From the NCBI GenBank assembly GCA_947568835.1, contig OX387611.1:3352001-3416000 (forward strand): a stretch of DNA of 64,000 nucleotides, read 5' to 3'. The position numbers and the translations under genes are program-made. Shown one piece after another: positions 1 through 64,000 of the stretch. The notes under the pieces are model-generated. The model ran no database searches, was not told the DNA's origin, and worked only from the letters and a program-made list of their open reading frames with translations. This stretch comes from Protonemura montana (taxonomy: Eukaryota; Arthropoda; Insecta; Plecoptera; Nemouridae). The first letter of the stretch is position 1. Each line of letters starts with the position of its first letter.

Positions 1-125
1 AATAGTGGCATTTACCTCGTTAGTAGCACGTCAGCGATGTACGTGGCTTGCTTTTTGGTTAGATATGGACAATTGTAACGAATATCTTCAGTAATTATTA
101 ATTTAATAAATGATTCATTGGTTTG

Positions 126-240
126 TGAGGCTAAACGGCGCTCTATTTTGGCAACGTGCCATGTGGCACTGGTCTTATGGCGTTGATGAATGAGTGAATG
201 ATGATGAACCTAACCTAGACCAAATGGGATAAATAACAAG
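126..240 (-). repeat. SINE tail fragment
   Basis: This stretch matches the distal part of the 5S-headed SINE seen more fully at 58,045-58,560. Shared blocks are a 'gtggcactggt' block, a 'tgatgaatgagtgaatgatg' run and 'gaacctaacct'. The 5S-like head is absent, so it is a truncated copy that abuts the minisatellite on its right. Confidence 0.55.
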
Positions 241-249
241 TGGGATAAA

Positions 250-1061
250 TACTTCCCACTGATGCTCTGTAGTTGAACATATATACTTCCCACTGATGCT
301 CTGTAGTTGAACATATATACTTCCCACTGATGCTCTGTAGTTGAACATATATACTTCCCACTGATGCTCTGTAGTTGAACATATATACTTCCCACTGATG
401 CTCTGTAGTTGAACGTAAATACTTCCCACTGATTCTCTGTAGTTGAACATATATATCCACTGATGCTCTGTAGTTGAACATATATACTTCCCACTGATGC
501 TCTGTAGTTAAACATATATAGTACTTCCCACTGATGCTCTGTAGTTGAACATATATACTTCCCACTGATGCTCTGTAGTTGAACATATATACTTCCCACT
601 GATGCTCTGTAGTTGAACATATATACTTCCTACTGATGCTCTGTAGTTGAACATATATACTTCCTACTGATGCTCTGTAGTCGAACATATATACTTCCTA
701 CTGATGCTCTGTAGTTGAACATATATACTTCCCACTGATGCTCTGTAGTTGAACATATATACTTCCTACTGATGCTCTGTAGTTGAACATATATACTTCC
801 TACTGATGCTCTGTAGTCGAACATATATACTTCCTACTGATGCTCTGTAGTTGAACATATATACTTCCCACTGATGCTCTGTAGTTGAACATATATACTT
901 CCTACTGATGCTCTGTAGTTGAACATATATACTTCCCACTGATGCTCTGTAGTTGAACATATATACTTCCCACTGATGCTCTGTAGTTGAACATATATAC
1001 TTCCCACTGATGCTCTGTAGTTGAACATAAATACTTCCCACTGATTCTCTGTAGTTGAACA
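250..1061. repeat. 34-bp minisatellite, left block
   Basis: About 24 tandem copies of a 34-bp unit (core 'cttcccactgatgctctgta'), nearly identical apart from scattered C/T changes and small indels. 34 is not a multiple of 3 and the unit has no stop on the minus strand, so long spurious reading frames appear there. The array stops abruptly at a hAT-type insertion and resumes beyond it, so the two blocks were once one array. Confidence 0.95.
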
Positions 1062-2178
1062 CAGTGGTTAATTTGTGCGTAAACTCACGTAAACTCCGTT
1101 TATCTACCTATTTTCATGCGTAAACCCCGTTTACTCACCTTCCCTATTCCTATACCAGTAACCGCAGTAGCCCGTGTAAATGATGTGATTTCTAACAATC
1201 GTGTAAGCCAAAACAATATTTTTAATACCAACATGCTTCAATAGCAAGAAAAACCGAGTTTTATGTTATGTCTAACTCTAAGGTTTGTAGCAATAACTGA
1301 GATTCACGCGAATGCATCGAGGAGCTCCTAGCATCGTTACATAGTATTCCTAGCTGTGCGCGAGCCGCAACCCTTTGATAGGCAGCGCCGACGAAACAAA
1401 GCCAGCGTTCGGACCAACATTTTCCGAAAACTTAAAAGCTAAACTTTCAGAAAAATTTCACCTTTTTTCCTGGGACACAGCTTCAAATTTTTCATCCCCA
1501 CTACTCCCATTTATTTAGTAAAAAATCTCTCAATCATGCAGTCGCGATGCTTTCTTAAACCGAGGAAGTTGCGTTCTTTTCATCGGCCAACATGCCGCTA
1601 GGGAAGCGCGGGGTCGACGCTGGTGGGTCGGGCTCACACTCAAACAGTAAATCCAAAATTACTTGTTTTTTTACTCAAGTTAATGCAGTAAGTGTAGTTG
1701 ATGTCAATGCAAGTTCATGTTCTTCGGCAACTGGGAATGGTCGAGATGCAGAGACGTCGTTGCCCGAAAGAGAAATCGCCATGGTCCAGAATAGTATGGT
1801 TCTCGAAGGTAATTCAATTATGATAGTATAAACGTAGAATAAAATAAATAGAACTACGCACTTGACACTGCCCTGTGAGCTGTGAAATTGCCCATGGTAT
1901 ACATATCGGTAAATAGGTTAATGGTGTAAAAGCGCACCAAGGGCTGGCTACCGCCTGCCCACACGCTCTCACGATCTTGCGAAGAACGATATACATAATA
2001 AAGCATGACATATCCACCAATCCATGCTATCAGGAGGTTGCTCACCTATAAGCATCCCACTAGGTACCAAATTCTTAAATGGCGCACACTAGTCTCCTCC
2101 AACCCCCCCCCCCCCCCCCCCACACTGTTTCAATAAAGTTAGGGTTTACCCACCTTTTCCGATACAAATTAACCACTG
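1062..2178 (-). mobile_element. hAT-type DNA transposon, non-autonomous or decayed (1,117 bp)
   Basis: The left end reads CAGTGGTTAATTTGT and the right end is its exact reverse complement (15 bp). The element is flanked by perfect 8-bp direct repeats GTTGAACA at 1054-1061 and 2179-2186, which are minisatellite sequence duplicated on insertion. An 8-bp duplication and a CAGTG terminus are typical of the hAT superfamily. Three shorter relatives lie at 22,557-22,977, 31,063-31,491 and 47,656-48,108. They share terminal and some internal blocks such as 'ggcagcgccgac'. A poly-C tract sits near 2105-2121. The strand given is relative to the 22,557 copy. Confidence 0.88.
1592..1831 (+). pseudogene. 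possible N-terminal fragment of a hAT-like transposase
   Basis: An 80-codon frame inside the hAT-type element. It begins with a basic, Ser/Gly-rich segment (MPLGKRGVDAGG) and then a lysine-rich 'KSKITCFFTQ' motif. Many ZMYM/DUF4371-type hAT transposases start with a similar 'K-I-x-x-FF' stretch before a zinc finger. No catalytic region is present in the remaining 350 bp, so at best this is the start of a deleted transposase gene. The position inside an element with clean ends supports this, but the motif is short and the call is tentative. Confidence 0.35.
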
Positions 2179-2470
2179 GTTGAACATATATATCCACTGA
2201 TGCTCTGTAGTTGAACATATATACTTCCCACTGATGCTCTGTAGTTAAACATATATAGTACTTCCCACTGATGCTCTGTAGTTAAACATATATAGTACTT
2301 CCCACTGATGCTCTGTAGTTGAACATATATACTTCCCACTGATGCTCTGTAGTTGAACATATATACTTCCCACTGATGCTCTGTAGTTGAACATATATAC
2401 TTCCCACTGATGCTCTGTAGTTGAACATATATACTTCCCACTGATGCTCTGTAGTTGAACATATACATCC
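2179..2470. repeat. 34-bp minisatellite, right block
   Basis: Continuation of the same 34-bp array after the hAT insertion, about 8 copies, some with a 4-5 bp expansion ('tatatagtacttccc'). The first 8 bp are the target-site duplicate of the transposon. Confidence 0.93.
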
Positions 2471-2625
2471 CAATAACGTTGCAAAGCGAAATGAAAAGTG
2501 GGGAAACTTATTCCCATCAACCATGCAAAAGGGTCAGGATGTAAGTTATCACTTGGATGATCAGAGGATGCACCTGACCACCACTACTTCACTAATTGTT
2601 TAAAATACCGTTCCTGTCAAAATTC

Positions 2626-2775
2626 CTGCCAAAATGTTCAACTATAATTTGGATCTCCAACTCACAGAAACATTTGAATTTCACTGCATGTGATTGGAAG
2701 TCGTCATGGCAACAGTTTCAACAAATACTTCAACAAGGAGGCGAGATTTTGGTAAAATCGGACGTAAAACAACAT
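2626..2775. repeat. interspersed repeat, family also at 15.9 kb
   Basis: The block 'tgttcaactataatttggat' through 'tcgtcatggcaacagtttca' recurs twice at 15,917-16,130. It is a dispersed repeat of unknown class. I saw no coding potential or terminal repeats. Confidence 0.6.
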
Positions 2776-2789
2776 AAAAGACAGATGAG

Positions 2790-3706
2790 TTTTGTAAGTA
2801 CCTGAAAATTAAGATAATAAAATGTTTCAAGGCAATGTGATTGAAAAATAAAGGTATGTGTTGAATTGAATTATTTATTTATAGTACAAATCTTACGAAA
2901 CATACAAATAGTTTGAAAAGTAGCCATATTTAAGGCACAGACAACAATCAAAGTGATGAAATCCTATCAAAAATGTAAAATTTCACATCATTTCATTGTA
3001 CTTTTGCTTTCACTATTTCCAAAATAATCACAAACGTTCTCATTTAAATTATTTCAATCAAATCTAGAATCAGTTGAAATTGTTCGGAAAAACAAAGTGT
3101 CGGAATAATATGACACCTTTTACTGGGTTATTTTCTTCGTAAGTGAAGCATACCTTCCGTTTAAGAGTACAGTGCAAATTTTTCCAGATCTTAATTAGTT
3201 GGCAAAGTTTCTTACTGATTTTTCTATAATCCGCAGAGGAGCAAGTAGAGAACACGGATAGGTATCCTCAAAATGTAATAAAAGTAGGAACAGCCGAATG
3301 GCCGGTAAAGCTCGAACAAACCTTTGTTAGCAATTTTGTAAACAAAGATTTATTTGTTTTTGATATAAGATAAAGAAGTATCTTGTTTTTCCTAATTAAT
3401 AATTATTGGTTAATGTAGGGAAATATCAAGATCAACAATGAGGGGTTCGTTCCTTGATTTCGTGATTTTGAATATTCCTCATTGTGTGACATAAGTGTGA
3501 GTTTTCTGAAACAAAACACCAAAGTTAATCATTTAAACTTTTTAGGAAATGTCATTCAAAGTTGGCACCAATTTCCTCCAAACAGGTGGTCCTGCTGTCC
3601 AGTGTCACATTCGTTAATTTTTAGGTTATGGATAACCTGTTATTTTGAGCTAGGATTACATTAAAAATATTCTACTGTTTGTCCTCTGAGTTTCTCCGTC
3701 TTAACC
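2790..3706. other. AT-rich intergenic stretch
   Basis: No recognisable gene or repeat. It lies directly upstream of the SUPT7L start codon and must hold its promoter and 5' UTR. I could not locate a TATA box or initiator with any confidence. Confidence 0.5.
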
Positions 3707-6266
3707 ATGACATCAAGTAGTTGTAGTACTAGTTGTAGTACAACCAGAAGACGTAAAGTATCTGGTAAACCTCGAGAACCTTCAAGATGGGGTGAATATA
3801 CCGAATCGATTCCAGATGCAGAAGAAGACAACGACACTACGAAAGCTATTATCGCAGAGATTTTGAAAAAATGTCTTAACCCAGATCCATTCCACGAAAA
3901 GAAACAAGATGTATCACATAACTTGAAGTGAGTTTTCTCATGTCTATATATTTTTATATATGTTAATGCTTCGCTGTTGGTTTTCTGCCCTGTTTTTGCC
4001 AGATTGGAACGAATGAAATTATGTTAATCTCAATATTCTCCTTTTGGTTACAGTTTGCCAGAAAATGCTATTCGTAGTCACATGGATAGCAAAGTACTTC
4101 ACCAGCTACAACTCAATAACTTTCACGCCATCGTATCCGAAATGATCGAAGACGTAACGAATGCACCTAGCGACGTTCCAAAATCATTTCCTGCTCTACC
4201 GCCGATCCCTCAAAACCCAAATCTACGACCGAAGAAAGTTCACAATTTCTTGTCGCACGATGTGACAAAGGATGAAACTGATTTTTTGATCGGCGTAACT
4301 AAACCAAAAGTTGACGTGAGCTTAAATATTGCCAAACAATTGTTGTTTAAATCGGTTGGGACACTTCTATGTCATTCAGGCTTTGAAGGCAAGTACAACA
4401 TAAAAAAAAAAGATTTCTTGGAATGTTAATCTTCAATTTTGATCATTAAAATTAGTTGGTTTTCTTTCAATTCATTTCAGAATCCGATCGAAGCGCTTTA
4501 GAGGTTTTCACCGACGTTGTCGATCAGTTGCTGCATTCAATTTGCGGCCGGCTAAGAGTGGCCGTCGACCAAGAAGTGATGAGTGGAGACTCGGGATTTC
4601 ACGACGCCATCGAAAGAGTCTTCATCGAAATGAATCTCGGATCGGTCGGGGAACTGCTGTCGTTCTATCGAGAAAGCGTCGTGGAACCAAATTTCGTCAC
4701 GACGAAGAAATGCGAATCTCTGTCGCGCTCGTACTTGCAGTTGGTCAAGTCCAAGGGCGATGCCATGTACCAGGAAACGGAGTACGAAGAGGACGTGTTT
4801 CTCGGTAGCGACGACAAGGGAGACGAAATGGAAGAGGATGACGACGATGACGACGACGTGCCGGAAATCCACTTCCCCGCGCTCGACGAAGAGGATCAAA
4901 TCGGACTGCAGCCGTCTCTGGAGCCCGGCTTTCAGATGCTGGACAGTTTGGAGCACGACGAAACGTGAGTTTATCAAGTTGTTGATCTTATTCTTTCGTA
5001 AATTAGAACACAGGAAAATTATTGCACAGAAAATGAAATGAATTTAGAGCAAAATAAATGAAAATGAGTATAAGGGGAAAGTGGTACATCAAAGTGGTCA
5101 TCAAACTTTTCATCGGGGGTCGGGTAGGGGAAGTTGGTACATAGTGGGTCACGGTCTATAGTGGGTCATCAAACTTTTCTGCCACCTGACCAGAAAGAAA
5201 ATTTTCAGAAAATTACAGTGTTTTTTTGTTGATTTTTGTTGATTTTTGAAGCTACATTCTTGTACAGTTTTTAAGTGGTGTCTTGTATTGAAGAATTTTG
5301 AGATATTCAGTCATGGCAAATTCAACCTGCTATTCTGTTGTATTTGTGTTCAACTATTTTTGGTATACTAAACTATTTGAATTGAACATTAAAAAATTGA
5401 CAACAGTGTGGTTACTGGTAGCAATCCTTTGGCATTCTTTGCTATCTGGTGATGCCTCCAGGTGTACCAATTGCAGAGATAAACAACTAACTAGTGAAAC
5501 ATGTGTGGTGGTCGATACCGAGCCACCTGTTTGTTGTACATGCTGGGTCATTACCATACCATATGGGTTTGGGGGTCAATCTGAACTCGATGAACGTAAA
5601 TCTTAAAACTTTATTTTCCCTGCTGGGATTTTTAGATTAAGTCGATCGAAACTTGACTAAAACGATCCTTTATCCTAGACATTTTAAATAAAAAATACTA
5701 TCAATTTATGACAGTTTTTAGACTCATGTCTACTTGATTTTCGGGATTTTATTTCAGAAAATACACAATACATTAGTTTTTAAGTTATTGACCCTGATTA
5801 TTTTATTTCGATGCATTTAGGAAGCTTGAACTTGGTAATTGTTATAATTTTATGTGGTTCTTTTGTTATTGGAAAATTGTCAGGACTGCTCTTACCCTTG
5901 ATAAAGTAACAGGTACAAGTTACGAAACGTTGGGAAATTTAGTTGTTCTTCACTTAGCATTGAAAACCCAGTTGAAATAGTTTTTATTAAAACTATCAAT
6001 TTATCTAAACAGGCATGTTTGGTACATGATCATTCACTCGTTCACCAACGCCATTTGACCTTATGACCTTTCATGTCAATAAACACCACATGAATCAGTA
6101 TAAAATATGACGACCTCTCCTGCGTTGCAGTTTGCAGAACCTGGAGCCGGAGGAGGAGATCAACGTGAGCGACTCACCGAGTCAAGAATTCATGCTCGGC
6201 GTTATCTCCGAGCTGGTAAACAGCGCCGACGCGGCCAAGACCAAGAAACAGCCGCCGAGGAAATAG
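3707..6266 (+). CDS. Supt7l: STAF65-gamma / SUPT7L, SAGA complex subunit (4 exons)
   Basis: Exons are 3707-3927, 4054-4388, 4481-4964 and 6131-6266, giving 391 aa ending at TAG 6264-6266. All junctions keep frame. The product should be the metazoan Spt7-like scaffold of the SAGA histone-acetyltransferase coactivator, acting in the nucleus. The best-conserved part is about residues 157-260, with the 'AKQLLFKSVGTLLCHSGFE' helix and a 'GSVGELLSFYRE' helix, matching the Bromo_TP histone-fold domain that pairs with TAF10-like partners. It also has a 'WGEYTESIP' N-terminal motif and an acidic run (EEDDDDDDDVPE) near residue 300. Intron 2 has a GC donor (AG|GCAAGT); the alternative GT four bases on breaks the frame. 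Intron 3 (1.2 kb) contains two repeat fragments. The start is the first ATG of the frame, in a fair context (accATGa). A weaker alternative is a more distal first exon. Confidence 0.88.
5265..5605. repeat. interspersed repeat in SUPT7L intron 3
   Basis: The segment from 'ttaagtggtgtcttgtattg' to 'gtgtaccaattgcag' has an inverted partial copy at about 20,095-20,370 ('agcaggttatatttgccatt'). It contains a 102-codon open frame with a Cys-rich C-terminus. The dispersed copy and intronic position suggest repeat DNA, not a nested gene. Confidence 0.55.
5735..6010 (+). repeat. Penelope-like element tail fragment
   Basis: Same sequence as the 3' tail of the Penelope-like element at 17,560-17,820: 'gatgcatttaggaagcttga', then 'gtaacaggtacaagttacga', then 'acccagttgaaatagttttt'. 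It lies just before the last SUPT7L exon. It includes one hammerhead-like core at about 5895-5932. Confidence 0.8.
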
Positions 6267-6585
6267 TCTGGTCTGAAAGCCGTCGGATTTTTGCAGCAAC
6301 TCGAACGGGTTAAGCTTGAGAATTTTTGTGCTAGCAATTCTTGAAGGTTCTGTGATTTTTAAAAATAGCCAAGATTCTAGTTTCTTATTTATCTGAAAAT
6401 TTTGCAAACAAATCTTGTGTTTAACTGTAAAATGTGGTAAATTATGACAATGTTAGAGTAATATTTAATTCCAGTCCTAAGAAAGAACAATGTCTTATAG
6501 GGATTAAATACGCGATGGTATTGACAGAACATTTCATTTCCTAATAGTGTTATTATTCTTAATGTAATTTGTTCTTGCGCTTGAA

Positions 6586-6591
6586 AATAAA
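6586..6591 (+). terminator. SUPT7L polyadenylation signal
   Basis: An AATAAA hexamer 320 bp after the SUPT7L stop codon on the same strand. It is the first clear hexamer downstream and so is the likely 3' end signal. Confidence 0.55.
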
Positions 6592-6599
6592 GTTAAATG

Positions 6600-8150
6600 A
6601 TAAATGCGTCAGAATAGTTGCAAACCGACTTGGTGTTGACTGGAAATTGATTATAAATTATTCCAACTCCAGTTTTGTATTTTCAAAGTAACCTGTGATC
6701 TTGCTCTTGTCTCTCAGACCTTTCGACAAAATAATACCCTTTTCAGTCTCGGGCCAGAAACGACTGTAAACATAAAAAAAATCATCAAACAATCATTTGT
6801 TTGTTTGTTTAACCAGGCTCAGGACAAATCGAGGCTGAGGTCACCGTAAGAATTCAGTACCTGATGTGTAATTTATCGTGTTGTGATAACGGAAAGTTAT
6901 TTCTGAGTTTATCGCTCGGGTATTGTGGTAATGGCCAATGAGAAATATATTAGGGAATTACATCTCTTTCAGGACATAGCCATGGTCGTTCTGCATTAAA
7001 TCGGGACAGTTGGATTTTCTTTTACTTTCACGTCTCAGATTCTTTTCAAAATTTCAGCGATTGTTACCCAAGTCACTAAATGCACTAAAGTATTTTTTTG
7101 ACAATTTTATGTCAACTAGTGTAGGAGATCTGGCCTTCCAAAGTTGGGCTCTTCTAGCGGTCTAAGCTTTCACAGTTTTGTATTATAGCCGATATCTAAA
7201 AAACTATTCAAGTTACAGACTTGCGGTTTTCAGCGCTAGAAAGCCGATTAAAAACTTAATGGAAAAAGTTATGAAAATTTTGGAAAAATCCCAACAGATT
7301 GCTGGATACACTTTCTACGTCCATGTTTTTTTTAAACGACTATAACATAAAAAATTAATTTCAAAAACGATCAAAATTTTCAGTAAACGTTGCCTATAGA
7401 CTTATATTGACTGCTGCACAATTTAATTGTGCGCACTCTACAGGTTCATAAGAAAAAAAATCCACCGTTCACCTTAGCGTCAAATGGGCAAGGTTTTTGC
7501 TCAGTACTTTAAGTTTAGAAGTTCATAACTATAATATATGTTCTAGTAACTAGCTGAAACTTTCAGGAAAAGTTGTTCTTGTAAGTATCTTGGCTGGTGC
7601 TAACTTTTATGTTTGGCACTTGTTAAGTTTTTAAGAATTAAATTCCACTGTTCGTCAATGCGTTAATAAGCACAGGTTTTATACAATTAATATGCACAGC
7701 CTGGTCGCGCTGCTTTCTGTTGCACGGGAAAAGGTAAGTGAAATGTAAACAATTCTTATTTGAATAAAATGATTGCAGAAATGTTCGTTGCAGCAAATAC
7801 TTTTAGGTAATTTCTTGTACTTGTCAAACACTGAGGCCCTCTTCTGCTAATCAAGTTTCTGTTATTTCCCCGTGTGATACGACTCGTCTCGATGGCTGAT
7901 TGGAAAGGTCATTCAGAAAGGGGCGACTGGAATTTTACTGTCGAGAAATTGCATCAAGAGTTTAGTAATAATTCTGTAAACACGGATTAGCCATCGTAGC
8001 TCTGTTAGGCGATCTTGGTCCACGGTACGTGAGGTATGCAGTTCAGCTTCCTGCGCCACTAAATATTGTGACCCGGAGGACTACATTGATAAGAAGAAGA
8101 AAAACTAGACTTTAAAATATTTGAAAGTATTCCTAATGTAAAAAAGACAC
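6600..8150. other. intergenic DNA without recognisable features
   Basis: AT-rich, no long reading frame on either strand and no repeat that I could match elsewhere in the window. Confidence 0.5.
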
Positions 8151-8154
8151 GGTA

Positions 8155-8240
8155 GACTAGCGCGGATCGAACGCGAGCCGTACTGTGCAGAATTTCACCA
8201 TTACAACCACCCGGCCACGAGAGCGACTGTGACGTAGAAG
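8155..8240 (-). repeat. tRNA-like SINE fragment
   Basis: On the minus strand a B-box-like 'gttcgatccgcg' follows an A-box-like 'gtggccgggtggttgtaatgg'. No full cloverleaf can be drawn, so this is a SINE relic and not a tRNA gene. Confidence 0.45.
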
Positions 8241-8324
8241 TTTATAATGGATACTAATTGCAGATACTAATTACCTGCAACAGGTACTATACGAGTTACC
8301 GACCGATGACCGTGATTTATCGAC

Positions 8325-8590
8325 ATTTCAATTGATCAAGTACATTTGATATCCAACAGACTGCGTTTGCGAAGTCAATGTGCTTTAACACGACTGCTGG
8401 TTCGGTGATACTTGTTTGGTATGGTTGACCAGGGGACCTGCCATCGGACAACGGGGTTCGACTGGCGTTCCTCCAGTCGGGCTCTAAGGCTTGCTTTTTC
8501 GCGTCAGATCGTGGCAACTGGTGAAAGCCCAGATTTTTTTGGAGTGGCTAAGTGCCCCAGCACTGCTTGGTGTTGGGGTCAGGTCCGGCA
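8325..8590 (+). repeat. dispersed repeat, copy 1 of an inverted pair
   Basis: From 'tcaattgatcaagtacattt' through 'ggttcgactggcgttcctcc' to 'ccagcactgcttggtgttgg'. An inverted, more diverged copy lies at about 9595-9875. The 'caacggggttcgactggc' stretch looks like a tRNA B box, so the family may be tRNA-headed. Confidence 0.55.
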
Positions 8591-8749
8591 TTTACACGTT
8601 GTGTAGAAGCGAATCCTTCCTCCTCTACTTACCCGTAGTTCTGTTGTTGCTGAATGTATCTAGTTTGTTCAGAATATCTGTTATATGCTTCTTGACGTTC
8701 GTTTGTGTGTGTATATTATTTTGTAATTATTTCAGTTCCATCTCGTCAG

Positions 8750-8825
8750 TACATCGTGGCTCCGTGGTTAGCGTGCTTGCTTCGTGTTGTGGAGGTCCGA
8801 CGTTCGAGTCCCGGCCGAGTAGCTT
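8750..8825 (+). repeat. tRNA-derived SINE head
   Basis: A-box-like 'tggctccgtggttagcgtgc' and B-box-like 'cgttcgagtcccggc' are spaced as in a Pol III type 2 promoter. The stems are too poor for a functional tRNA. Confidence 0.55.
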
Positions 8826-9037
8826 TTTGGCAATTCTGAGCTCGAGTCGCTCTGGTATCTAATAATCAAACTCGATGAAGCTGGATAAAATATCAAAAAT
8901 TTTATAAGTCCAGAGAGTAGTTCGATATTCTGCCAACAGATGGCAGTTTAGCACTCACAACTGTTCCTATATACTTGATCCTAGACTTAGGAGCCGCACA
9001 CGGGGTTAGGTGGGGTCTGGGGTCGTGGGAACGTCCC

Positions 9038-9092
9038 GCAAAATTGGCGGGTGCGACTGGCGCGAAGCGCCAGGAGCGCCCGGCAATTTTGC
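9038..9092. repeat. GC-rich 26-bp-arm hairpin
   Basis: Two 26-bp arms (9038-9063 and 9067-9092) around a 3-base 'gaa' loop. Both arm ends read 'gcaaaattg' / 'caattttgc', and the inner stem is ggcgc/gcgcc. Only a few mismatches break the pairing. It could be a small foldback element or a relic of transposon ends. Confidence 0.65.
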
Positions 9093-9139
9093 TACTGTCT
9101 AAAACATACGCCCAAAAAAAAAAGGAAAAGTATGAACGT

Positions 9140-9240
9140 GGTCGTGATACGAGCGTGATTCGAACCCGGTACTTCATGAATCCTATGAACATGATAACGA
9201 TGAAGTCGATGCCTCTAACCGCACGACCACGCGGACATCT
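9140..9240 (-). repeat. tRNA-derived SINE fragment
   Basis: On the minus strand 'gtggtcgtgcggttagaggc' (A box) and 'gggttcgaatcacgc' (B box) are visible, with an expanded middle region. The same type recurs at 9320-9400 and 9930-9995. Confidence 0.55.
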
Positions 9241-9314
9241 ATTTTGTTCAGTATTTTATTTCTATCTAATTCTTCCGACTGATGTTGCATGCCAACAGTC
9301 AAAAGCTTTCTCCG

Positions 9315-9400
9315 TCGAGTGGGCTCGAACCTGGTACCACTCTATTACGTTAACACCGAGGCAGAGACAATACCAATGTGCCATTGAGACGGCCATAATC
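9315..9400 (-). repeat. tRNA-derived SINE fragment
   Basis: Minus-strand B-box-like 'ggttcgagcccactcg' precedes the head of a degraded tRNA-like module. No cloverleaf. Confidence 0.4.
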
Positions 9401-9594
9401 AGTGGAGGCAGATGAACCTATTTGAATTCCACGTTTGATAGCCCGCTTACTGGGTCGGTACATCACATCGACCACACCTTCTGATTAGTTCAGTTAGAAA
9501 TGCGGTTATGTTAGCAGTTTGGGAATTTATCTTTCTAAATTGTTATAACATCAATGACTATTTTTAATCCTCGCTAGCAAGAGCTAGAACCCGG

Positions 9595-9875
9595 CCACTA
9601 CACCAAGCAGTGCAGAGGTACTAGGTCGCCATACCTTGCAGTGCAGTAGCACTCTACAACTCCAAAATACGGGCTTTCACCATTTGCAACAAGCTGACGC
9701 GAATGCAAGCATTAGAGGCTGACTGGAGGAATGCCAGTCAAAGCCTGATGGACGGTCGCAGTTCTCCCAATTACTCTTATCTATAAAGTTTCACCGAACA
9801 CGCAATCGTGTTAAGAGGCACAGTGACCCCCAGCGCAATCTGTTGGATATTAAATGTACTCGATCAATTAATGCT
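9595..9875 (-). repeat. dispersed repeat, copy 2 of an inverted pair
   Basis: Reverse complement of the family at 8325-8590. Shared blocks are 'gactggaggaatgccagtc', 'gtgttaagaggcac' and 'gttggatattaaatgtac'. Diverged and decayed. Confidence 0.55.
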
Positions 9876-9924
9876 GCACTTCGGTGCACCCGGATGATGA
9901 TAACAAAAATATAACGCTATATTT

Positions 9925-10000
9925 CTTTGGTCGGGATTCGATCGTGGGTCCTTCGACACATCGACCAAACGATCTCACCGCTCGACTACAAGAGCGGCTA
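9925..10000 (-). repeat. tRNA-derived SINE fragment
   Basis: Minus strand: A-box-like 'tcgagcggtgagatcgtttg' and B-box-like 'acgatcgaatcccgac'. It is followed to the right by a short ATT microsatellite near 10,075-10,095. Confidence 0.45.
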
Positions 10001-10534
10001 TGTTCGGCCATGTATTGTACATCACATGACGTTTCAATATCTGTAAAATATCACTTTGAAATAAACATTATATTATATTATTATTATTATTATTATCATA
10101 GGTCAGGGTTTTAACAAAGAAGATAATTACATATAATAACCTTCTTCAAACACAGAATTAGAATCAGCAGCATCGAAGATATTTTCCGAGTTTAATATTT
10201 TCGTTTACTCAAAGCTTCCAGATCTTTCATCCAGCAGAACAACTGCCGTCCAGTGGCGGCGCCGGAATTCGAAACTGGTGACATGAAATTGGTCGACTCT
10301 TGAGAGTCTTGGTCTGTACCAACATGACCACGTGCAGTTGAAAACAACCGCGAACCCAAGGCCATCAAAAAGACTGAAGAAGAAGAAGAAGAAAACAACC
10401 GCCGCCGCCAGATGCTCGTCATCACACTGGCTCAGTTTGACCCGAGCACTGCAACCCTGACACAGACCCCCGCCATTGTTTTACTCGAAATACCAGAAGA
10501 CCATTTACTGTCATCTTGTACAAAAATAAAAATC

Positions 10535-10615
10535 TCCCAGGTTTTGAACTCGGGACCATTCTTCCACGCAGTCACACGAAGCCAGCTCGCTACCAATGAG
10601 CAAAGCAGGCAGCAC
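10535..10615 (-). repeat. tRNA-derived SINE fragment
   Basis: Minus strand: A-box-like 'tgctcattggtagcgagctg' and B-box-like 'cgagttcaaaacctggg'. It has the right spacing for a tRNA-like head but no anticodon stem-loop that I could accept. Confidence 0.45.
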
Positions 10616-10679
10616 ATATATGGAGGTATAGATCGTATATTTTGATACGATGAGGACCATTTACTCATCGTGACAGAGC

Positions 10680-11210
10680 CAGCGTCCCCCCACCTGAAGG
10701 GGTAGGCAACCCGTCGCCCGTTACCTAAGCGCGGGTTGCCTGGACATCTAGGAGCAGGCCCTGCTGATCATGCAATTCCTCCCTGCATGCGATCAGCGGG
10801 GCCGTTCGATCGATCTCTTGGGCCCCGACCGCGAGACCGGCGAGTTGACTCGCCGCTCTAGCTCGCGTACGGACGACACCCGGACCGGACCGAACACCAT
10901 GACTCGACCGTTTGGGTGCGTGGTTTTGCTTGCGACCAAGTGCTGCCAACCGTAAGTACGCGTAACTTCGCCCCACCGGGATCGGAGAGGCCCGTCACGA
11001 TCGGTCGGTGCACTCTGTCGGGAGTTCCTCTGTGGGGAGTTGTACTCTGGATTTGGCAATAAACGTTTCGTTACTTTGGGGAACGGCGCTCTGGTCTGTG
11101 AAGAGGAACCCTTCTGCTTCCCTCTGCAACCGCACGTCCCAGAAAACGATCCCTGAGGCGATTCCCTCTTGCGGCTGCGTCCCCCACGCAGTTACCGGGA
11201 TATAAGAATC
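10680..11210 (+). mobile_element. GC-rich island, possible solo LTR
   Basis: A sharply bounded GC-rich block in AT-rich surroundings. It contains 'gtaagtacgcg' and an AATAAA at 11,058-11,063 followed by a GT-rich stretch, as in the R region of retrotransposon LTRs. It holds no plausible protein. I could not identify matching flanking duplications or TG...CA ends, so the class is a guess. Confidence 0.3.
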
Positions 11211-11404
11211 GCCACAGTATATTATATTCTATAAAAAAATAAAAAATAAAAGGTATCCTTTGGATTATTTTATCGCCATCTCTCGACCAAAAGAAATATG
11301 TTCCAGATGAAGTGCTATGGGTCACAAAAGTTGGATGATCCGGGAATCGAACCGCCGACCCCTGGCACCGTAAGCAGATTTAAGATATTATGATCAAGAA
11401 GTTA

Positions 11405-11545
11405 ATTATTTAATGATATATTTTAGTTGTTCTTCACTTAGCAATCAAAACCCAGTTGAAATAGTTTTTGTTAAAACTAGTGCTAAGTTGACATCAAGTA
11501 GACATGAGTCTAAAAATCATATTAATCTAGCAGGTCATAATTTGG
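11405..11545 (+). repeat. Penelope-like element tail fragment
   Basis: Contains 'ttgttcttcacttagca', 'acccagttgaaatagttttt' and 'agtagacatgagtctaaaa', the distal end of the repeated Penelope tail. The hammerhead-like part is missing. Confidence 0.7.
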
Positions 11546-11549
11546 TACC

Positions 11550-13280
11550 CAACCGAATCCCACTCTCCTCTTTAAAAAAGTATAAGATATAAATTTGCCT
11601 GAAATATGCACAAATATTAGACATACAAAAATAAACACACTTACAAATAGTTCACTAGAAAGTTCAGCCATATTTTGTTAATAAGTAAACAAGTAGAAAC
11701 AGGGGAGTTTTACGAGGTATCCACATTTATTTCAAACATATAGTTGGAAAGGAAACTGGAAAAAAACACTAAAATAATGAAAATGTTTGCAGTCTAGCTT
11801 TCGTTCCATCGTCCGGTTTCTGGATTCAGCTCCCGCATGGAAATTCAAGAGAAAACCAAAAAAAAACTGCAAACATTTTGGAACATTTTTAAAGCATCTC
11901 AATCAAAGACACTTACCAATTTAGTATTGCTTTGTGTTCAACGAGTGCAGCTCACCGGCTCCTTGGACCGTGTTCCCCGGAGCCCCGCGAAAAAGTGGAC
12001 GCTGCTACGAGGCTCTGGTTCGTTACTTACTCACAACTGGGAGGAGTACAATGGTGCATGGTGAGGGCATTGTAAAAATAATTTAAAAAATGTATGAAAA
12101 AAAACCTATATTATTGTCAATCATTTGTAAATTGACAGCCATTTAGAAATGGGTAAGTGAATGTTATCCTCAGTTGGCTAATTTAACTGAACATTGTTAA
12201 ACTTGCCGCTCAGTGCGCCAGTAATTGGCACAACAAAGTATTATAAGAAATCAAACATTTGTTATTTTTTTGTTATTGTTTATTTGTTTGAAGTTGTTGG
12301 TTAAAAACCAAACAATTTACAGTACATTTTAATTCTTGTGCAATCTAGCTTAAATTTGTACTTGAATACTAACAAAGTTTTCTAATTTCCTACTAAATTT
12401 AACCACCTTTAATCTTTGCAGGAAGTGCATAATATTTTCATGATCCCTATAAAATGTACTTTTATTAACAATTCCTTAACACACCAATTTATTTCCGAAC
12501 TAGCATTAAGTTCGTGATCTTTGAAATCAAATCTATTATCTAAGTATTTTAGCATCTTCAAGTGTAAGATTTTCAATATAAAGGTACATTCATCTATTTC
12601 AAATTTTTCTTTCAGAAATTTCTATTGAAGTCTATGAAATACTTCTCTTCGTAACGAAGTAGTGAAGCATCAATTGTTAAATGCAGTCATCTAAGAAATA
12701 ATTTGAAATATACGTTAACAAAAAATCAAATTGAACAAGGAAATATCGACACAAAATAATACGCAGAGAAAATAACCAAAAGTTAGATAAATAATGTAAA
12801 CATACAAAAAAAAACTAATGTAAAAAACTCCGTTGCTATTGAAAACAGAAGTTGAATGGAATTCGAGTCCTAGAATATTCTTCCCAGCGCACCTGTGCCA
12901 CTCGAGTGCACATCCAGGAAAGGCTCGCACTCTTAAACCTTAAAGACAAATAGCCAATAGCTTCATAGCCAATTCAAGGGCACATTTCCTTGTAAGAAAA
13001 CAGGATTTTCAAAATTTGAATTTTTTAAGAGTGATAGGTCCGAGTGAAACGATAATGTAGGAAGTAAAAGAAATCTTTGAAGCACAAACAATTTTAAAAT
13101 TGGAAAACTATATAATCTATCAATTTACAGTTGATTTGTACGGACCATGCTAACAGACGTGCAGAAACACAACTAAATGCACTCACATCTAAACAATGAA
13201 AAATCATGACTTCTGATCATATGGCTGGCAATGATCTATTTTTCTTTATGAAAAGATTCTAAGCGGGAGATGCTTGAAAA
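11550..13280. other. AT-rich intergenic DNA
   Basis: No gene or element recognised. Short reading frames here are low-complexity and have no homologue that I can name. Confidence 0.5.
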
Positions 13281-13299
13281 AAATAAATATATATATATA

Positions 13300-13615
13300 T
13301 TTATTGCGAGTTATTTAGGATTGAGCATAAAGGGTGGATTTCTTTCACCCCTAAACTTAATAAGTTAGCAATCAATGTATTTTTTCTTGTTAATTAAAGC
13401 ATGATTATCATTTAAGAACTAGTCCCATTCTTTAAAGTGTATTTGTTCAAACGCTAGAGTGAATATCCGTGCAGAGCAAAAAGTAAAATACTTTGCAAAA
13501 ACATTAAACAAGAAAATTTTATATCTGGTGTTTTAAACCTCATGAAAATTGTATTTAATTCTGAGCTAGTGAAGGTTTTGAGTGACGGGCACTCCATATG
13601 GAATGACCCAGAAGT
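13300..13615 (+). repeat. right half of a long-TIR DNA element
   Basis: Closely parallels 55,985-56,345 ('tgtattttttcttgttaatt', 'aaacgctagagtgaatat', 'ccatatggaatgaccca'). The terminal 'tatggaatgaccca' is the conserved right end of that element. The left terminal inverted repeat is missing, so the copy is broken. Confidence 0.7.
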
Positions 13616-13844
13616 GTAAAAGAATTTAAGTACTTGAAATAAGTAAGCAAAAAAAAAAAAATAACAAAAAATGTGCTGCCTTACAACTTTTGGGGTTTGA
13701 CAGCCGTTGGTGTAAGTTTTTTTTGCACATTTATCACTTTATTATAACTTACACAATCTCATCTCTGTAATAAAGTTCTGTAGCCACTTCGAGCCGTGTC
13801 CACCCATATCAATCAACAGGGTCGATCAACTATCAATCGATTCA

Positions 13845-14957
13845 GTGGATAGTCATGGGGAAATAGATGCTATCTTAATAGACTTAGCTAAAGCATTTGA
13901 TGTAGTACCACACCATATCTTAGTTAGAAAGCTAAGAAAACTAAACTTGGACACAAGAGTTGTAAAATGGATTCAGGAATGGCTGACTAACAGAAAACAA
14001 GTGGTAAGAGTTGGAAGTAGCTATTCAGATGAAGTAATAGTAACATCAGGCGTACCACAGGGAAGCGTACTGGGACCACTTCTCTTTATAATTTTTATAA
14101 ACGACATAAACAAAGAAATATCATGTAAGTTACGCCTATTTGCAGACGATTGTATGATATACTCTGAGGTACGGGACTTGAATGATTGTGAAAATCTACA
14201 GGATAATCTAAATAGGATATGCCAATGGACGTATGAAAATAATATGAGACTGAATGAGCCCAAAAGCAAGCTAGTTAAATTCACAAACAAGCGAAAAGGT
14301 AACCAACTTAAATATAACTATAAAATGAACTCTGTACCTTTAATTTATGAAAATAATTGTAAATATCTTGGTGTAATACTAGATAGTAAATTGAAATGGC
14401 GGAGGCAGGTGGAGTGCGTAGCGGGGAAAGGAATGCGTAGCTTAAATTTTGTAATGAGGAACCTCAGATCATGCAGCGTGGAGGTAAAGGAGATGGCTTA
14501 TAAATCAATTGTAAGGCCATCTTTGGAGTTTGCCAGCCTTGCATGGGATCCAAACCAGCAGGGGTTAAAAGAAATGTTGGAGAAGGTACAGGGAAAGGCC
14601 GCACGAAAGGTACTATCTAAGTACGGGCGGAGACACAGCCCCACGGAGATGATCCGTGATTTGGGGTGGAAACCTTTAGAAGACAGAAGAGCAAATGCTA
14701 AGCTATTAGCCATGTATAAAATAACAACGGGGCAGGAAGCGTGGAAGGAAATGACAAGTTTAATTAAAAAATCAGATTACCTAGGTAGACATGACCATTA
14801 TTTTAAGCTAGCTATTAGAGGTTACAATTCTGATGTAGGTAGATTCTCTTTTCTGGGAACGACAATCCAAAAATGGAATAGTATTAACGCAGTGCTAAGC
14901 TCATGGCCTGACTCAGTTGAGTCTTTTAAAAAAAGACTGAGAGCTCTGGATGAGTAG
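13845..14957 (+). CDS. LINE reverse transcriptase, C-terminal part (370 aa)
   Basis: Non-LTR retrotransposon polymerase, copying its own RNA at a nicked target. Motifs in order: 'DLAKAFDVVPHHIL' (motif A, catalytic Asp), 'TSGVPQGSVLGPLLF' (motif B), 'LFADDCMIYS' (motif C, both catalytic Asp present), then the 'KYLGVILDSKLKW' thumb region and the C-terminal 'LGWKPLEDRRANAKL' block typical of CR1/Jockey-like LINEs. The N-terminal endonuclease is missing because the copy is truncated. The frame is uninterrupted, which suggests a fairly recent insertion, but it has no true start codon: the frame opens with GTG in mid-domain and continues upstream in frame to the truncation point. It cannot act alone. 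Confidence 0.85.
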   Translation: MDSHGEIDAILIDLAKAFDVVPHHILVRKLRKLNLDTRVVKWIQEWLTNRKQVVRVGSSYSDEVIVTSGVPQGSVLGPLLFIIFINDINKEISCKLRLFADDCMIYSEVRDLNDCENLQDNLNRICQWTYENNMRLNEPKSKLVKFTNKRKGNQLKYNYKMNSVPLIYENNCKYLGVILDSKLKWRRQVECVAGKGMRSLNFVMRNLRSCSVEVKEMAYKSIVRPSLEFASLAWDPNQQGLKEMLEKVQGKAARKVLSKYGRRHSPTEMIRDLGWKPLEDRRANAKLLAMYKITTGQEAWKEMTSLIKKSDYLGRHDHYFKLAIRGYNSDVGRFSFLGTTIQKWNSINAVLSSWPDSVESFKKRLRALDE

Positions 14958-15209
14958 TATTACTAAGTGTTTAATGAAGAAATAATTGTAAGATTGTTAT
15001 ATGATGCTGACCATGCAAATTGTACCAGCATATTAATATAGTTCCTTTTATAGAGTCCCTATGTATTTTTAGTGCGAGAAGGAACTAAATACTTTATTAT
15101 ATTTTAATTATAATAATTATATTATATTTTTATTATACTTTACTATATATTAATATAGTTTCTTTTATAGAGTCCTTATGTATTTTTAGTGCGAGAAGGA
15201 ACTAAATAC

Positions 15210-15215
15210 TTTATT
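15210..15215 (-). terminator. possible poly(A) signal for the ankyrin exon
   Basis: AATAAA on the minus strand about 30 bp after the ankyrin stop codon. It lies inside antisense LINE 3' UTR sequence, so the LINE may have supplied the signal. Confidence 0.35.
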
Positions 15216-15243
15216 ATATTGTAACCCAGTGGATGAGCTGTAA

Positions 15244-15723
15244 TCAATAAACCAAATAGATACATACAGGGTGGACGACAGCGCCATAACGCAACAACAT
15301 GGATACAACCTTCGAATTTCCCCTCGATGAGGCCCACGTGAATGGAGTGCAGTCTTTGTTGTCACGGCACTCAACGTTCGCTCCCTTCTCTAAGAGCAGC
15401 TTCACCATGTCACACTTGCCCCACTGCGCTGCAAGGTGAAGTGGAGTCAAGCCTTTGTCGTCATAGCACTCAACGTTCGCTCTCTTCTCTAAGAGCAGCT
15501 TTACCACGTCACACTCGCCACTCTGTGCTGCATGGTAAAGTGGAGTGCAGCCTTTGTTGTCATAGCACTCAACGTTCGCTCCCTTCTCTAAAAGCAGCTT
15601 TACTACGTCACACTTGCCCCACTGTGCTGCATGGTGAAGTGGAGTTAAGCCTTCCTTGTCACAGCACTTAACGTTCGCTCCCTTCTCTAAGAGCAGCTTT
15701 GTTCCGCTAGCTTCACGGCCAAC
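15244..15723 (-). CDS. ankyrin-repeat protein, last exon
   Basis: Minus-strand exon of 160 codons, from a good acceptor (ttgcacag|GTTGG at 15,723) to TGA at 15,244-15,246. It encodes at least four 33-residue ankyrin repeats. Each carries the 'TPLHxAAQxGxCD' helix pair and 'VVKLLLEKGANVE' (for example GLTPLHLAAQWGKCDMVK), then a last, weaker repeat 'TPFTWASSRGNSKVV'. The repeats are nearly identical at DNA level, which points to recent internal duplication. Ankyrin stacks mediate protein-protein contacts; no partner can be inferred. Upstream exons were not found, so this is either the 3' exon of a longer gene whose other exons I cannot see or a stranded fragment. The phase-0 acceptor and intact frame favour a once-functional exon. 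Confidence 0.65.
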   Translation of the reverse strand, partial: VGREASGTKLLLEKGANVKCCDKEGLTPLHHAAQWGKCDVVKLLLEKGANVECYDNKGCTPLYHAAQSGECDVVKLLLEKRANVECYDDKGLTPLHLAAQWGKCDMVKLLLEKGANVECRDNKDCTPFTWASSRGNSKVVSMLLRYGAVVHPVCIYLVY

Positions 15724-15916
15724 CTGTGCAAGTGTAATGAAACCTGTGTTAAAAGACTACTAAAATAAACACTTCTTGAATTATTTTTGTAGTTATTATT
15801 AACTTGCTATTATTAATTGTTTTATTTTTTATATTTCTCTTCTTAAAAAAGTGAAGTTATTAAAAAAAATTTAATTAAGCGGCGGCCAATAAGCTTCTAA
15901 GATCTGGTTTTACCAC

Positions 15917-16130
15917 AATGTTCAACTATAAGTTGGATCTCTAGCTCACAGAAACATCTGAATTTTACTGCATGTGATTGTAAGTCGTCATGGCAACAGT
16001 TTCAACAAAATTTTCAACTATATTTTGGATCTCTAGCTCACAGAAACATCTGAATTTTACTGCATGTGATTGGAAGTCGTCATGGCAACAATTTCAACAA
16101 ACTCTTTAACAAGGAGGTAAAATTTAGTTA
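15917..16130. repeat. interspersed repeat, two tandem copies
   Basis: Two head-to-tail copies (about 15,917-16,008 and 16,009-16,130) of the family at 2626-2775, sharing 'cacagaaacatctgaatttt' and 'tcgtcatggcaaca'. Confidence 0.65.
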
Positions 16131-16224
16131 AACCTGATCTTATAACTAAGTTTATAGAAATTTGCTTCGAAAGTAATTGTTTAGAAAACCTGCCAAAAGA
16201 TTTTGCTGAAAAAAGAAGCTTAAG

Positions 16225-16312
16225 AATTTAATGCCTACTTTCTAAGTTACTAAATGCCTACTTTCTAAGTTACTAAATGCCTACTTTCTAAGTTACTAAA
16301 TGCCTACTTTCC
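16225..16312. repeat. 23-bp minisatellite
   Basis: Four copies of 'tgcctactttctaagttact' plus 'aaa', nearly perfect. Confidence 0.85.
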
Positions 16313-16589
16313 TAACTGTCTAGGGTGTATTTTATAACGTCTATGAGTCCATCACCATTACCGGAAGCATTTGGCTGGGGAATCGGCTTTGCAAGATGTT
16401 CGTTTTAAACTCCTCCAATGAGACCGAGTATCCTTCCAGAGTTTCCCCCAAGTGGGGTTCCCTCATGGTGAGATCCATTCTGACTTGGACACACTCTTCA
16501 AAGCTCTTCTGGTGCACTCGACTCCAACAGCTCAGCAGCTGGACTCGAAAGTGCCTGTCACAAAATAAGTCAGGATTAGATATTGTTCA

Positions 16590-17825
16590 AAAACTGTCAA
16601 ATTATAGAGAGGCAGATTCATGTCATCATCCTAGCCAAAAACAGGGGGTGCTAAACACATTAGCGACAAGATCAGCGAGATTAACAGATGAGGAACACTA
16701 CGAGGCAGAAAAAGAAACACTTAGGACCATTTTTCAACAGAATGGTTATAAAACCAAAGAAATAAGAAGAGTACTTGAAAAAATGAACCGATTAAAAAAT
16801 AAAGAAAGTAGGGAAATAAACTCTGAGATAGTTGAAAAGGGAATTAGTGAAAAAAGTTTAGATGAAATCAAATCCATCGTAGTTTTACCATATGTACCTA
16901 AGATAGGAGAGAAAATTAAAAAAGTACTGTCGAAAAACCAGATTTTTACAGCATTTAGGGCAGATAGAAAAATAAGTACAATGGTAAGACCTGCAGTGAA
17001 GGATCAGGTTCCATTAGAATGCAAAGGCGTCTATGAGGTAAGTTGTGAGTGTGGAAAAGTTTACATAGGAGAAACAGGAAGGAAAATTAGCACAAGAGTC
17101 AAGGAACACGAAAGACACATAAGATTAGCAAAACAATCTAGCAGTGTTGGGGAAAAACAAAGACACTTAAATCAATCAGCTTGTGCAGAACACGGAAATG
17201 AGTTTCAACACCACATTAAAATAGACACGGTAAGAATTTTATGTCGAGATAATAGGAAATTCACTAGAAAAGTCAGAGAAGCAATAGAAATTAAAAAACA
17301 ACCCAATAACTTCAATAGAGATGATAGTTTTCAACTAGATAGAGCTTGGGGAACAATTTTACAACAGAAAAATAGAAAAGAGAATATCAGTGAGGAGACA
17401 GAAGAAATCAGCACAAAGAATCCAGAAGAAAATATTTGGATAGGCAGATTAAGAACTAAACGTAATGAATAAGGAAATTTTGATTGTATCACATAACGTT
17501 AGGACAACCTCGAAAAATTGGCGTTTTTTCCATACACATAATTAGTTAGTTAAAAAACGCCAATGTGTTCGAGTTCTTATTTCAGAAAATACATAATACA
17601 TTAGTTTTTGAGTTATTGACCCTGATTCTTTTATTTAGATGCATTTAGGAAGCTCGAACTAGGTAATTGTTATAATTGTATGTGGTTCTTTTGTTATCGG
17701 AAAATTGTCAGGACTGCTCAAACCTCTGAAGAAGTAACTAGTATATGTTACGAAACGTCGGGAAATTTAGTAGCCCTTTACTTAGCATTCAAAACCCAGT
17801 TCAAATAGTTTTTCTAAAAAAATAT
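16590..17825 (+). mobile_element. Penelope-like retroelement, 3' part
   Basis: Composed of the C-terminal coding part (to the TAA at 17,470-17,472) and a 350-bp non-coding tail. The tail contains an inverted motif ('ttggcgttttttccatacac' ... 'gttaaaaaacgccaa', 17,518-17,562) and a hammerhead-like core (17,723-17,759). The tail recurs without coding sequence at 5735, 11,405, 21,600, 24,340, 28,700, 34,580 and 39,835. The element is 5'-truncated, with no reverse-transcriptase palm domain. Confidence 0.8.
16600..17472 (+). CDS. Penelope-like element polyprotein fragment with GIY-YIG endonuclease
   Basis: The open frame runs to 17,472. Its real Penelope part seems to begin near 16,600 ('SCHHPSQKQGV', the conserved 'SxHHPxxxKxGV' block after the polymerase). 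The frame continues upstream to an ATG at 16,396, probably by chance, in unrelated sequence. After a Lys-rich linker comes 'GVYEVSCECGKVYIGETGR' at about 17,026-17,082, the GIY-YIG nuclease signature, then 'STRVKEHERH' carrying the conserved Arg. In Penelope-like elements this nuclease nicks the target DNA. The reverse-transcriptase domain that should precede it is missing, so the copy is defective although this part keeps an open frame. Confidence 0.82.
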   Translation, partial: NYREADSCHHPSQKQGVLNTLATRSARLTDEEHYEAEKETLRTIFQQNGYKTKEIRRVLEKMNRLKNKESREINSEIVEKGISEKSLDEIKSIVVLPYVPKIGEKIKKVLSKNQIFTAFRADRKISTMVRPAVKDQVPLECKGVYEVSCECGKVYIGETGRKISTRVKEHERHIRLAKQSSSVGEKQRHLNQSACAEHGNEFQHHIKIDTVRILCRDNRKFTRKVREAIEIKKQPNNFNRDDSFQLDRAWGTILQQKNRKENISEETEEISTKNPEENIWIGRLRTKRNE

Positions 17826-18214
17826 AGAGAGGCAACTGCTTGGCAAAGTCAAAAAGTTCCGGAGTCTTTGACCCAGATCACCGCGTAGGGGTATGTACTT
17901 GCGAGTGCCATGTGTCTGATGGCCCTCTTTTCAAATTTAAAAAAATCGAAATTGCTTTATTTGACCATCCCCTGACTGATATGCTATACCTGAGAAGGGA
18001 TTCGATGTTTGAATGGTAGATTATTTTGACCGTTTCTAATTAAGTTAAACTCATTAGCCTTTTATCAGGTAGCAACCTGCCGCTTCCTTATTATGTAATA
18101 CCAATGTTTTGCAATTTTTGTAGTAAAAGATCGTGGCCTACTGTGTCAAAAGCATTAATAAAATCATAAGAAACTCCTGAGACAAATAGATTATTCTCCC
18201 GTGATTCTAATACT

Positions 18215-18315
18215 TACTGCCTTAATAAGGCTAAGCACACTACGTATCAACACTATCACCGTCTCAAAAGTTGATGCCTACACGGGGACTCGAACCTTGG
18301 GTTGCCATACGTCCC
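18215..18315 (-). repeat. fragment of the tRNA-armed foldback element
   Basis: 'caacactatcaccgtctcaaaagttgatgcc' followed by 'acacggggactcgaacc' is the left arm of the element described at 33,734-34,062. It breaks off after the B-box-like part. Confidence 0.6.
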
Positions 18316-18319
18316 GCTT

Positions 18320-19365
18320 ACGTCGGGACAGTCCCGCTTTTCACTCAAAAGTTCCGCTAGATCGTAATTTTCTTTTAAAAAATTGCGAAAGCGAACATTG
18401 CATTTGCATTGTTCTTTATAAATAGCTAATTGTTCCTCTTATTGTGCTAATGATATTCTGATTGCACATGAACTGTACATGAATAGAACAATATAAGAAT
18501 CTGTGATGACACATTTTTTTTTTAAATAGTTATACGAATTATACCTAAATTTCCTGCTGATGAATTGAAAGTTGATTTATAACTACGACTCAGGATTTCA
18601 AGTGCCAAGAAAAACCTTAATATATCTAAAATGCGTACATTTGCAGAAAATGGCACTAAAATCCTGTTCCCACATCCACACTATTTTTTTTAAGGGGCTA
18701 TGTTTGTCCCCCGTACCTCCGGCCTGACTACTTTTTGTTTGTGAAAATTTGTCCTGCCTTCCGAAATTTTTATGTGTAAAATGGCATATCATAACCTAGA
18801 AAAAATTATTATGAAAATGAGACAAAAGATTGGTTGTTTTCTTCAAATGTCTTACATTATTAATACAACACACTAATAATCTATGTTTATTGATCTGCAC
18901 AAGTTATTTAATATAAATTTTAGAGAAGGAGAGAATAAGAAACGAGCAAGGGCTCACCTTCAAACACCTGTTGTTTCGAGCTTTAATAATGTTGATTGCT
19001 TGAAGTTGATCTTGAGTTTATTAATAATTCTATCAAGTTACACGTAGTGTTATCGCAGATAAATACTATAATGTATCCACACAAATTGGCGCAGCAATGA
19101 AGCGAAAGAGATGTGCCGCGAAATGTGCGTTGAGAGGCAATGCGCGTTGGGCGATTGGGGGGAAGTCCCTCAGCCTTCGCATCTAATAGCTCGGGATTGC
19201 TCGGAATTACTTCGCAGACTATGTGAACAAACCGCAGTAAAAACAGTGTATATCAAAAGAACAGCACATAAATGTTCCACCCTTAATACCGCATGACAGC
19301 AAATATAAACATCATTGCATTTTTGACAGACGATTATAGAGTACGTGACGAGCTTTCGATCCGTG
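18320..19365. other. intergenic DNA without recognisable features
   Basis: AT-rich, no gene supported on either strand and no repeat matched. Confidence 0.45.
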
Positions 19366-19369
19366 ATAG

Positions 19370-19700
19370 TCTTAATTTTTTGCCCAGCCCTGGACAAAAA
19401 AGGCTAACTTTTACCAAAATTTGGTTTTCATTTATTTGCGCAAAAATGAATGGGGGATACTCCTTTGAAATTTTCACAGATGATAGGGTACAAGACGGGA
19501 TTTCGATCCGTCTTCGATTTTAAAGCTCATCTCAATTTTTTGCCCAGCCCTGAACAAAAAAGGCTTACTTTTACCAAAATTTGGTTTTCATTTTTTTGCG
19601 AAAAAAAATGAAGTAATTGAAATTTGAAATTTTGAAATTTTCACAGATTATCGAGTACGTGGCGAGCTTTCGATCCGTGAAAGTCTTTATTTTAGGCCCA
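19370..19700. repeat. two-copy tandem repeat, about 165-bp unit
   Basis: The block 'tttttgcccagccctg' to 'accaaaatttggttttcatt' to 'gatttcgatccgt' is repeated twice and begins a third time ('taggcccagctctgg'). Confidence 0.75.
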
Positions 19701-20094
19701 GCTCTGGTCGTACCCTGCCCAGGGTACGATCATGCAGTTCGAGATCAAGGTTCGAGCCTGTGTGAATCTTTCCATGCCGTAATAATACTAACTATGGAGA
19801 AAGGTTAGTGCTGCGTAGTTCAATATAGGTTCGTGCATTCGGTGGTATTAATCTATCTGAGAATGTGCTGACGCACTACCTAACTAGGCTTGAGACGCAC
19901 GTTCGCCTCCGTTCCCAGACGGAGTCGTTTTCCAGCTATGATATTATAGTGGTTGTGTCGGGTCAGCAAAAATAGCGATAGTAGGTACATCCTGTAGAAA
20001 CGGCTTACATAGGTCTTTCATAATTGTTGGAAATTTCCAGTGTCGGTTACATAAGAATATCAGTAGTTAATTTCACGAAGTAAAGGAAGGTGGT

Positions 20095-20370
20095 ACCTAC
20101 ACAGTGGGTCGGATTTAGTTTTTTCGAGTTTCCTCATTCACAATGGCTGAAAATGGAGGAAAATTTGAATTATACATGCATTACAGTAATTAGAACAACA
20201 TATATTTTTTCTAGAATTATGCAAGCATTTGTGGCTGAAATATCTGATGTGACCCGTACTATATACCTCTTGACTTGCCATGTTGATGTACCACCCATAT
20301 AGCAGGTTATATTTGCCATTACTGAATATCTCAAAATTATTCAATACAAGCACCACTTAAAAACTGTGTA
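20095..20370. repeat. interspersed repeat, inverted copy of 5265-5600 family
   Basis: Shares 'catatagcaggttatatttg', 'ctgaatatctcaaaattattcaata' and 'caccacttaaaaactgt' with the reverse complement of the copy in SUPT7L intron 3. Confidence 0.55.
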
Positions 20371-20884
20371 AAAATTAAGCTCAGATCAACATCATCATGG
20401 AATTGTAAATTCCATGCACAGCGCATTTTTTCGAAATAAGAAATTTGTCCTTAAAAGGAACGTTTCAAGTGGGGCTTCCGCTGGTCAAGAAAGACATGAA
20501 ATATTCAATTGCTTCGTGAAATGGAATCGTGGCAAGGACATTTTATGCGTTAACTATGACTAAAATAATACGAAACACGTACCGAAGTAATCTTACAGGA
20601 GGTAAAACAAACCACCTAAATTTTAAAAATAAAAGGTCCGTCGCTGGCAACTTCTAGATTTATAAATAATTCAGAATTAAGAAGAATTTTTCTTTGTGTT
20701 TGTTGGGTTGCTATGCTTTTTCGACGTTATTTATTCAATACAGAATATTCTTGCTACTGAAGGCAAAATATCACCTCATTTTTGTCCACAGTTCTTGGTG
20801 AAGTTCAACAGCCAGCACCGGACATGTAATGTATTTCATTGGGTTCGCGTGCCCTGAGACTGACACCGCCTCTATAGTTTTTTA

Positions 20885-21340
20885 TTAATATGAACACTAA
20901 ATCCGACTCAATAATTTATGCCCAAACGGGGACTCGAACCCCGATCTTCACCTGTTGCGGGTGTTGCTCTAGCCCATTGTGCTACTTGGACACTGGATTT
21001 TTGAGACAATTTTAGTGAATTTGATGAGATTTTTAGATTTTGGAGTTTACTCGAGGTCGACAGAGTGTGACGTGATAAAACGTCACTAGAATCAGAGTGA
21101 CTGTGAGTATTCACAGCCTCTTAGTTCTACTCCTTGGAGATCCGTCATTCTCATCAATTAAATTAAATCGTCTCAAAAAGCCAGTGTCCAAGTAGCTCAA
21201 TTGGTTAGAGCAACACCCGCGATAGGTGGGCGACGGCGTTCGAGTCCCCGTTTGGGCATCAATTTTTGAGATGGTAATTGTGTTGATAATAATAAAATAC
21301 CCCCCACATTGCAAGCGTTTGCATTTTAAATCAGATTTTA
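20885..21340. mobile_element. foldback element with tRNA-like arms (copy 1)
   Basis: The left end carries a tRNA-like sequence on the minus strand (about 20,920-20,995) and the right end one on the plus strand (about 21,184-21,256). Each has an acceptor-like pair GTCCAAG/TTTGGGC, a D-arm-like 'agctcaattggttagagc' and a B box 'gttcgagtccc'. The arms are enclosed by inverted 'tatgaacacta...' and 'tgagacggt'-type sequence. It lies 50 bp upstream of the OR1 start codon, so it may influence or form the OR1 promoter region. Related copies are at 28,235, 33,734 and fragments at 18,215 and 37,815. Confidence 0.7.
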
Positions 21341-21392
21341 TCTCGCCGTTATAGTTCTTTATTTCGACTGTCTAGCCAAGCAAGCGTCAACT

Positions 21393-24300
21393 ATGTGGCT
21401 GATACAGAAGCTACGCGAAAACCAAGACCTCGATCTAACCATTGTACTCCTGCAATTCGCTGGTGAGCTTTTCTACGCATCATTAATGATTTGCTCGGCA
21501 GTTAAACCCCTTATCCTAATGTTGATCAGCTGGAGACCAATCTGTCAATTTGATTGATCAATCGATCTGAGAAACATTAAAGATACAACAAAAACTATTT
21601 CAACTGGGGTCAGAATGCTATATAAGGGACAACTTAATTGCCCAACTTTTTGTAAATTGTACTTTTCTTTACTTAACATGTTTTATCCATACACATATCT
21701 AGATAGTTAGTTAAAAACGCTACTTTGTTCGGTATATTATTTCAGAAAATACAAAATACATTAGTTTTTTAGATATTCCCCCTGATTATTTTGTTAAGAT
21801 GCATTTAGGAAGTTTGAACTTGGTAATTGTTATAATTTTTTGTGGTTCTTTTGTTATTGAAAAATTGTCACGACTGCTCTAACCCTTGATAAAGTAACAG
21901 GTACAAGTTACGAAACGTTGGGAAATTTAGTTGTCCTTCACTTAGCATTCAAAACCCAGTTGAAATAGTTTTTGTTAAAACTAGTGCTAAGTTTAGATCA
22001 AGTAGACTTGACTCTAAAAACAATCATATTTAAAATACAATTTGACGAGGTTCGCTTTAGAAAATAAAATTATAACAGTTTCTTTTGAGCGCCTCAGTGT
22101 GTGAGTTAAAAAGTTGACAATCATAGCCAACATTGGTTCTTGTGGTAAACTAGTGAGCCGATGCTAAGAGGTCTCGAATTCGCCGCTCGGCACGCGATCT
22201 AGCGTGACTCCAGTTCAACAACTAAGTTTCCCTATGCAGAAAACCGATCTATACTTATGCGGCTGTAACTAACCATTCCTTTCTCCAAGATTGCAGCATT
22301 GACCAAAGAATGATTGCAGGTCTCTGGCCGAGGAGTCCAGACGTCAAAAAAACACTTCTGCACAGACTGCAAGATGTCGGTATTGTAATGACTTTAGTGC
22401 TCGGGTTCCTAGATTGCACTATCTTTCTCCCTCTGGGGGCACTGACGTCAACTAATGACCTGCTTGCCGTCCTCGAATGTATAGGTGCGGGTTGCTTGGA
22501 ACTCTTATCCTTTTCTAAGGTAAGTTTTAGAGTAGGATTTAGGAGTAGAATTTTGACGGTGGTTAATAACGAAAAGGTGGGTACGCTCTCAATTGAATAC
22601 AGGCGCTGTTCTGGATCGTGTACCAAAAGGCGAAAAAAATTGAAACAATTTCTATACTCTCGCTATGCTTTGTCGGCGCTGACTGACAAAGGCTAGCGTT
22701 GCCTGAGCTTAGCTAAGCTTAGCCTTGCTTTCGCTTTGCGTTGTCATAATTATGAGCTTGTGTATTTGGCATTTATTTTTCAGAATGATAAGATTCTGTG
22801 AATATGCCTACGTTCTACTGAAAGCCATTTCCAAATAAAATTAACACCAACACGTGAAAATAACGCGTGTTTCTTGAATTTAAATGTAGAGTAGACCTAA
22901 CTTTTCCCGGAATGAGTGATCGACGTACACAATTGCAAGAAAATGTGCGTAATTGCGTACGCACAAAATAACCACTGGATTTAGAAGTAGGAAACACGTG
23001 CAGAAAATAGAGATAGTTATTGCTTGGAGCAGCTTGCTGACACCCTCCTTACTGAGATTTTTATTTGTGGTTTACGACATTGTTTGTGATTTTTTTTAAC
23101 AACGCTCAGTTGAAAATGCTGAAGTTTTAACATCTTTGATATGACAGCTTAAAGTGCCAATAATACCACAATTCTTTAAAAATGTTAATCTGTCTTGCGG
23201 TCTTTTTGTAATTATCTCCTCTAAAAACTTTAAATACAAATCAGAAATTCGGTGAAACTGAATTTGACACATAACACCAAATGAAACCTAATCAAAAAAG
23301 CTTGAAATTGGTCACCATTATAGTAATATTGCCAAATTTAAAACGCAAAACCTTCGAGTCTTATTGGTTGACAAGTCTTGTTTTATTGGATTTAAAGATG
23401 GTGTGCTTATACTACCGAGGGGACAAAATCAAGGCGTTTACGACGCGCATCGTGGCGTTGAGACGCTGGGACATGGCCGACCACCCAAGCGAAGAAAAAC
23501 AGAAGATATTCGCTGAAATTCAGAGATGGATCAATGGGCTCGTTGCAATGACCGTCGTCATCATCGTGCAGTTCAACTTGGGTTACGGTAGCCTCATACC
23601 AACGTTGGTCGCCAAGAGGAAGCACTTCAGCAGGTACAAAGCTGAGCGGGGTATTTTTAAATTATGTCAGCACAAGCGCCAGACAAATAGTCCAAAAGGG
23701 ATTTGAAAAAACAGTCTGAATCTTAAGGGACGAAAAATTCCAAAAATGGCCACACGCAAAAAGTAAATTTATTCTAAAACCAATATTTTTTCTAGAATCT
23801 GGTTCCCTGTTGATCCATATTCATCGCCAACGTATGAAATCGTGTTCTTCATTTGGGGAATCAGAGTTTTCATCACCGTTGTTGGCAACTCCTGCGCAGA
23901 CTGTCTGATGGCCGCTACTTTCATGCATTTGGTCGGGCAGTTTAGACTCCTAAGTCACGACTTTGCACGAATCAGAGAGAACGCCGTCAAGAATGTGAGG
24001 CAACAGCAAGACAATGATGATGTCTTAGTGCGGGAGGAAACGCTAGGAAGAAGTCGTGCATATTTAGCTGTCCAAACTCAGGAACAAAAGGCTCTGAAGA
24101 TTGAAAATACCATTGTCAAGGAAAAAGACGTTGCTGAGGAGATGAATCGAATTTTTAGAGGCTGTGTTTATCGCTATCAAGAGTGCGTTCGGTAAGTGAT
24201 ACCGTCGACAATTGCGTATCGATTAATTTTCGACCCCCCAAAGTTTGAACGTGTGGAGTGTGGATCTCAGCTCGCACTGGGGTAGAGCGAACGTATAGAG

Positions 24301-27300
24301 CATGCGATTGGAGGGTGGCTTGAACAAAATTGCTATAACTCTTTACAAAAACTATTCGAACTGCGTTTTGAATGCTAAGTAAAGAACAACTAAACTTCGC
24401 AACGTTTCGTAACTTGTACCTGTTACTTTATCAAGGGTAAGAGAACCCAGCTGAAATAGTTTTTATTAAAACTTAAGCTAAGGTTAATTCAAGTAGACAT
24501 AAGTCTAAAAATGATCATGCTATACAATTCTTTCTTCAGTAAATAGTTCAGCTATAAGAAGTCGATTTGTTATAAACTTGAAATCCTTGTTTTCTAAAGA
24601 AGTTTTCAATACTTTTTTTTTACCAAACTGCCCACGTTATTTTTTTCGCAGATTTGTCCGAGAGGTGGAGACTTTATTTGCCCCGATGCTGGTTACCAGT
24701 ATGGTGGTCAGCGTTGTTTCTCTGCTGGCGGTAATCATCTTTGCTGGTATCGATCCAGCTGAGTTTGAAAACCTTACAGACGTCGTCGCGATTGAGGTAA
24801 TATGATTCAGTGTTGACGTCAAGTGGTGTGGTACAGTAAAATATGCTTGGGCAACGGTAAGAATTATTATTTTCCGAAAAAAAAACAGAATGTAGATAGG
24901 AAACCCGGCAACGCAGCGTGTCGCCATCTTCATTTTGAAGATATGCCGTATGCAAGAATTCATTATCAAAGATAACCAGTCTAGGGTCAGTAATGTCGCA
25001 ACCCAGTATTCGCATGTAACCTATCCCCATCGAAGAGCTCGAAGCGGACCATGCGGACATAATTATGTAGTCGAGATGTACATAAGCAAGGTACAAGAGA
25101 CTGAAATTTACTAATACAAGCCAAGCCTCCATATATTATAGAACTGTTTGGTTAAAATAAAAACCCACCAAATACTCTTACAGAGAGCCACCCTAAAGAA
25201 TTACCTAGAGTGGACAATAAATGGCTTTACCACTGCACTAGATAATACGACCAGAGATATTTTTTAGAGTTTTACTTCTCAAAAATGGTAGAGTTTTTTG
25301 ACAGCACACTCGTTTTCAAATGAAAAACGCATAATGGTTGTCAGTTGATCATCACAGTGCAGTGATGACAAAGCATCTGATTGCATGAAGCATTACTGAA
25401 ACCACATTCACTTAAAATGGTGTTAATTTCTACTGCCACTCTAGGTCGGGGTCACTGTTTGGTGCTATGGTGGTGCTAGTTAGCACGGTGCTACTGACAG
25501 TAATACCAGGGTCACTGCTTGGTGCTATGGTGGTGCTAGTTAGCATGGTGCTACTGACAGTAATACCAGGGTTACGAATCACCGCTCTAGGTCGGGGTCA
25601 CTGCTTGGTGCTATGGTGATGCTAGTAAGCTCGGTGCTACTGACAGTAATACCAGGGTAACGAATCACCGCTCTAGGTCGGGGTCACTGCTTGGTGCTAT
25701 GGTGGTGCTAGTTAGCACGGTGCTACTGACAGTAATACCAGGGTCACTGCTTGGTGCTATGGTGGTGCGTGTTAGCACAGTGCTACTGACAGTAATACCA
25801 GGGTTACTGCTTGGTGCTATGGTGGTGCTAGTTAGCACGGTGCTACTGACAGTAATACCAGGGTCACTGTTTGGTGCTATGGTGGTAAGAGTTAGCTCGG
25901 TGCTACTGACAGTAATACCAGGGTTACGAATCACCGCTCTAGGTCGGACTCACTGCTTGGTACTATGATGGTGCTAGTTAGCACGGTGCTACTGACAGTA
26001 ATACCAGGGTCACTGCCTGGTGCTATGGTGGTGCTAGTTAGCACGGTGCTGCTGACAGTAATACCAGGATCACTGCTTGGTGCTATGGTGGTGCTAGTTA
26101 GCACGGTGCTACTGACAGTAATACCAGGGTAACGAATCACCGCTCTAGGTCGGGGTCACTGCTTGGTGCTATGGTGGTGCTAGTTAGCACGGTGCTACTG
26201 ACAGTATTACCAGGTTTACGAATCACCACTCTAGGTCGGATCTCCGATGTCGTAAACCTCAAGTCAAAAGTGCCGAATTAAATCTTGCTTTTTGTTGCAG
26301 ACACGACGTGCTGAACACATTTTCTTTATGATTGTGTACATGATGGTTGTGTTGGCGCTATTCGTGGAGCTCGGCATGTGCTGCTATATGACTGATTTGA
26401 TCACTGAAGAGGTAAAATGGGGTTTGAATATATAAAGCATATGCATGGATAGATATATACATAAATATTTATATTTATAAATACTAATAAACAACTACAA
26501 CTAAATTATTCAGTATATCAGTTATATTGTTATCTGAAAATGACCGTTACAACGAGTTTGAACCAAATGTTTGAACCAAATGAGTGCAAAATATTTGAAC
26601 TCAGGTCTTTTGGAGTGGGAGCTTACTCAGGTCTATTGGAGTGGGAGCTTACTCAGGTCTATTGGAGTGGGAGCTTACTCAGGTCTATTGGAGTGGGAGC
26701 TTACTCAGGTCTTTTGGAGTGGGAGCTTACTCAGGTCTATTGCAGTGGTAGCTTACTCAGGTCTATTGGAGTGGGAGCTTACTCAGGTCTATTGGAGTGG
26801 GAGCTTATTCAGGTCTATTGGAGTGGGAGCTTACCCAGGTCTTTTGGAGTGGGAGCTTACTCAGGTCTATTGGAGTGGGAGCTTACTCAGGTCTATTGCA
26901 GTGGTAGCTTACTCAGGTCTATTGGAGTGGGAGCTTACTCAGGTCTATTGGAGTGGGAGCTTATTCAGGTCTATTGGAGTGGGAGCTTACTCAGGTTTAT
27001 TGGAGTGGGAGCTTACTCAGGTCTATTGGAGTGGGAGCTTATTCAGGTCTATTGGAGTGGGAGCTTACTCAGGTCTATTGGAGTGGGAGCTTACTCAGGT
27101 CTATTGGAGTGGTAGCTTACTCAGGTCTATTGGAGTGGGAGCTTACTCAGGTCTATTGGAGTGGTAGCTTACTCAGGTCTATTGGAGTGGGAGCTTACTC
27201 AGGTCTATTGGAGTGGGAGCTTACTCAGGTCTATTGGAGTGGGAGCTTACTCAGGTCTATTGGAGTGGGAGCTTACTCAGGTCTATATCTATTTTCAATG

Positions 27301-28648
27301 GATACAACTAATGGATAAACAAAAAATAGGTGACTCACCTCACTATTGTCAACAGATTGAAAATTCTTAAAATAAAAATCATTGGTTCCTCCTCAAGTTA
27401 CACGCGTTGAAAAGAGCCTGTTCAAGAAGTTTTTCCGGTGTTTGTCAGAAAAAGGAATCAGAATTTTCGTAGCAGCTGAGAGTCCCATATACCTTCAACA
27501 TGTTAACACAAAAACATTACACACAAAAATACTCGCGTCAACTTTGAAAAGCCTTCGCGTATCCCGTTGTTATAGTTATTTTGTTAAGAATGAATTTTAT
27601 GGAAGATGTGCAAAAAGCGGTAATATTTTTTAAGTGCCGAGAAAGTTTTTAACCAACCCCAATTAGAGAATACAAAATAATTTTTAGTTTTTTGGATACC
27701 CCAGAAAAAGAAGAAGGGACGATAAAAACACCGTAAGCTTAAAAACTTTGAACTAGTTTTAAAAGCCATCTGGTCCCACAGAGCGAGCTGGTAAGGGATG
27801 CTGTCTACGAGAGTGACTGGTTGGCAGCGACGAAGAGATTCAAGAAGTCGATGATGATCGTCATGTCTCGAGCCAACCAGCCACTGTTTGTCAGAGCTGC
27901 TAGATTCGTGCCGCTCACCCACGAGACTTTCTTGGGGGTAAGCTCTCAAACCCTGGAGAATAACATAGGGTAGCCAATTCGAAACTCTGGTATAACTGTC
28001 AGTAGCACCGTGCTTACTAGCACCACCATAGCACCAAGCAGTGACCCGGGAATTACTGTCAGTAGCACCGTGCTAACTAGCACCACCATAGCACCAAGCA
28101 GTGACCCTGGTATTACTGTCAGTAGCACCGTGCTAACTAGCACCACCATAGCACCAAGCAGTGACCCTGGTATTACTGTCAGTAGCACCGTGCTAACTAG
28201 CACCACCATAGCACTAAGCAGTAACCCCGACCAATTTGGACACTTCTTTTTGAGACAATTTTAGTGTATTTGATGAGAATGGCGGATCTCCAAGGAGTAG
28301 AACCCAGAGGCTGTGAATACTCACAGTCACTGTAATTCTAGTGATGCTTTACCATGTCACAACTTAGCGAAGACAAATGAAGTGAGAACAATTCCTAAAG
28401 ACTCCACCCGCGACAGGTGGAGATCGGGGTTCGAGTCCCCGTTTGGACATCAAATTTTGAGATCGTTTTAGTGTTCATAATAATAAAATACCCCGCGCAT
28501 GGAAGTGATCGCAATTTCAATCAGAATTCGTGCATTACATCACCTGTGTTTTTGTTTTGTTTCACAGATCGCCAACCTAGCCTTCTCGTACTATACGACC
28601 CTGAGGTCGGCACTCCGTAAGCACGAGTCTAGCCAACTAAAGTTCTAG
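21393..28648 (+). CDS. odorant receptor OR1 (7tm_6), 8 exons, 464 aa
   Basis: Exons: 21,393-21,462; 22,320-22,519; 23,398-23,633; 23,796-24,191; 24,652-24,796; 26,301-26,411; 27,782-27,937; 28,568-28,648. All junctions are GT-AG and in frame, with no internal stop. The product is a seven-helix, ligand-gated chemoreceptor subunit of sensory-neuron membranes that works with Orco. Family signs: 'AGLWPRSPDV' at residues 23-32, 'WFPVDPYSSPTYE' (the PFD-x-SPxYE motif) at the start of exon 4, a long charged loop at the end of exon 4, a C-terminal 'MSRANQPLFVRA' helix and the final 'FSYYTTLRSALRK' (the SYS-x-x-TLLR motif). The start ATG at 21,393 sits 23 codons before GLW. Compared with the minus-strand paralogues it has an extra intron after exon 2 and lacks the one that splits their loop. 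Its introns hold Penelope, hAT and minisatellite sequence. The ligand is unknown. Confidence 0.85.
21600..22030 (+). repeat. Penelope-like element tail fragment (OR1 intron 1)
   Basis: Full-length copy of the repeated tail, with hammerhead-like core at about 21,885-21,925. It is preceded by a short inverted partial copy ('caaaaactatttcaactggg' at 21,589). Confidence 0.8.
22557..22977 (+). mobile_element. hAT-type MITE (421 bp), OR1 intron 2
   Basis: Ends CGGTGGTTAATAA and (reverse) CAGTGGTTATTTT. The flanking 8-mers aattttga and gatttaga match at 6 of 8 positions, as expected for an old duplication. The internal sequence 'ctctcgctatgctttgtcgg' is shared with the copies at 31,063 and 47,656. 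Confidence 0.8.
24340..24515 (-). repeat. Penelope-like element tail fragment (OR1 intron 4)
   Basis: Reverse-oriented partial copy ('gcaacgtttcgtaacttgta') followed by 'acccagctgaaatagttttt' in the opposite sense, so two pieces meet head to head. Confidence 0.75.
25443..26245 (+). repeat. 60-bp minisatellite, OR1 intron 5
   Basis: About 12 copies of a 60-bp unit ('ggtcactgcttggtgctatg' ... 'gctactgacagtaatacca'). Some are separated by a 20-30 bp spacer 'ttacgaatcaccgctctagg'. The same unit appears inverted at 27,985-28,232. Open frames on both strands are by-products. Confidence 0.93.
26600..27288 (+). repeat. 26-bp minisatellite, OR1 intron 6
   Basis: About 26 copies of 'ggagtgggagcttactcagg' plus 'tctatt'. 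The unit has no stop in any plus-strand frame, so all three frames stay open for about 700 bp and give spurious proteins of up to 198 aa. Confidence 0.95.
27985..28232 (-). repeat. 60-bp minisatellite, inverted block, OR1 intron 7
   Basis: Four copies of the 25,443-26,245 unit in reverse orientation. Exons 6 and 7 of OR1 lie between the two inverted arrays. Confidence 0.93.
28235..28525 (+). mobile_element. tRNA-armed foldback element, partial copy (OR1 intron 7)
   Basis: Shares 'tttgagacaattttagtgtatttgatgag' and the right arm 'ggggttcgagtccccgtttg' with the copies at 20,885 and 33,734. The left tRNA-like arm is missing. It sits about 40 bp before the last OR1 exon. Confidence 0.7.
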
Positions 28649-28699
28649 ACAATCAACACTTTTACAAGAGGTCATTACATGCCCCTTTTTTGCGAGCAC

Positions 28700-28925
28700 A
28701 AAATAACAGTATAGTTTTAACAAAAACTATTTCAACTGGGTTTTGAATGCTAAGTGAAGAACAACTAAATTTCCCGGCGTTTTGTAACTTGTACCTGTTA
28801 CTTCTTCAAGGGTTAGAGCAGTCCTGACAATTTTGCGATAACCAGTAACTCATATATGATCAATAAATGATATAAAATAGATCACAGATATGATCAAGTA
28901 GAAAAGAGTCTAAAAACTGTCATAA
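28700..28925 (-). repeat. Penelope-like element tail fragment
   Basis: Inverted copy with 'ctatttcaactgggttttga', a hammerhead-like core at about 28,770-28,815 (with CTTGAAGAAG and a degenerate CAAAA in place of CGAAA), then 'aagagtctaaaaactgtcat'. Confidence 0.78.
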
Positions 28926-29141
28926 CAGCATAGTGTGTCCAGCAGCATCTAGTGTTAAAATACATTTATGCAATCGATAATAACAATTCGAATAATACAA
29001 TTGTAGTAAATATTAACACTTCAATTGATAGTGGCTGTCATTATTCTTCTTCACACTTTATTTCTCACACTCACTTAATTATACTAATAATAAAAATAAT
29101 ATTGTATATTTATTTCGTGTTTTGCCAGGGCATACGAATTG

Positions 29142-29522
29142 TTAAAACGACATAACGTGATGAATTAATAAAGCAAAAATCACACAAAAATAAAACAATA
29201 ATGACAATTTATTTTCTTGCCTGTATAACATAAATTCATCCAATGTATAAAAGTCTTGGTCTATTAAGAATTTCTTAAAAACTGACTTAAAACTTGACAT
29301 GGAAGGTCTTGTAGAATTTAAAATTTCTACCGCCTTATAAAAAAACTTCGAACCTGCCACAATCGGATCCATTACATCATACTTCGAGATACATTTATCC
29401 TGAAATAATTGTTTATTATTGCTTGTTTGATGGTTATGTATTTCTTTGATTACAGAAGTTGAATGATTAATGTCAATTATAAAACAAATGCAGTATAAAT
29501 ATATCAAAAAGACTGAGTCCAC
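29142..29522 (-). pseudogene. LINE reverse-transcriptase C-terminal remnant
   Basis: The minus-strand frame contains 'DPIVAGSKFFYKAVEIL', 'SFKSVFKKFLIDQDFYTLDEF', the end of Jockey/CR1-type polymerases (the 'F-N-x-LP...FK-x-x-LK-x-FL...FY-x-x-x-EF' pattern). Nothing upstream of it is recognisable. It lies in the tail-to-tail gap between OR1 and OR2. Confidence 0.6.
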
Positions 29523-29589
29523 ACATCTTTGTTTAACAAACTATCTTTCACTTTTATTTCACTCCATTATATTTTTTTCCTTCAAAGGC

Positions 29590-30270
29590 CTTGATAATCT
29601 CGTAGCATGCAACCATATGTACCGGCCTTCTGCGCTGGATCAGGTATTGGATGGGTGACCATCATACACATGACCAGTTCTGTTCGGGAGAGAGGTTGGA
29701 GGGATGAAAGTTAAGCAACACTGCGCTTAGTCAGGTATTGGATGGGTGACCATCATACACATGACCAGTTCTGTTCGGGAGAGAGGTTGGAGGGATGAAA
29801 GTTAAGCAACACTGCGCTGGGTCAGGTATTGGATGGGTGACCATCACACACATGACCAGTTCTGTTCGGGAGAGAGGTTGGAGGGATGAAAGTTAAGCAA
29901 CACTGCGCTGGGTCAGGTATTGGATGGTAGACCTTCATACACATGACCAGTTCTGTTCGGAAGAGAGGTTGGAGGGATGAAAGTTAAGCAACACTGCGCT
30001 TAGTCAGGTATTGGATGGGTGACCATCATACACATGACCAGTTCTGTTCAGGAGAGAGGTTGGAGGGATGAAAGTTAAGCAACACTGTGCTGGGTCAGGT
30101 ATTGGATGGTTGACCATCATACACATGACCAGTTCTGTTCGGGAGAGAGGTTGGAGGGATGAAAGTTAAGCAACACTGCGCTGAGTCAGGTATTGGATGG
30201 GTGACCATCATACACATGACCAGTTCTGTTCGGGAGAGAGGTTGGAGGGATGAAAGTTAAGCAACACACG
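29590..30270 (+). repeat. tandem array of 5S rRNA-like 91-bp modules
   Basis: Seven head-to-tail 91-bp units. Each contains 'gaaagttaagcaacactgcg' then 'caggtattggatgggtgacc', which parallels the 5S rRNA internal control region (GAAATTAAGCA...TACTTGGATGGGNGACC: A box, intermediate element, C box). The rest ('catgaccagttctgttcggg' ...) is not 5S. It is the amplified head of a 5S-derived SINE. No unit is a functional 5S gene, since the 5' and 3' stem sequences are missing. Confidence 0.82.
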
Positions 30271-30707
30271 CAAAAGTATGTGAGCAGAGGTCAACGCGTT
30301 TAGACTTTTGTGGATCGCAAATTGTTTTAGGCAATCTAAAAAAAAAAAGTGTAAAGGAGAGTATTGCTTTGGTGGCTATATAGAATTGCATATTTTAATA
30401 TATTGAAAAATTTAGACGGGTGCATGGGTTCTAAGAAATAAAAAAAAATGGAAATATCTGAAATCCAATTAGTCCCTTAGTTCGACATAGTTTTATGATT
30501 AAATTGCTAATTTTAAAGTTCTTTCAAACACATTTTTTAAACAATTTTGACAATTTCAGTCGTTAAAACTTCGAAAACCACAAACACTATCGATGAAAAC
30601 ACTCTGAATATTTGAGAAGAAAGTGAGTTTCTCGTGTTGGCCTTGGTTGAGTGCACATGACAGGTCATAAGTCCACGTTCGATGCTACACTTGCAGATCT
30701 CGGCTCG

Positions 30708-33700
30708 CTAGTCGATCTGCGTGAGCATGGTCATAGTGTAGGAGTAGGTCAGCTTCATTGTCTGCAAATAACAAACACAAGCTCAGTCAATCTTAGGTTC
30801 CAGACTCGAGTTTTGTTGAAGAATGCTTCGTTCAGCGAGAGGACATTGTTTCACGGCAGGGTGCCACCCGTCGCTTTGTGGTGAAATGTAGGCCAACTGC
30901 AAACCTTCTTCGCTGATGACCGTCATTTTCCATTTGCGCCACAGCATCCGACAAGCCAAGATGTTTTGCTTATCAAGCTACTATCAGAGTTCTGCCACCA
31001 ATAAATACAATTAAGAAATAAATTTCAGGCATACTTGTAAAGTATTTTTGATCCCACCCACTCGGGGGTTATTTTGCGCGTACGCCCACGTACGCGCCGC
31101 GTACGCACCTTTTCTTGCAACAGTATTCATCGTTCACTCATTCCGGGAAAAGTTTGGCCTGCTCAACATTTAAATTCAAGAAACATGGCAATGGCATTCA
31201 GCAAAACGTAGGTATAGTCACAAAATCTTATCATTCTGAAAAATAAATGCCAAATACACCAGCTCATAATTATGACTACGCAAAGCGACAGCAAGGCTAA
31301 GCTTAGCTAGGCTCAGGCAACGCTAGCCTTTGTCAGGCAGCGCCGACAAAGCGTAGCGAGAGTATAGAAATTGTTTCAATGTTTTTCACCTTTTAGCACA
31401 GCTTCCTTCCCCCCAAGAAAACACACGAACTAGAACAGCACTTGAATTCAATTGAGAGCGTACCCATCTTTTTGTTACAAATTAACCACTGGCCCCACTG
31501 AAATCATAACTAAAAGATAAACACAAATTGGTGGCAACAAATAATTGCTGCCTCGTACCTGGTTTTAAGAGCTAGAATTTTGACTAAGCGCAGCTTACCT
31601 ACGGTCAACTAAATAGATGCAAGCTTTGCCCCTCCCGGAAGCCATCTGTTACCACTAATTTATTCTAATTCTGTGAACTTTAACAGTTTTGATGTCTTAC
31701 TGCGAGAAAGTTTGGTCTGTTGAGTGGTATACACCCGGCCAGTTTGATGATTAGAGGCTGGTTGCTGTTACTCATAATAATGCGCATTGACCTCGTGAAG
31801 CTGTCTGGAGCTCCTAACCAATCACAGCCGTAGATGGCGTCCCGGATTCCCTCGTCCTGGAGAAAAGTAAATAGCAATAAAGCTGGATAATCTGAATAAC
31901 AGGAGGGAAATGCTTTTCATCTGGGGGCTTAGGTTGATTCACTTATTATTTGGGTTTAACGACGCACTGTTCTGAGAACGGGTCATGTGGCACTGGTCTA
32001 ATAGCATCGATGAATAAATGGATGATTACACAGATGCTGATGAGTTCAACTTTGGCTAGAAAGGAGGGGAGGAAACCTGTTGCCTCCACGTAGCCTAACG
32101 AAACTGACAAACGAAATACGTGTGTAATATAAGGCAGTATATTTGACAAACGGATCATAACTATTCAATTCATTGTTAAAAATTTGATGCAAATGTGTTT
32201 TTGGGCTAGACTTTACCTGATCCGTGATTGTGTCGGCTGACAAGCAGATCACCGCCAGTAGTAGGTAGCAGCCAATGACGAGGAAGAAGATCATGACGAC
32301 CTTAACATCAATTATTCCAGCCTAGAAACAAACGATTGAACTGGTTATTTTATTTATGGGTGCTACATCAAGTCTGTCGAGCGCATGCCTTTTGACAAAG
32401 AACCAAGTGCATGTTACGAAAAGGACCGACTCTAACCTATTCTGCCATCAGGGTAAGATAGGAAGAAAAGTGCTTGCTATACTCTAAACTAAAGTTGTAT
32501 TTCAGAGAAAATCTGCGCTGTTTTAAGCTTATATTTGCCCAGTTGAACACGTGAAAGTTGCACTGGGACAGAGTCACATGCCCAGTCGAACACGTGAAAT
32601 TTGCACTGGGGCAGAGTCACATGCCCAGTCGAACACGTGAAAGTTGCACTGGCACAGAGTCACATGCCCAGTCGAACACGTGAAAGTTACACTGGCACAG
32701 AGTCACATGCCCAGTCGAACACGAGAAAGTCTCCTAGTGCACACCCGAGGCAGCCAGTCAAATACGCCATAAGTTAATGTGAGTCCAGACGTACGTTTAG
32801 GACGAGGTTGATGCCGAGTCCTGTGGGCACCAGCGTGCAGACGTAATGCATGAACAGGATCGTTTCGAACGTCGACTCAACCAAGAGAACGAATCTGTAA
32901 GCCAAAGAAATGAAATTTAAATTATACCTTAGAATACCGATCATTGGCACAGAGGAATTTTGCCTGGATATTGGAGAAGTTGACGGTAATCCCGTAAATC
33001 AATTTTGTGTGAAGAAAAGGTAGTCACGGAAACCTCCGTGAAATTGTCTAGATTCTTGGCCATCTAGCAGTTTGACGCCTCCGGTACGAATTGGGAAATA
33101 TTCGTAAAATATCTGTTTATCTCAAGAAAAGCCTCTCACCGTATCAAAGACTGGTGATGCTGAACGCACATCTCAAGAGCATCCCGGTCGGTCAGCCTAC
33201 TTTCAATCTTCTTTTGCGGATTTCGTGGTTCATTGTCGTCTTTTTCTGGTAACTCTTTGCAGCCTTCGACGCCGAATTCCTCAAGCTTGCTGCCAATTTG
33301 CGCGTGGTTGGATTAAAAAAAAAAAAAAAAAAAACAGGAAAAATATTTAAAAGGCAAGAACAAATGAATCTGTGAGCAGGTGAAGTTTTTTTTTTTTACT
33401 GAACGCCCTTGTGTGTTCAACGTGAACTATGTAACGCGTGACTTGACTAAAACAAGATGCGTTCGTGAATATAAATTTAAAGAATGTATGCATGACAAAA
33501 GTTCTGAAGCTATGGGAGTAAAATTGTTAAACTTAATCCACAAACATACACTCATTCTTAAAGAGGCAAACAATTTTCAAGTATACCTGAGAAATTTATA
33601 ACTAAACATTGCTTTTATAGATTTTATCAATTCATAAATGTATCTAGGCTAAAAGAATGACGTTCCAATATTAGGAACATGTAATCAAATGGAATAAAAA

Positions 33701-36700
33701 CCAATTATTAAAATTATTAAAAGTTTTTTATTATTATGAACACTATAACCGTCTCAAAAATTGATGCCTAATCGGGGACTCGAACCCCGATCTCCACCTA
33801 TCGCGGGTGTTGCTCTAACCAATTGAGCTACTTGGACACTGGCTTTTAGAGACGATTTTAGTGTATTTGATGAGAATGACAGTTCTCCAAGAAGTAGAAC
33901 AACGAGGCTTTGAATACTCACAGTCACTCTGATTCTAGTGACGCTATATCACGTCACAACCTGTCAATCTCGAGTAACTCCAATTTGACGTTGGATTCGT
34001 TGCTGTATTTTGATGAAATCTTTGCATCAATTTTTGAGACGGTTATAGTGTTCATAATAATGTTATACCCTTCGCATTGCAAGCGTTTGCAATTTAAAGA
34101 AGATTTCATCATTATTACATGTTTTTCGTGCTAATTTCTATGGTTTTGCCATTGTGCTAACTCATTTGTGGCTTGTTGAAATCACCCGACATTTTGCACT
34201 CATGAGAAATTCCTACCAGTTCAGTTCTCTATTCGGCGACTCCATTCGACGTTCATTAGAATCGCTCCGCAATTGGTTGAGGTTGTACAAAAGGATGCGA
34301 TATTGTCCGACCGTCTCGACAAACATGCCCCAGATGACCATGTACAGTAAGATCATCATGGTGCACAAATAAACCAATCGAAGACTGTTGACTAAGAAGA
34401 CGACCTCGTAGGCTGGCGACTTAAACGTGTCGAAGGGAAACCACTCGCTAGAAAACATCATCCTCTGGGTCAGTATCTGGTTGAAGTTGTTGGAAACGTT
34501 TGTCACAATTGGTACGTACGAAAACTCAGGGACATTTGGTTTTCAAGTTTTAAAAAAAATCACTAGGCGAGTCTGTGTGATTTTAGACTCATGTCTACTT
34601 GATGTAAACTTAGCACTAGTTTTAACAAAAACTATTTCAACTGGGTTTTCAATGCTAAGTGAAGAACAACTAAATTTCCCAACGTTTCGTAACTTGTACC
34701 TGTTACTTTATCAAGGGTAAGAGCAGTCCTGACAATTTTCCGATAACAAAAGAACCACATAAAATAATAACAATTACCAATTTCAAGCTTCCTAAATGCA
34801 TCTAAATAAAATAATCAGGGTCAATAATTAAAAAACTAATGTATTTTGTATTTTTCTCATACACATAATTGGTTAGTTAGTAAAAGACGCCAACTTATTC
34901 GAGATTTTATTTAAGAAAATACAAAATATGTTAGTTTTTTAAATACAATCGCACTGATATGCAACACATTCGACAACAAATCACAATGAAAACATTTGGA
35001 CAGCTCATTATTTGCATTGGTCAAATTGACAGCAAAAATTAAGTGAACATAGGACCATCGCTAAAGGCCTGATCCAACAGATTTATTGACAAACAGTCAA
35101 GGTCTACCTACAATTGACTAATCAATAAGCACAAACACCAGCATAGTAAGTTAAAACTAAGTTTTACATAGTTAAAACTGTTCAAATGGAGATAGTAGCA
35201 ACTGGGGATCCCATATTTGTTATATTATTTAACACTGCCAAACTACATATGCAAAAATAAGTCAGCCATCAATTTTGAAAATCTTCCTTTATTAGTTGTT
35301 TCCGGTTTCGGAAAATGTGCACTTAAATAAAATTTGTTTAGTTGCTAAAACCATTTTTACCAACCTCAATTAAAGAGTAGAAATAGTTTTTTTTTTCAGT
35401 AAAGAAAAACGGAGGAGATACAACGCCCTTCAACTTACTTGAATCCAAATTTCCTAGCGAAGTACAGTTTCGGGAACATCACCATGCTATTGCCAATCGT
35501 AACAAGTCCACATATAAAAAAACCAAACACGACGAACTCCATCCACCTCATGTTCAAACTCAAAATGTCGACCGGCTGATGTGGCAACCGCTTGCCCATC
35601 TCTCTGACCACGTCCATCTCCTCGAATACGGCTCTGAGTCTGTCTTTTTGGAACATCAGGCAATACAGATGGGCGTACATTAGGACCGCAGCGAAAATAG
35701 TGGCGACAGACTCCAAAATTGACTGGACATCACCGGCAACTATAGACTGGAATGTGATGACAGGGAAACCGATTGCCATCGCATAGTTGATCATCACGAA
35801 GATGCCACGTGGTAGCCACTTTCTGTAGAAAGCCCCGAAGCCTTGGCGGTCATTCTTCTTCGGCCAGAGACCTTCCGGATAAAATAAAGATAAAAATATT
35901 ACCATATGAGGGTTAATAAAAAAACGTGGTGTTTTCAGAAGGATGTTGAACTGTTTCAGACACTTTGATTATTTGAATGGCATTCAATAAACTGATCTGC
36001 AGTTTACCATTCTCAGTTTTACTTTCCTTGGGTCTAAGTATTCTTATTAACTGTAAAGTCACGACTCCAAAAATTTAAAAAAACAGCAATGGCTGTGAAA
36101 ACGACTACGGAGAAAAGTTCAATGTGAGTTTCCAATTTCTGAAGATACATTGCCAGTTTGGAGATTAAATATCAAAACCATGACTATTATTTTTTTTCCA
36201 CTGGCTTCAATGGCAAAAAATACTCTAGAGTGTTTCGAATTGGTATGTTCTATACCGGAACAGACGCATATTTCACAGAATTTTTTCTAATATAGCCATT
36301 CTCGTTGTCAACTGATAACAACTGGATAACAATAAATGCTAGCACGCGTATTTATCAATTCTGCTATCTTATGTTACCACGGGTATATCATGGCCTAGCA
36401 TAGGAGGTTCAATGGTAGATTCAACGTTTGGTAGCCATGGAGATGCTGAGATCGCCTGACAGAGCTTCTCAATTCTGCTATCTTATGTTACCACGGGTAT
36501 ATCATGGCCTAGCATAGGAGGTTCAATGGTAGATTCAACGTTTGGTAGCTATGGAGATGCTGAGATCGCCTGACAGAGCTTCTCAATTCTGCTATCTTAT
36601 GTTACCACGGGTATATCATGGCCTAGCATAGGAGGTTCAATGGTAGATTCAACGTTTGGTAGCCATGGAGATGTTGAGATCGCCTGACAGAGCTTCTCAA

Positions 36701-37209
36701 TTCTGCTATCTTATGTTACCACGGGTATATCATGGCCTAGCATAGGAGGTTCAATGGTAGATTCAACGTTTGGTAGCTATGGAGATGCTGAGATCACCTG
36801 ACAGAGCTTCTCAATTCTGCTATCTCATGTTACCACGGGTATATTATGGCCTAGCAGAGGAGGTTCAATGGTAGATTCAACGTAACGTAGTCATGGAGAT
36901 GCTACAGACAAATCTCCTTAAATCTGTATCTGCAGCCTACTAAGTCTTAATACATAAGGTTATTGTTGTCGAATGGATGTCAGATGGTTTAACAGTTTAA
37001 ATCAAACCCTGTTCCCGTTTTAGAACAAAATCTTAAAATTTTTAACTGCGATCCTAAAATAAACTCAGCCATGCACTTATTTCGAGAAACTTACCAATGT
37101 AGAACAAAAAAGTCCTGAACAAGACGAAGGCGTTCAGTTCGATTAAGCGCCATTCCTGGATTCTTGCCCGCATACCATTGATTTTCTTCTTGATTTCTTC
37201 AAACGCCAT
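30708..37209 (-). CDS. odorant receptor OR2 (7tm_6), 8 exons, 452 aa
   Basis: Minus-strand exons in gene order: 37,209-37,095; 35,871-35,439; 34,462-34,217; 33,289-33,140; 32,894-32,795; 32,321-32,217; 31,856-31,701; 30,761-30,708. Frame is kept throughout. Family signs: 'FYIGLWPKKND' across exons 1/2 (residues 36-46), 'EWFPFDTFKSPAYE' in exon 3, 'WLGAPDSFTRSMRIIMS' and 'QPLIIKLAGCIPLNRPNF' in exon 7, and the terminal 'MKLTYSYTMTMLTQID' in exon 8. Expected role: ligand-binding subunit of an olfactory cation channel. Exon 4 has lost the acceptor used by OR3 and OR5: a poly-T tract is followed by 'aatccaac' with no AG. It can only be joined in frame at an AG 18 bp inside (ggcag|CAAGC), which drops six residues. 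If that site is not used the gene is dead. Start: ATG 37,209, the position shared by all copies; the upstream frame is broken. Confidence 0.78.
31063..31491 (-). mobile_element. hAT-type MITE (429 bp), OR2 intron 7
   Basis: The right end aaccactg is intact and the left end is decayed (cgggggtta). The flanking 8-mers cacccact and gccccact match 6 of 8. Same family as 22,557-22,977 but inverted. Confidence 0.75.
31950..32105 (-). repeat. SINE tail, OR2 intron 6
   Basis: Contains 'gtttaacgacgcactgttct', 'catgtggcactggtc' and the 'gatgaataaatggatgat' block of the 5S-headed SINE, without the 5S head. OR3 and OR5 have SINE copies in the corresponding intron. Confidence 0.65.
32535..32745. repeat. 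43-bp minisatellite with CACGTG, OR2 intron 5
   Basis: Five copies of a 43-bp unit ('cccagtcgaacacgtgaaag' ...). Four copies contain the palindromic E-box CACGTG; the last has CACGAG. Confidence 0.9.
33734..34062. mobile_element. foldback element with tRNA-like arm (copy 2), OR2 intron 3
   Basis: The outer inverted repeats are perfect for about 38 bp: 33,734-33,771 begins 'attattatgaacactataac' and the right end near 34,025-34,062 is its reverse complement. Inside the left end is a minus-strand tRNA-like module (about 33,768-33,840). The right tRNA-like module is deleted here. The sequence 'attgcaagcgtttgcaattt' follows the right end in several copies, so the true boundary may lie further right. 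Confidence 0.78.
34575..34945 (-). repeat. Penelope-like element tail fragment, OR2 intron 2
   Basis: Long inverted copy: 'cccaacgtttcgtaacttgt', 'cctaaatgcatctaaataaa' and 'catacacataattggttagt'. Hammerhead-like core at about 34,675-34,720. Confidence 0.8.
36350..36900. repeat. 114-bp minisatellite, OR2 intron 1
   Basis: Just under five copies of a 114-bp unit ('ttctgctatcttatgttacc' ... 'gatcgcctgacagagc'). OR5 has a single diverged version of part of it near 58,965-59,010 ('caccatggcctgataaagag'), so the array grew from a pre-existing intron segment. Confidence 0.92.
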
Positions 37210-37324
37210 TTCAATTCTTCTTTGCCTCGCTAGTCTTTCAACTTGGTATTTATCACGGTCGTGTACCGGAAGTTTTACAGGTTAGTGAGAACAAGCATAC
37301 TAGACAAAATTACACCAATGACGT

Positions 37325-37800
37325 CCGATAAGCAGATAAAGCTTGCACAGATATTTCATCCTTATGAGGCAAAGACTAACACAGATAAAGCTTGTACAGA
37401 TATTCCATCCTTATGAGACAAAGACTAGCACAGATAAAGCTTGCACAGATATTACACCCTTATGAGGCAAAGACTAGCACAGATAAAGCTTGCACAGATA
37501 TTCCATCCTTATGAGGCAAAGACTAGCACAGATAAAGCTTGCACAGATATTCTATCCTTATGAGGCAAAGACTAGCACAGATAAAGCTTGCACAGATATT
37601 CCATCCTTATGAGGCAAAGACTAGCACAGATAAAGCTTGCACATATATTCCATTCTTATGAGGTAAAGACAACCACAGATAAAGCTTGCACAGATATTCC
37701 ATCCTTATGAGGTAAAGACTAACACAGATAAAGCTTGCACAGATATTCCATCCTTATGAGGCAAAGACTAGCACAGATAAAGCTTGCACAGATATTTCTA
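37325..37800. repeat. 49-bp minisatellite 5' of OR2
   Basis: About 10 copies of a 49-bp unit ('gataaagcttgcacagatat' ... 'tccttatgaggcaaagact'). It starts about 115 bp upstream of the OR2 ATG. The same array with the same boundary lies 5' of OR3, OR4P and OR5. Confidence 0.93.
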
Positions 37801-37809
37801 CCTTACTTA

Positions 37810-37885
37810 ATACTTTATTATTATGAACACTTCTAATAAAATCCGTGCATTGCAAGCGTTTGCAATTTAAATGAGATTTCGCTTA
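37810..37885. repeat. end fragment of the tRNA-armed foldback element
   Basis: 'attattatgaacact' followed at once by 'gcattgcaagcgtttgcaat', the sequence that follows the right arm in other copies. Confidence 0.55.
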
Positions 37886-37889
37886 TTTA

Positions 37890-39380
37890 TTACTCATCGA
37901 TTATTTATTACATTTGATTACCTTTAGAATGTGTTACTTAAAGGCGTCGTAGACAAACATCATGTATGTACACAAAATGATCCAGTTCTTTCAGACAAAT
38001 CTGAGAATAAATAACATTTGTAGAATAGAAATTCTCCAATTTAATTCTCAGCAAAATCGCACTGAGATCCGAAGTTTATTCACGGTTTTCAAAGTTGAAC
38101 GAAATTCAGAATCAAGCGTTTTGATTTTGGTCACGTCCGTCGATAGGGAAACCAGGCGTTCACCTGGAATTATTTCCGTCGCCCTTCGTATTGAATTTTT
38201 TTCACTGAAACTTCTACACATCGAGATAGAAAATATTTTCAAAGCACTGGAAATGTGAAATGTTGAGATTGATTTCTAGTTGCAGTTTTCAGTTACCTGG
38301 TATTAGTGGTATTTAGCGTTTTTTTGGCGCTAAGCGTTTATCCTACGTACCAAATAGCTGTCGCAACTTGAAGTTCAGTCTAAAAATCTCTGCCTTCAAG
38401 TCGAGACATGTTTAAATTGTAAGTATCCTTACGTTGGCAATCTCTATTTCCTTGATCGCATAGGGACAGCGTACGTTTTGGTTTAGAGTTTAAAATTTAA
38501 AAAAATGTTATCTGTGTATTGAAACGAATCGAGTCGAAGACGAATCGAAATTAAAAAAACCCACAACATTTAATTCTTCGATGTATAACAATTTTAATCT
38601 CAAGCTGAACTTGCAAACATCGAAGCAAAATAATTCACTATTTCTGCACTTGCATTTCCTTGGGAGACAGAGAGGAAAGTGGTAAATTATGAGAATGTGT
38701 TATGTAGACTTCAACACATTGCGTTTGGGTAAAACACCGTCAACAAATCGTAACAGATTGGCTTTCCGAAACTCTATGACCGTAATCGACCAGGAACACT
38801 TCGTACAACAATTGGTAGAAAGTTTGAAACAATGACTCATCGGCTATCATATATTTATTGCATGTACATCACAGAAATTACATAGAAAGTAAAAATAATA
38901 TATCTGTATTGCTGGCGGTTTTCCTATCGAACATTGCGGCTCTGTCAAAACTAGATGATTTTTTCAGCTGTTAAACGCTAGTAGTTGGTAAATAAAAAAG
39001 TTTATTAAATAGGAGTGAAACGAGATACCTACTGTTTTAGAATGGATACTGCCGCACTGGATCTAGCTAGGGTGAAGAAATCAATAAAGGTACTAAATAA
39101 TAAAAATAAATAATAATGGCATTTCAAAACTTTTTACTTCCCAAAAACCTTTGCAAACTGGAAAAGCCTACGTCACTGACAAATGGAATTATTTTTACCG
39201 TTTTCTTGATCACCAGTCTTTATGGTATTAACAATGTTCTAAAATACAGGAACTTTTATAATTTTAATACCCCGCAAAGGGGTTAAAAAATATATATTAA
39301 ATATAAATTGTAGTTGTAATTTTTTGCAATGCAGTGAGATAAATGAAAATATTTCCGATTCGTCGTCCTTAAAAAAAACT
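37890..39380. other. intergenic DNA between OR2 and OR3
   Basis: Upstream flank of OR2 beyond its minisatellite. AT-rich, with no gene or element recognised. Confidence 0.45.
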
Positions 39381-39384
39381 GCAT

Positions 39385-39833
39385 AGAGCATAGCATTCAA
39401 CCAGCTGATCTCAAATATCCTGGATAGAGCATAGGATTCAGCCAGCTGATCTCAAAAATCATGGATAGAGCATAGGATCCAACCAGCTGATCTCAAATAT
39501 CCTGGATAGAGCATAGGATCCAGCCAGCTGATCTCAAATAACCTGGATAGAGCATAGGACCCAGCCAGCTGATCTCAAATAACCTGGATAGAGCATAGGA
39601 CCCAGCCAGCTGATCTCAAATAACCTGGATAGAGCATAGGATTCAGCCAGCTGATCTCAAATAACCTGGATAGAGCATAGGATCCAGCCAGCTGATCTCA
39701 AATAACCTGGATAGAGCATAGGATCCAGCCAGCTGATCTCAAATAACTAGGATAGAGCATAGGATCCAGCCAGCTGATCTCAAATAACATGGATAGAGCA
39801 TAGGATCCAGCCAGCTGATCTTAAATAACCAAA
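39385..39833. repeat. 41-bp minisatellite, left array
   Basis: About 11 copies of a 41-bp unit ('tggatagagcataggatcca' then 'gccagctgatctcaaataac'). The same unit forms the array at 60,545-61,065, beyond the 5' end of OR5. Confidence 0.93.
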
Positions 39834-39834
39834 C

Positions 39835-40045
39835 TTAATTTCCCAACGTTTCTGAACTTGTACCTGTTAATTTTTCAATGACTGCTTTTACCCTTGATAA
39901 AGTAACAGGTACAAGTTACGAAACGTTGCGAAATTTAGTTGTTCTTCACTCAAAGCATTCAAAGCCCATTTCAAATAGTTTTTTTGTTAAAACTAGTGCT
40001 AAGTTTATATCAAGTAGACATGAGTCTAAAAACCACGATATTTTG
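39835..40045. repeat. Penelope tail fragments, head to head
   Basis: A minus-strand piece ('cccaacgtttctgaacttgt') is followed within 30 bp by a plus-strand piece ('gtaacaggtacaagttacga'), so two hammerhead-like cores face each other. It runs up to the last exon of OR3. Confidence 0.75.
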
Positions 40046-40086
40046 TACTTATTTAGATTTATGCAAATCTTGCAGATCTCCACTCG

Positions 40087-43000
40087 CTAGTCGAACTGCG
40101 TGAGCATGGTCATAGTGTACGAGTAGGTCAACTTCATTGTCTGCAAAAAACAAAAACAATTACAGTGACGCCATTGTGACGCCTGAAGAACTCCTCGTTC
40201 AGCGAAAGAACGTAGTTTCACGGCAGAGGCGTCACCTGTCGCTTTGTGATGAAATGTGGGCAAAATTTTGTTATTAAAAAATCCTGGAAGCAACGTTTTC
40301 TGATATTTACCATTTTTCTTTTCCTCCAAAGCTTTTTTCGCGCCATGATGTTTTGCTCGTCATGCTACTTAAGTAAATTGTCTACCTTTTATTGCAATCT
40401 TACTCATTCATTTTCTAGTTCATTAAGTATTATAAAATCCAGTCACAGAAATAATAATTAAATTTTAATCTAAAAGTTTTTGGCAATGCAAGAAGGAATG
40501 CACGCATGACGAGCTGTTGGCAATGCTGAGGACTGTCTTTTTATCGTCAATCAAGAGCTAGACTGTAAATTACAGCAGTGAACCAAAGGTCAGTCTTTCA
40601 TATTCAATGACATTTATTTGATGACTTTCAAACAGTTTTGATGTCTTACTGCGAGGAAGTTTGGTCTGTTGAGTGGTATACACCCGGCCAGTTTGATGAT
40701 TAGAGGCTGGTTGCTGTAACTCATAATGATGCGCATTGACCTCGTGAAGCTGTCTGGAGCTCCCAACCAAGCACAGCCGTAGATGGCGTCCCGGATTCCC
40801 TCGTCCTGAAGAAAAGTACATAGCAATAAAGCTGGATAATTTGGATAACAGGAGGGAAATGCTTTTCATCTGAGGGCTTAGGCTGATTGACAGATCGGTG
40901 AAGCTGGATCTGGACAACCGGCCATGCGGCACTGGTTGGCAAATAAGTGGGTGATAATGCGGATGCTGGTAAACCTAACTTTGCTTGGAAAGAAGAAGAG
41001 TAAACCCCGGACTACCACGAAGACTTAACGCGTTGAAGACCCAATGTGGTCGTGGTCCTGTTTGTCAGCGAGACTTTCATATGATCGTCCCTTCCAGCGG
41101 ACAGTTTACAACGCGAACAGGATTCCTCCACAAATCCATGCTGTCGAGAGGTTGATGAGCAAGGCGAGTGAAGTTGCTGTACTAACTTTCATCCCTACAA
41201 CCTCTCTCCCGAACAGAACTGATCATGTGTATGATGGTCACTCATCCAATATCTGACCTTGCGCAGTTGTGCTCAACGAGGACCGGTGTTTCCAGCACGC
41301 TAATTTATTTTAATTTTAATACAAAACAATCAGAATTGAGTGTCAGGAAGTCAGAGCCTCATCGTGTTTTTGCTGTTTGTTTATTTGTATGAGAAATTGT
41401 CGTTTATATATTTTTGTGGGCGCTAGCTTCTGTCTATTGCCCACGCCCCAAAAAATGCGTCTGCCAATGCTTATTGTTAGGAATTATACATTTCTATTAA
41501 TAATTAATACTATTAATAAACAATGGTAAATCTATATACATGCGGTTTAGAAGGCCGTTTAAAAAGATTGTTTCTGGTCCCCTGATAACCATCGATAAAA
41601 CTGTAATACACGAGGTGGAAGAAATCAAGTTCCTAGGACTAATCTTAAGTAGCACTCTTAATTGGGGTGGCCACATTCATAATTTTGCACCCCAGATCGC
41701 TTCAGCTTGCTTCTTGATACAGCGAATCATGCAGATAGCATCATTAAAAATAGCGCTGATGGTTTACTATGCATATATACAGACAAAACTGCAGTTTAGA
41801 ATAAAGAAATCTCCTTAAGATTATTATTTAATTATTATCATTGTGTTCAAATACGCGTTTAAAATAAAATCTGTCGTATTTTTTCTTTTTATAATCCGAT
41901 CATAACTTTTCTATTTATATTTGTTTTAAAATGGCTAAAATATAAATTCTCGTAGCGGGATAAAAACGGGCTGTGACGTCAGAGATTGAAACGGAAAAAT
42001 TTTAAACAGATATATTTTATTCAAAATTGGATTTAGAAGAAAATAAAAAAATACGTGTTCATTATTTTCTCACAAAATAAAAAAAAATATTGTTTCAAAT
42101 TTAAAGAGATTTCCCTATTGTACTGTGGGGAAGAGCAGAGAGACAAAACGGCTGTTTACATTGCAAAAAGAGCATTGAGATACATGGCCAGGGCAACTAT
42201 GGACCTAACGTCAGAATTGTATTACAAAGACTCTTGAAGGCCAATTTTTAAGCATTTTAAAATTATGACGATTCCTTGCCTATATATTTATAATACTATT
42301 GTGTTTAAAAAATTTAATTTAATTTTAAGCTTAAGTAAATAAAACGAGAACTATCAAAGATAGACCAAGATTTTGCAGGTGCAAAACTGTATAATGCTCT
42401 ACCTACATATATTAAGGCAAATAAAGGACAGGCGCTAAAAATAGCATAAAATAGTTTCTAATTGAGAGATGTTTTTATACTGTCAAAGAATATTGCGCTA
42501 TTTAATTTTAAGAAACTGACTCTCAAAATAACGTGTATATGTTTCATAATAAACAAATTATTATTATTATGTGTTTTTGGCATACACATTACCTGTTCCG
42601 TAATTGTGTCGGCAGACAAGCAGATCACCGCCAGCAGGAGGTAGCAGCCAATGATGAGGAAGATGATCATGACGACCTTGACATCCATTACTTCAGCCTG
42701 CAAATAAACCATGAAACTGGTGTGCCAAACAAGTCAGTTGGGCTCTTACCCGTTGACAAAGTACCTCATAAATGTTACAAAAAAGGACGGTTCTATGCTT
42801 GCTTTCCGACTAGGTAAGATAAAAAAAATGTTTCCTTCAGTATATATTTTACAGTTTTTATGTGATCTTTAAAATTTGCATTTCTGTAACAATGTGCAAA
42901 AAATTGAGAAAGAAAGTTTTTGCACAATATGAAAATAAATTGCTCAATATCTTATTTAGATACATCAGCGATTTGCTTGGCTTATATAGTTTATAAATAA

Positions 43001-46000
43001 CAAATGTAAATGTATAACAAATGTATAACAAAAGTGACAAGACTAAAATTAGCTAGAAGATAAGTCCAGACGTACGTTCAGGACGAGGTTGATGCCGAGT
43101 CCTGTTGGCACCAGCGTGCAGACGATGTGAATAATCAGGATCGTTTCAAAAGTTGACTCAACCAAGTGAATGAATCTGAAAGCCACAAAATGAAACTAAA
43201 ATCATTCTTACATCACCCCTCATTGGCAAAAAAAAAGAAAAAAGTTTGTGGGAGATTGAAAATTACCCTCGAATTAAATTCACACCAACCTTCCGGCCTC
43301 ATTTTTGTGTCAGAACAAGGTATTTACGAAAACTTCAGTAAAATCTTCCAGGTCATTTTTAATGGGTTTGGAGACGGTACAACTACAATTATTCTTAAAA
43401 GAAAATAAAATGTCTATCTATTACAAAAAAAGCATCCCCATCTTACGCACTTTATTAAAGACTGGTGATGCTGAACGCATTTCTTTAAAGCCTCCCGATC
43501 GGTCAGCCTCTTTCTAGACTTTTTTCGTGGCTTTCGCGGCTCATCGCCGCGTATTTTTTGTTCCTCTTCGTCGACCAAGAAGCTGAGTTTGTCGATTTCA
43601 CTGCCAATATGCGTGTATCTAGAAGCCAGAGCGCAGGGGAGTAATATAAACAAGTCAAGAACGAATGCATCCTTGGTTATATAACAATTTGTTTCAGATC
43701 TGATTAAAAATTATTGCAACGCATTTGAAGGATAGAACACCAATAAAACTGGCTGTTAGCTTTCTTGGTCAAGGTAACTCCAATTGGTAATTGAATCTCC
43801 TGAATATTCCGACATAGGTTTGCAATCCTATGTAGGTTCGCAGGCTTAGTCAGAGTTTCAGCGCTGAAAGAGTATGTCGTTTAAATCAAAGTTCCTTGGC
43901 TGATGTTAAGAGCATACTTTGTGTCAACAGGCTTTCAGCACTTTTTTAAACGTTCTGCCATTGGGTAAACTTATTCACCCAACAACTTGCTCTTATGATG
44001 AGACGTTCCCTACCGTGTTGCAAGTCTTCTGGGCAACTCCACTCGACTTTTTCTTGAACAGTGTCGTAATTTGTCGATGTTATACGATAGGATCCGATAT
44101 TGTCCGACCGTCTCGACAAACATGCCCCAGATGACCATGTACAGTAAGATCATCATGGTGCACAAATAAACCAATCGAAGACTGTTGACTAAGAAGACGA
44201 CCTCGTAGGCAGGCGACTTGATCGTGTCGAAGGGGAACCACTCGCTAGAACACACCATCCTCTGGGTTAATAGTTAAAGTGGATTGTATGGTAGTTACCA
44301 ACAAGCAAGTCCAGCAACTTAGGTGATTTTAGTTTTCAAGATTGTAAGTGGATTTTAGTTAGGTATTTGTTCGATTCGTGTTCATCTTTAACGATTCCAA
44401 CATTTAAATCTGTCTCGACTCGAGCTGTGTAGCCAACACCCGTAAATACCGCAACCCCTTCCCATCAGGAGGGTCTTTGTTCAATTACATCAGGAATATC
44501 AGGTCAACCTCTGCACGTCTGGACACAACTTGTCCGATTGCGACCAAACAAAAACTAGGGGATTCATTCCACTTTTCGCACCAGATTGGCGCTTTTCACA
44601 ATAAAAAATAAAAATCCTAAAGTTGCACAAGTTGTAAAAAAAGAGCCTGTTCACGGCTTTTCTCTGGTGATAAAACAAAAACTGAGATTTTGTAGAAACT
44701 GTTGTTCCCATATGTGTTCTATCTTTAAACATAACAAACACGTAAAAAAAATACGTGAGCCAACCATTTTGAAAAGCCTTCCTCAATAATGGCATCCAGT
44801 TTATAAAACTTTAAATAAACGGATACAACTCTATTAGAGATTTTCCAGATAAAGTGCACTAAAAGAAATTTTATGAGTTGCTGAAACAGTTTTTACCAAA
44901 CCTCAGTTTAAGAACAAAAATGGGTTTTATTTTCCTGGGTTTCACAGAACAAGAAAAAGGAGGCGATTTAACGCCCTTAAACTTACTTGAATCCAAATTT
45001 CTTAGAAAAGTACAGTTTCGGGAAAAGCACCGTACTAACGCCAACCGTAATCAGTCCACACACAAGGAAAGCAAACACGACGAACTCCATCCACCTCATG
45101 TTCAAACTCAAAATGTCGACCGGCTGATGTGGCAACCGCTTGCCCATCTCTCTGACCACGTCCATCTCCACGAATACGGCTCTGAGTCTGTCTTTTTGGA
45201 ACATCAGGCAATACAGATGGGCGTACATTAGGACCGCAGCGAAAATAGTGGCGACAGACTCCAAAATTAGCTGGATATCGCCGGCAGCCATAGACTGGAA
45301 CGTGATGAGGGGGAAACCGATCGTCATCCCGTAGTTGATCATCACGAAGATGCCACGTGGTAGCCACTTTCTGTAGAAAGCTCCAAAGCCGTGACAGTCA
45401 TTCTTCTTCGGCCAGAGACCTTTCGGGGAAAATGAAAGGAAATCGTTATCCTCTAAAAACAGTCAGAAGGACATTAAACCTAATTTTTTTTACAGAATGT
45501 TAAATTATTACAGACAATGTGGCTATTACCAGCACGCGCTATCGTGTTCTTTTGTCGACCTTCCCAGAAAATGAAATGAAAACAAATCAATCGATGTCAA
45601 TTCTGACATAACCTTTTCCGTTTTAATTTCCTTGGATTTTAGGAATCTTTTTGACACTAAATCTAGGATTCAAGATTTCAAGATTCGTTAAGTCAGAAAT
45701 GTTTTATTCTGGCCACTGAGCCTGATTAACGGCGCTACTGGAGATGAAATTAAGTGGCCCCATACATGCCCTGATTCTCACTAGTCCTTAGTAGAGGAAC
45801 TATAATAAGCAGTTTTATATCACCACGGTCCACGGGTAGAGTTATCAATTGAAGTGTCAGAAGTTATTAAGGTTGGTCCAAACCAGGTTCTCGTATCAGC
45901 ATTAATTATTAAAAGAATTTTAGTCTTAAATGATATTCTAAAAATTGCTCAGCCATGCTCTGGTTTCCAGAAACTTACCAATGTAGAACAAAAGAGTCGT

Positions 46001-46093
46001 GAACAAGATAAAGGCGTTCAGTTCGGTGTAGCGCCATTCCTGGAGACTTGCCGACAAATAATTAAATATCTTCTTGATTCCTTCAAATGCCAT
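40087..46093 (-). CDS. odorant receptor OR3 (7tm_6), 8 exons, 458 aa
   Basis: Minus-strand exons in gene order: 46,093-45,979; 45,419-44,987; 44,259-44,014; 43,618-43,451; 43,175-43,076; 42,697-42,593; 40,805-40,650; 40,140-40,087. All splice sites are GT-AG, all phases agree with OR5, and there is no internal stop. Signs: 'FYIGLWPKKNDCHGFG' at the exon 1/2 join, 'LYCLMFQKDRLRAVF' (second intracellular region) in exon 2, 'EWFPFDTIKSPAYE' in exon 3, a Lys/Arg/Glu-rich loop in exon 4, 'DEGIRDAIYGCAWLGAPD' in exon 7 and 'KLTYSYTMTMLTQFD' at the C-terminus. A sensory-membrane odorant-gated channel subunit needing Orco. The start is fixed by an in-frame TAA 15 bp upstream of ATG 46,093. Intron 6 (1.8 kb) is swollen by a SINE and a broken LINE. 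Of the minus-strand array this copy and OR5 look functional. Confidence 0.88.
40890..41310 (-). mobile_element. 5S-headed SINE, one module, OR3 intron 6
   Basis: Minus-strand order: 'aacaccggtcctcgttgagc', a 5S-like 'ggatgagtgacc' block, 'agttctgttcgggagagagg', a unique middle and the 'cagtgccgcatggccgg' tail. Only one 91-bp module. Confidence 0.75.
41530..42560 (+). pseudogene. broken LINE reverse transcriptase, OR3 intron 6
   Basis: Plus strand, antisense to OR3. Piece 1 (41,540-41,818) has 'EVEEIKFLGLILSSTLNWGG', the thumb region of Jockey-like polymerases. Piece 2 (from about 42,130) has 'AKRALRYMARAT', then 'IMTIPCLYIYNTIVFKKFN' in a shifted frame and 'LRDVFILSKN'. Frameshifts, stops and an AT-rich insertion separate them, so it is dead. 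Confidence 0.7.
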
Positions 46094-46214
46094 TTCAATT
46101 CTTCTTTACCTCGCTAGTCTTTCAACTTGGAATTGATCACTTTCGTGTACCAGCATTCGTAACAGATGAGTAAGAACAAGCACACTAGACAGAATTACAA
46201 CTTTAACGTTCGTT

Positions 46215-46650
46215 AAGCAGATAAAGCTTGCACAGATATTCCATCCTTATGAGGCAAAGACTACCACAAGTAAAGCTTGCACAAATATTCCATCCTTATG
46301 AGGCAAAGACTAGCACAGATAAAGCTTCAACAGATATTCCATCCTTTTGAGGCAAAGACTACCACAGATAAAGCTTACACAGATATTCCATCCTTATGAG
46401 GCAAAGACTATCACAGATTAAGCTTGCACAAATATTCCATCCTTGTAAGGCAAAGACTAACACAGATAAAGCTTGCACAGATATTCCATCCTTATGAGGC
46501 AAAGACTAGCACAGATAAAGCTTGAACAGATATTCCATCCTTATGAGGCAAATATTATCACTGATAAAGCTTGCACAGATATTCCATCCTTATGAGGGAA
46601 AGACTACCACGGATAAAGCTTGCAAAGAATTTGCATCCTTTTGGGACAAA
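46215..46650. repeat. 49-bp minisatellite 5' of OR3
   Basis: About 9 copies of the unit described at 37,325, more diverged than those of OR4P. Starts about 120 bp upstream of the OR3 ATG. Confidence 0.92.
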
Positions 46651-46659
46651 AGGCTTCCA

Positions 46660-47060
46660 TAGACAAAGCGGCACTACAACGTCACTGTTACACGAATGTT
46701 TGTTCTGTATTTTACATTCCCTAACCCAACAGAATATAAATGAATGTAAGTAGAATAGCGTGGCAAAACTGTCATTATCCAGGTACAATTCGTAACATTC
46801 GCTTAGAAATCGAAACCAAGACGATAAACATGGGATATAAGGCATTCATCGCATGTTATTTATTTAAATTTCCTACCAAAGCAGTAGAATTTCAAGCGGC
46901 TTTTCATTCGATCGAACATAGTAGCACGGATAGTACATAGCGATTGGTTAATAATATATAAGTTTAACGACGCACTGTTTTGAGAATTGGTCGAGCCACT
47001 CTGGTATCATGTAAGAAATCATATTTTTTAATGTTTTTCTGCCCTGCAAAGGGTTCAAGA
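46660..47060. other. conserved 5' flank of OR3, with SINE tail
   Basis: This flank is repeated beyond the minisatellite in OR4P (51,655-52,040) and OR5 (60,040-60,420): 'agaatagcgtggcaaaac', 'gtagaatttcaagc', 'gcgatcgaacatagtagcac', then SINE tail 'tttaacgacgcactgttttg'. It marks the edge of the duplicated unit and may hold promoter elements. Confidence 0.65.
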
Positions 47061-47655
47061 TACACGATACTTTTATATATTTAGTTTCTTTAGACCAATT
47101 AATAACATGACTTAAGTCGATTGAGTGCACCTGACAGGTCATAAGTCCACGTTCGATGCTAATCTTGCAGATCTCCACTCGCTAGTCGAACTGCGTGAGC
47201 ATGGTCATAGTTTAGGAGTTGGTCAACTTCGTTGTCTGCAAAAAACAAAAACAGGTTCAGTCAATCTTAGAGTCCAGCCTTCAGTTTTGCTGAAAAATGC
47301 TTCGTTCAGCAAGAGGACATTGGTTCACGGCTGAGGTGCCAACTGTCATTATGAAAAAAAAACTGGAAACCTAGTTTACTGATATTCGCCAATTTTCTTT
47401 TCCTCCAAAGCTTTTGTTCACACCAAGATGTTTTGTTCGTTATGCAACCTGAATAATTCGTCGACCTCTTATTGCAGTTTTACTCTTTCATTTTCAAGTT
47501 CATTCAGTATTTTTCAATCCTGCCACATAAAATTCAAATGCAATGCACGAGCTGTTGGCAATGCTGAGGACTGTCTTTTATCGACAATCAAGAGCTACAC
47601 TATAAACTACTTCAGTGCACGTACGGTCTGCCTTTCATAATCAATGAACTTTATC

Positions 47656-48108
47656 CAGTGGTTTATTTGTAAGGAAAAAGTTAGGTACGCTCTCAATTAA
47701 ATTCATATGCTGTTATAGATCATGTGTTTCCTTGCAGGAGGGCGGAGGGGTGGGGAAGGAAGGAAGCTATGCTAAAAGGCGAAAAACATTTAAACAATTC
47801 TATACTCTCGCTATGCTTTATCGGCGCTGCCTGACAAAGGCTAGCGTTGCCTGAGCTTAGCTAAGCTTAGCCTTGCTATTGCTTTGCGTAGTCATAATTA
47901 TGAGCTAGTTTATTTGGCATTTATTTTTCAGAATAATAAGATTCTGTGAATTTACCTACATTCTGCTGAATGCCATTGCCAAATAAAATTTCCACCAACA
48001 CGTAAAAATTACATGTGTTTCTTGAATGTAAATGTACCAAACTTTTCCCGGAATGAGTGATCGACGTACACTACTGCAAGAAAAGGTGCGTGAGCGCACG
48101 CACGCACA
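47656..48108 (+). mobile_element. hAT-type MITE in OR4P
   Basis: The left end CAGTGGTTTATTTGT is preceded by 'actttatc'. The right end is eroded ('gcacgcacaaact') and followed by 'actttaaa', a 6 of 8 match, so the last bases of the right terminal repeat are lost. Inserted in what was intron 7. Confidence 0.75.
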
Positions 48109-48626
48109 AACTACTTTAAACATTTTTGATGTCTTACTGCGTAAAATTCGTGTTCATCTTGTAAGATTCCAACATTTGAATCCGTCTTGACTCTAGCTGT
48201 GTTGCCAACTCACGTAAATACCGCGACCACTTCCCTTCAGAAGGCTCTTTATTCGATTTCTTCAGGAAAATCAGGTAGATTTCTGCACACCTGGATACAA
48301 CTCATTGGCCAAACCAAGTGTCAGATTGCGACGAAACAAATACTAGGAGATTATTTTACACTTGGCAACATATTAAAGATTTTTGAAATAAAACAAAAAA
48401 TCCTATAGTTGCACAAGTTGTGAAAAAAAGCCTGTTCAAGGATTTTCTCCAGTGTTTGAAAAAATCTGAGATTTTGTAGAAACTGTGGTTTTTTTAGTGT
48501 CCTATCTTTTAACACTACCAAACTTCTCAAAAAAAGAAATACATGAGCCAACCATTTCAAAAAGTCTTCCTCAACAGTTAATTCCAGTTTATAAAACTTT
48601 ATATTAAATGGATGCAACTCTATTTA

Positions 48627-49294
48627 AGGGGCATTTAAACTTCAAAATTAATTTTTACCATGGATTTGTCACTGTGGGATGAATTGAAATTGCCCTATTT
48701 AAAAGAATTTTCTGAAAATATAGATTTGGAATTTATTATCTAAGATTTCTGGCTTTTCGCGCGGTGCGATCTGCGAGTCGAGTCCGATTCTCTTGTAGAG
48801 TACTGTCTTTCCCTGCGGCCGCTCCGTTGGCCGAAGTCGCTAAAAGTCTATCCCCTCCCTACCCTATTTCCTCCCTACCCTATCCCCTCCCTAACGATTC
48901 TCCCTTCCGAGCGCTGTCGCTGCCGCTCAAAACGGCACTGCACGGAAATATGCAGCATGCTAATAACATACCTGCGGTAATTCGCTTACCGTGGCTAAAC
49001 AAATGATCGTATCATAAAGCTAAATTATTTCAACACAGAGAAAGGATGGTGGACTTTGCTCAAATTATTTGAATTTTATCTGATGAGAGGTTTGTCTAGG
49101 TGCTAGGGGTCAAAAAAGCACTACGAGTTATTTCTTATGGGAGTATTTTTTTTAAGCACCCAAGCCGATAAACGCGGTCCTTGGCAATTTCTGCACGGAC
49201 GGCCGTGGACACGTGAGGTTTTTTTTTTATCCAAAAGCTATTATTAAACCTTCCAAATCGATTGTAAAATAAATTTTGTAGGGTAAATGCCCCT
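48627..49294. mobile_element. TIR DNA element with TTA duplication (PIF/Harbinger-like MITE)
   Basis: Inverted ends AGGGGCATTTA / TAAATGCCCCT, flanked by TTA on both sides (48,624-48,626 and 49,295-49,297). The corresponding intron 2 site of OR3 (about 44,835) is empty, so the boundaries are firm. A 3-bp TTA/TAA duplication is typical of PIF/Harbinger. It contains a CT-rich 'cccctccctaccctat' repeat and no transposase. Confidence 0.72.
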
Positions 49295-50691
49295 TTAATA
49301 CATTTTCCTAAATATATGCAGTAAACATTTTTTTTTAAGTTGCTGAAAAGTTTTTATTAAACTCAGTTAAAAAATTAAAATGGGATTTTGTTTCCTGGAT
49401 CGCCTAGTAAAAGAAGATGGAGGCGATTAAACGCCCTTAAACTTATTTAAATCCAAATTTCTTAGCGAAGTACAGTTTTGGGAAAAGTACCGCACTAACG
49501 CAAACCGTACGCTAACCGCAAACCGTAACCAGTCCACAAACAAGGAAAGCAAACAAAACTGCCTCCATACACCTCACGTTCAACATCAAAATGTCGACCG
49601 GCTGATGTGGCAACCTCTTGCCCATCTCTCTGACCACGTCCATCTCCTTGAATGCGGCTCTGAGTTTCTCTTTTTGGAACATCAGGCAATACAGATGGGC
49701 GTACATTAGAACCGCAGCGAAAATAGTGGCGACAGACTCCAAAATAGGCTGGACATCGCCGGCAACCATACTCTGGTATATTGTGACAGGGAAACCGATT
49801 GCCATCGCATAGTTGATCATCACGAAGATGCCACGTGGTAGCCACTTTCTGTAGAATGCTCCAAAACCTTGACATTCATTCTTCTTCGGCCAGAGACCTT
49901 TCGGGGAAAATGAAAGGAAAATCGTTATCCTCTAGTGACAGTTACTGGAACGCTAAGCGTGCAGTTACCTGCAGAATGTTAAATAATTACAGACAATAAG
50001 GCTTTTACCAGCACGCGCTATCGTGTTCTGTTAGCGACCTTCCCAAAAATTGAAATAAAAACAAAGAAATCAATGTCAATTCTGACATAAACTTTTCCAG
50101 TTTTAATATCTTGGTTTTAAGACATTTTGCTGACAGCAAATCGTAGATAATTTTCAAGACTCATACAGACAGTAATGTTTTAGTCTGGCTGCTGAGCCTG
50201 ATTAACGGTGCGTTTGGAGATGATCTTAAGATGCCCTATATACGACCTGGTTCCCTTTAGTTCTAAGAAGAACACTATAATATGCAGTTTTATATCACCA
50301 CGGTCCACGGGTAGAGATTGCAGATTGCAGTGTCATAGGATATTAAGTTTGGTCCAAACCTGGTTCCCGAATCAGCACTAACTATTAAAACTAGTTGTGT
50401 ATGAATTGATATTTTAAAAATTGCTCAGGCTTAAACTGGTTTCAAGCGACTTACCAATGTAGAACAAAAGTGTCGTGTACAAGATGAAAGCGTTCATTTC
50501 GGTGGTGTGCCATTCCTGGATTCTTGCCCACAAACAACTGAATCTCTTCTTGATTCCTTCAAATGCCATTTCAATTCTTCTTTGCCTCGCTAGTCTTTCA
50601 ACTTGGAATTTATCACTTTCGAGTACCAGAATTCGTAACAGATGAGTAAGAACAAGCACACTAGACAGAATTACCACAATGGCGTTCGGTA

Positions 50692-51650
50692 AGCAGATAA
50701 AGCTTGCACAGATATTCCATCCTTATGAGGCAAAGACTACCACAGATAAAGCTTGCACTGATATTCCATCCTTATGAGGCAAAGACTAACACAGATAAAG
50801 CTTGCACAGATATTCCATCCTTATGAGGCAAAGACTAGCACAGATAAAGCTTGCACAGATATTCCATCCTTATGAGGCAAAGACTAGCACAGATAAAGCT
50901 TGCACAGATATTCCATCCTTATGAGGCAAAGACTAGCACAGATAAAGCTTGCATAGATATTCCATCCTTATGAGGCAAAGACTAGCACAGATAAAGCTTG
51001 CACAGATATACCATCCTTATGAGGCAAAGACTACCACAGATAAAGCTTGCACAGATATTCCATCCTTATGAGGCAAAGACTCCCACAGATAAAGCTTGCA
51101 CAAGTATTCCATCCTTATGAGGCAAAGACTACCACAGATGAAGCTTGCACAGATATTCCATCCTTATGAGGCAAAGACTACCACAGATAAAGCTTGCACA
51201 GATATTCCATCCTTATGAGGCAAAGACTAGCACAGATAAAGCTTGCACAGATATTCCATCCTTATGAGGCAAAGACTAGCACAGATAAAGCTTGCACAGA
51301 TATTCCATCCCTATGAGCAAAGACTACCACAGATAAAGCTTGCACAGATATTCCATCCTTATGGGGCAAAGACTGCCACAGATAAAGCTTGCACAGATAT
51401 TCCATCCTTATGGGGCAAAGACTACCACAGATAAAGCTTGCACAGATTTTCCATCCTTATGAAGCAAAGACTACCACAGATAAAGCTTGCACAGATATTC
51501 CATCCTTATGGGGCAAAGACTACCACAGATGAAGCTTGCACAGATTTTCCATCCTTATGAGGCAAAGACTACTACAGATAAAGCTTGCACAGATATTCCA
51601 TCCTTATGAGGCAAAGACTACCACAGATAAAGCTTGCACGGGTAGTCCGT
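50692..51650. repeat. 49-bp minisatellite 5' of OR4P
   Basis: About 19 copies, the longest of the four sibling arrays and the most uniform. Begins about 125 bp upstream of the exon 1 ATG. Confidence 0.94.
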
Positions 51651-52188
51651 CCTTCTGGAGCAAAGGCTACCATGGACAAAGCGATACTAAAACGGCACTG
51701 TGTTACGAATGTTTCTTCCGTATTTAATATTCTCTGATATAACAGAATATAAATGAATATTAGAAGAATAGCGTGGCAAAACGAAACCGTCATTGTCCAG
51801 GTACACCTCGTGACATTCGCTTGAAAGTCGGAACCAAGACTTAGGATAGCATTCATTGCAGGTTATTTATTAAAATTACCTACCAAAGCAGTAGAATTTC
51901 AAGCTGATTTTCATGCGATCGAACATAGTAGCACGGATAGTACATAGTCATTGGTTAGTAATATATAAGCTTAAAGACGTACAGTTTTGAGCAATGGTTG
52001 TGCCGCACTGATATAAGGTAATCAACTATATTTTTTAATGTTTTTTAGCCCAGCAAAGGGTTCAAGATACTCGATAGTTTTATTTAATTAGTTTCTTTAG
52101 TGCAATTAATAACATAACTTAAGTCGGTTGAATGCACCTGACAGGTCATAAGTACACGTTCGATGCTAATCTTGCAGATCTCGGCTCG

Positions 52189-55100
52189 CTACTTGAACTG
52201 CGTGAGCATGGTCATAGTGTAGGAGTAGGTCAACTTCATTGTCTGCAAATAACAAACACAAGCTCAGTCAATTTTAGGGTCCAGTCTTGTGTTTCTGGAG
52301 TTTAAGGCAATTAGCAAAAGAAATTCATATCCGGTAGAGGCACCATCCGTCGCTTTGGAGTGAAATGTGGGCCAACTATCATTTTTAAGAAAAAAATGGA
52401 AATAACGATTTCAGACATTTGCTATTTTTTTTTCTTGAAAGTTTTGTTCACGCTAAGATGTTTCGTTCGTCATGCTACTCAAATAATTTGTCTACCTCTT
52501 CTAACAATTTTACTAATTAATTTTCAAATTCATCAAGTATTCTAAAAATCCAGCTAGAGAAATAATAATTAAAATGTAATTCACGAGCTGTTGGCAATGC
52601 TGAGGACTGTCTTTTATCGTCAATCAAGATCTAGACTGTAAATTACTGCAGTAAACCAAGTGTCAGCCTTTCATATTCAATGACATTTATTTGATGACTT
52701 TCAAACAGTTTTGATGTCTTACTGCGAGGAAGTTTGGTCTGTTGAGTGGTATACACCCGGCCAGTTTGATGATTAGAGGCTGGTTGCTGTAACTCATTAT
52801 GATGCGTATTGACCTCGTGAAGCTGTCCGGAGCTTGCAACCAATCACAGCCGTAGATGGCGTCCCGGATTCTCTCGTTCTGGAGAAAAGATCATATGAAT
52901 AAAGCTGGATAATCTGGATAACAGGAGTGAAATGATTTTCATCTGGGGGCTTAGGTTGATTAACAGACCGGTGATGCTGGATCTTAGCAACCGGCCATGC
53001 GGCACTGGTTGGCAAATGAGTGATTGATAATGCGGATGCTGATGAACCTAACCTTGCTTAGTTGGGAGAAGATTGAACTCCAGACCACTTCGAAGCCTAA
53101 ACCCGTTGAAGACCCCGTGTTGTAGGGGTCCAGTTTCTCAGCGGGACTTTTGGCTGATCGTCTAGCATGTTCGTCTAGCATAACAGGTTTCCTCCACAAA
53201 TCCATGTTTTCGAGAGGTTGATAAGCACGATAAGTAAAGTTGCTGTACTAACTTTAATCTCTCCAACCTCTCTCCCAAAGAGAAATGGTCATGTGTATGA
53301 TGGCCACCCATCCAATACCTGACCCAGCGCAGTGTAGCTTAACTTTCATCTTTCCAACCTCCCTCCCGAACAGAACTGGTCATGTGTATGATGGTCACCC
53401 ATCCAATACCTGACCCAGCACAGTGTTGCTTAACTTTCATCCCTCCAACCTCTCTCCCGAACAGAACTGGTCATGTGTATGATGGTCACCCATCCAATAC
53501 CTGACTCAGCGAAGTGTTGCTTCACTTTCATCCCTGCAACCTCTCTCCCGAACAGAACTGGTCATGTGTATGATGATCACCCATCCAATACCTGACTCAG
53601 TGCAGTCTTGATTAACTTTCATCCCTCCAACCTCTCTCCCGAACAGAACTGGTCATGTGTATGATGGTCACCCATCCAATACCTGACTCAGCGAAGTGTT
53701 GCTTCACTTTCATCCCTGCAACCTCTCTCCCAAACAGAACTGGTCATGTGTATGATGGTCAATCATCCAATACCCCACTCAGCGAAGTGTTGCTTAGCCC
53801 CGGAGATCTTATGAGAACCGGTGTTTCCAACACGCTAAGTTCTTTTTATTTTAATACAAAATAATCGGAAGTTTATCTCACGAATTTGGAGACTCATCGT
53901 ATTTTAACTGTTTTTTTATTTGTATCAGAAAATGCCCTTTATATTTTTGTGGGGCACTTGCTTTTGTTTGTTCCTCCCACTCGTAAAAATTCGTAAACCA
54001 ATGCTTATTGTTGGTGATGATACGTATGTGTTTTTGGGATACACATTACCTGTTCCGTAATTGTGTCGGCAGACAAGCAGATCACCGCCAGTAGGAGGTA
54101 GCATCCAATGATGAGAAAGATGATCATGACGACCTTGAGATCAATTATTTCAGCCTGCAAAGAGACCATTGAACTAGTTATTTTCTTAAGGCATGTCAAA
54201 CAAGTCAGTTGGACTCTTACCCGTTAGTTGTGTGCAAATGAGTGTCAGATTTATAATGCTTTCTGTACTTGTCATTTGGTACAGTGACATCTGACCGTGG
54301 GAAATTTGATTAGGTTGCTGCATTCATATTTATTAAACATCTAAAGTGTGTTTATTTTAAGAAATCACGTAAGTAGTGCACACAAAAATACACGTAAACA
54401 TGTGTAATTATATGCAGGAGGTCATCTCAAAATTAATCGACTATAGTTGTCTTCAAACTTAATATCACCTTTCAGCCCAAGCTCACAGTCAAAATGCACA
54501 CACGCACATCTCAAATTTCTACGGAATCTACTATTTATTTCGTACCGTCCAAGACGCTAGGAATTTGCCAAACGTCAGCAGTTTTTTCACAGTTCAATGA
54601 CTTCCTCCTCCTCTTGATTTAGAACCAGCATTTATACCCTACTTACGTTGACAAAGTACCTCGTTAATGTTACAAAAAAGGTCTGTTCTAGCTTTTTTTT
54701 CCGAGAAGGCAAGAAAAAAAACCTTCTTCTAAGAACATATATGTTCTTGAGTGACGTTTTAATTGACATTTTTGTAAAACGGTAACCAAAATTGCGAAAG
54801 CAAGTTTTTGCAAAATATGAAAATAATTTGCTCGATATCTTGTTTATATCGGCGATACATGCTAGGTTTATATATTTTTACTTGTATAGAAGATATCTTG
54901 GGACTAATTTTTATCAAAAAGTTGTGTTGTGTTGGAAAACATAAAAATAAAGTGTGTATACACTCTTGATTTATCAAAATATTATCGATACATTATCAGT
55001 TATCGATTGCATCATTCCTTCTAGTTGGAGCCATCTGTGTATCGGATTATCATGTTGAAATTAGTAGGTGTATACATGTTCATGCTGGTATTACGACTTG

Positions 55101-58100
55101 CACGATTGTTACCAAAAGTGACAAGACTAAAAGTGGCAAACGTACTTTCAGGACGAGGTTGATGCCGAGTCCTGTTGGCACCAGCGTGCAGACGATGTGC
55201 AGGAATAGGATCGTTTCGAAAGTCGACTCAAGCAAGTGGATGAATCTGAAAGCCACAAAATTTAAAAAAATATATATATATTTTACCCCACATAAGCAAA
55301 ATAAAAAATGTGTGTATTATTGTAAATTACAATTGAATGTAATTGACGAGAAAATTCCGGACTTACTTTTGTGTCGGAAAAAGGTATTTACGGAAAATTC
55401 AGTAAAATCTTATAAATCATCTTAAAGGTAACTACAATTATTCTTAAAATGCCTACTTGTTACAAGAAAAGAATCACCACCTTACGCACTTTATTAAAGA
55501 CTGGTGATGCTGGACGCATTTATTTAAAGCCTCCCGATCGGTCAGTCTATTTCTAAACTTCTTTCGCGGCTTTCGCGGCTCATCGCCGTGTATTTTTTGT
55601 ACCTCTTCGTCGACCAAGAAGCCGAGTTTGTCGATCTCGCTGCCGATATGCGCGTATCTGGAAGCCAAAGCGCAGGAGAATAATATTTACAAGTCAAGAA
55701 CGAAATAAACTTAGATTATATGCCAATTATATTTCAGGTCTAATTACAAATTTATGCAACGCATTTTGAAGGATAGAACTACCAACAAAATTGGCTATTG
55801 GGTCATTCCATATCAAGTGCCCACACACAAAACCTTCACTATCTCAGAATTTGACGAAATTTTCAGGAGGTTTAGAACACCGAAAATAAAAACCCCTTTT
55901 ATATTTTTTGCCATACGCCTTACGGTTTGCCCATGGCAGGGGATGGAAAACATAAATATTTTAATTTAGCTCTTTTTGCTTAAAAAAAATCACTTCTCGA
56001 GTTATTATGGGTGGAAATTTAAGGGTTGATTTTTTACACCCCTCAACTTGATAAGTAAGCAATAAATGTATTTTTTCTTGTTAATTAAAGCACAATTATC
56101 AATTAAGAACTAGTCTTATTCTTTTAAGTGTATTTGTTTAAACGCTAGAGTGAATATTGTGAATGGCCGTGCGGGGCAAAAAGTAAAATATTTGGTTTTT
56201 CCATCCCCTGCCACGGGCAAACCGCTAGGCGTATGGCAAAAACATTTACAAAAAGTTTTATATTACTGGGGTTCTAAACCTCATGACAATTTCGTCAAAT
56301 TCTGAGAAAGTGAAGGTTTTGAGTGTGTGCACTTGATATGGAATGACCCAATTGGGTTGATCAAGTGTTATTCCCATTGGCAATTGTATCTTCTGAATAT
56401 TCCGACAAAGTGTTAAAATCCTATGTCAGTTCGCAGGCTTAGTCAGAGTTTCAGCGCAGATAAAGTTTGTCGTTTGAATCAAAGTTCCTTTGCCAAAGTT
56501 AAGAGCATACTTTAGGTCCACAGGCTTTCAGCACTTTTTTAAACGTTCTGCCATCGGGTAAACTTATTCACCCAACAACTTGCTCTTATGATGAGACGTT
56601 CCCTACCGTGTTGCAAGTCTTCTGGGCAACTCCACTCGACTTTTTCTTGAACAGTGTCGTAATTTGTCGATGTTATACGACAGGATGCGATATTGTCCGA
56701 CCGTCTCTACAAACATGCCCCAGATGACCGTGTACAGTAAGATCATCATTATTACCAAATAGGTCAAGCGTAGACTGTTGACTAAGAAGATGATCTCGTA
56801 GGCAGGTGACTTGATCTTGTCGAAGGGGAACCACTCGCTAGAACACATCATCCTCTGGGTTACAAGTTAAAGTGGATTGTATGGTAGTTACCAACAAGCA
56901 AGTCCAGCAACTTAGGTGATTTTAGTTTTCAAGATTGTAAGTGGCTTTTAGTTAGGTATTTGTTCGATTCGTGTTCATCTTTTACGATTCCAACATTAAG
57001 ATCCGTCTCGACTCGAGCTGTGTAGCCAACACCCCTAAATACGGCAACCCCTTCCCATCAGGAGGGTCTTTGTTCAATTACATCAGGAATATCAGGTCAA
57101 CCTCTGCACGTCTGGACACAACTTGTCGGCAACACAAACCACTTATCCGATCGCGACGAAACAAAAACTATTCACTTTTATTTGCACAATTTCCACTATT
57201 GGGCAACATGTTGTCGCTTTTAAAAACAAAAATAAAAAAGTTGTCCTACAATTGCACAAGCTGTAAAAAAAATAGTCTGTTCAATGCTTTTTTGCGGTAT
57301 TTCAAAAAAAAATCTGAGAGTGTTTAGCAACTGTGGTGTCCATATTTGTTCTATTTTTTAAAACTACCAAACTGCATATGAAAAAATATGTGAGCCAACG
57401 ATTTTGAAAAAACCTCCTTTAAAAGTTGTTTCCAGTTACCGGAAAATGTCCACCTGATTATATTAATTGCTAAAACAGTTTTTACCAACCTCAATTAAAG
57501 AGGAAAAGTGGGATTATCTTCCCAGTAAAGAAAAGTGGGGGAGAAGCAACGCCCTTAAACTTACTTGAATCCAAATTTCCTAGCGAAGTACAGTTTCGGG
57601 TACATCACCATGCCATTGCCAATCGAAACAAATCCACATAAAAAAAGACCAAACACGACGAACTCCATCCACCTCATGTTCAAACTCAAAATGTCGACCG
57701 GCTGATGTGGCAACCGCTTGCCCATCTCTCTGACCACGTCCATCTCCACGAATACGACTCTGAGTCTGTCTTTTTGGAACATCAGGCAATACAGATGGGC
57801 GTACATTAGGACCGCAGCGAAAATAGTGGCGACAGACTCTAAAATAGGCTGGACATCGCCGGCAACCATACTCTGGTATATTGTGACAGGGAAACCGACT
57901 GCCATCGCATAGTTGATCATCACGAAGATGCCACGTGGTAGCCACTTTCTGTAGAAAGCCCCGAAGCCGTGACGGTCATTCTTCTTCGGCCAGAGCCCTT
58001 TCAGGGAAAATGAAATACAAACCGTTATCCTCTAGAGATTATTAAATTGTGGTGTTTAACGACGCACTATTTTGACCCCTGGACATGAGGTACAAGTATA

Positions 58101-59322
58101 ATGGCGTCTGTGAATACTAAATGAATGGATGATGATGAGGATAAAGAACATAACCTTGTCTAGAAGGGATAAGGGGAAACCCGGTGCCGACATGGAGCCT
58201 ACTCCTGTCGAAAAGCACCAAGGGGACCACCGGCTACACGTTCCTTCCGAAAGACGGTACAACGCGAACAACAGGATTCCTCCTCAAATCCACGCTGTCG
58301 AGAGGTTGATAAGCAAGGCGAGTGAAGTTGCTGTACTAACTTTCATCCCTCCAACCTCTCTCCCGAACAGAACTGGTCATTTGTATGATGGTCACCCATC
58401 CAATACCTGACCCAGTGCAGTGTTGCTTAACTTTCATCCCTCCAACCTCTATCCCGAACAGAACTGGTCATGTGTATGATGGTCACCCATCCAATACCTG
58501 ACTCAGCGCAGTGTTGCATAACACCGGTGATTTCACGACGACCGGTGTTTCCAACACGCCAAACCGTTTGGTTCTAGAGATAGTAACTGGGACGCTTTGC
58601 GTGCTGTTTTTTGCAACTATTGCAGACAATAAGGCTATTACCAGCACGCGCTATCCTGTTCTTTTGGCAACCTTCCCAGAAAATGAAATAAAACCAAATA
58701 AATCAATGTCAATTCTTACTAAGCATTTTCACTTTAAATTTCCTTGGTTTTTAGAATTCTTGTTGACAGTTAATTTAGGATAATTGTCAAGATTTGTAAA
58801 ATCAGAAATGTTTAATCCTGGCTACTGAGCCTGGTCAACGGTGCGTTTGGAAATGAAATTAAGGGGCCTCTGTCTTGTTCCCACCAGTTTTTAGTACGAA
58901 TATAACTTTGAATGGCTCTTAAATGGTATCTCCTCTCAGAGGACAGATGTTTTACACCAAAGAGGGTACACCATGGCCTGATAAAGAGGTTCAATAGAAG
59001 ATTCAACGTTTTAAAACCATAGATATTCTAAAAAAAGAATATCTTATATCATATATGCAGCATATATATCACCATGGTTAGAGTTATCGATTGAAGTGTC
59101 AGAAGGTAAAAAAGTTGGTCTAAACCAGCATTAAAAATTAAAAGAATTTAAGTGTTAATTGATATTCTAAAAATTGCTCAGCAATGCTCTGGTTTCCAGA
59201 AACTTACCCATGTAGAACAAAAAAGTCCTAAACAAGATGAATGCGTTCAATTCGGTTGAGCGCCATTCTTGGATTCTTGCCGACAAACAATTGAATTTCA
59301 TCTTCATTCCTTCAAACGCCAT
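52189..59322 (-). CDS. odorant receptor OR5 (7tm_6), 8 exons, 458 aa
   Basis: Minus-strand exons in gene order: 59,322-59,208; 57,997-57,565; 56,852-56,607; 55,657-55,490; 55,245-55,146; 54,154-54,050; 52,878-52,723; 52,242-52,189. Each exon is exactly as long as its OR3 counterpart, all in frame with GT-AG sites and no stop. Signs: 'LFRTFLFYMGLWPKKND' at the exon 1/2 join, 'HLYCLMFQKDRLRVVF' in exon 2, 'EWFPFDKIKSPAYE' in exon 3, 'WLQAPDSFTRSIRIIMS' in exon 7, 'KLTYSYTMTMLTQFK' at the C-terminus. Odorant-gated channel subunit, partner Orco, ligand unknown. Introns hold a six-module 5S SINE (intron 6), a long-TIR element (intron 3) and a two-module 5S SINE (intron 1). It is the first gene of the minus array by transcription direction; the same 49-bp array precedes it. 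Confidence 0.88.
52965..53836 (-). mobile_element. 5S rRNA-derived SINE with six tandem head modules, OR5 intron 6
   Basis: Read on the minus strand from 53,836: 'gcgtgttggaaacaccggtt', then GGTTCTC, GATC, CCG, TAAGCA, TTGGATG and GACC in the order and spacing of 5S rRNA nucleotides about 25-100. The 91-bp module is then repeated to about 53,265, followed by the unique middle and the 'ccggccatgcggcactggtt' tail. Outermost copies are the most 5S-like. Confidence 0.8.
54200..55140. other. OR5 intron 5, no recognised element
   Basis: AT-rich DNA about 0.5 kb longer than the matching OR3 intron. No reading frame or repeat that I can identify explains the extra length. Confidence 0.4.
55795..56352. 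mobile_element. DNA element with long terminal inverted repeats, OR5 intron 3
   Basis: The left end begins 'gggtcattccatatcaagtg' and the right end is its inverse. The inverted similarity extends about 170 bp ('ccttcacta/ttctcagaatttgacgaaatt', then 'catcccctgccatgggcaaacc' / its inverse). The corresponding OR3 intron (about 43,770) lacks it. No transposase. A half copy is at 13,300-13,615. Class unknown. Confidence 0.8.
58045..58560 (-). mobile_element. 5S-headed SINE, two modules, near-complete (OR5 intron 1)
   Basis: The best full-length example. Head 'ggcgtgttggaaacaccggt' at the right, two 91-bp 5S-like modules (about 58,355-58,535), unique middle ('ggaatcctgttgttcgcg', 'ggtgcttttcgacaggag') and tail ending 'gtgcgtcgttaaacaccaca' at 58,045-58,065. 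Confidence 0.8.
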
Positions 59323-59454
59323 TTCAATTCTTCTTTGCCTCGCTAGTCTATCAACTTGGTATTTATCACGTTTGAGTACCGAAAATCGTAAAAGATAAGT
59401 GAAAACAAGCAGACTAGATAGAATTACAACGATGACGTTCGGTAAGCAAATAAA

Positions 59455-60045
59455 GCTTCCACGGATATTCCATCCTTTTGAGGTAAAGATTGCCACAGCT
59501 AAAGCTTGCACAGATATTCCATCCTTATGAGGCAAAGACTACCACGGATAAAGCTTGCGCAGATATGATATCCTTATGGAGCAAAGACTACCACAGATAA
59601 AGCTTGCACAGATATTCCATCCTTATAAAGCAAAGACTACCACAGCTAAACCTTGCACAGATATTCCATTCTTATGAGGCAAAGACTATCACAGATAAAG
59701 CTCCACGGATATTCCATCCTTATGGGGCAAAGACTATCACAGATAAAGCTTGGACAGATATTCCATCCTTATGAGGCAAAGACTAACACAGATAAAGCTT
59801 GGACAGATATTCCATCCTTATGAGGCAAAGACTACCACAGATAAAGCTTGCACAGATATTCTATCCTTATGAGGCAAAGACTGGCACAGATAAAGCTTGT
59901 ACAGATATTCCATCATTATGAGGCAAAGACTAGCACAGATAAAGCTTGCACAGATAATCCATCCTTATGAGGCAAAGACTAGCACAGATAAAGCTTGGAC
60001 AGATATTCCATCCTTATGAGGCAAAGACTACCACAGATAAAGCGA
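59455..60045. repeat. 49-bp minisatellite 5' of OR5
   Basis: About 12 copies. The units nearest the gene ('agcttccacggatattccat') are the most diverged; the array ends at the conserved flank 'agcgacactacaacttta'. Confidence 0.92.
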
Positions 60046-60544
60046 CACTACAACTTTACTGTTTTACGAATATATGGTTCTTATTTTATATTCTCTTAAG
60101 TAACAAAATATAAATAAATATAAGTAAGTAGAATAGCGTTGCAAAAGTTAACTATTTATCAGCCAGGTGCACTTCGTCACATTCGCTAGAAAGTCGAAAA
60201 CAAGGCGCTAAACATGGGATTTCAGATATTTATTACGTGGTTTATATTAAAATTACTAAGAAAGACAGTAGAATGTGAAACTGGTGTTCATGCGATCGAA
60301 TATTGTCGTATGGTTAGTAAGTAGTGAATAATATATAAGCTTAACGACGCACTGTTTTGAAAATAGGCCGTGCTGCACTGGTATTATATAAGAAATTATA
60401 TTTATTTGTGTTCATGCCCTGCGAAGGTTTCAAAAAGTTTTATTCCTTTGTGTACTTAGTTCCTTCAGTGCGAAGAATTATTATTCGCATTATTTTTATC
60501 ATTATTGTTATTTAAACAAAATAATAATACCGTTTAGCTGTCCT

Positions 60545-61065
60545 TTAAAAACCTAAATAGAGCATAGGATCCAGCCAGCTAATCTCAAATAACCTGTAAA
60601 AGGCATGAATATCAAATAACCGGGATAGAGCATAGGATCCAGCCAGTTGATCTCAAATAACCTGAAAAGAGCATAGGTTCCAGCCAGCTGATCTCAAATA
60701 ACCTGGATAGAGCATAGGATCCAGCAAACTGATCTCAAATAACCTGGATAGAGCATAGGATCCAGCCAGCTTATCTCAAATAACCTGGATAGAACATAGG
60801 ATCCAGCCAGCTGATCTCAAATAACCTGGATAGAACATAGGATCCAGCCAGCTGATCTCAAATAACCTGGATAGATCATAGGATCCAGCCAGCTGATCTC
60901 AAATCACCTGGATAGAGCATAGGATCCAGCCAGCTTATCTCAAATAACCTGGATAGAACATAGGATCCAGCCAGCTGATCTCAAATAACCTGGATAGAAC
61001 ATAGGATCCAGCCAGCTGATCTCAAATCACCTGGATAGAGCATAAAATCCTGCCAGCTGATCTCA
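60545..61065. repeat. 41-bp minisatellite, right array
   Basis: About 12-13 copies of the same 41-bp unit as at 39,385-39,833. Separated by about 500 bp from the 49-bp array. Confidence 0.93.
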
Positions 61066-61089
61066 ATTTTAGTCACAAATTTTTTTTTT

Positions 61090-62700
61090 TGCAACATGTA
61101 GGCAACGCAGGATCGGAGGTTAACCTAATATTTGATAATCTGTTAAATTGAAGTGTTTGTAACACGTTTTTACAACATTTGATCACCAAATTGGAGAAAA
61201 CTACGAAAAGCACTGAAAACACAAATGAATTCACTTGAAAGATGGCGAAGATGACCCGCCAAGATGGCGAATCAAGTCGGACGTGTGTCGGATCGTTCCA
61301 CAAAAAGTTCTCTACCTCGCACTATTATCTGCTCGTTGTGTACTAAAAGTGTGCGTAAATTTAGGGAGTGCAGTGTTTGCAAGACTTTGAAACACATTCA
61401 GTGTTCGGGAGGTGCGCCTAGTAATTCCAAATTCTGGAAATGTGGTCCATGCCTTACGACCGCGTCACTCAGTATCGCCGCCATGACGTCTCTGCCAGCT
61501 GATCAGGTTGATAGCGCGAAAATTGTCATCGGTTTAACTCCCCACACTAGTGCCAGCGAGGAGGACTCTGAAGAGGCCAAGAAAAGTGCAGAAGTTGACT
61601 ACTGGTACGCAGGCGTTCGTAAAGAAATGCAAGACACGTACGAAATGGTGAGGGATCTCAAATCAGCTATCCACGAAATCAGGGTTAGGATGACAAACCT
61701 CGAGAAAATTCAATCCAAGCTGACCAACAACATCAACATGAAGATCGAAACGAATCTCAAAAGGTTTGAAATATCTCAAATTCAATTTGACCATCTCCAA
61801 CTCAGGTTTTCTGAACTGGATCGACTGTGCGTGAAACCGTCAACAAGGCAAAATGGTCACCTGACATCTGTCACTGTCACAGAACGTGGCGGGATTTATT
61901 TAAACGCACCCGCGGACGGTGATATTTCCACTTATTGGTCACCCGGCACCCCCACTGGCAGCAGTACGGGAAACAGCTCGATTCACGAATGCCGAAAAGC
62001 ATCATCATCGACCAATGAAATCCTGGTATCGGCCGATGCAAATACCACCCCCATTGGCACCTCTGCTGGCAGCATTGCGGGTGACGGTTCGTCGGACGAA
62101 GATCGAAGAGCATCATCGTCGACCAATGAAGTCTTGTTATCGGTCGCTGCAAATATTAACGGCAGCTTTCTAAGCGCTCGTACTGGCACCCAAGAATCCA
62201 AAAAACATCGTGTCGTCATGATAGCCGATAGTCACGGCCGCGAGATGAAGCAAAGAATCCAACTCACGCTGGGAGAGGACTTTGACGTTGAAGTCTTCGC
62301 TCTGCCGGGCGCGAAATGCCAGGAAGTAGTCTCCAAGGCAAGGCATGTGAAGTAGCAGAATCCCTTCAAGCCGACGACTGGATGATTGTGATGGGTGGCA
62401 CAAATGATATCAACATAGACTCAGGATCTTGTCATGATAATATTAAAGAGGCGATTCATCAGCTGGTGCCGGTTAGTAATAAGTGTAACTTGATTATAAA
62501 TAATGTCCTCCCTAGGTCTAGCTACACATTCAACAATGCTACTCGCGATGTTAATTTCAATATTCACAAGGAAGTAAATCTGAATAAGAATAAAAACTGT
62601 AAAAATGTATATGTAAACTTCCTTGAAAAACAAATCGCCATGGGTCATATCGCTAGAGATGGCATTCACCTAAATGAATCGGGCAAGGACCGACTAGAGT
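61090..62700 (+). mobile_element. LINE (CR1-like) 5' end and ORF1
   Basis: Starts with a 5' UTR before ATG 61,264 and breaks off after ORF1 where a second LINE begins. No ORF2 of this element is in the window. Confidence 0.7.
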
Positions 62701-62720
62701 GGATACAAGAGGGCGGGAGG
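61264..62720 (+). pseudogene. LINE ORF1: PHD-like finger plus SGNH esterase, one frameshift
   Basis: The first frame (61,264-62,355) opens with a PHD-like zinc finger, 'CSLC...CSVC...HIQC...CGPC' (residues about 20-60). A coiled region ('MVRDLKSAIHEIRVRMTNL') and Ser/Thr-rich repeats follow, then 'VVMIADSHGREM', the nucleophile-Ser block of an SGNH hydrolase. A frameshift near 62,335 moves the rest to the next frame: 'WMIVMGGTNDIN' (GxND block) and 'ARDGIHLNESGKDRL' (the Asp-x-x-His block). ORF1 proteins of CR1-type LINEs have exactly this pairing; they bind element RNA. Without the frameshift it would be intact, so the insertion is not very old. Two similar Ser-rich blocks (about 61,960 and 62,085) are internal duplicates. 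Confidence 0.75.
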
Positions 62721-64000
62721 GGCCGGACACGGTCGTGGCGAGCTCCCGAAAAAAAAAAAAAATAATAAATGCAATCAGTGCAGTAGAAAAATGACAAACG
62801 CTGTGTTTTGTGAGCGGTGCGGATTGGGTTATCATGTGAACTGTGCAGTGCCAGAAGTTTAGAGAAAATAATACGGGTAGGGTAGAGCCGTACAGTCTGT
62901 GTTAAAGTTTCTGTCAACTTTTTGGACCTTCTTTGGCATCACACCATGATCGCAGCAGTCGTTTGGGGTGCCAGCAGCTAGTGATTGCGGGATTCTAGTG
63001 GCACTGCCTAGGAACTACATGACTACCTTACCGACTCGGCTCAGGCTATGTCAGAAAATGCCGTATTTGTGAGCCTGTCGGCGGGATCGCGATTGCCAGG
63101 TAGCGAAAAGGGTGTGCTATTTTTAGAAGCGAGAAGTGCAAGGGGAAAAAAGCGAAGAAAGCGAGATAAAGTGGGTGTGTAGCAAGTGCGTGATGACGGA
63201 GAATGGCGGCCAGGTCAATGATGCAGCAAACAACATGGATCTACCACGACTAGCTGGCGATGGTGGAAAGAAAAAATGGTATTCTCTTGAAGCTGATCAA
63301 AAGTCTTGAAGAGGAAATTAGGTTGAAAAGTGAGAAAATTGCAGTGTGGGAGCAAGAAGGACTACATTTACGCAGTGATAGCAAGAAGCAAAATACGAGA
63401 CAATTATATGCGAGTGTGCTAACAAAGGGCAAACAGGAAGAGATACTCATAAAACCGAAAAACAATGAGCAGGATCAAAATCTGACGAAAACTGATGTTA
63501 CTAAGCATATATAGACCCGTCCAAGTTGCCGGTGGGAGTATCAGGATTAAGGCAAAATAAAAATGGCGACGTCCGAATCAGCTGTATTGATGGCGCATCG
63601 GCTACAGCGCTGGCGAAAGAAGTGGAACTGATTCTAGGAGAGAAATATACGGCAGAAATAGCGCAAAAACTGCATCCTCGGCTACAGGTAGCAAATTTCG
63701 AAATTGGTGATATGGACACTAAGTGAGCTGTGTGAGAAAATTATCACGCAGAACGAATTAAGATCGGAGGACCCAAGCTTTGTGCTTAAAGTGGTTACAG
63801 TATTGAAACCCAGGTCAGGAGGTCATTCGGTCATCATAGAAGTGGACGCAAATACTAGAATCAGGCTGTTAAAAAATGGTCGAATAAACATTGGATGGTA
63901 TAGGTTTAAAGTGTACGACAATATTAGAATCATGCAATGTTTTAAATGCTACGGATTTAATCACAAGATGTCTCAGTGCAGTAACAATTTGGTGTGCCCG
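62695..64000 (+). mobile_element. second LINE, 5' end and ORF1 (runs off the window)
   Basis: Inserted directly after the esterase domain of the first LINE. It begins with a GC-rich 'gagggcgggaggggccggac' leader and an A14 run at 62,750-62,763. Coding pieces in shifted frames: a zinc finger 'CNQCSRKMTNAVFCERCG' with 'YHVNC' and later 'WVCSKC'; a coiled-coil 'LIKSLEEEIRLKSEKIAVW' (63,260-63,514); an RRM-like 'NGDVRISCIDGASATALAK' (63,526-63,726); and a CCHC knuckle 'CFKCYGFNHKMSQC' at about 63,938-63,980. Three or more frameshifts or stops make this copy defective. Confidence 0.65.

Follow-up and report, generated by a model that had tools for sequence, protein, structure and literature searches.

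A 5S rRNA-headed SINE with a variable number of tandem promoter-region modules in the stonefly Protonemura montana

The genome of the stonefly Protonemura montana carries a SINE3-type retroposon whose promoter-bearing 5′ module has probably become a variable-number tandem repeat (VNTR), mostly through change at the DNA level that is favoured near contig ends, with arrays also being spread by retrotransposition. The element is of 5S rRNA origin, has the anatomy of a SINE with target-site duplications and varies in module number, and its arrays are biased towards contig ends. One insertion is present with one module and with six modules in two paralogs, and one multi-module RNA was retrotransposed. 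The window referred to below is the whole stretch of DNA analysed (C14:3,352,001-3,416,000; 64,000 nucleotides) in a genome of 258 Mb and 34 contigs.

Modules, 5S origin and SINE anatomy

Arrays of a 91-bp module were identified by TRF at 29,630-30,267 (7.0 copies, period 91, 95% matches), 53,249-53,796 (6.0 copies) and 58,337-58,522 (2.0 copies) of the window, and a lone module was located by BLAST at 41,183-41,277, in agreement with the places and counts (7, 6, 2 and 1) given by an earlier, sequence-only reading of this DNA (Table 1). That reading had also called the whole of 29,590-30,270 a SINE. The array consists of modules only, and neither a 5S head nor a body or tail of the SINE can be recognised there; the label therefore does not fit this locus, whereas the 5S derivation of its modules and the existence of the SINE family are both borne out.

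Table 1 Features of the module-bearing SINE family in the window
Feature	Position	Strand	Remarks
Bare array of 7.0 91-bp modules	29630..30267	+	begins at module position 11, finishes at position 10
SINE remnant, third paralog, without modules	31937..32097	-	consensus 372-520, 73% identity
Paralogous copy of the 53-kb insertion, one module	40913..41303	-	ends approximate
Older SINE copy: 5S head, six modules (53,252-53,797), diverged body	52970..53848	-	ends approximate
Target-site duplication, 3′ copy, ATCTCTAGA	58031..58039	.	9 bp
Complete SINE: 5S head, two modules, body, tail	58040..58572	-	
Two 91-bp modules of the complete SINE	58340..58521	-	
5S-derived head of the complete SINE	58522..58572	-	
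Target-site duplication, 5′ copy, ATCTCTAGA	58573..58581	.	9 bp

The sequence-only reading had proposed a 5S rRNA-derived SINE with a tandemly amplified Pol III control region, called for alignment of the modules to the species' own 5S rRNA, and named a failed 5S alignment or a better tRNA or 7SL match as grounds for dropping the idea. Host 5S genes were located by a profile search with RF00001 (47 hits scored). The module matched the host gene in 38 of 45 aligned columns with a score of 51, whereas none of 2000 simple shuffles scored above 25, and the SINE head matched host 5S positions 17-92 in 68 of 78 columns (counted from the alignment). Approximately half of the module is 5S rRNA (host positions ~49-92, comprising box A, the intermediate element (IE) and the core of box C), and the remainder is an unrelated spacer of just under 50 bp that lacks 5S similarity. 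On the host box positions that we assume, on which these counts rest, the consensus module retains 13 of the 15 bases in box A, 4 of the 6 in the IE and 13 of the 18 in box C, where the last five are lost; retention is thus only partial for the IE and for the end of box C. In the segment 53,000-53,950 the best Rfam match was 5S at 53,730-53,848 (34.5 bits, short of the gathering score of 38; E 3.7e-5 for this segment), and the seven remaining matches had E values of 3.4 or worse and included no tRNA or 7SL, excluding a tRNA or 7SL origin of the head. At gathering thresholds across the whole window, the arrays yielded no Rfam match. The proposed 5S derivation is therefore upheld by the significant host alignment and by the best Rfam match. 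At the start of C11 the host 5S genes recur every ~9.5 kb, and one has a histone 3′ stem-loop ~185 bp away, which can be read as 5S and histone genes linked in one array.

Alignment of 37 two-module copies showed sharp ends and an order of a ~51-bp 5S head, the modules, and a ~290-bp body and tail terminating in GTGCGTCGTTAAACACCACAAAT with simple repeats. The tail is conserved (GTGCGTCGTTAAACACCA, with simple repeats), and the SINE consensus has no TTTT terminator. Direct repeats of at least 9 bp were present at the expected ends of 20 of 77 head-to-body elements with 1, 2, 5 or 9 modules, including the complete copy at 58,040-58,572, while re-pairing of 5′ and 3′ flanks (200 rounds) yielded 0.1 such elements per round on average and never more than 2. 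The 77 elements came partly from 39 loci chosen by likeness to a two-module query, such that class sizes do not reflect frequencies; incomplete elements (broken module, no head or no body) were excluded before the target-site-duplication and divergence counts, and the one-module copy at 41 kb was omitted from the divergence group means. Among 20 sampled loci, further target-site duplications were found at a six-module copy (9 bp) and at both copies of a duplicated four-module insertion (15 bp). With its 5S head, short length, interspersed copies and target-site duplications, the element is a 5S-headed SINE of the SINE3 type. The duplications suggest that it is moved by LINE-type machinery, and the partner LINE would share the SINE 3′ end, i.e. 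end in GTCGTTAAACACCA. Four headless copies (L070, L074, L079 and L118) share a start at the terminal bases of the 5S head (CCGAAG), adjoined in L079 by an 11-bp direct repeat; this start is possibly a reverse-transcription stop or an alternative start.

The copies at 41 and 53 kb have homologous sequence on both sides and are therefore descendants of one insertion, which now carries one module at the former and six at the latter. Independent insertions are ruled out by these flanks; the insertion was duplicated together with its gene. The remnant at 31,937-32,097 contains the 3′ half of the SINE only, with the same downstream flank as the other two and a different tail; it is probably the same insertion, the differing tail keeping this assignment at probable. 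Two modules of the 53-kb array (2 and 4) are identical, and two others (1 and 3) have an end variant in common, which points to local duplication.

The surrounding gene cluster contains other tandem repeats. Arrays of 49 bp lie at paralogous places at 37,333-37,796 (9.5 copies), 46,218-46,669 (9.2 copies), 50,694-51,672 (20.0 copies) and 59,450-60,043 (12.1 copies), and 41-bp arrays of ~11 copies each at 39,372 and 60,612. As the unrelated 49-bp arrays also vary, local tandem-repeat turnover is not special to the SINE. The exon-like ORFs tested gave no convincing Pfam match and no PDB match that would back the label "OR5" of the sequence-only reading, and Pfam and PDB searches did not assign the duplicated membrane-protein-like exons of the cluster to a named family. 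Elsewhere in the window, tRNA-model matches at 20,919-20,991 and 33,765-33,837 lie within repeats that are 88% alike, perhaps a separate tRNA-derived SINE, and an ORF at 13,845-14,957 with a reverse-transcriptase domain (PF00078, E 4e-25) is perhaps a LINE fragment.

Module number and position along contigs

A genome-wide census was performed using two matched 25-base patterns with at most one mismatch, and reversed patterns as controls. Module-to-module junctions numbered 22,994 (reversed control 0) and module-to-body junctions 7,019 (7,248 with another pattern; reversed control 0). The ratio of 3.3 would put the average at ~4 modules per body, which is a ceiling, since bare arrays contribute junctions too. 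With an exact head-gap-body pattern, 888 one-module and 215 two-module matches were obtained, from which it follows that a minority of long arrays must hold many modules; in two of the 97 listed two-module matches (C4:922,347 and C5:1,628,889) the gap contains a second head, and these are not simple two-module copies. The number of modules, whose count per SINE the sequence-only reading had wanted surveyed across the genome, ranges from 1 to ~20, with one module commoner than two. A fixed dimeric master, first suggested by a search whose query itself had two modules, was rejected, since one-module copies are commoner both in a junction sample unselected for module number and among the head-gap-body matches. 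The exact 25-base SINE junction was not found in viral contigs.

Sampled loci included arrays with 9, 10, 13, at least 16 and 21 full modules, the longest being L093. Among 39 sampled arrays with at least three full modules, both head and body were present in 20, a body alone in 8, a head alone in 2 and neither in 5, and 4 ran beyond the fetched stretch; 33 had at least four full modules, the number of units used to define the squamate arrays discussed below. Array length and heterogeneity showed a weak trend towards greater homogeneity in longer arrays (22 arrays, Spearman -0.43, p=0.045). In L121 (1-724) and L129 (from 635), an internal piece of the module, ACCATCATACACATG (~15-17 bp), has itself grown into long arrays. 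Several one-module copies among the matches listed have the variant GAATGGGTGACCATTATACAC in common, which suggests a one-module subfamily.

Position data cover junctions on C1 to ~28.9 Mb, one-module copies along the whole of C1, and two-module copies on C1-C5. Among the matches listed for C1-C5, 90 of 97 two-module matches lay at most 5 Mb from a contig end, compared with 37.2 expected by length. On C1, 19 of 20 two-module matches listed were this close to an end, as opposed to 29 of 63 one-module matches (p=6e-5). When the first 30 exact junction loci on C1 were considered, at least two full modules were present in 15 of 19 loci at 0.43-2.30 Mb and in 0 of 11 at 2.59-6.28 Mb. Below 2.4 Mb, the exact junctions listed for C1 comprised 19 to a body and 21 array loci; the corresponding numbers were 39 and 2 between 2.4 and 19 Mb (p=1.3e-6 relative to the region below 2.4 Mb), and 37 and 14 between 19 and 28.9 Mb. 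With contig ends taken as chromosome ends, an equation that we infer, the arrays have a subtelomeric preference; the one telomere-like repeat observed lies at the right end of C1. There (L091), (GGTTT)n, an unusual telomere-like motif, fills the printed parts of the last 1.5 kb, and the left end of C1 carries a satellite of ~105 bp.

Bodies of one-module copies were diverged by 0.051 in 8 copies at 2.6-6.3 Mb of C1 and by 0.027 in 16 copies nearer the ends of C1 and C2, and the insertion site or survival of younger copies could partly account for the end bias. The bodies of 40 two-module copies were diverged by 0.049 and do not look young.

Origin of the arrays

The sequence of events that we favour would begin with a founder SINE containing one module. 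After insertion, modules would be gained and lost at the DNA level by unequal exchange, slippage or gene conversion, more frequently in the few Mb next to contig ends. Copies with several modules would occasionally still be transcribed, presumably by Pol III, and retrotransposed, giving a copy-and-paste spread of arrays, and some arrays may shed head and body to leave bare minisatellites such as that at 29.6 kb. Instead of being a SINE remnant, this last array could, if with some improbability, be a bare satellite or a module circle (eccDNA) that inserted alone: it has neither head nor body, and its two ends share one phase (638 bp = 7 x 91 + 1), a coincidence of ~3% when one base is allowed. 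It is, however, one case; other bare arrays (L093 and L117) end at other phases, and recombination or deletion at both flanks would give the same appearance to a SINE that had lost its ends.

Several observations bear on change at the DNA level. One is the insertion with one and six modules in two paralogs. In addition, the two modules of one copy were closer to each other (distance 0.048) than modules re-paired across copies (0.057; 0 of 10,000 permutations), and rare variants were found in both modules of one copy in 6 of 40 copies, against 0.13 expected. On the other side, segmental-duplicate pairs kept their module number in two of three cases (4 and 4 modules at 99.3% identity, 10 and 10 at 96.1%), and the third pair had three full modules plus a partial one versus 13, one partner being without its 5′ part. 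Movement through RNA is indicated by L061, a headless element that starts with a partial module from position 50, followed by 7 full modules and the body, with a perfect 14-bp duplication directly at its 5′ end and bounding the element. A one-module RNA cut at this start would have no full module, and the RNA of L061 therefore had at least two. Across arrays, module distance was 0.047 within and 0.056 between arrays (0 of 1000 permutations) and showed no rise with separation within an array; the small difference and the lack of a rise argue that most arrays did not arise recently from a single local module. These distances and the two segmental-duplicate pairs of constant number speak against a simple local model, and both routes seem to act.

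We consider it unlikely that module number was instead fixed mainly during retrotransposition, with a few multi-module source genes, template jumping, and an end bias created by insertion or retention. L061 and the target-site duplications at copies with 4, 5, 6 and 9 modules are consistent with such an origin, as is the finding that modules of different arrays are nearly as alike as those within one array; the head variant CATGAG also occurs in 5 of 12 copies with at least three modules, compared with 3 of 25 one-module copies (p=0.08). It is at odds with the two module numbers of a single insertion and with the rare variants common to the modules of one copy. In an informal comparison, moreover, the mix of head variants in two-module copies resembles that of one-module copies, and the interior of C1 is nearly devoid of two-module copies, whereas one-module copies are common there.

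Divergence of modules relative to bodies did not distinguish the classes. Module divergence was below body divergence in 27 of 40 two-module copies (p=0.0007) and in 5 of 12 arrays of at least three modules, and the module-to-body ratio was alike in two-module and one-module copies (p=0.96) and did not differ between one-module and multi-module copies. Head divergence in multi-module copies was 0.095 compared with 0.049 for the body, largely due to shared variants.

Extra copies of the 5S internal promoter may have a further consequence, which we regard as doubtful: transcription could start at any module, yielding a ladder of RNAs, allowing activity to survive head loss and letting module number tune activity in the manner of mouse L1 monomers. 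Headless copies would then start ~50 bp upstream of the A box of a module, at module position 41 if the spacing of 5S genes holds. Observed headless starts include module positions 45, 50, 56, 58, 59 and 59, and also 8, 9, 11 and 35, and a target-site duplication of at least 9 bp was present only at the start at position 50. Selection of the arrays as multi-site TFIIIA/TFIIIC platforms or small-RNA sources, roles that the sequence-only reading had thought possible, is very improbable: most of a 5S-type internal promoter is present in every module and the missing TTTT terminator makes read-through possible, but conservation of the promoter half does not exceed that of the spacer (variation per site in arrays of 0.031 in the 5S-derived part, 0.029 in box A alone and 0.024 in the spacer, with the most variable site excluded from the half-to-half comparison), which leaves a TFIIIA-platform role unsupported and lends no support to purifying selection on that half, and exact cores of both boxes occur in 39% of array modules versus 37% of other modules.

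Relation to known elements and significance

Insect 5S-derived SINEs are known, namely HaSE3 (PMC3272025) and PxSE4 and PxSE5 (4,415 and 1,952 copies, respectively; PMC8010984), and target-site duplications are reported for some HaSE3-type copies (PMC3272025). Like the stonefly SINE, they have a 5S promoter head (A, IE, C), a body and interspersed copies. The two papers describe a single 5S promoter region, and the word "tandem" is absent from both main texts (PMC3272025, PMC8010984).

Also related are the SINE-derived satellites (sSats) of squamates, whose tandem units are a portion of a SINE, shorter than the SINE itself and in snakes including promoter box B; most snakes are described as having thousands of loci of few to hundreds of units in subtelomeric positions (PMC10702118). 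The stonefly arrays resemble them in having part-of-SINE units, many loci, a subtelomeric preference and SINE sequence left at an end (PMC10702118). The squamate SINEs, however, have a tRNA head (PMC10702118), whereas the stonefly SINE has a 5S head and a unit that runs from the A box to the C-box core; the stonefly arrays also keep head and body in 20 of the 39 sampled, and a multi-module copy was itself retroposed. SVA and LAVA are non-autonomous retroposons that are still mobilised while an internal VNTR undergoes remodelling at the DNA level, their VNTR being a central domain of 30-50 bp GC-rich repeats (PMC4432496) and that of the stonefly SINE the internal-promoter region. The stonefly element does not belong to this group, which is marked by an Alu-like part and a composite structure of hominoids, as its head is 5S and no 7SL/Alu match was found in 53,000-53,950. 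Dimeric SINEs such as Alu have two head-like units per element (PMC10702118). That number is constant in dimeric SINEs and varies in the stonefly SINE, where the 888 one-module and 215 two-module matches, plus the longer arrays, place the family outside this class. Mouse L1 elements carry a variable number of tandem promoter monomers at the 5′ end. They share variable tandem promoter units with the stonefly SINE, but the mouse element alone is an autonomous LINE with a Pol II promoter.

The claim to novelty made for promoter amplification in the sequence-only reading has to be narrowed, since amplification of a SINE part that includes a promoter box, with subtelomeric bias, is known from squamates (PMC10702118); for the 5S case, no description of tandem 5S-promoter amplification within a SINE was found in the open-licence literature, mostly at the level of titles and abstracts. 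New are the 5S head, the promoter region as the repeated unit, continued mobility, and the presence of both SINE ends in half of the arrays sampled. The family links a retroposon to satellite formation in one genome, in which stages with one, two and many modules coexist with bare arrays, and it provides SINE-derived arrays that are biased to contig ends and have a promoter class other than that of the reptile examples. It thereby offers a testable case of a mobile element with a variable copy number of its putative internal Pol III promoter region.
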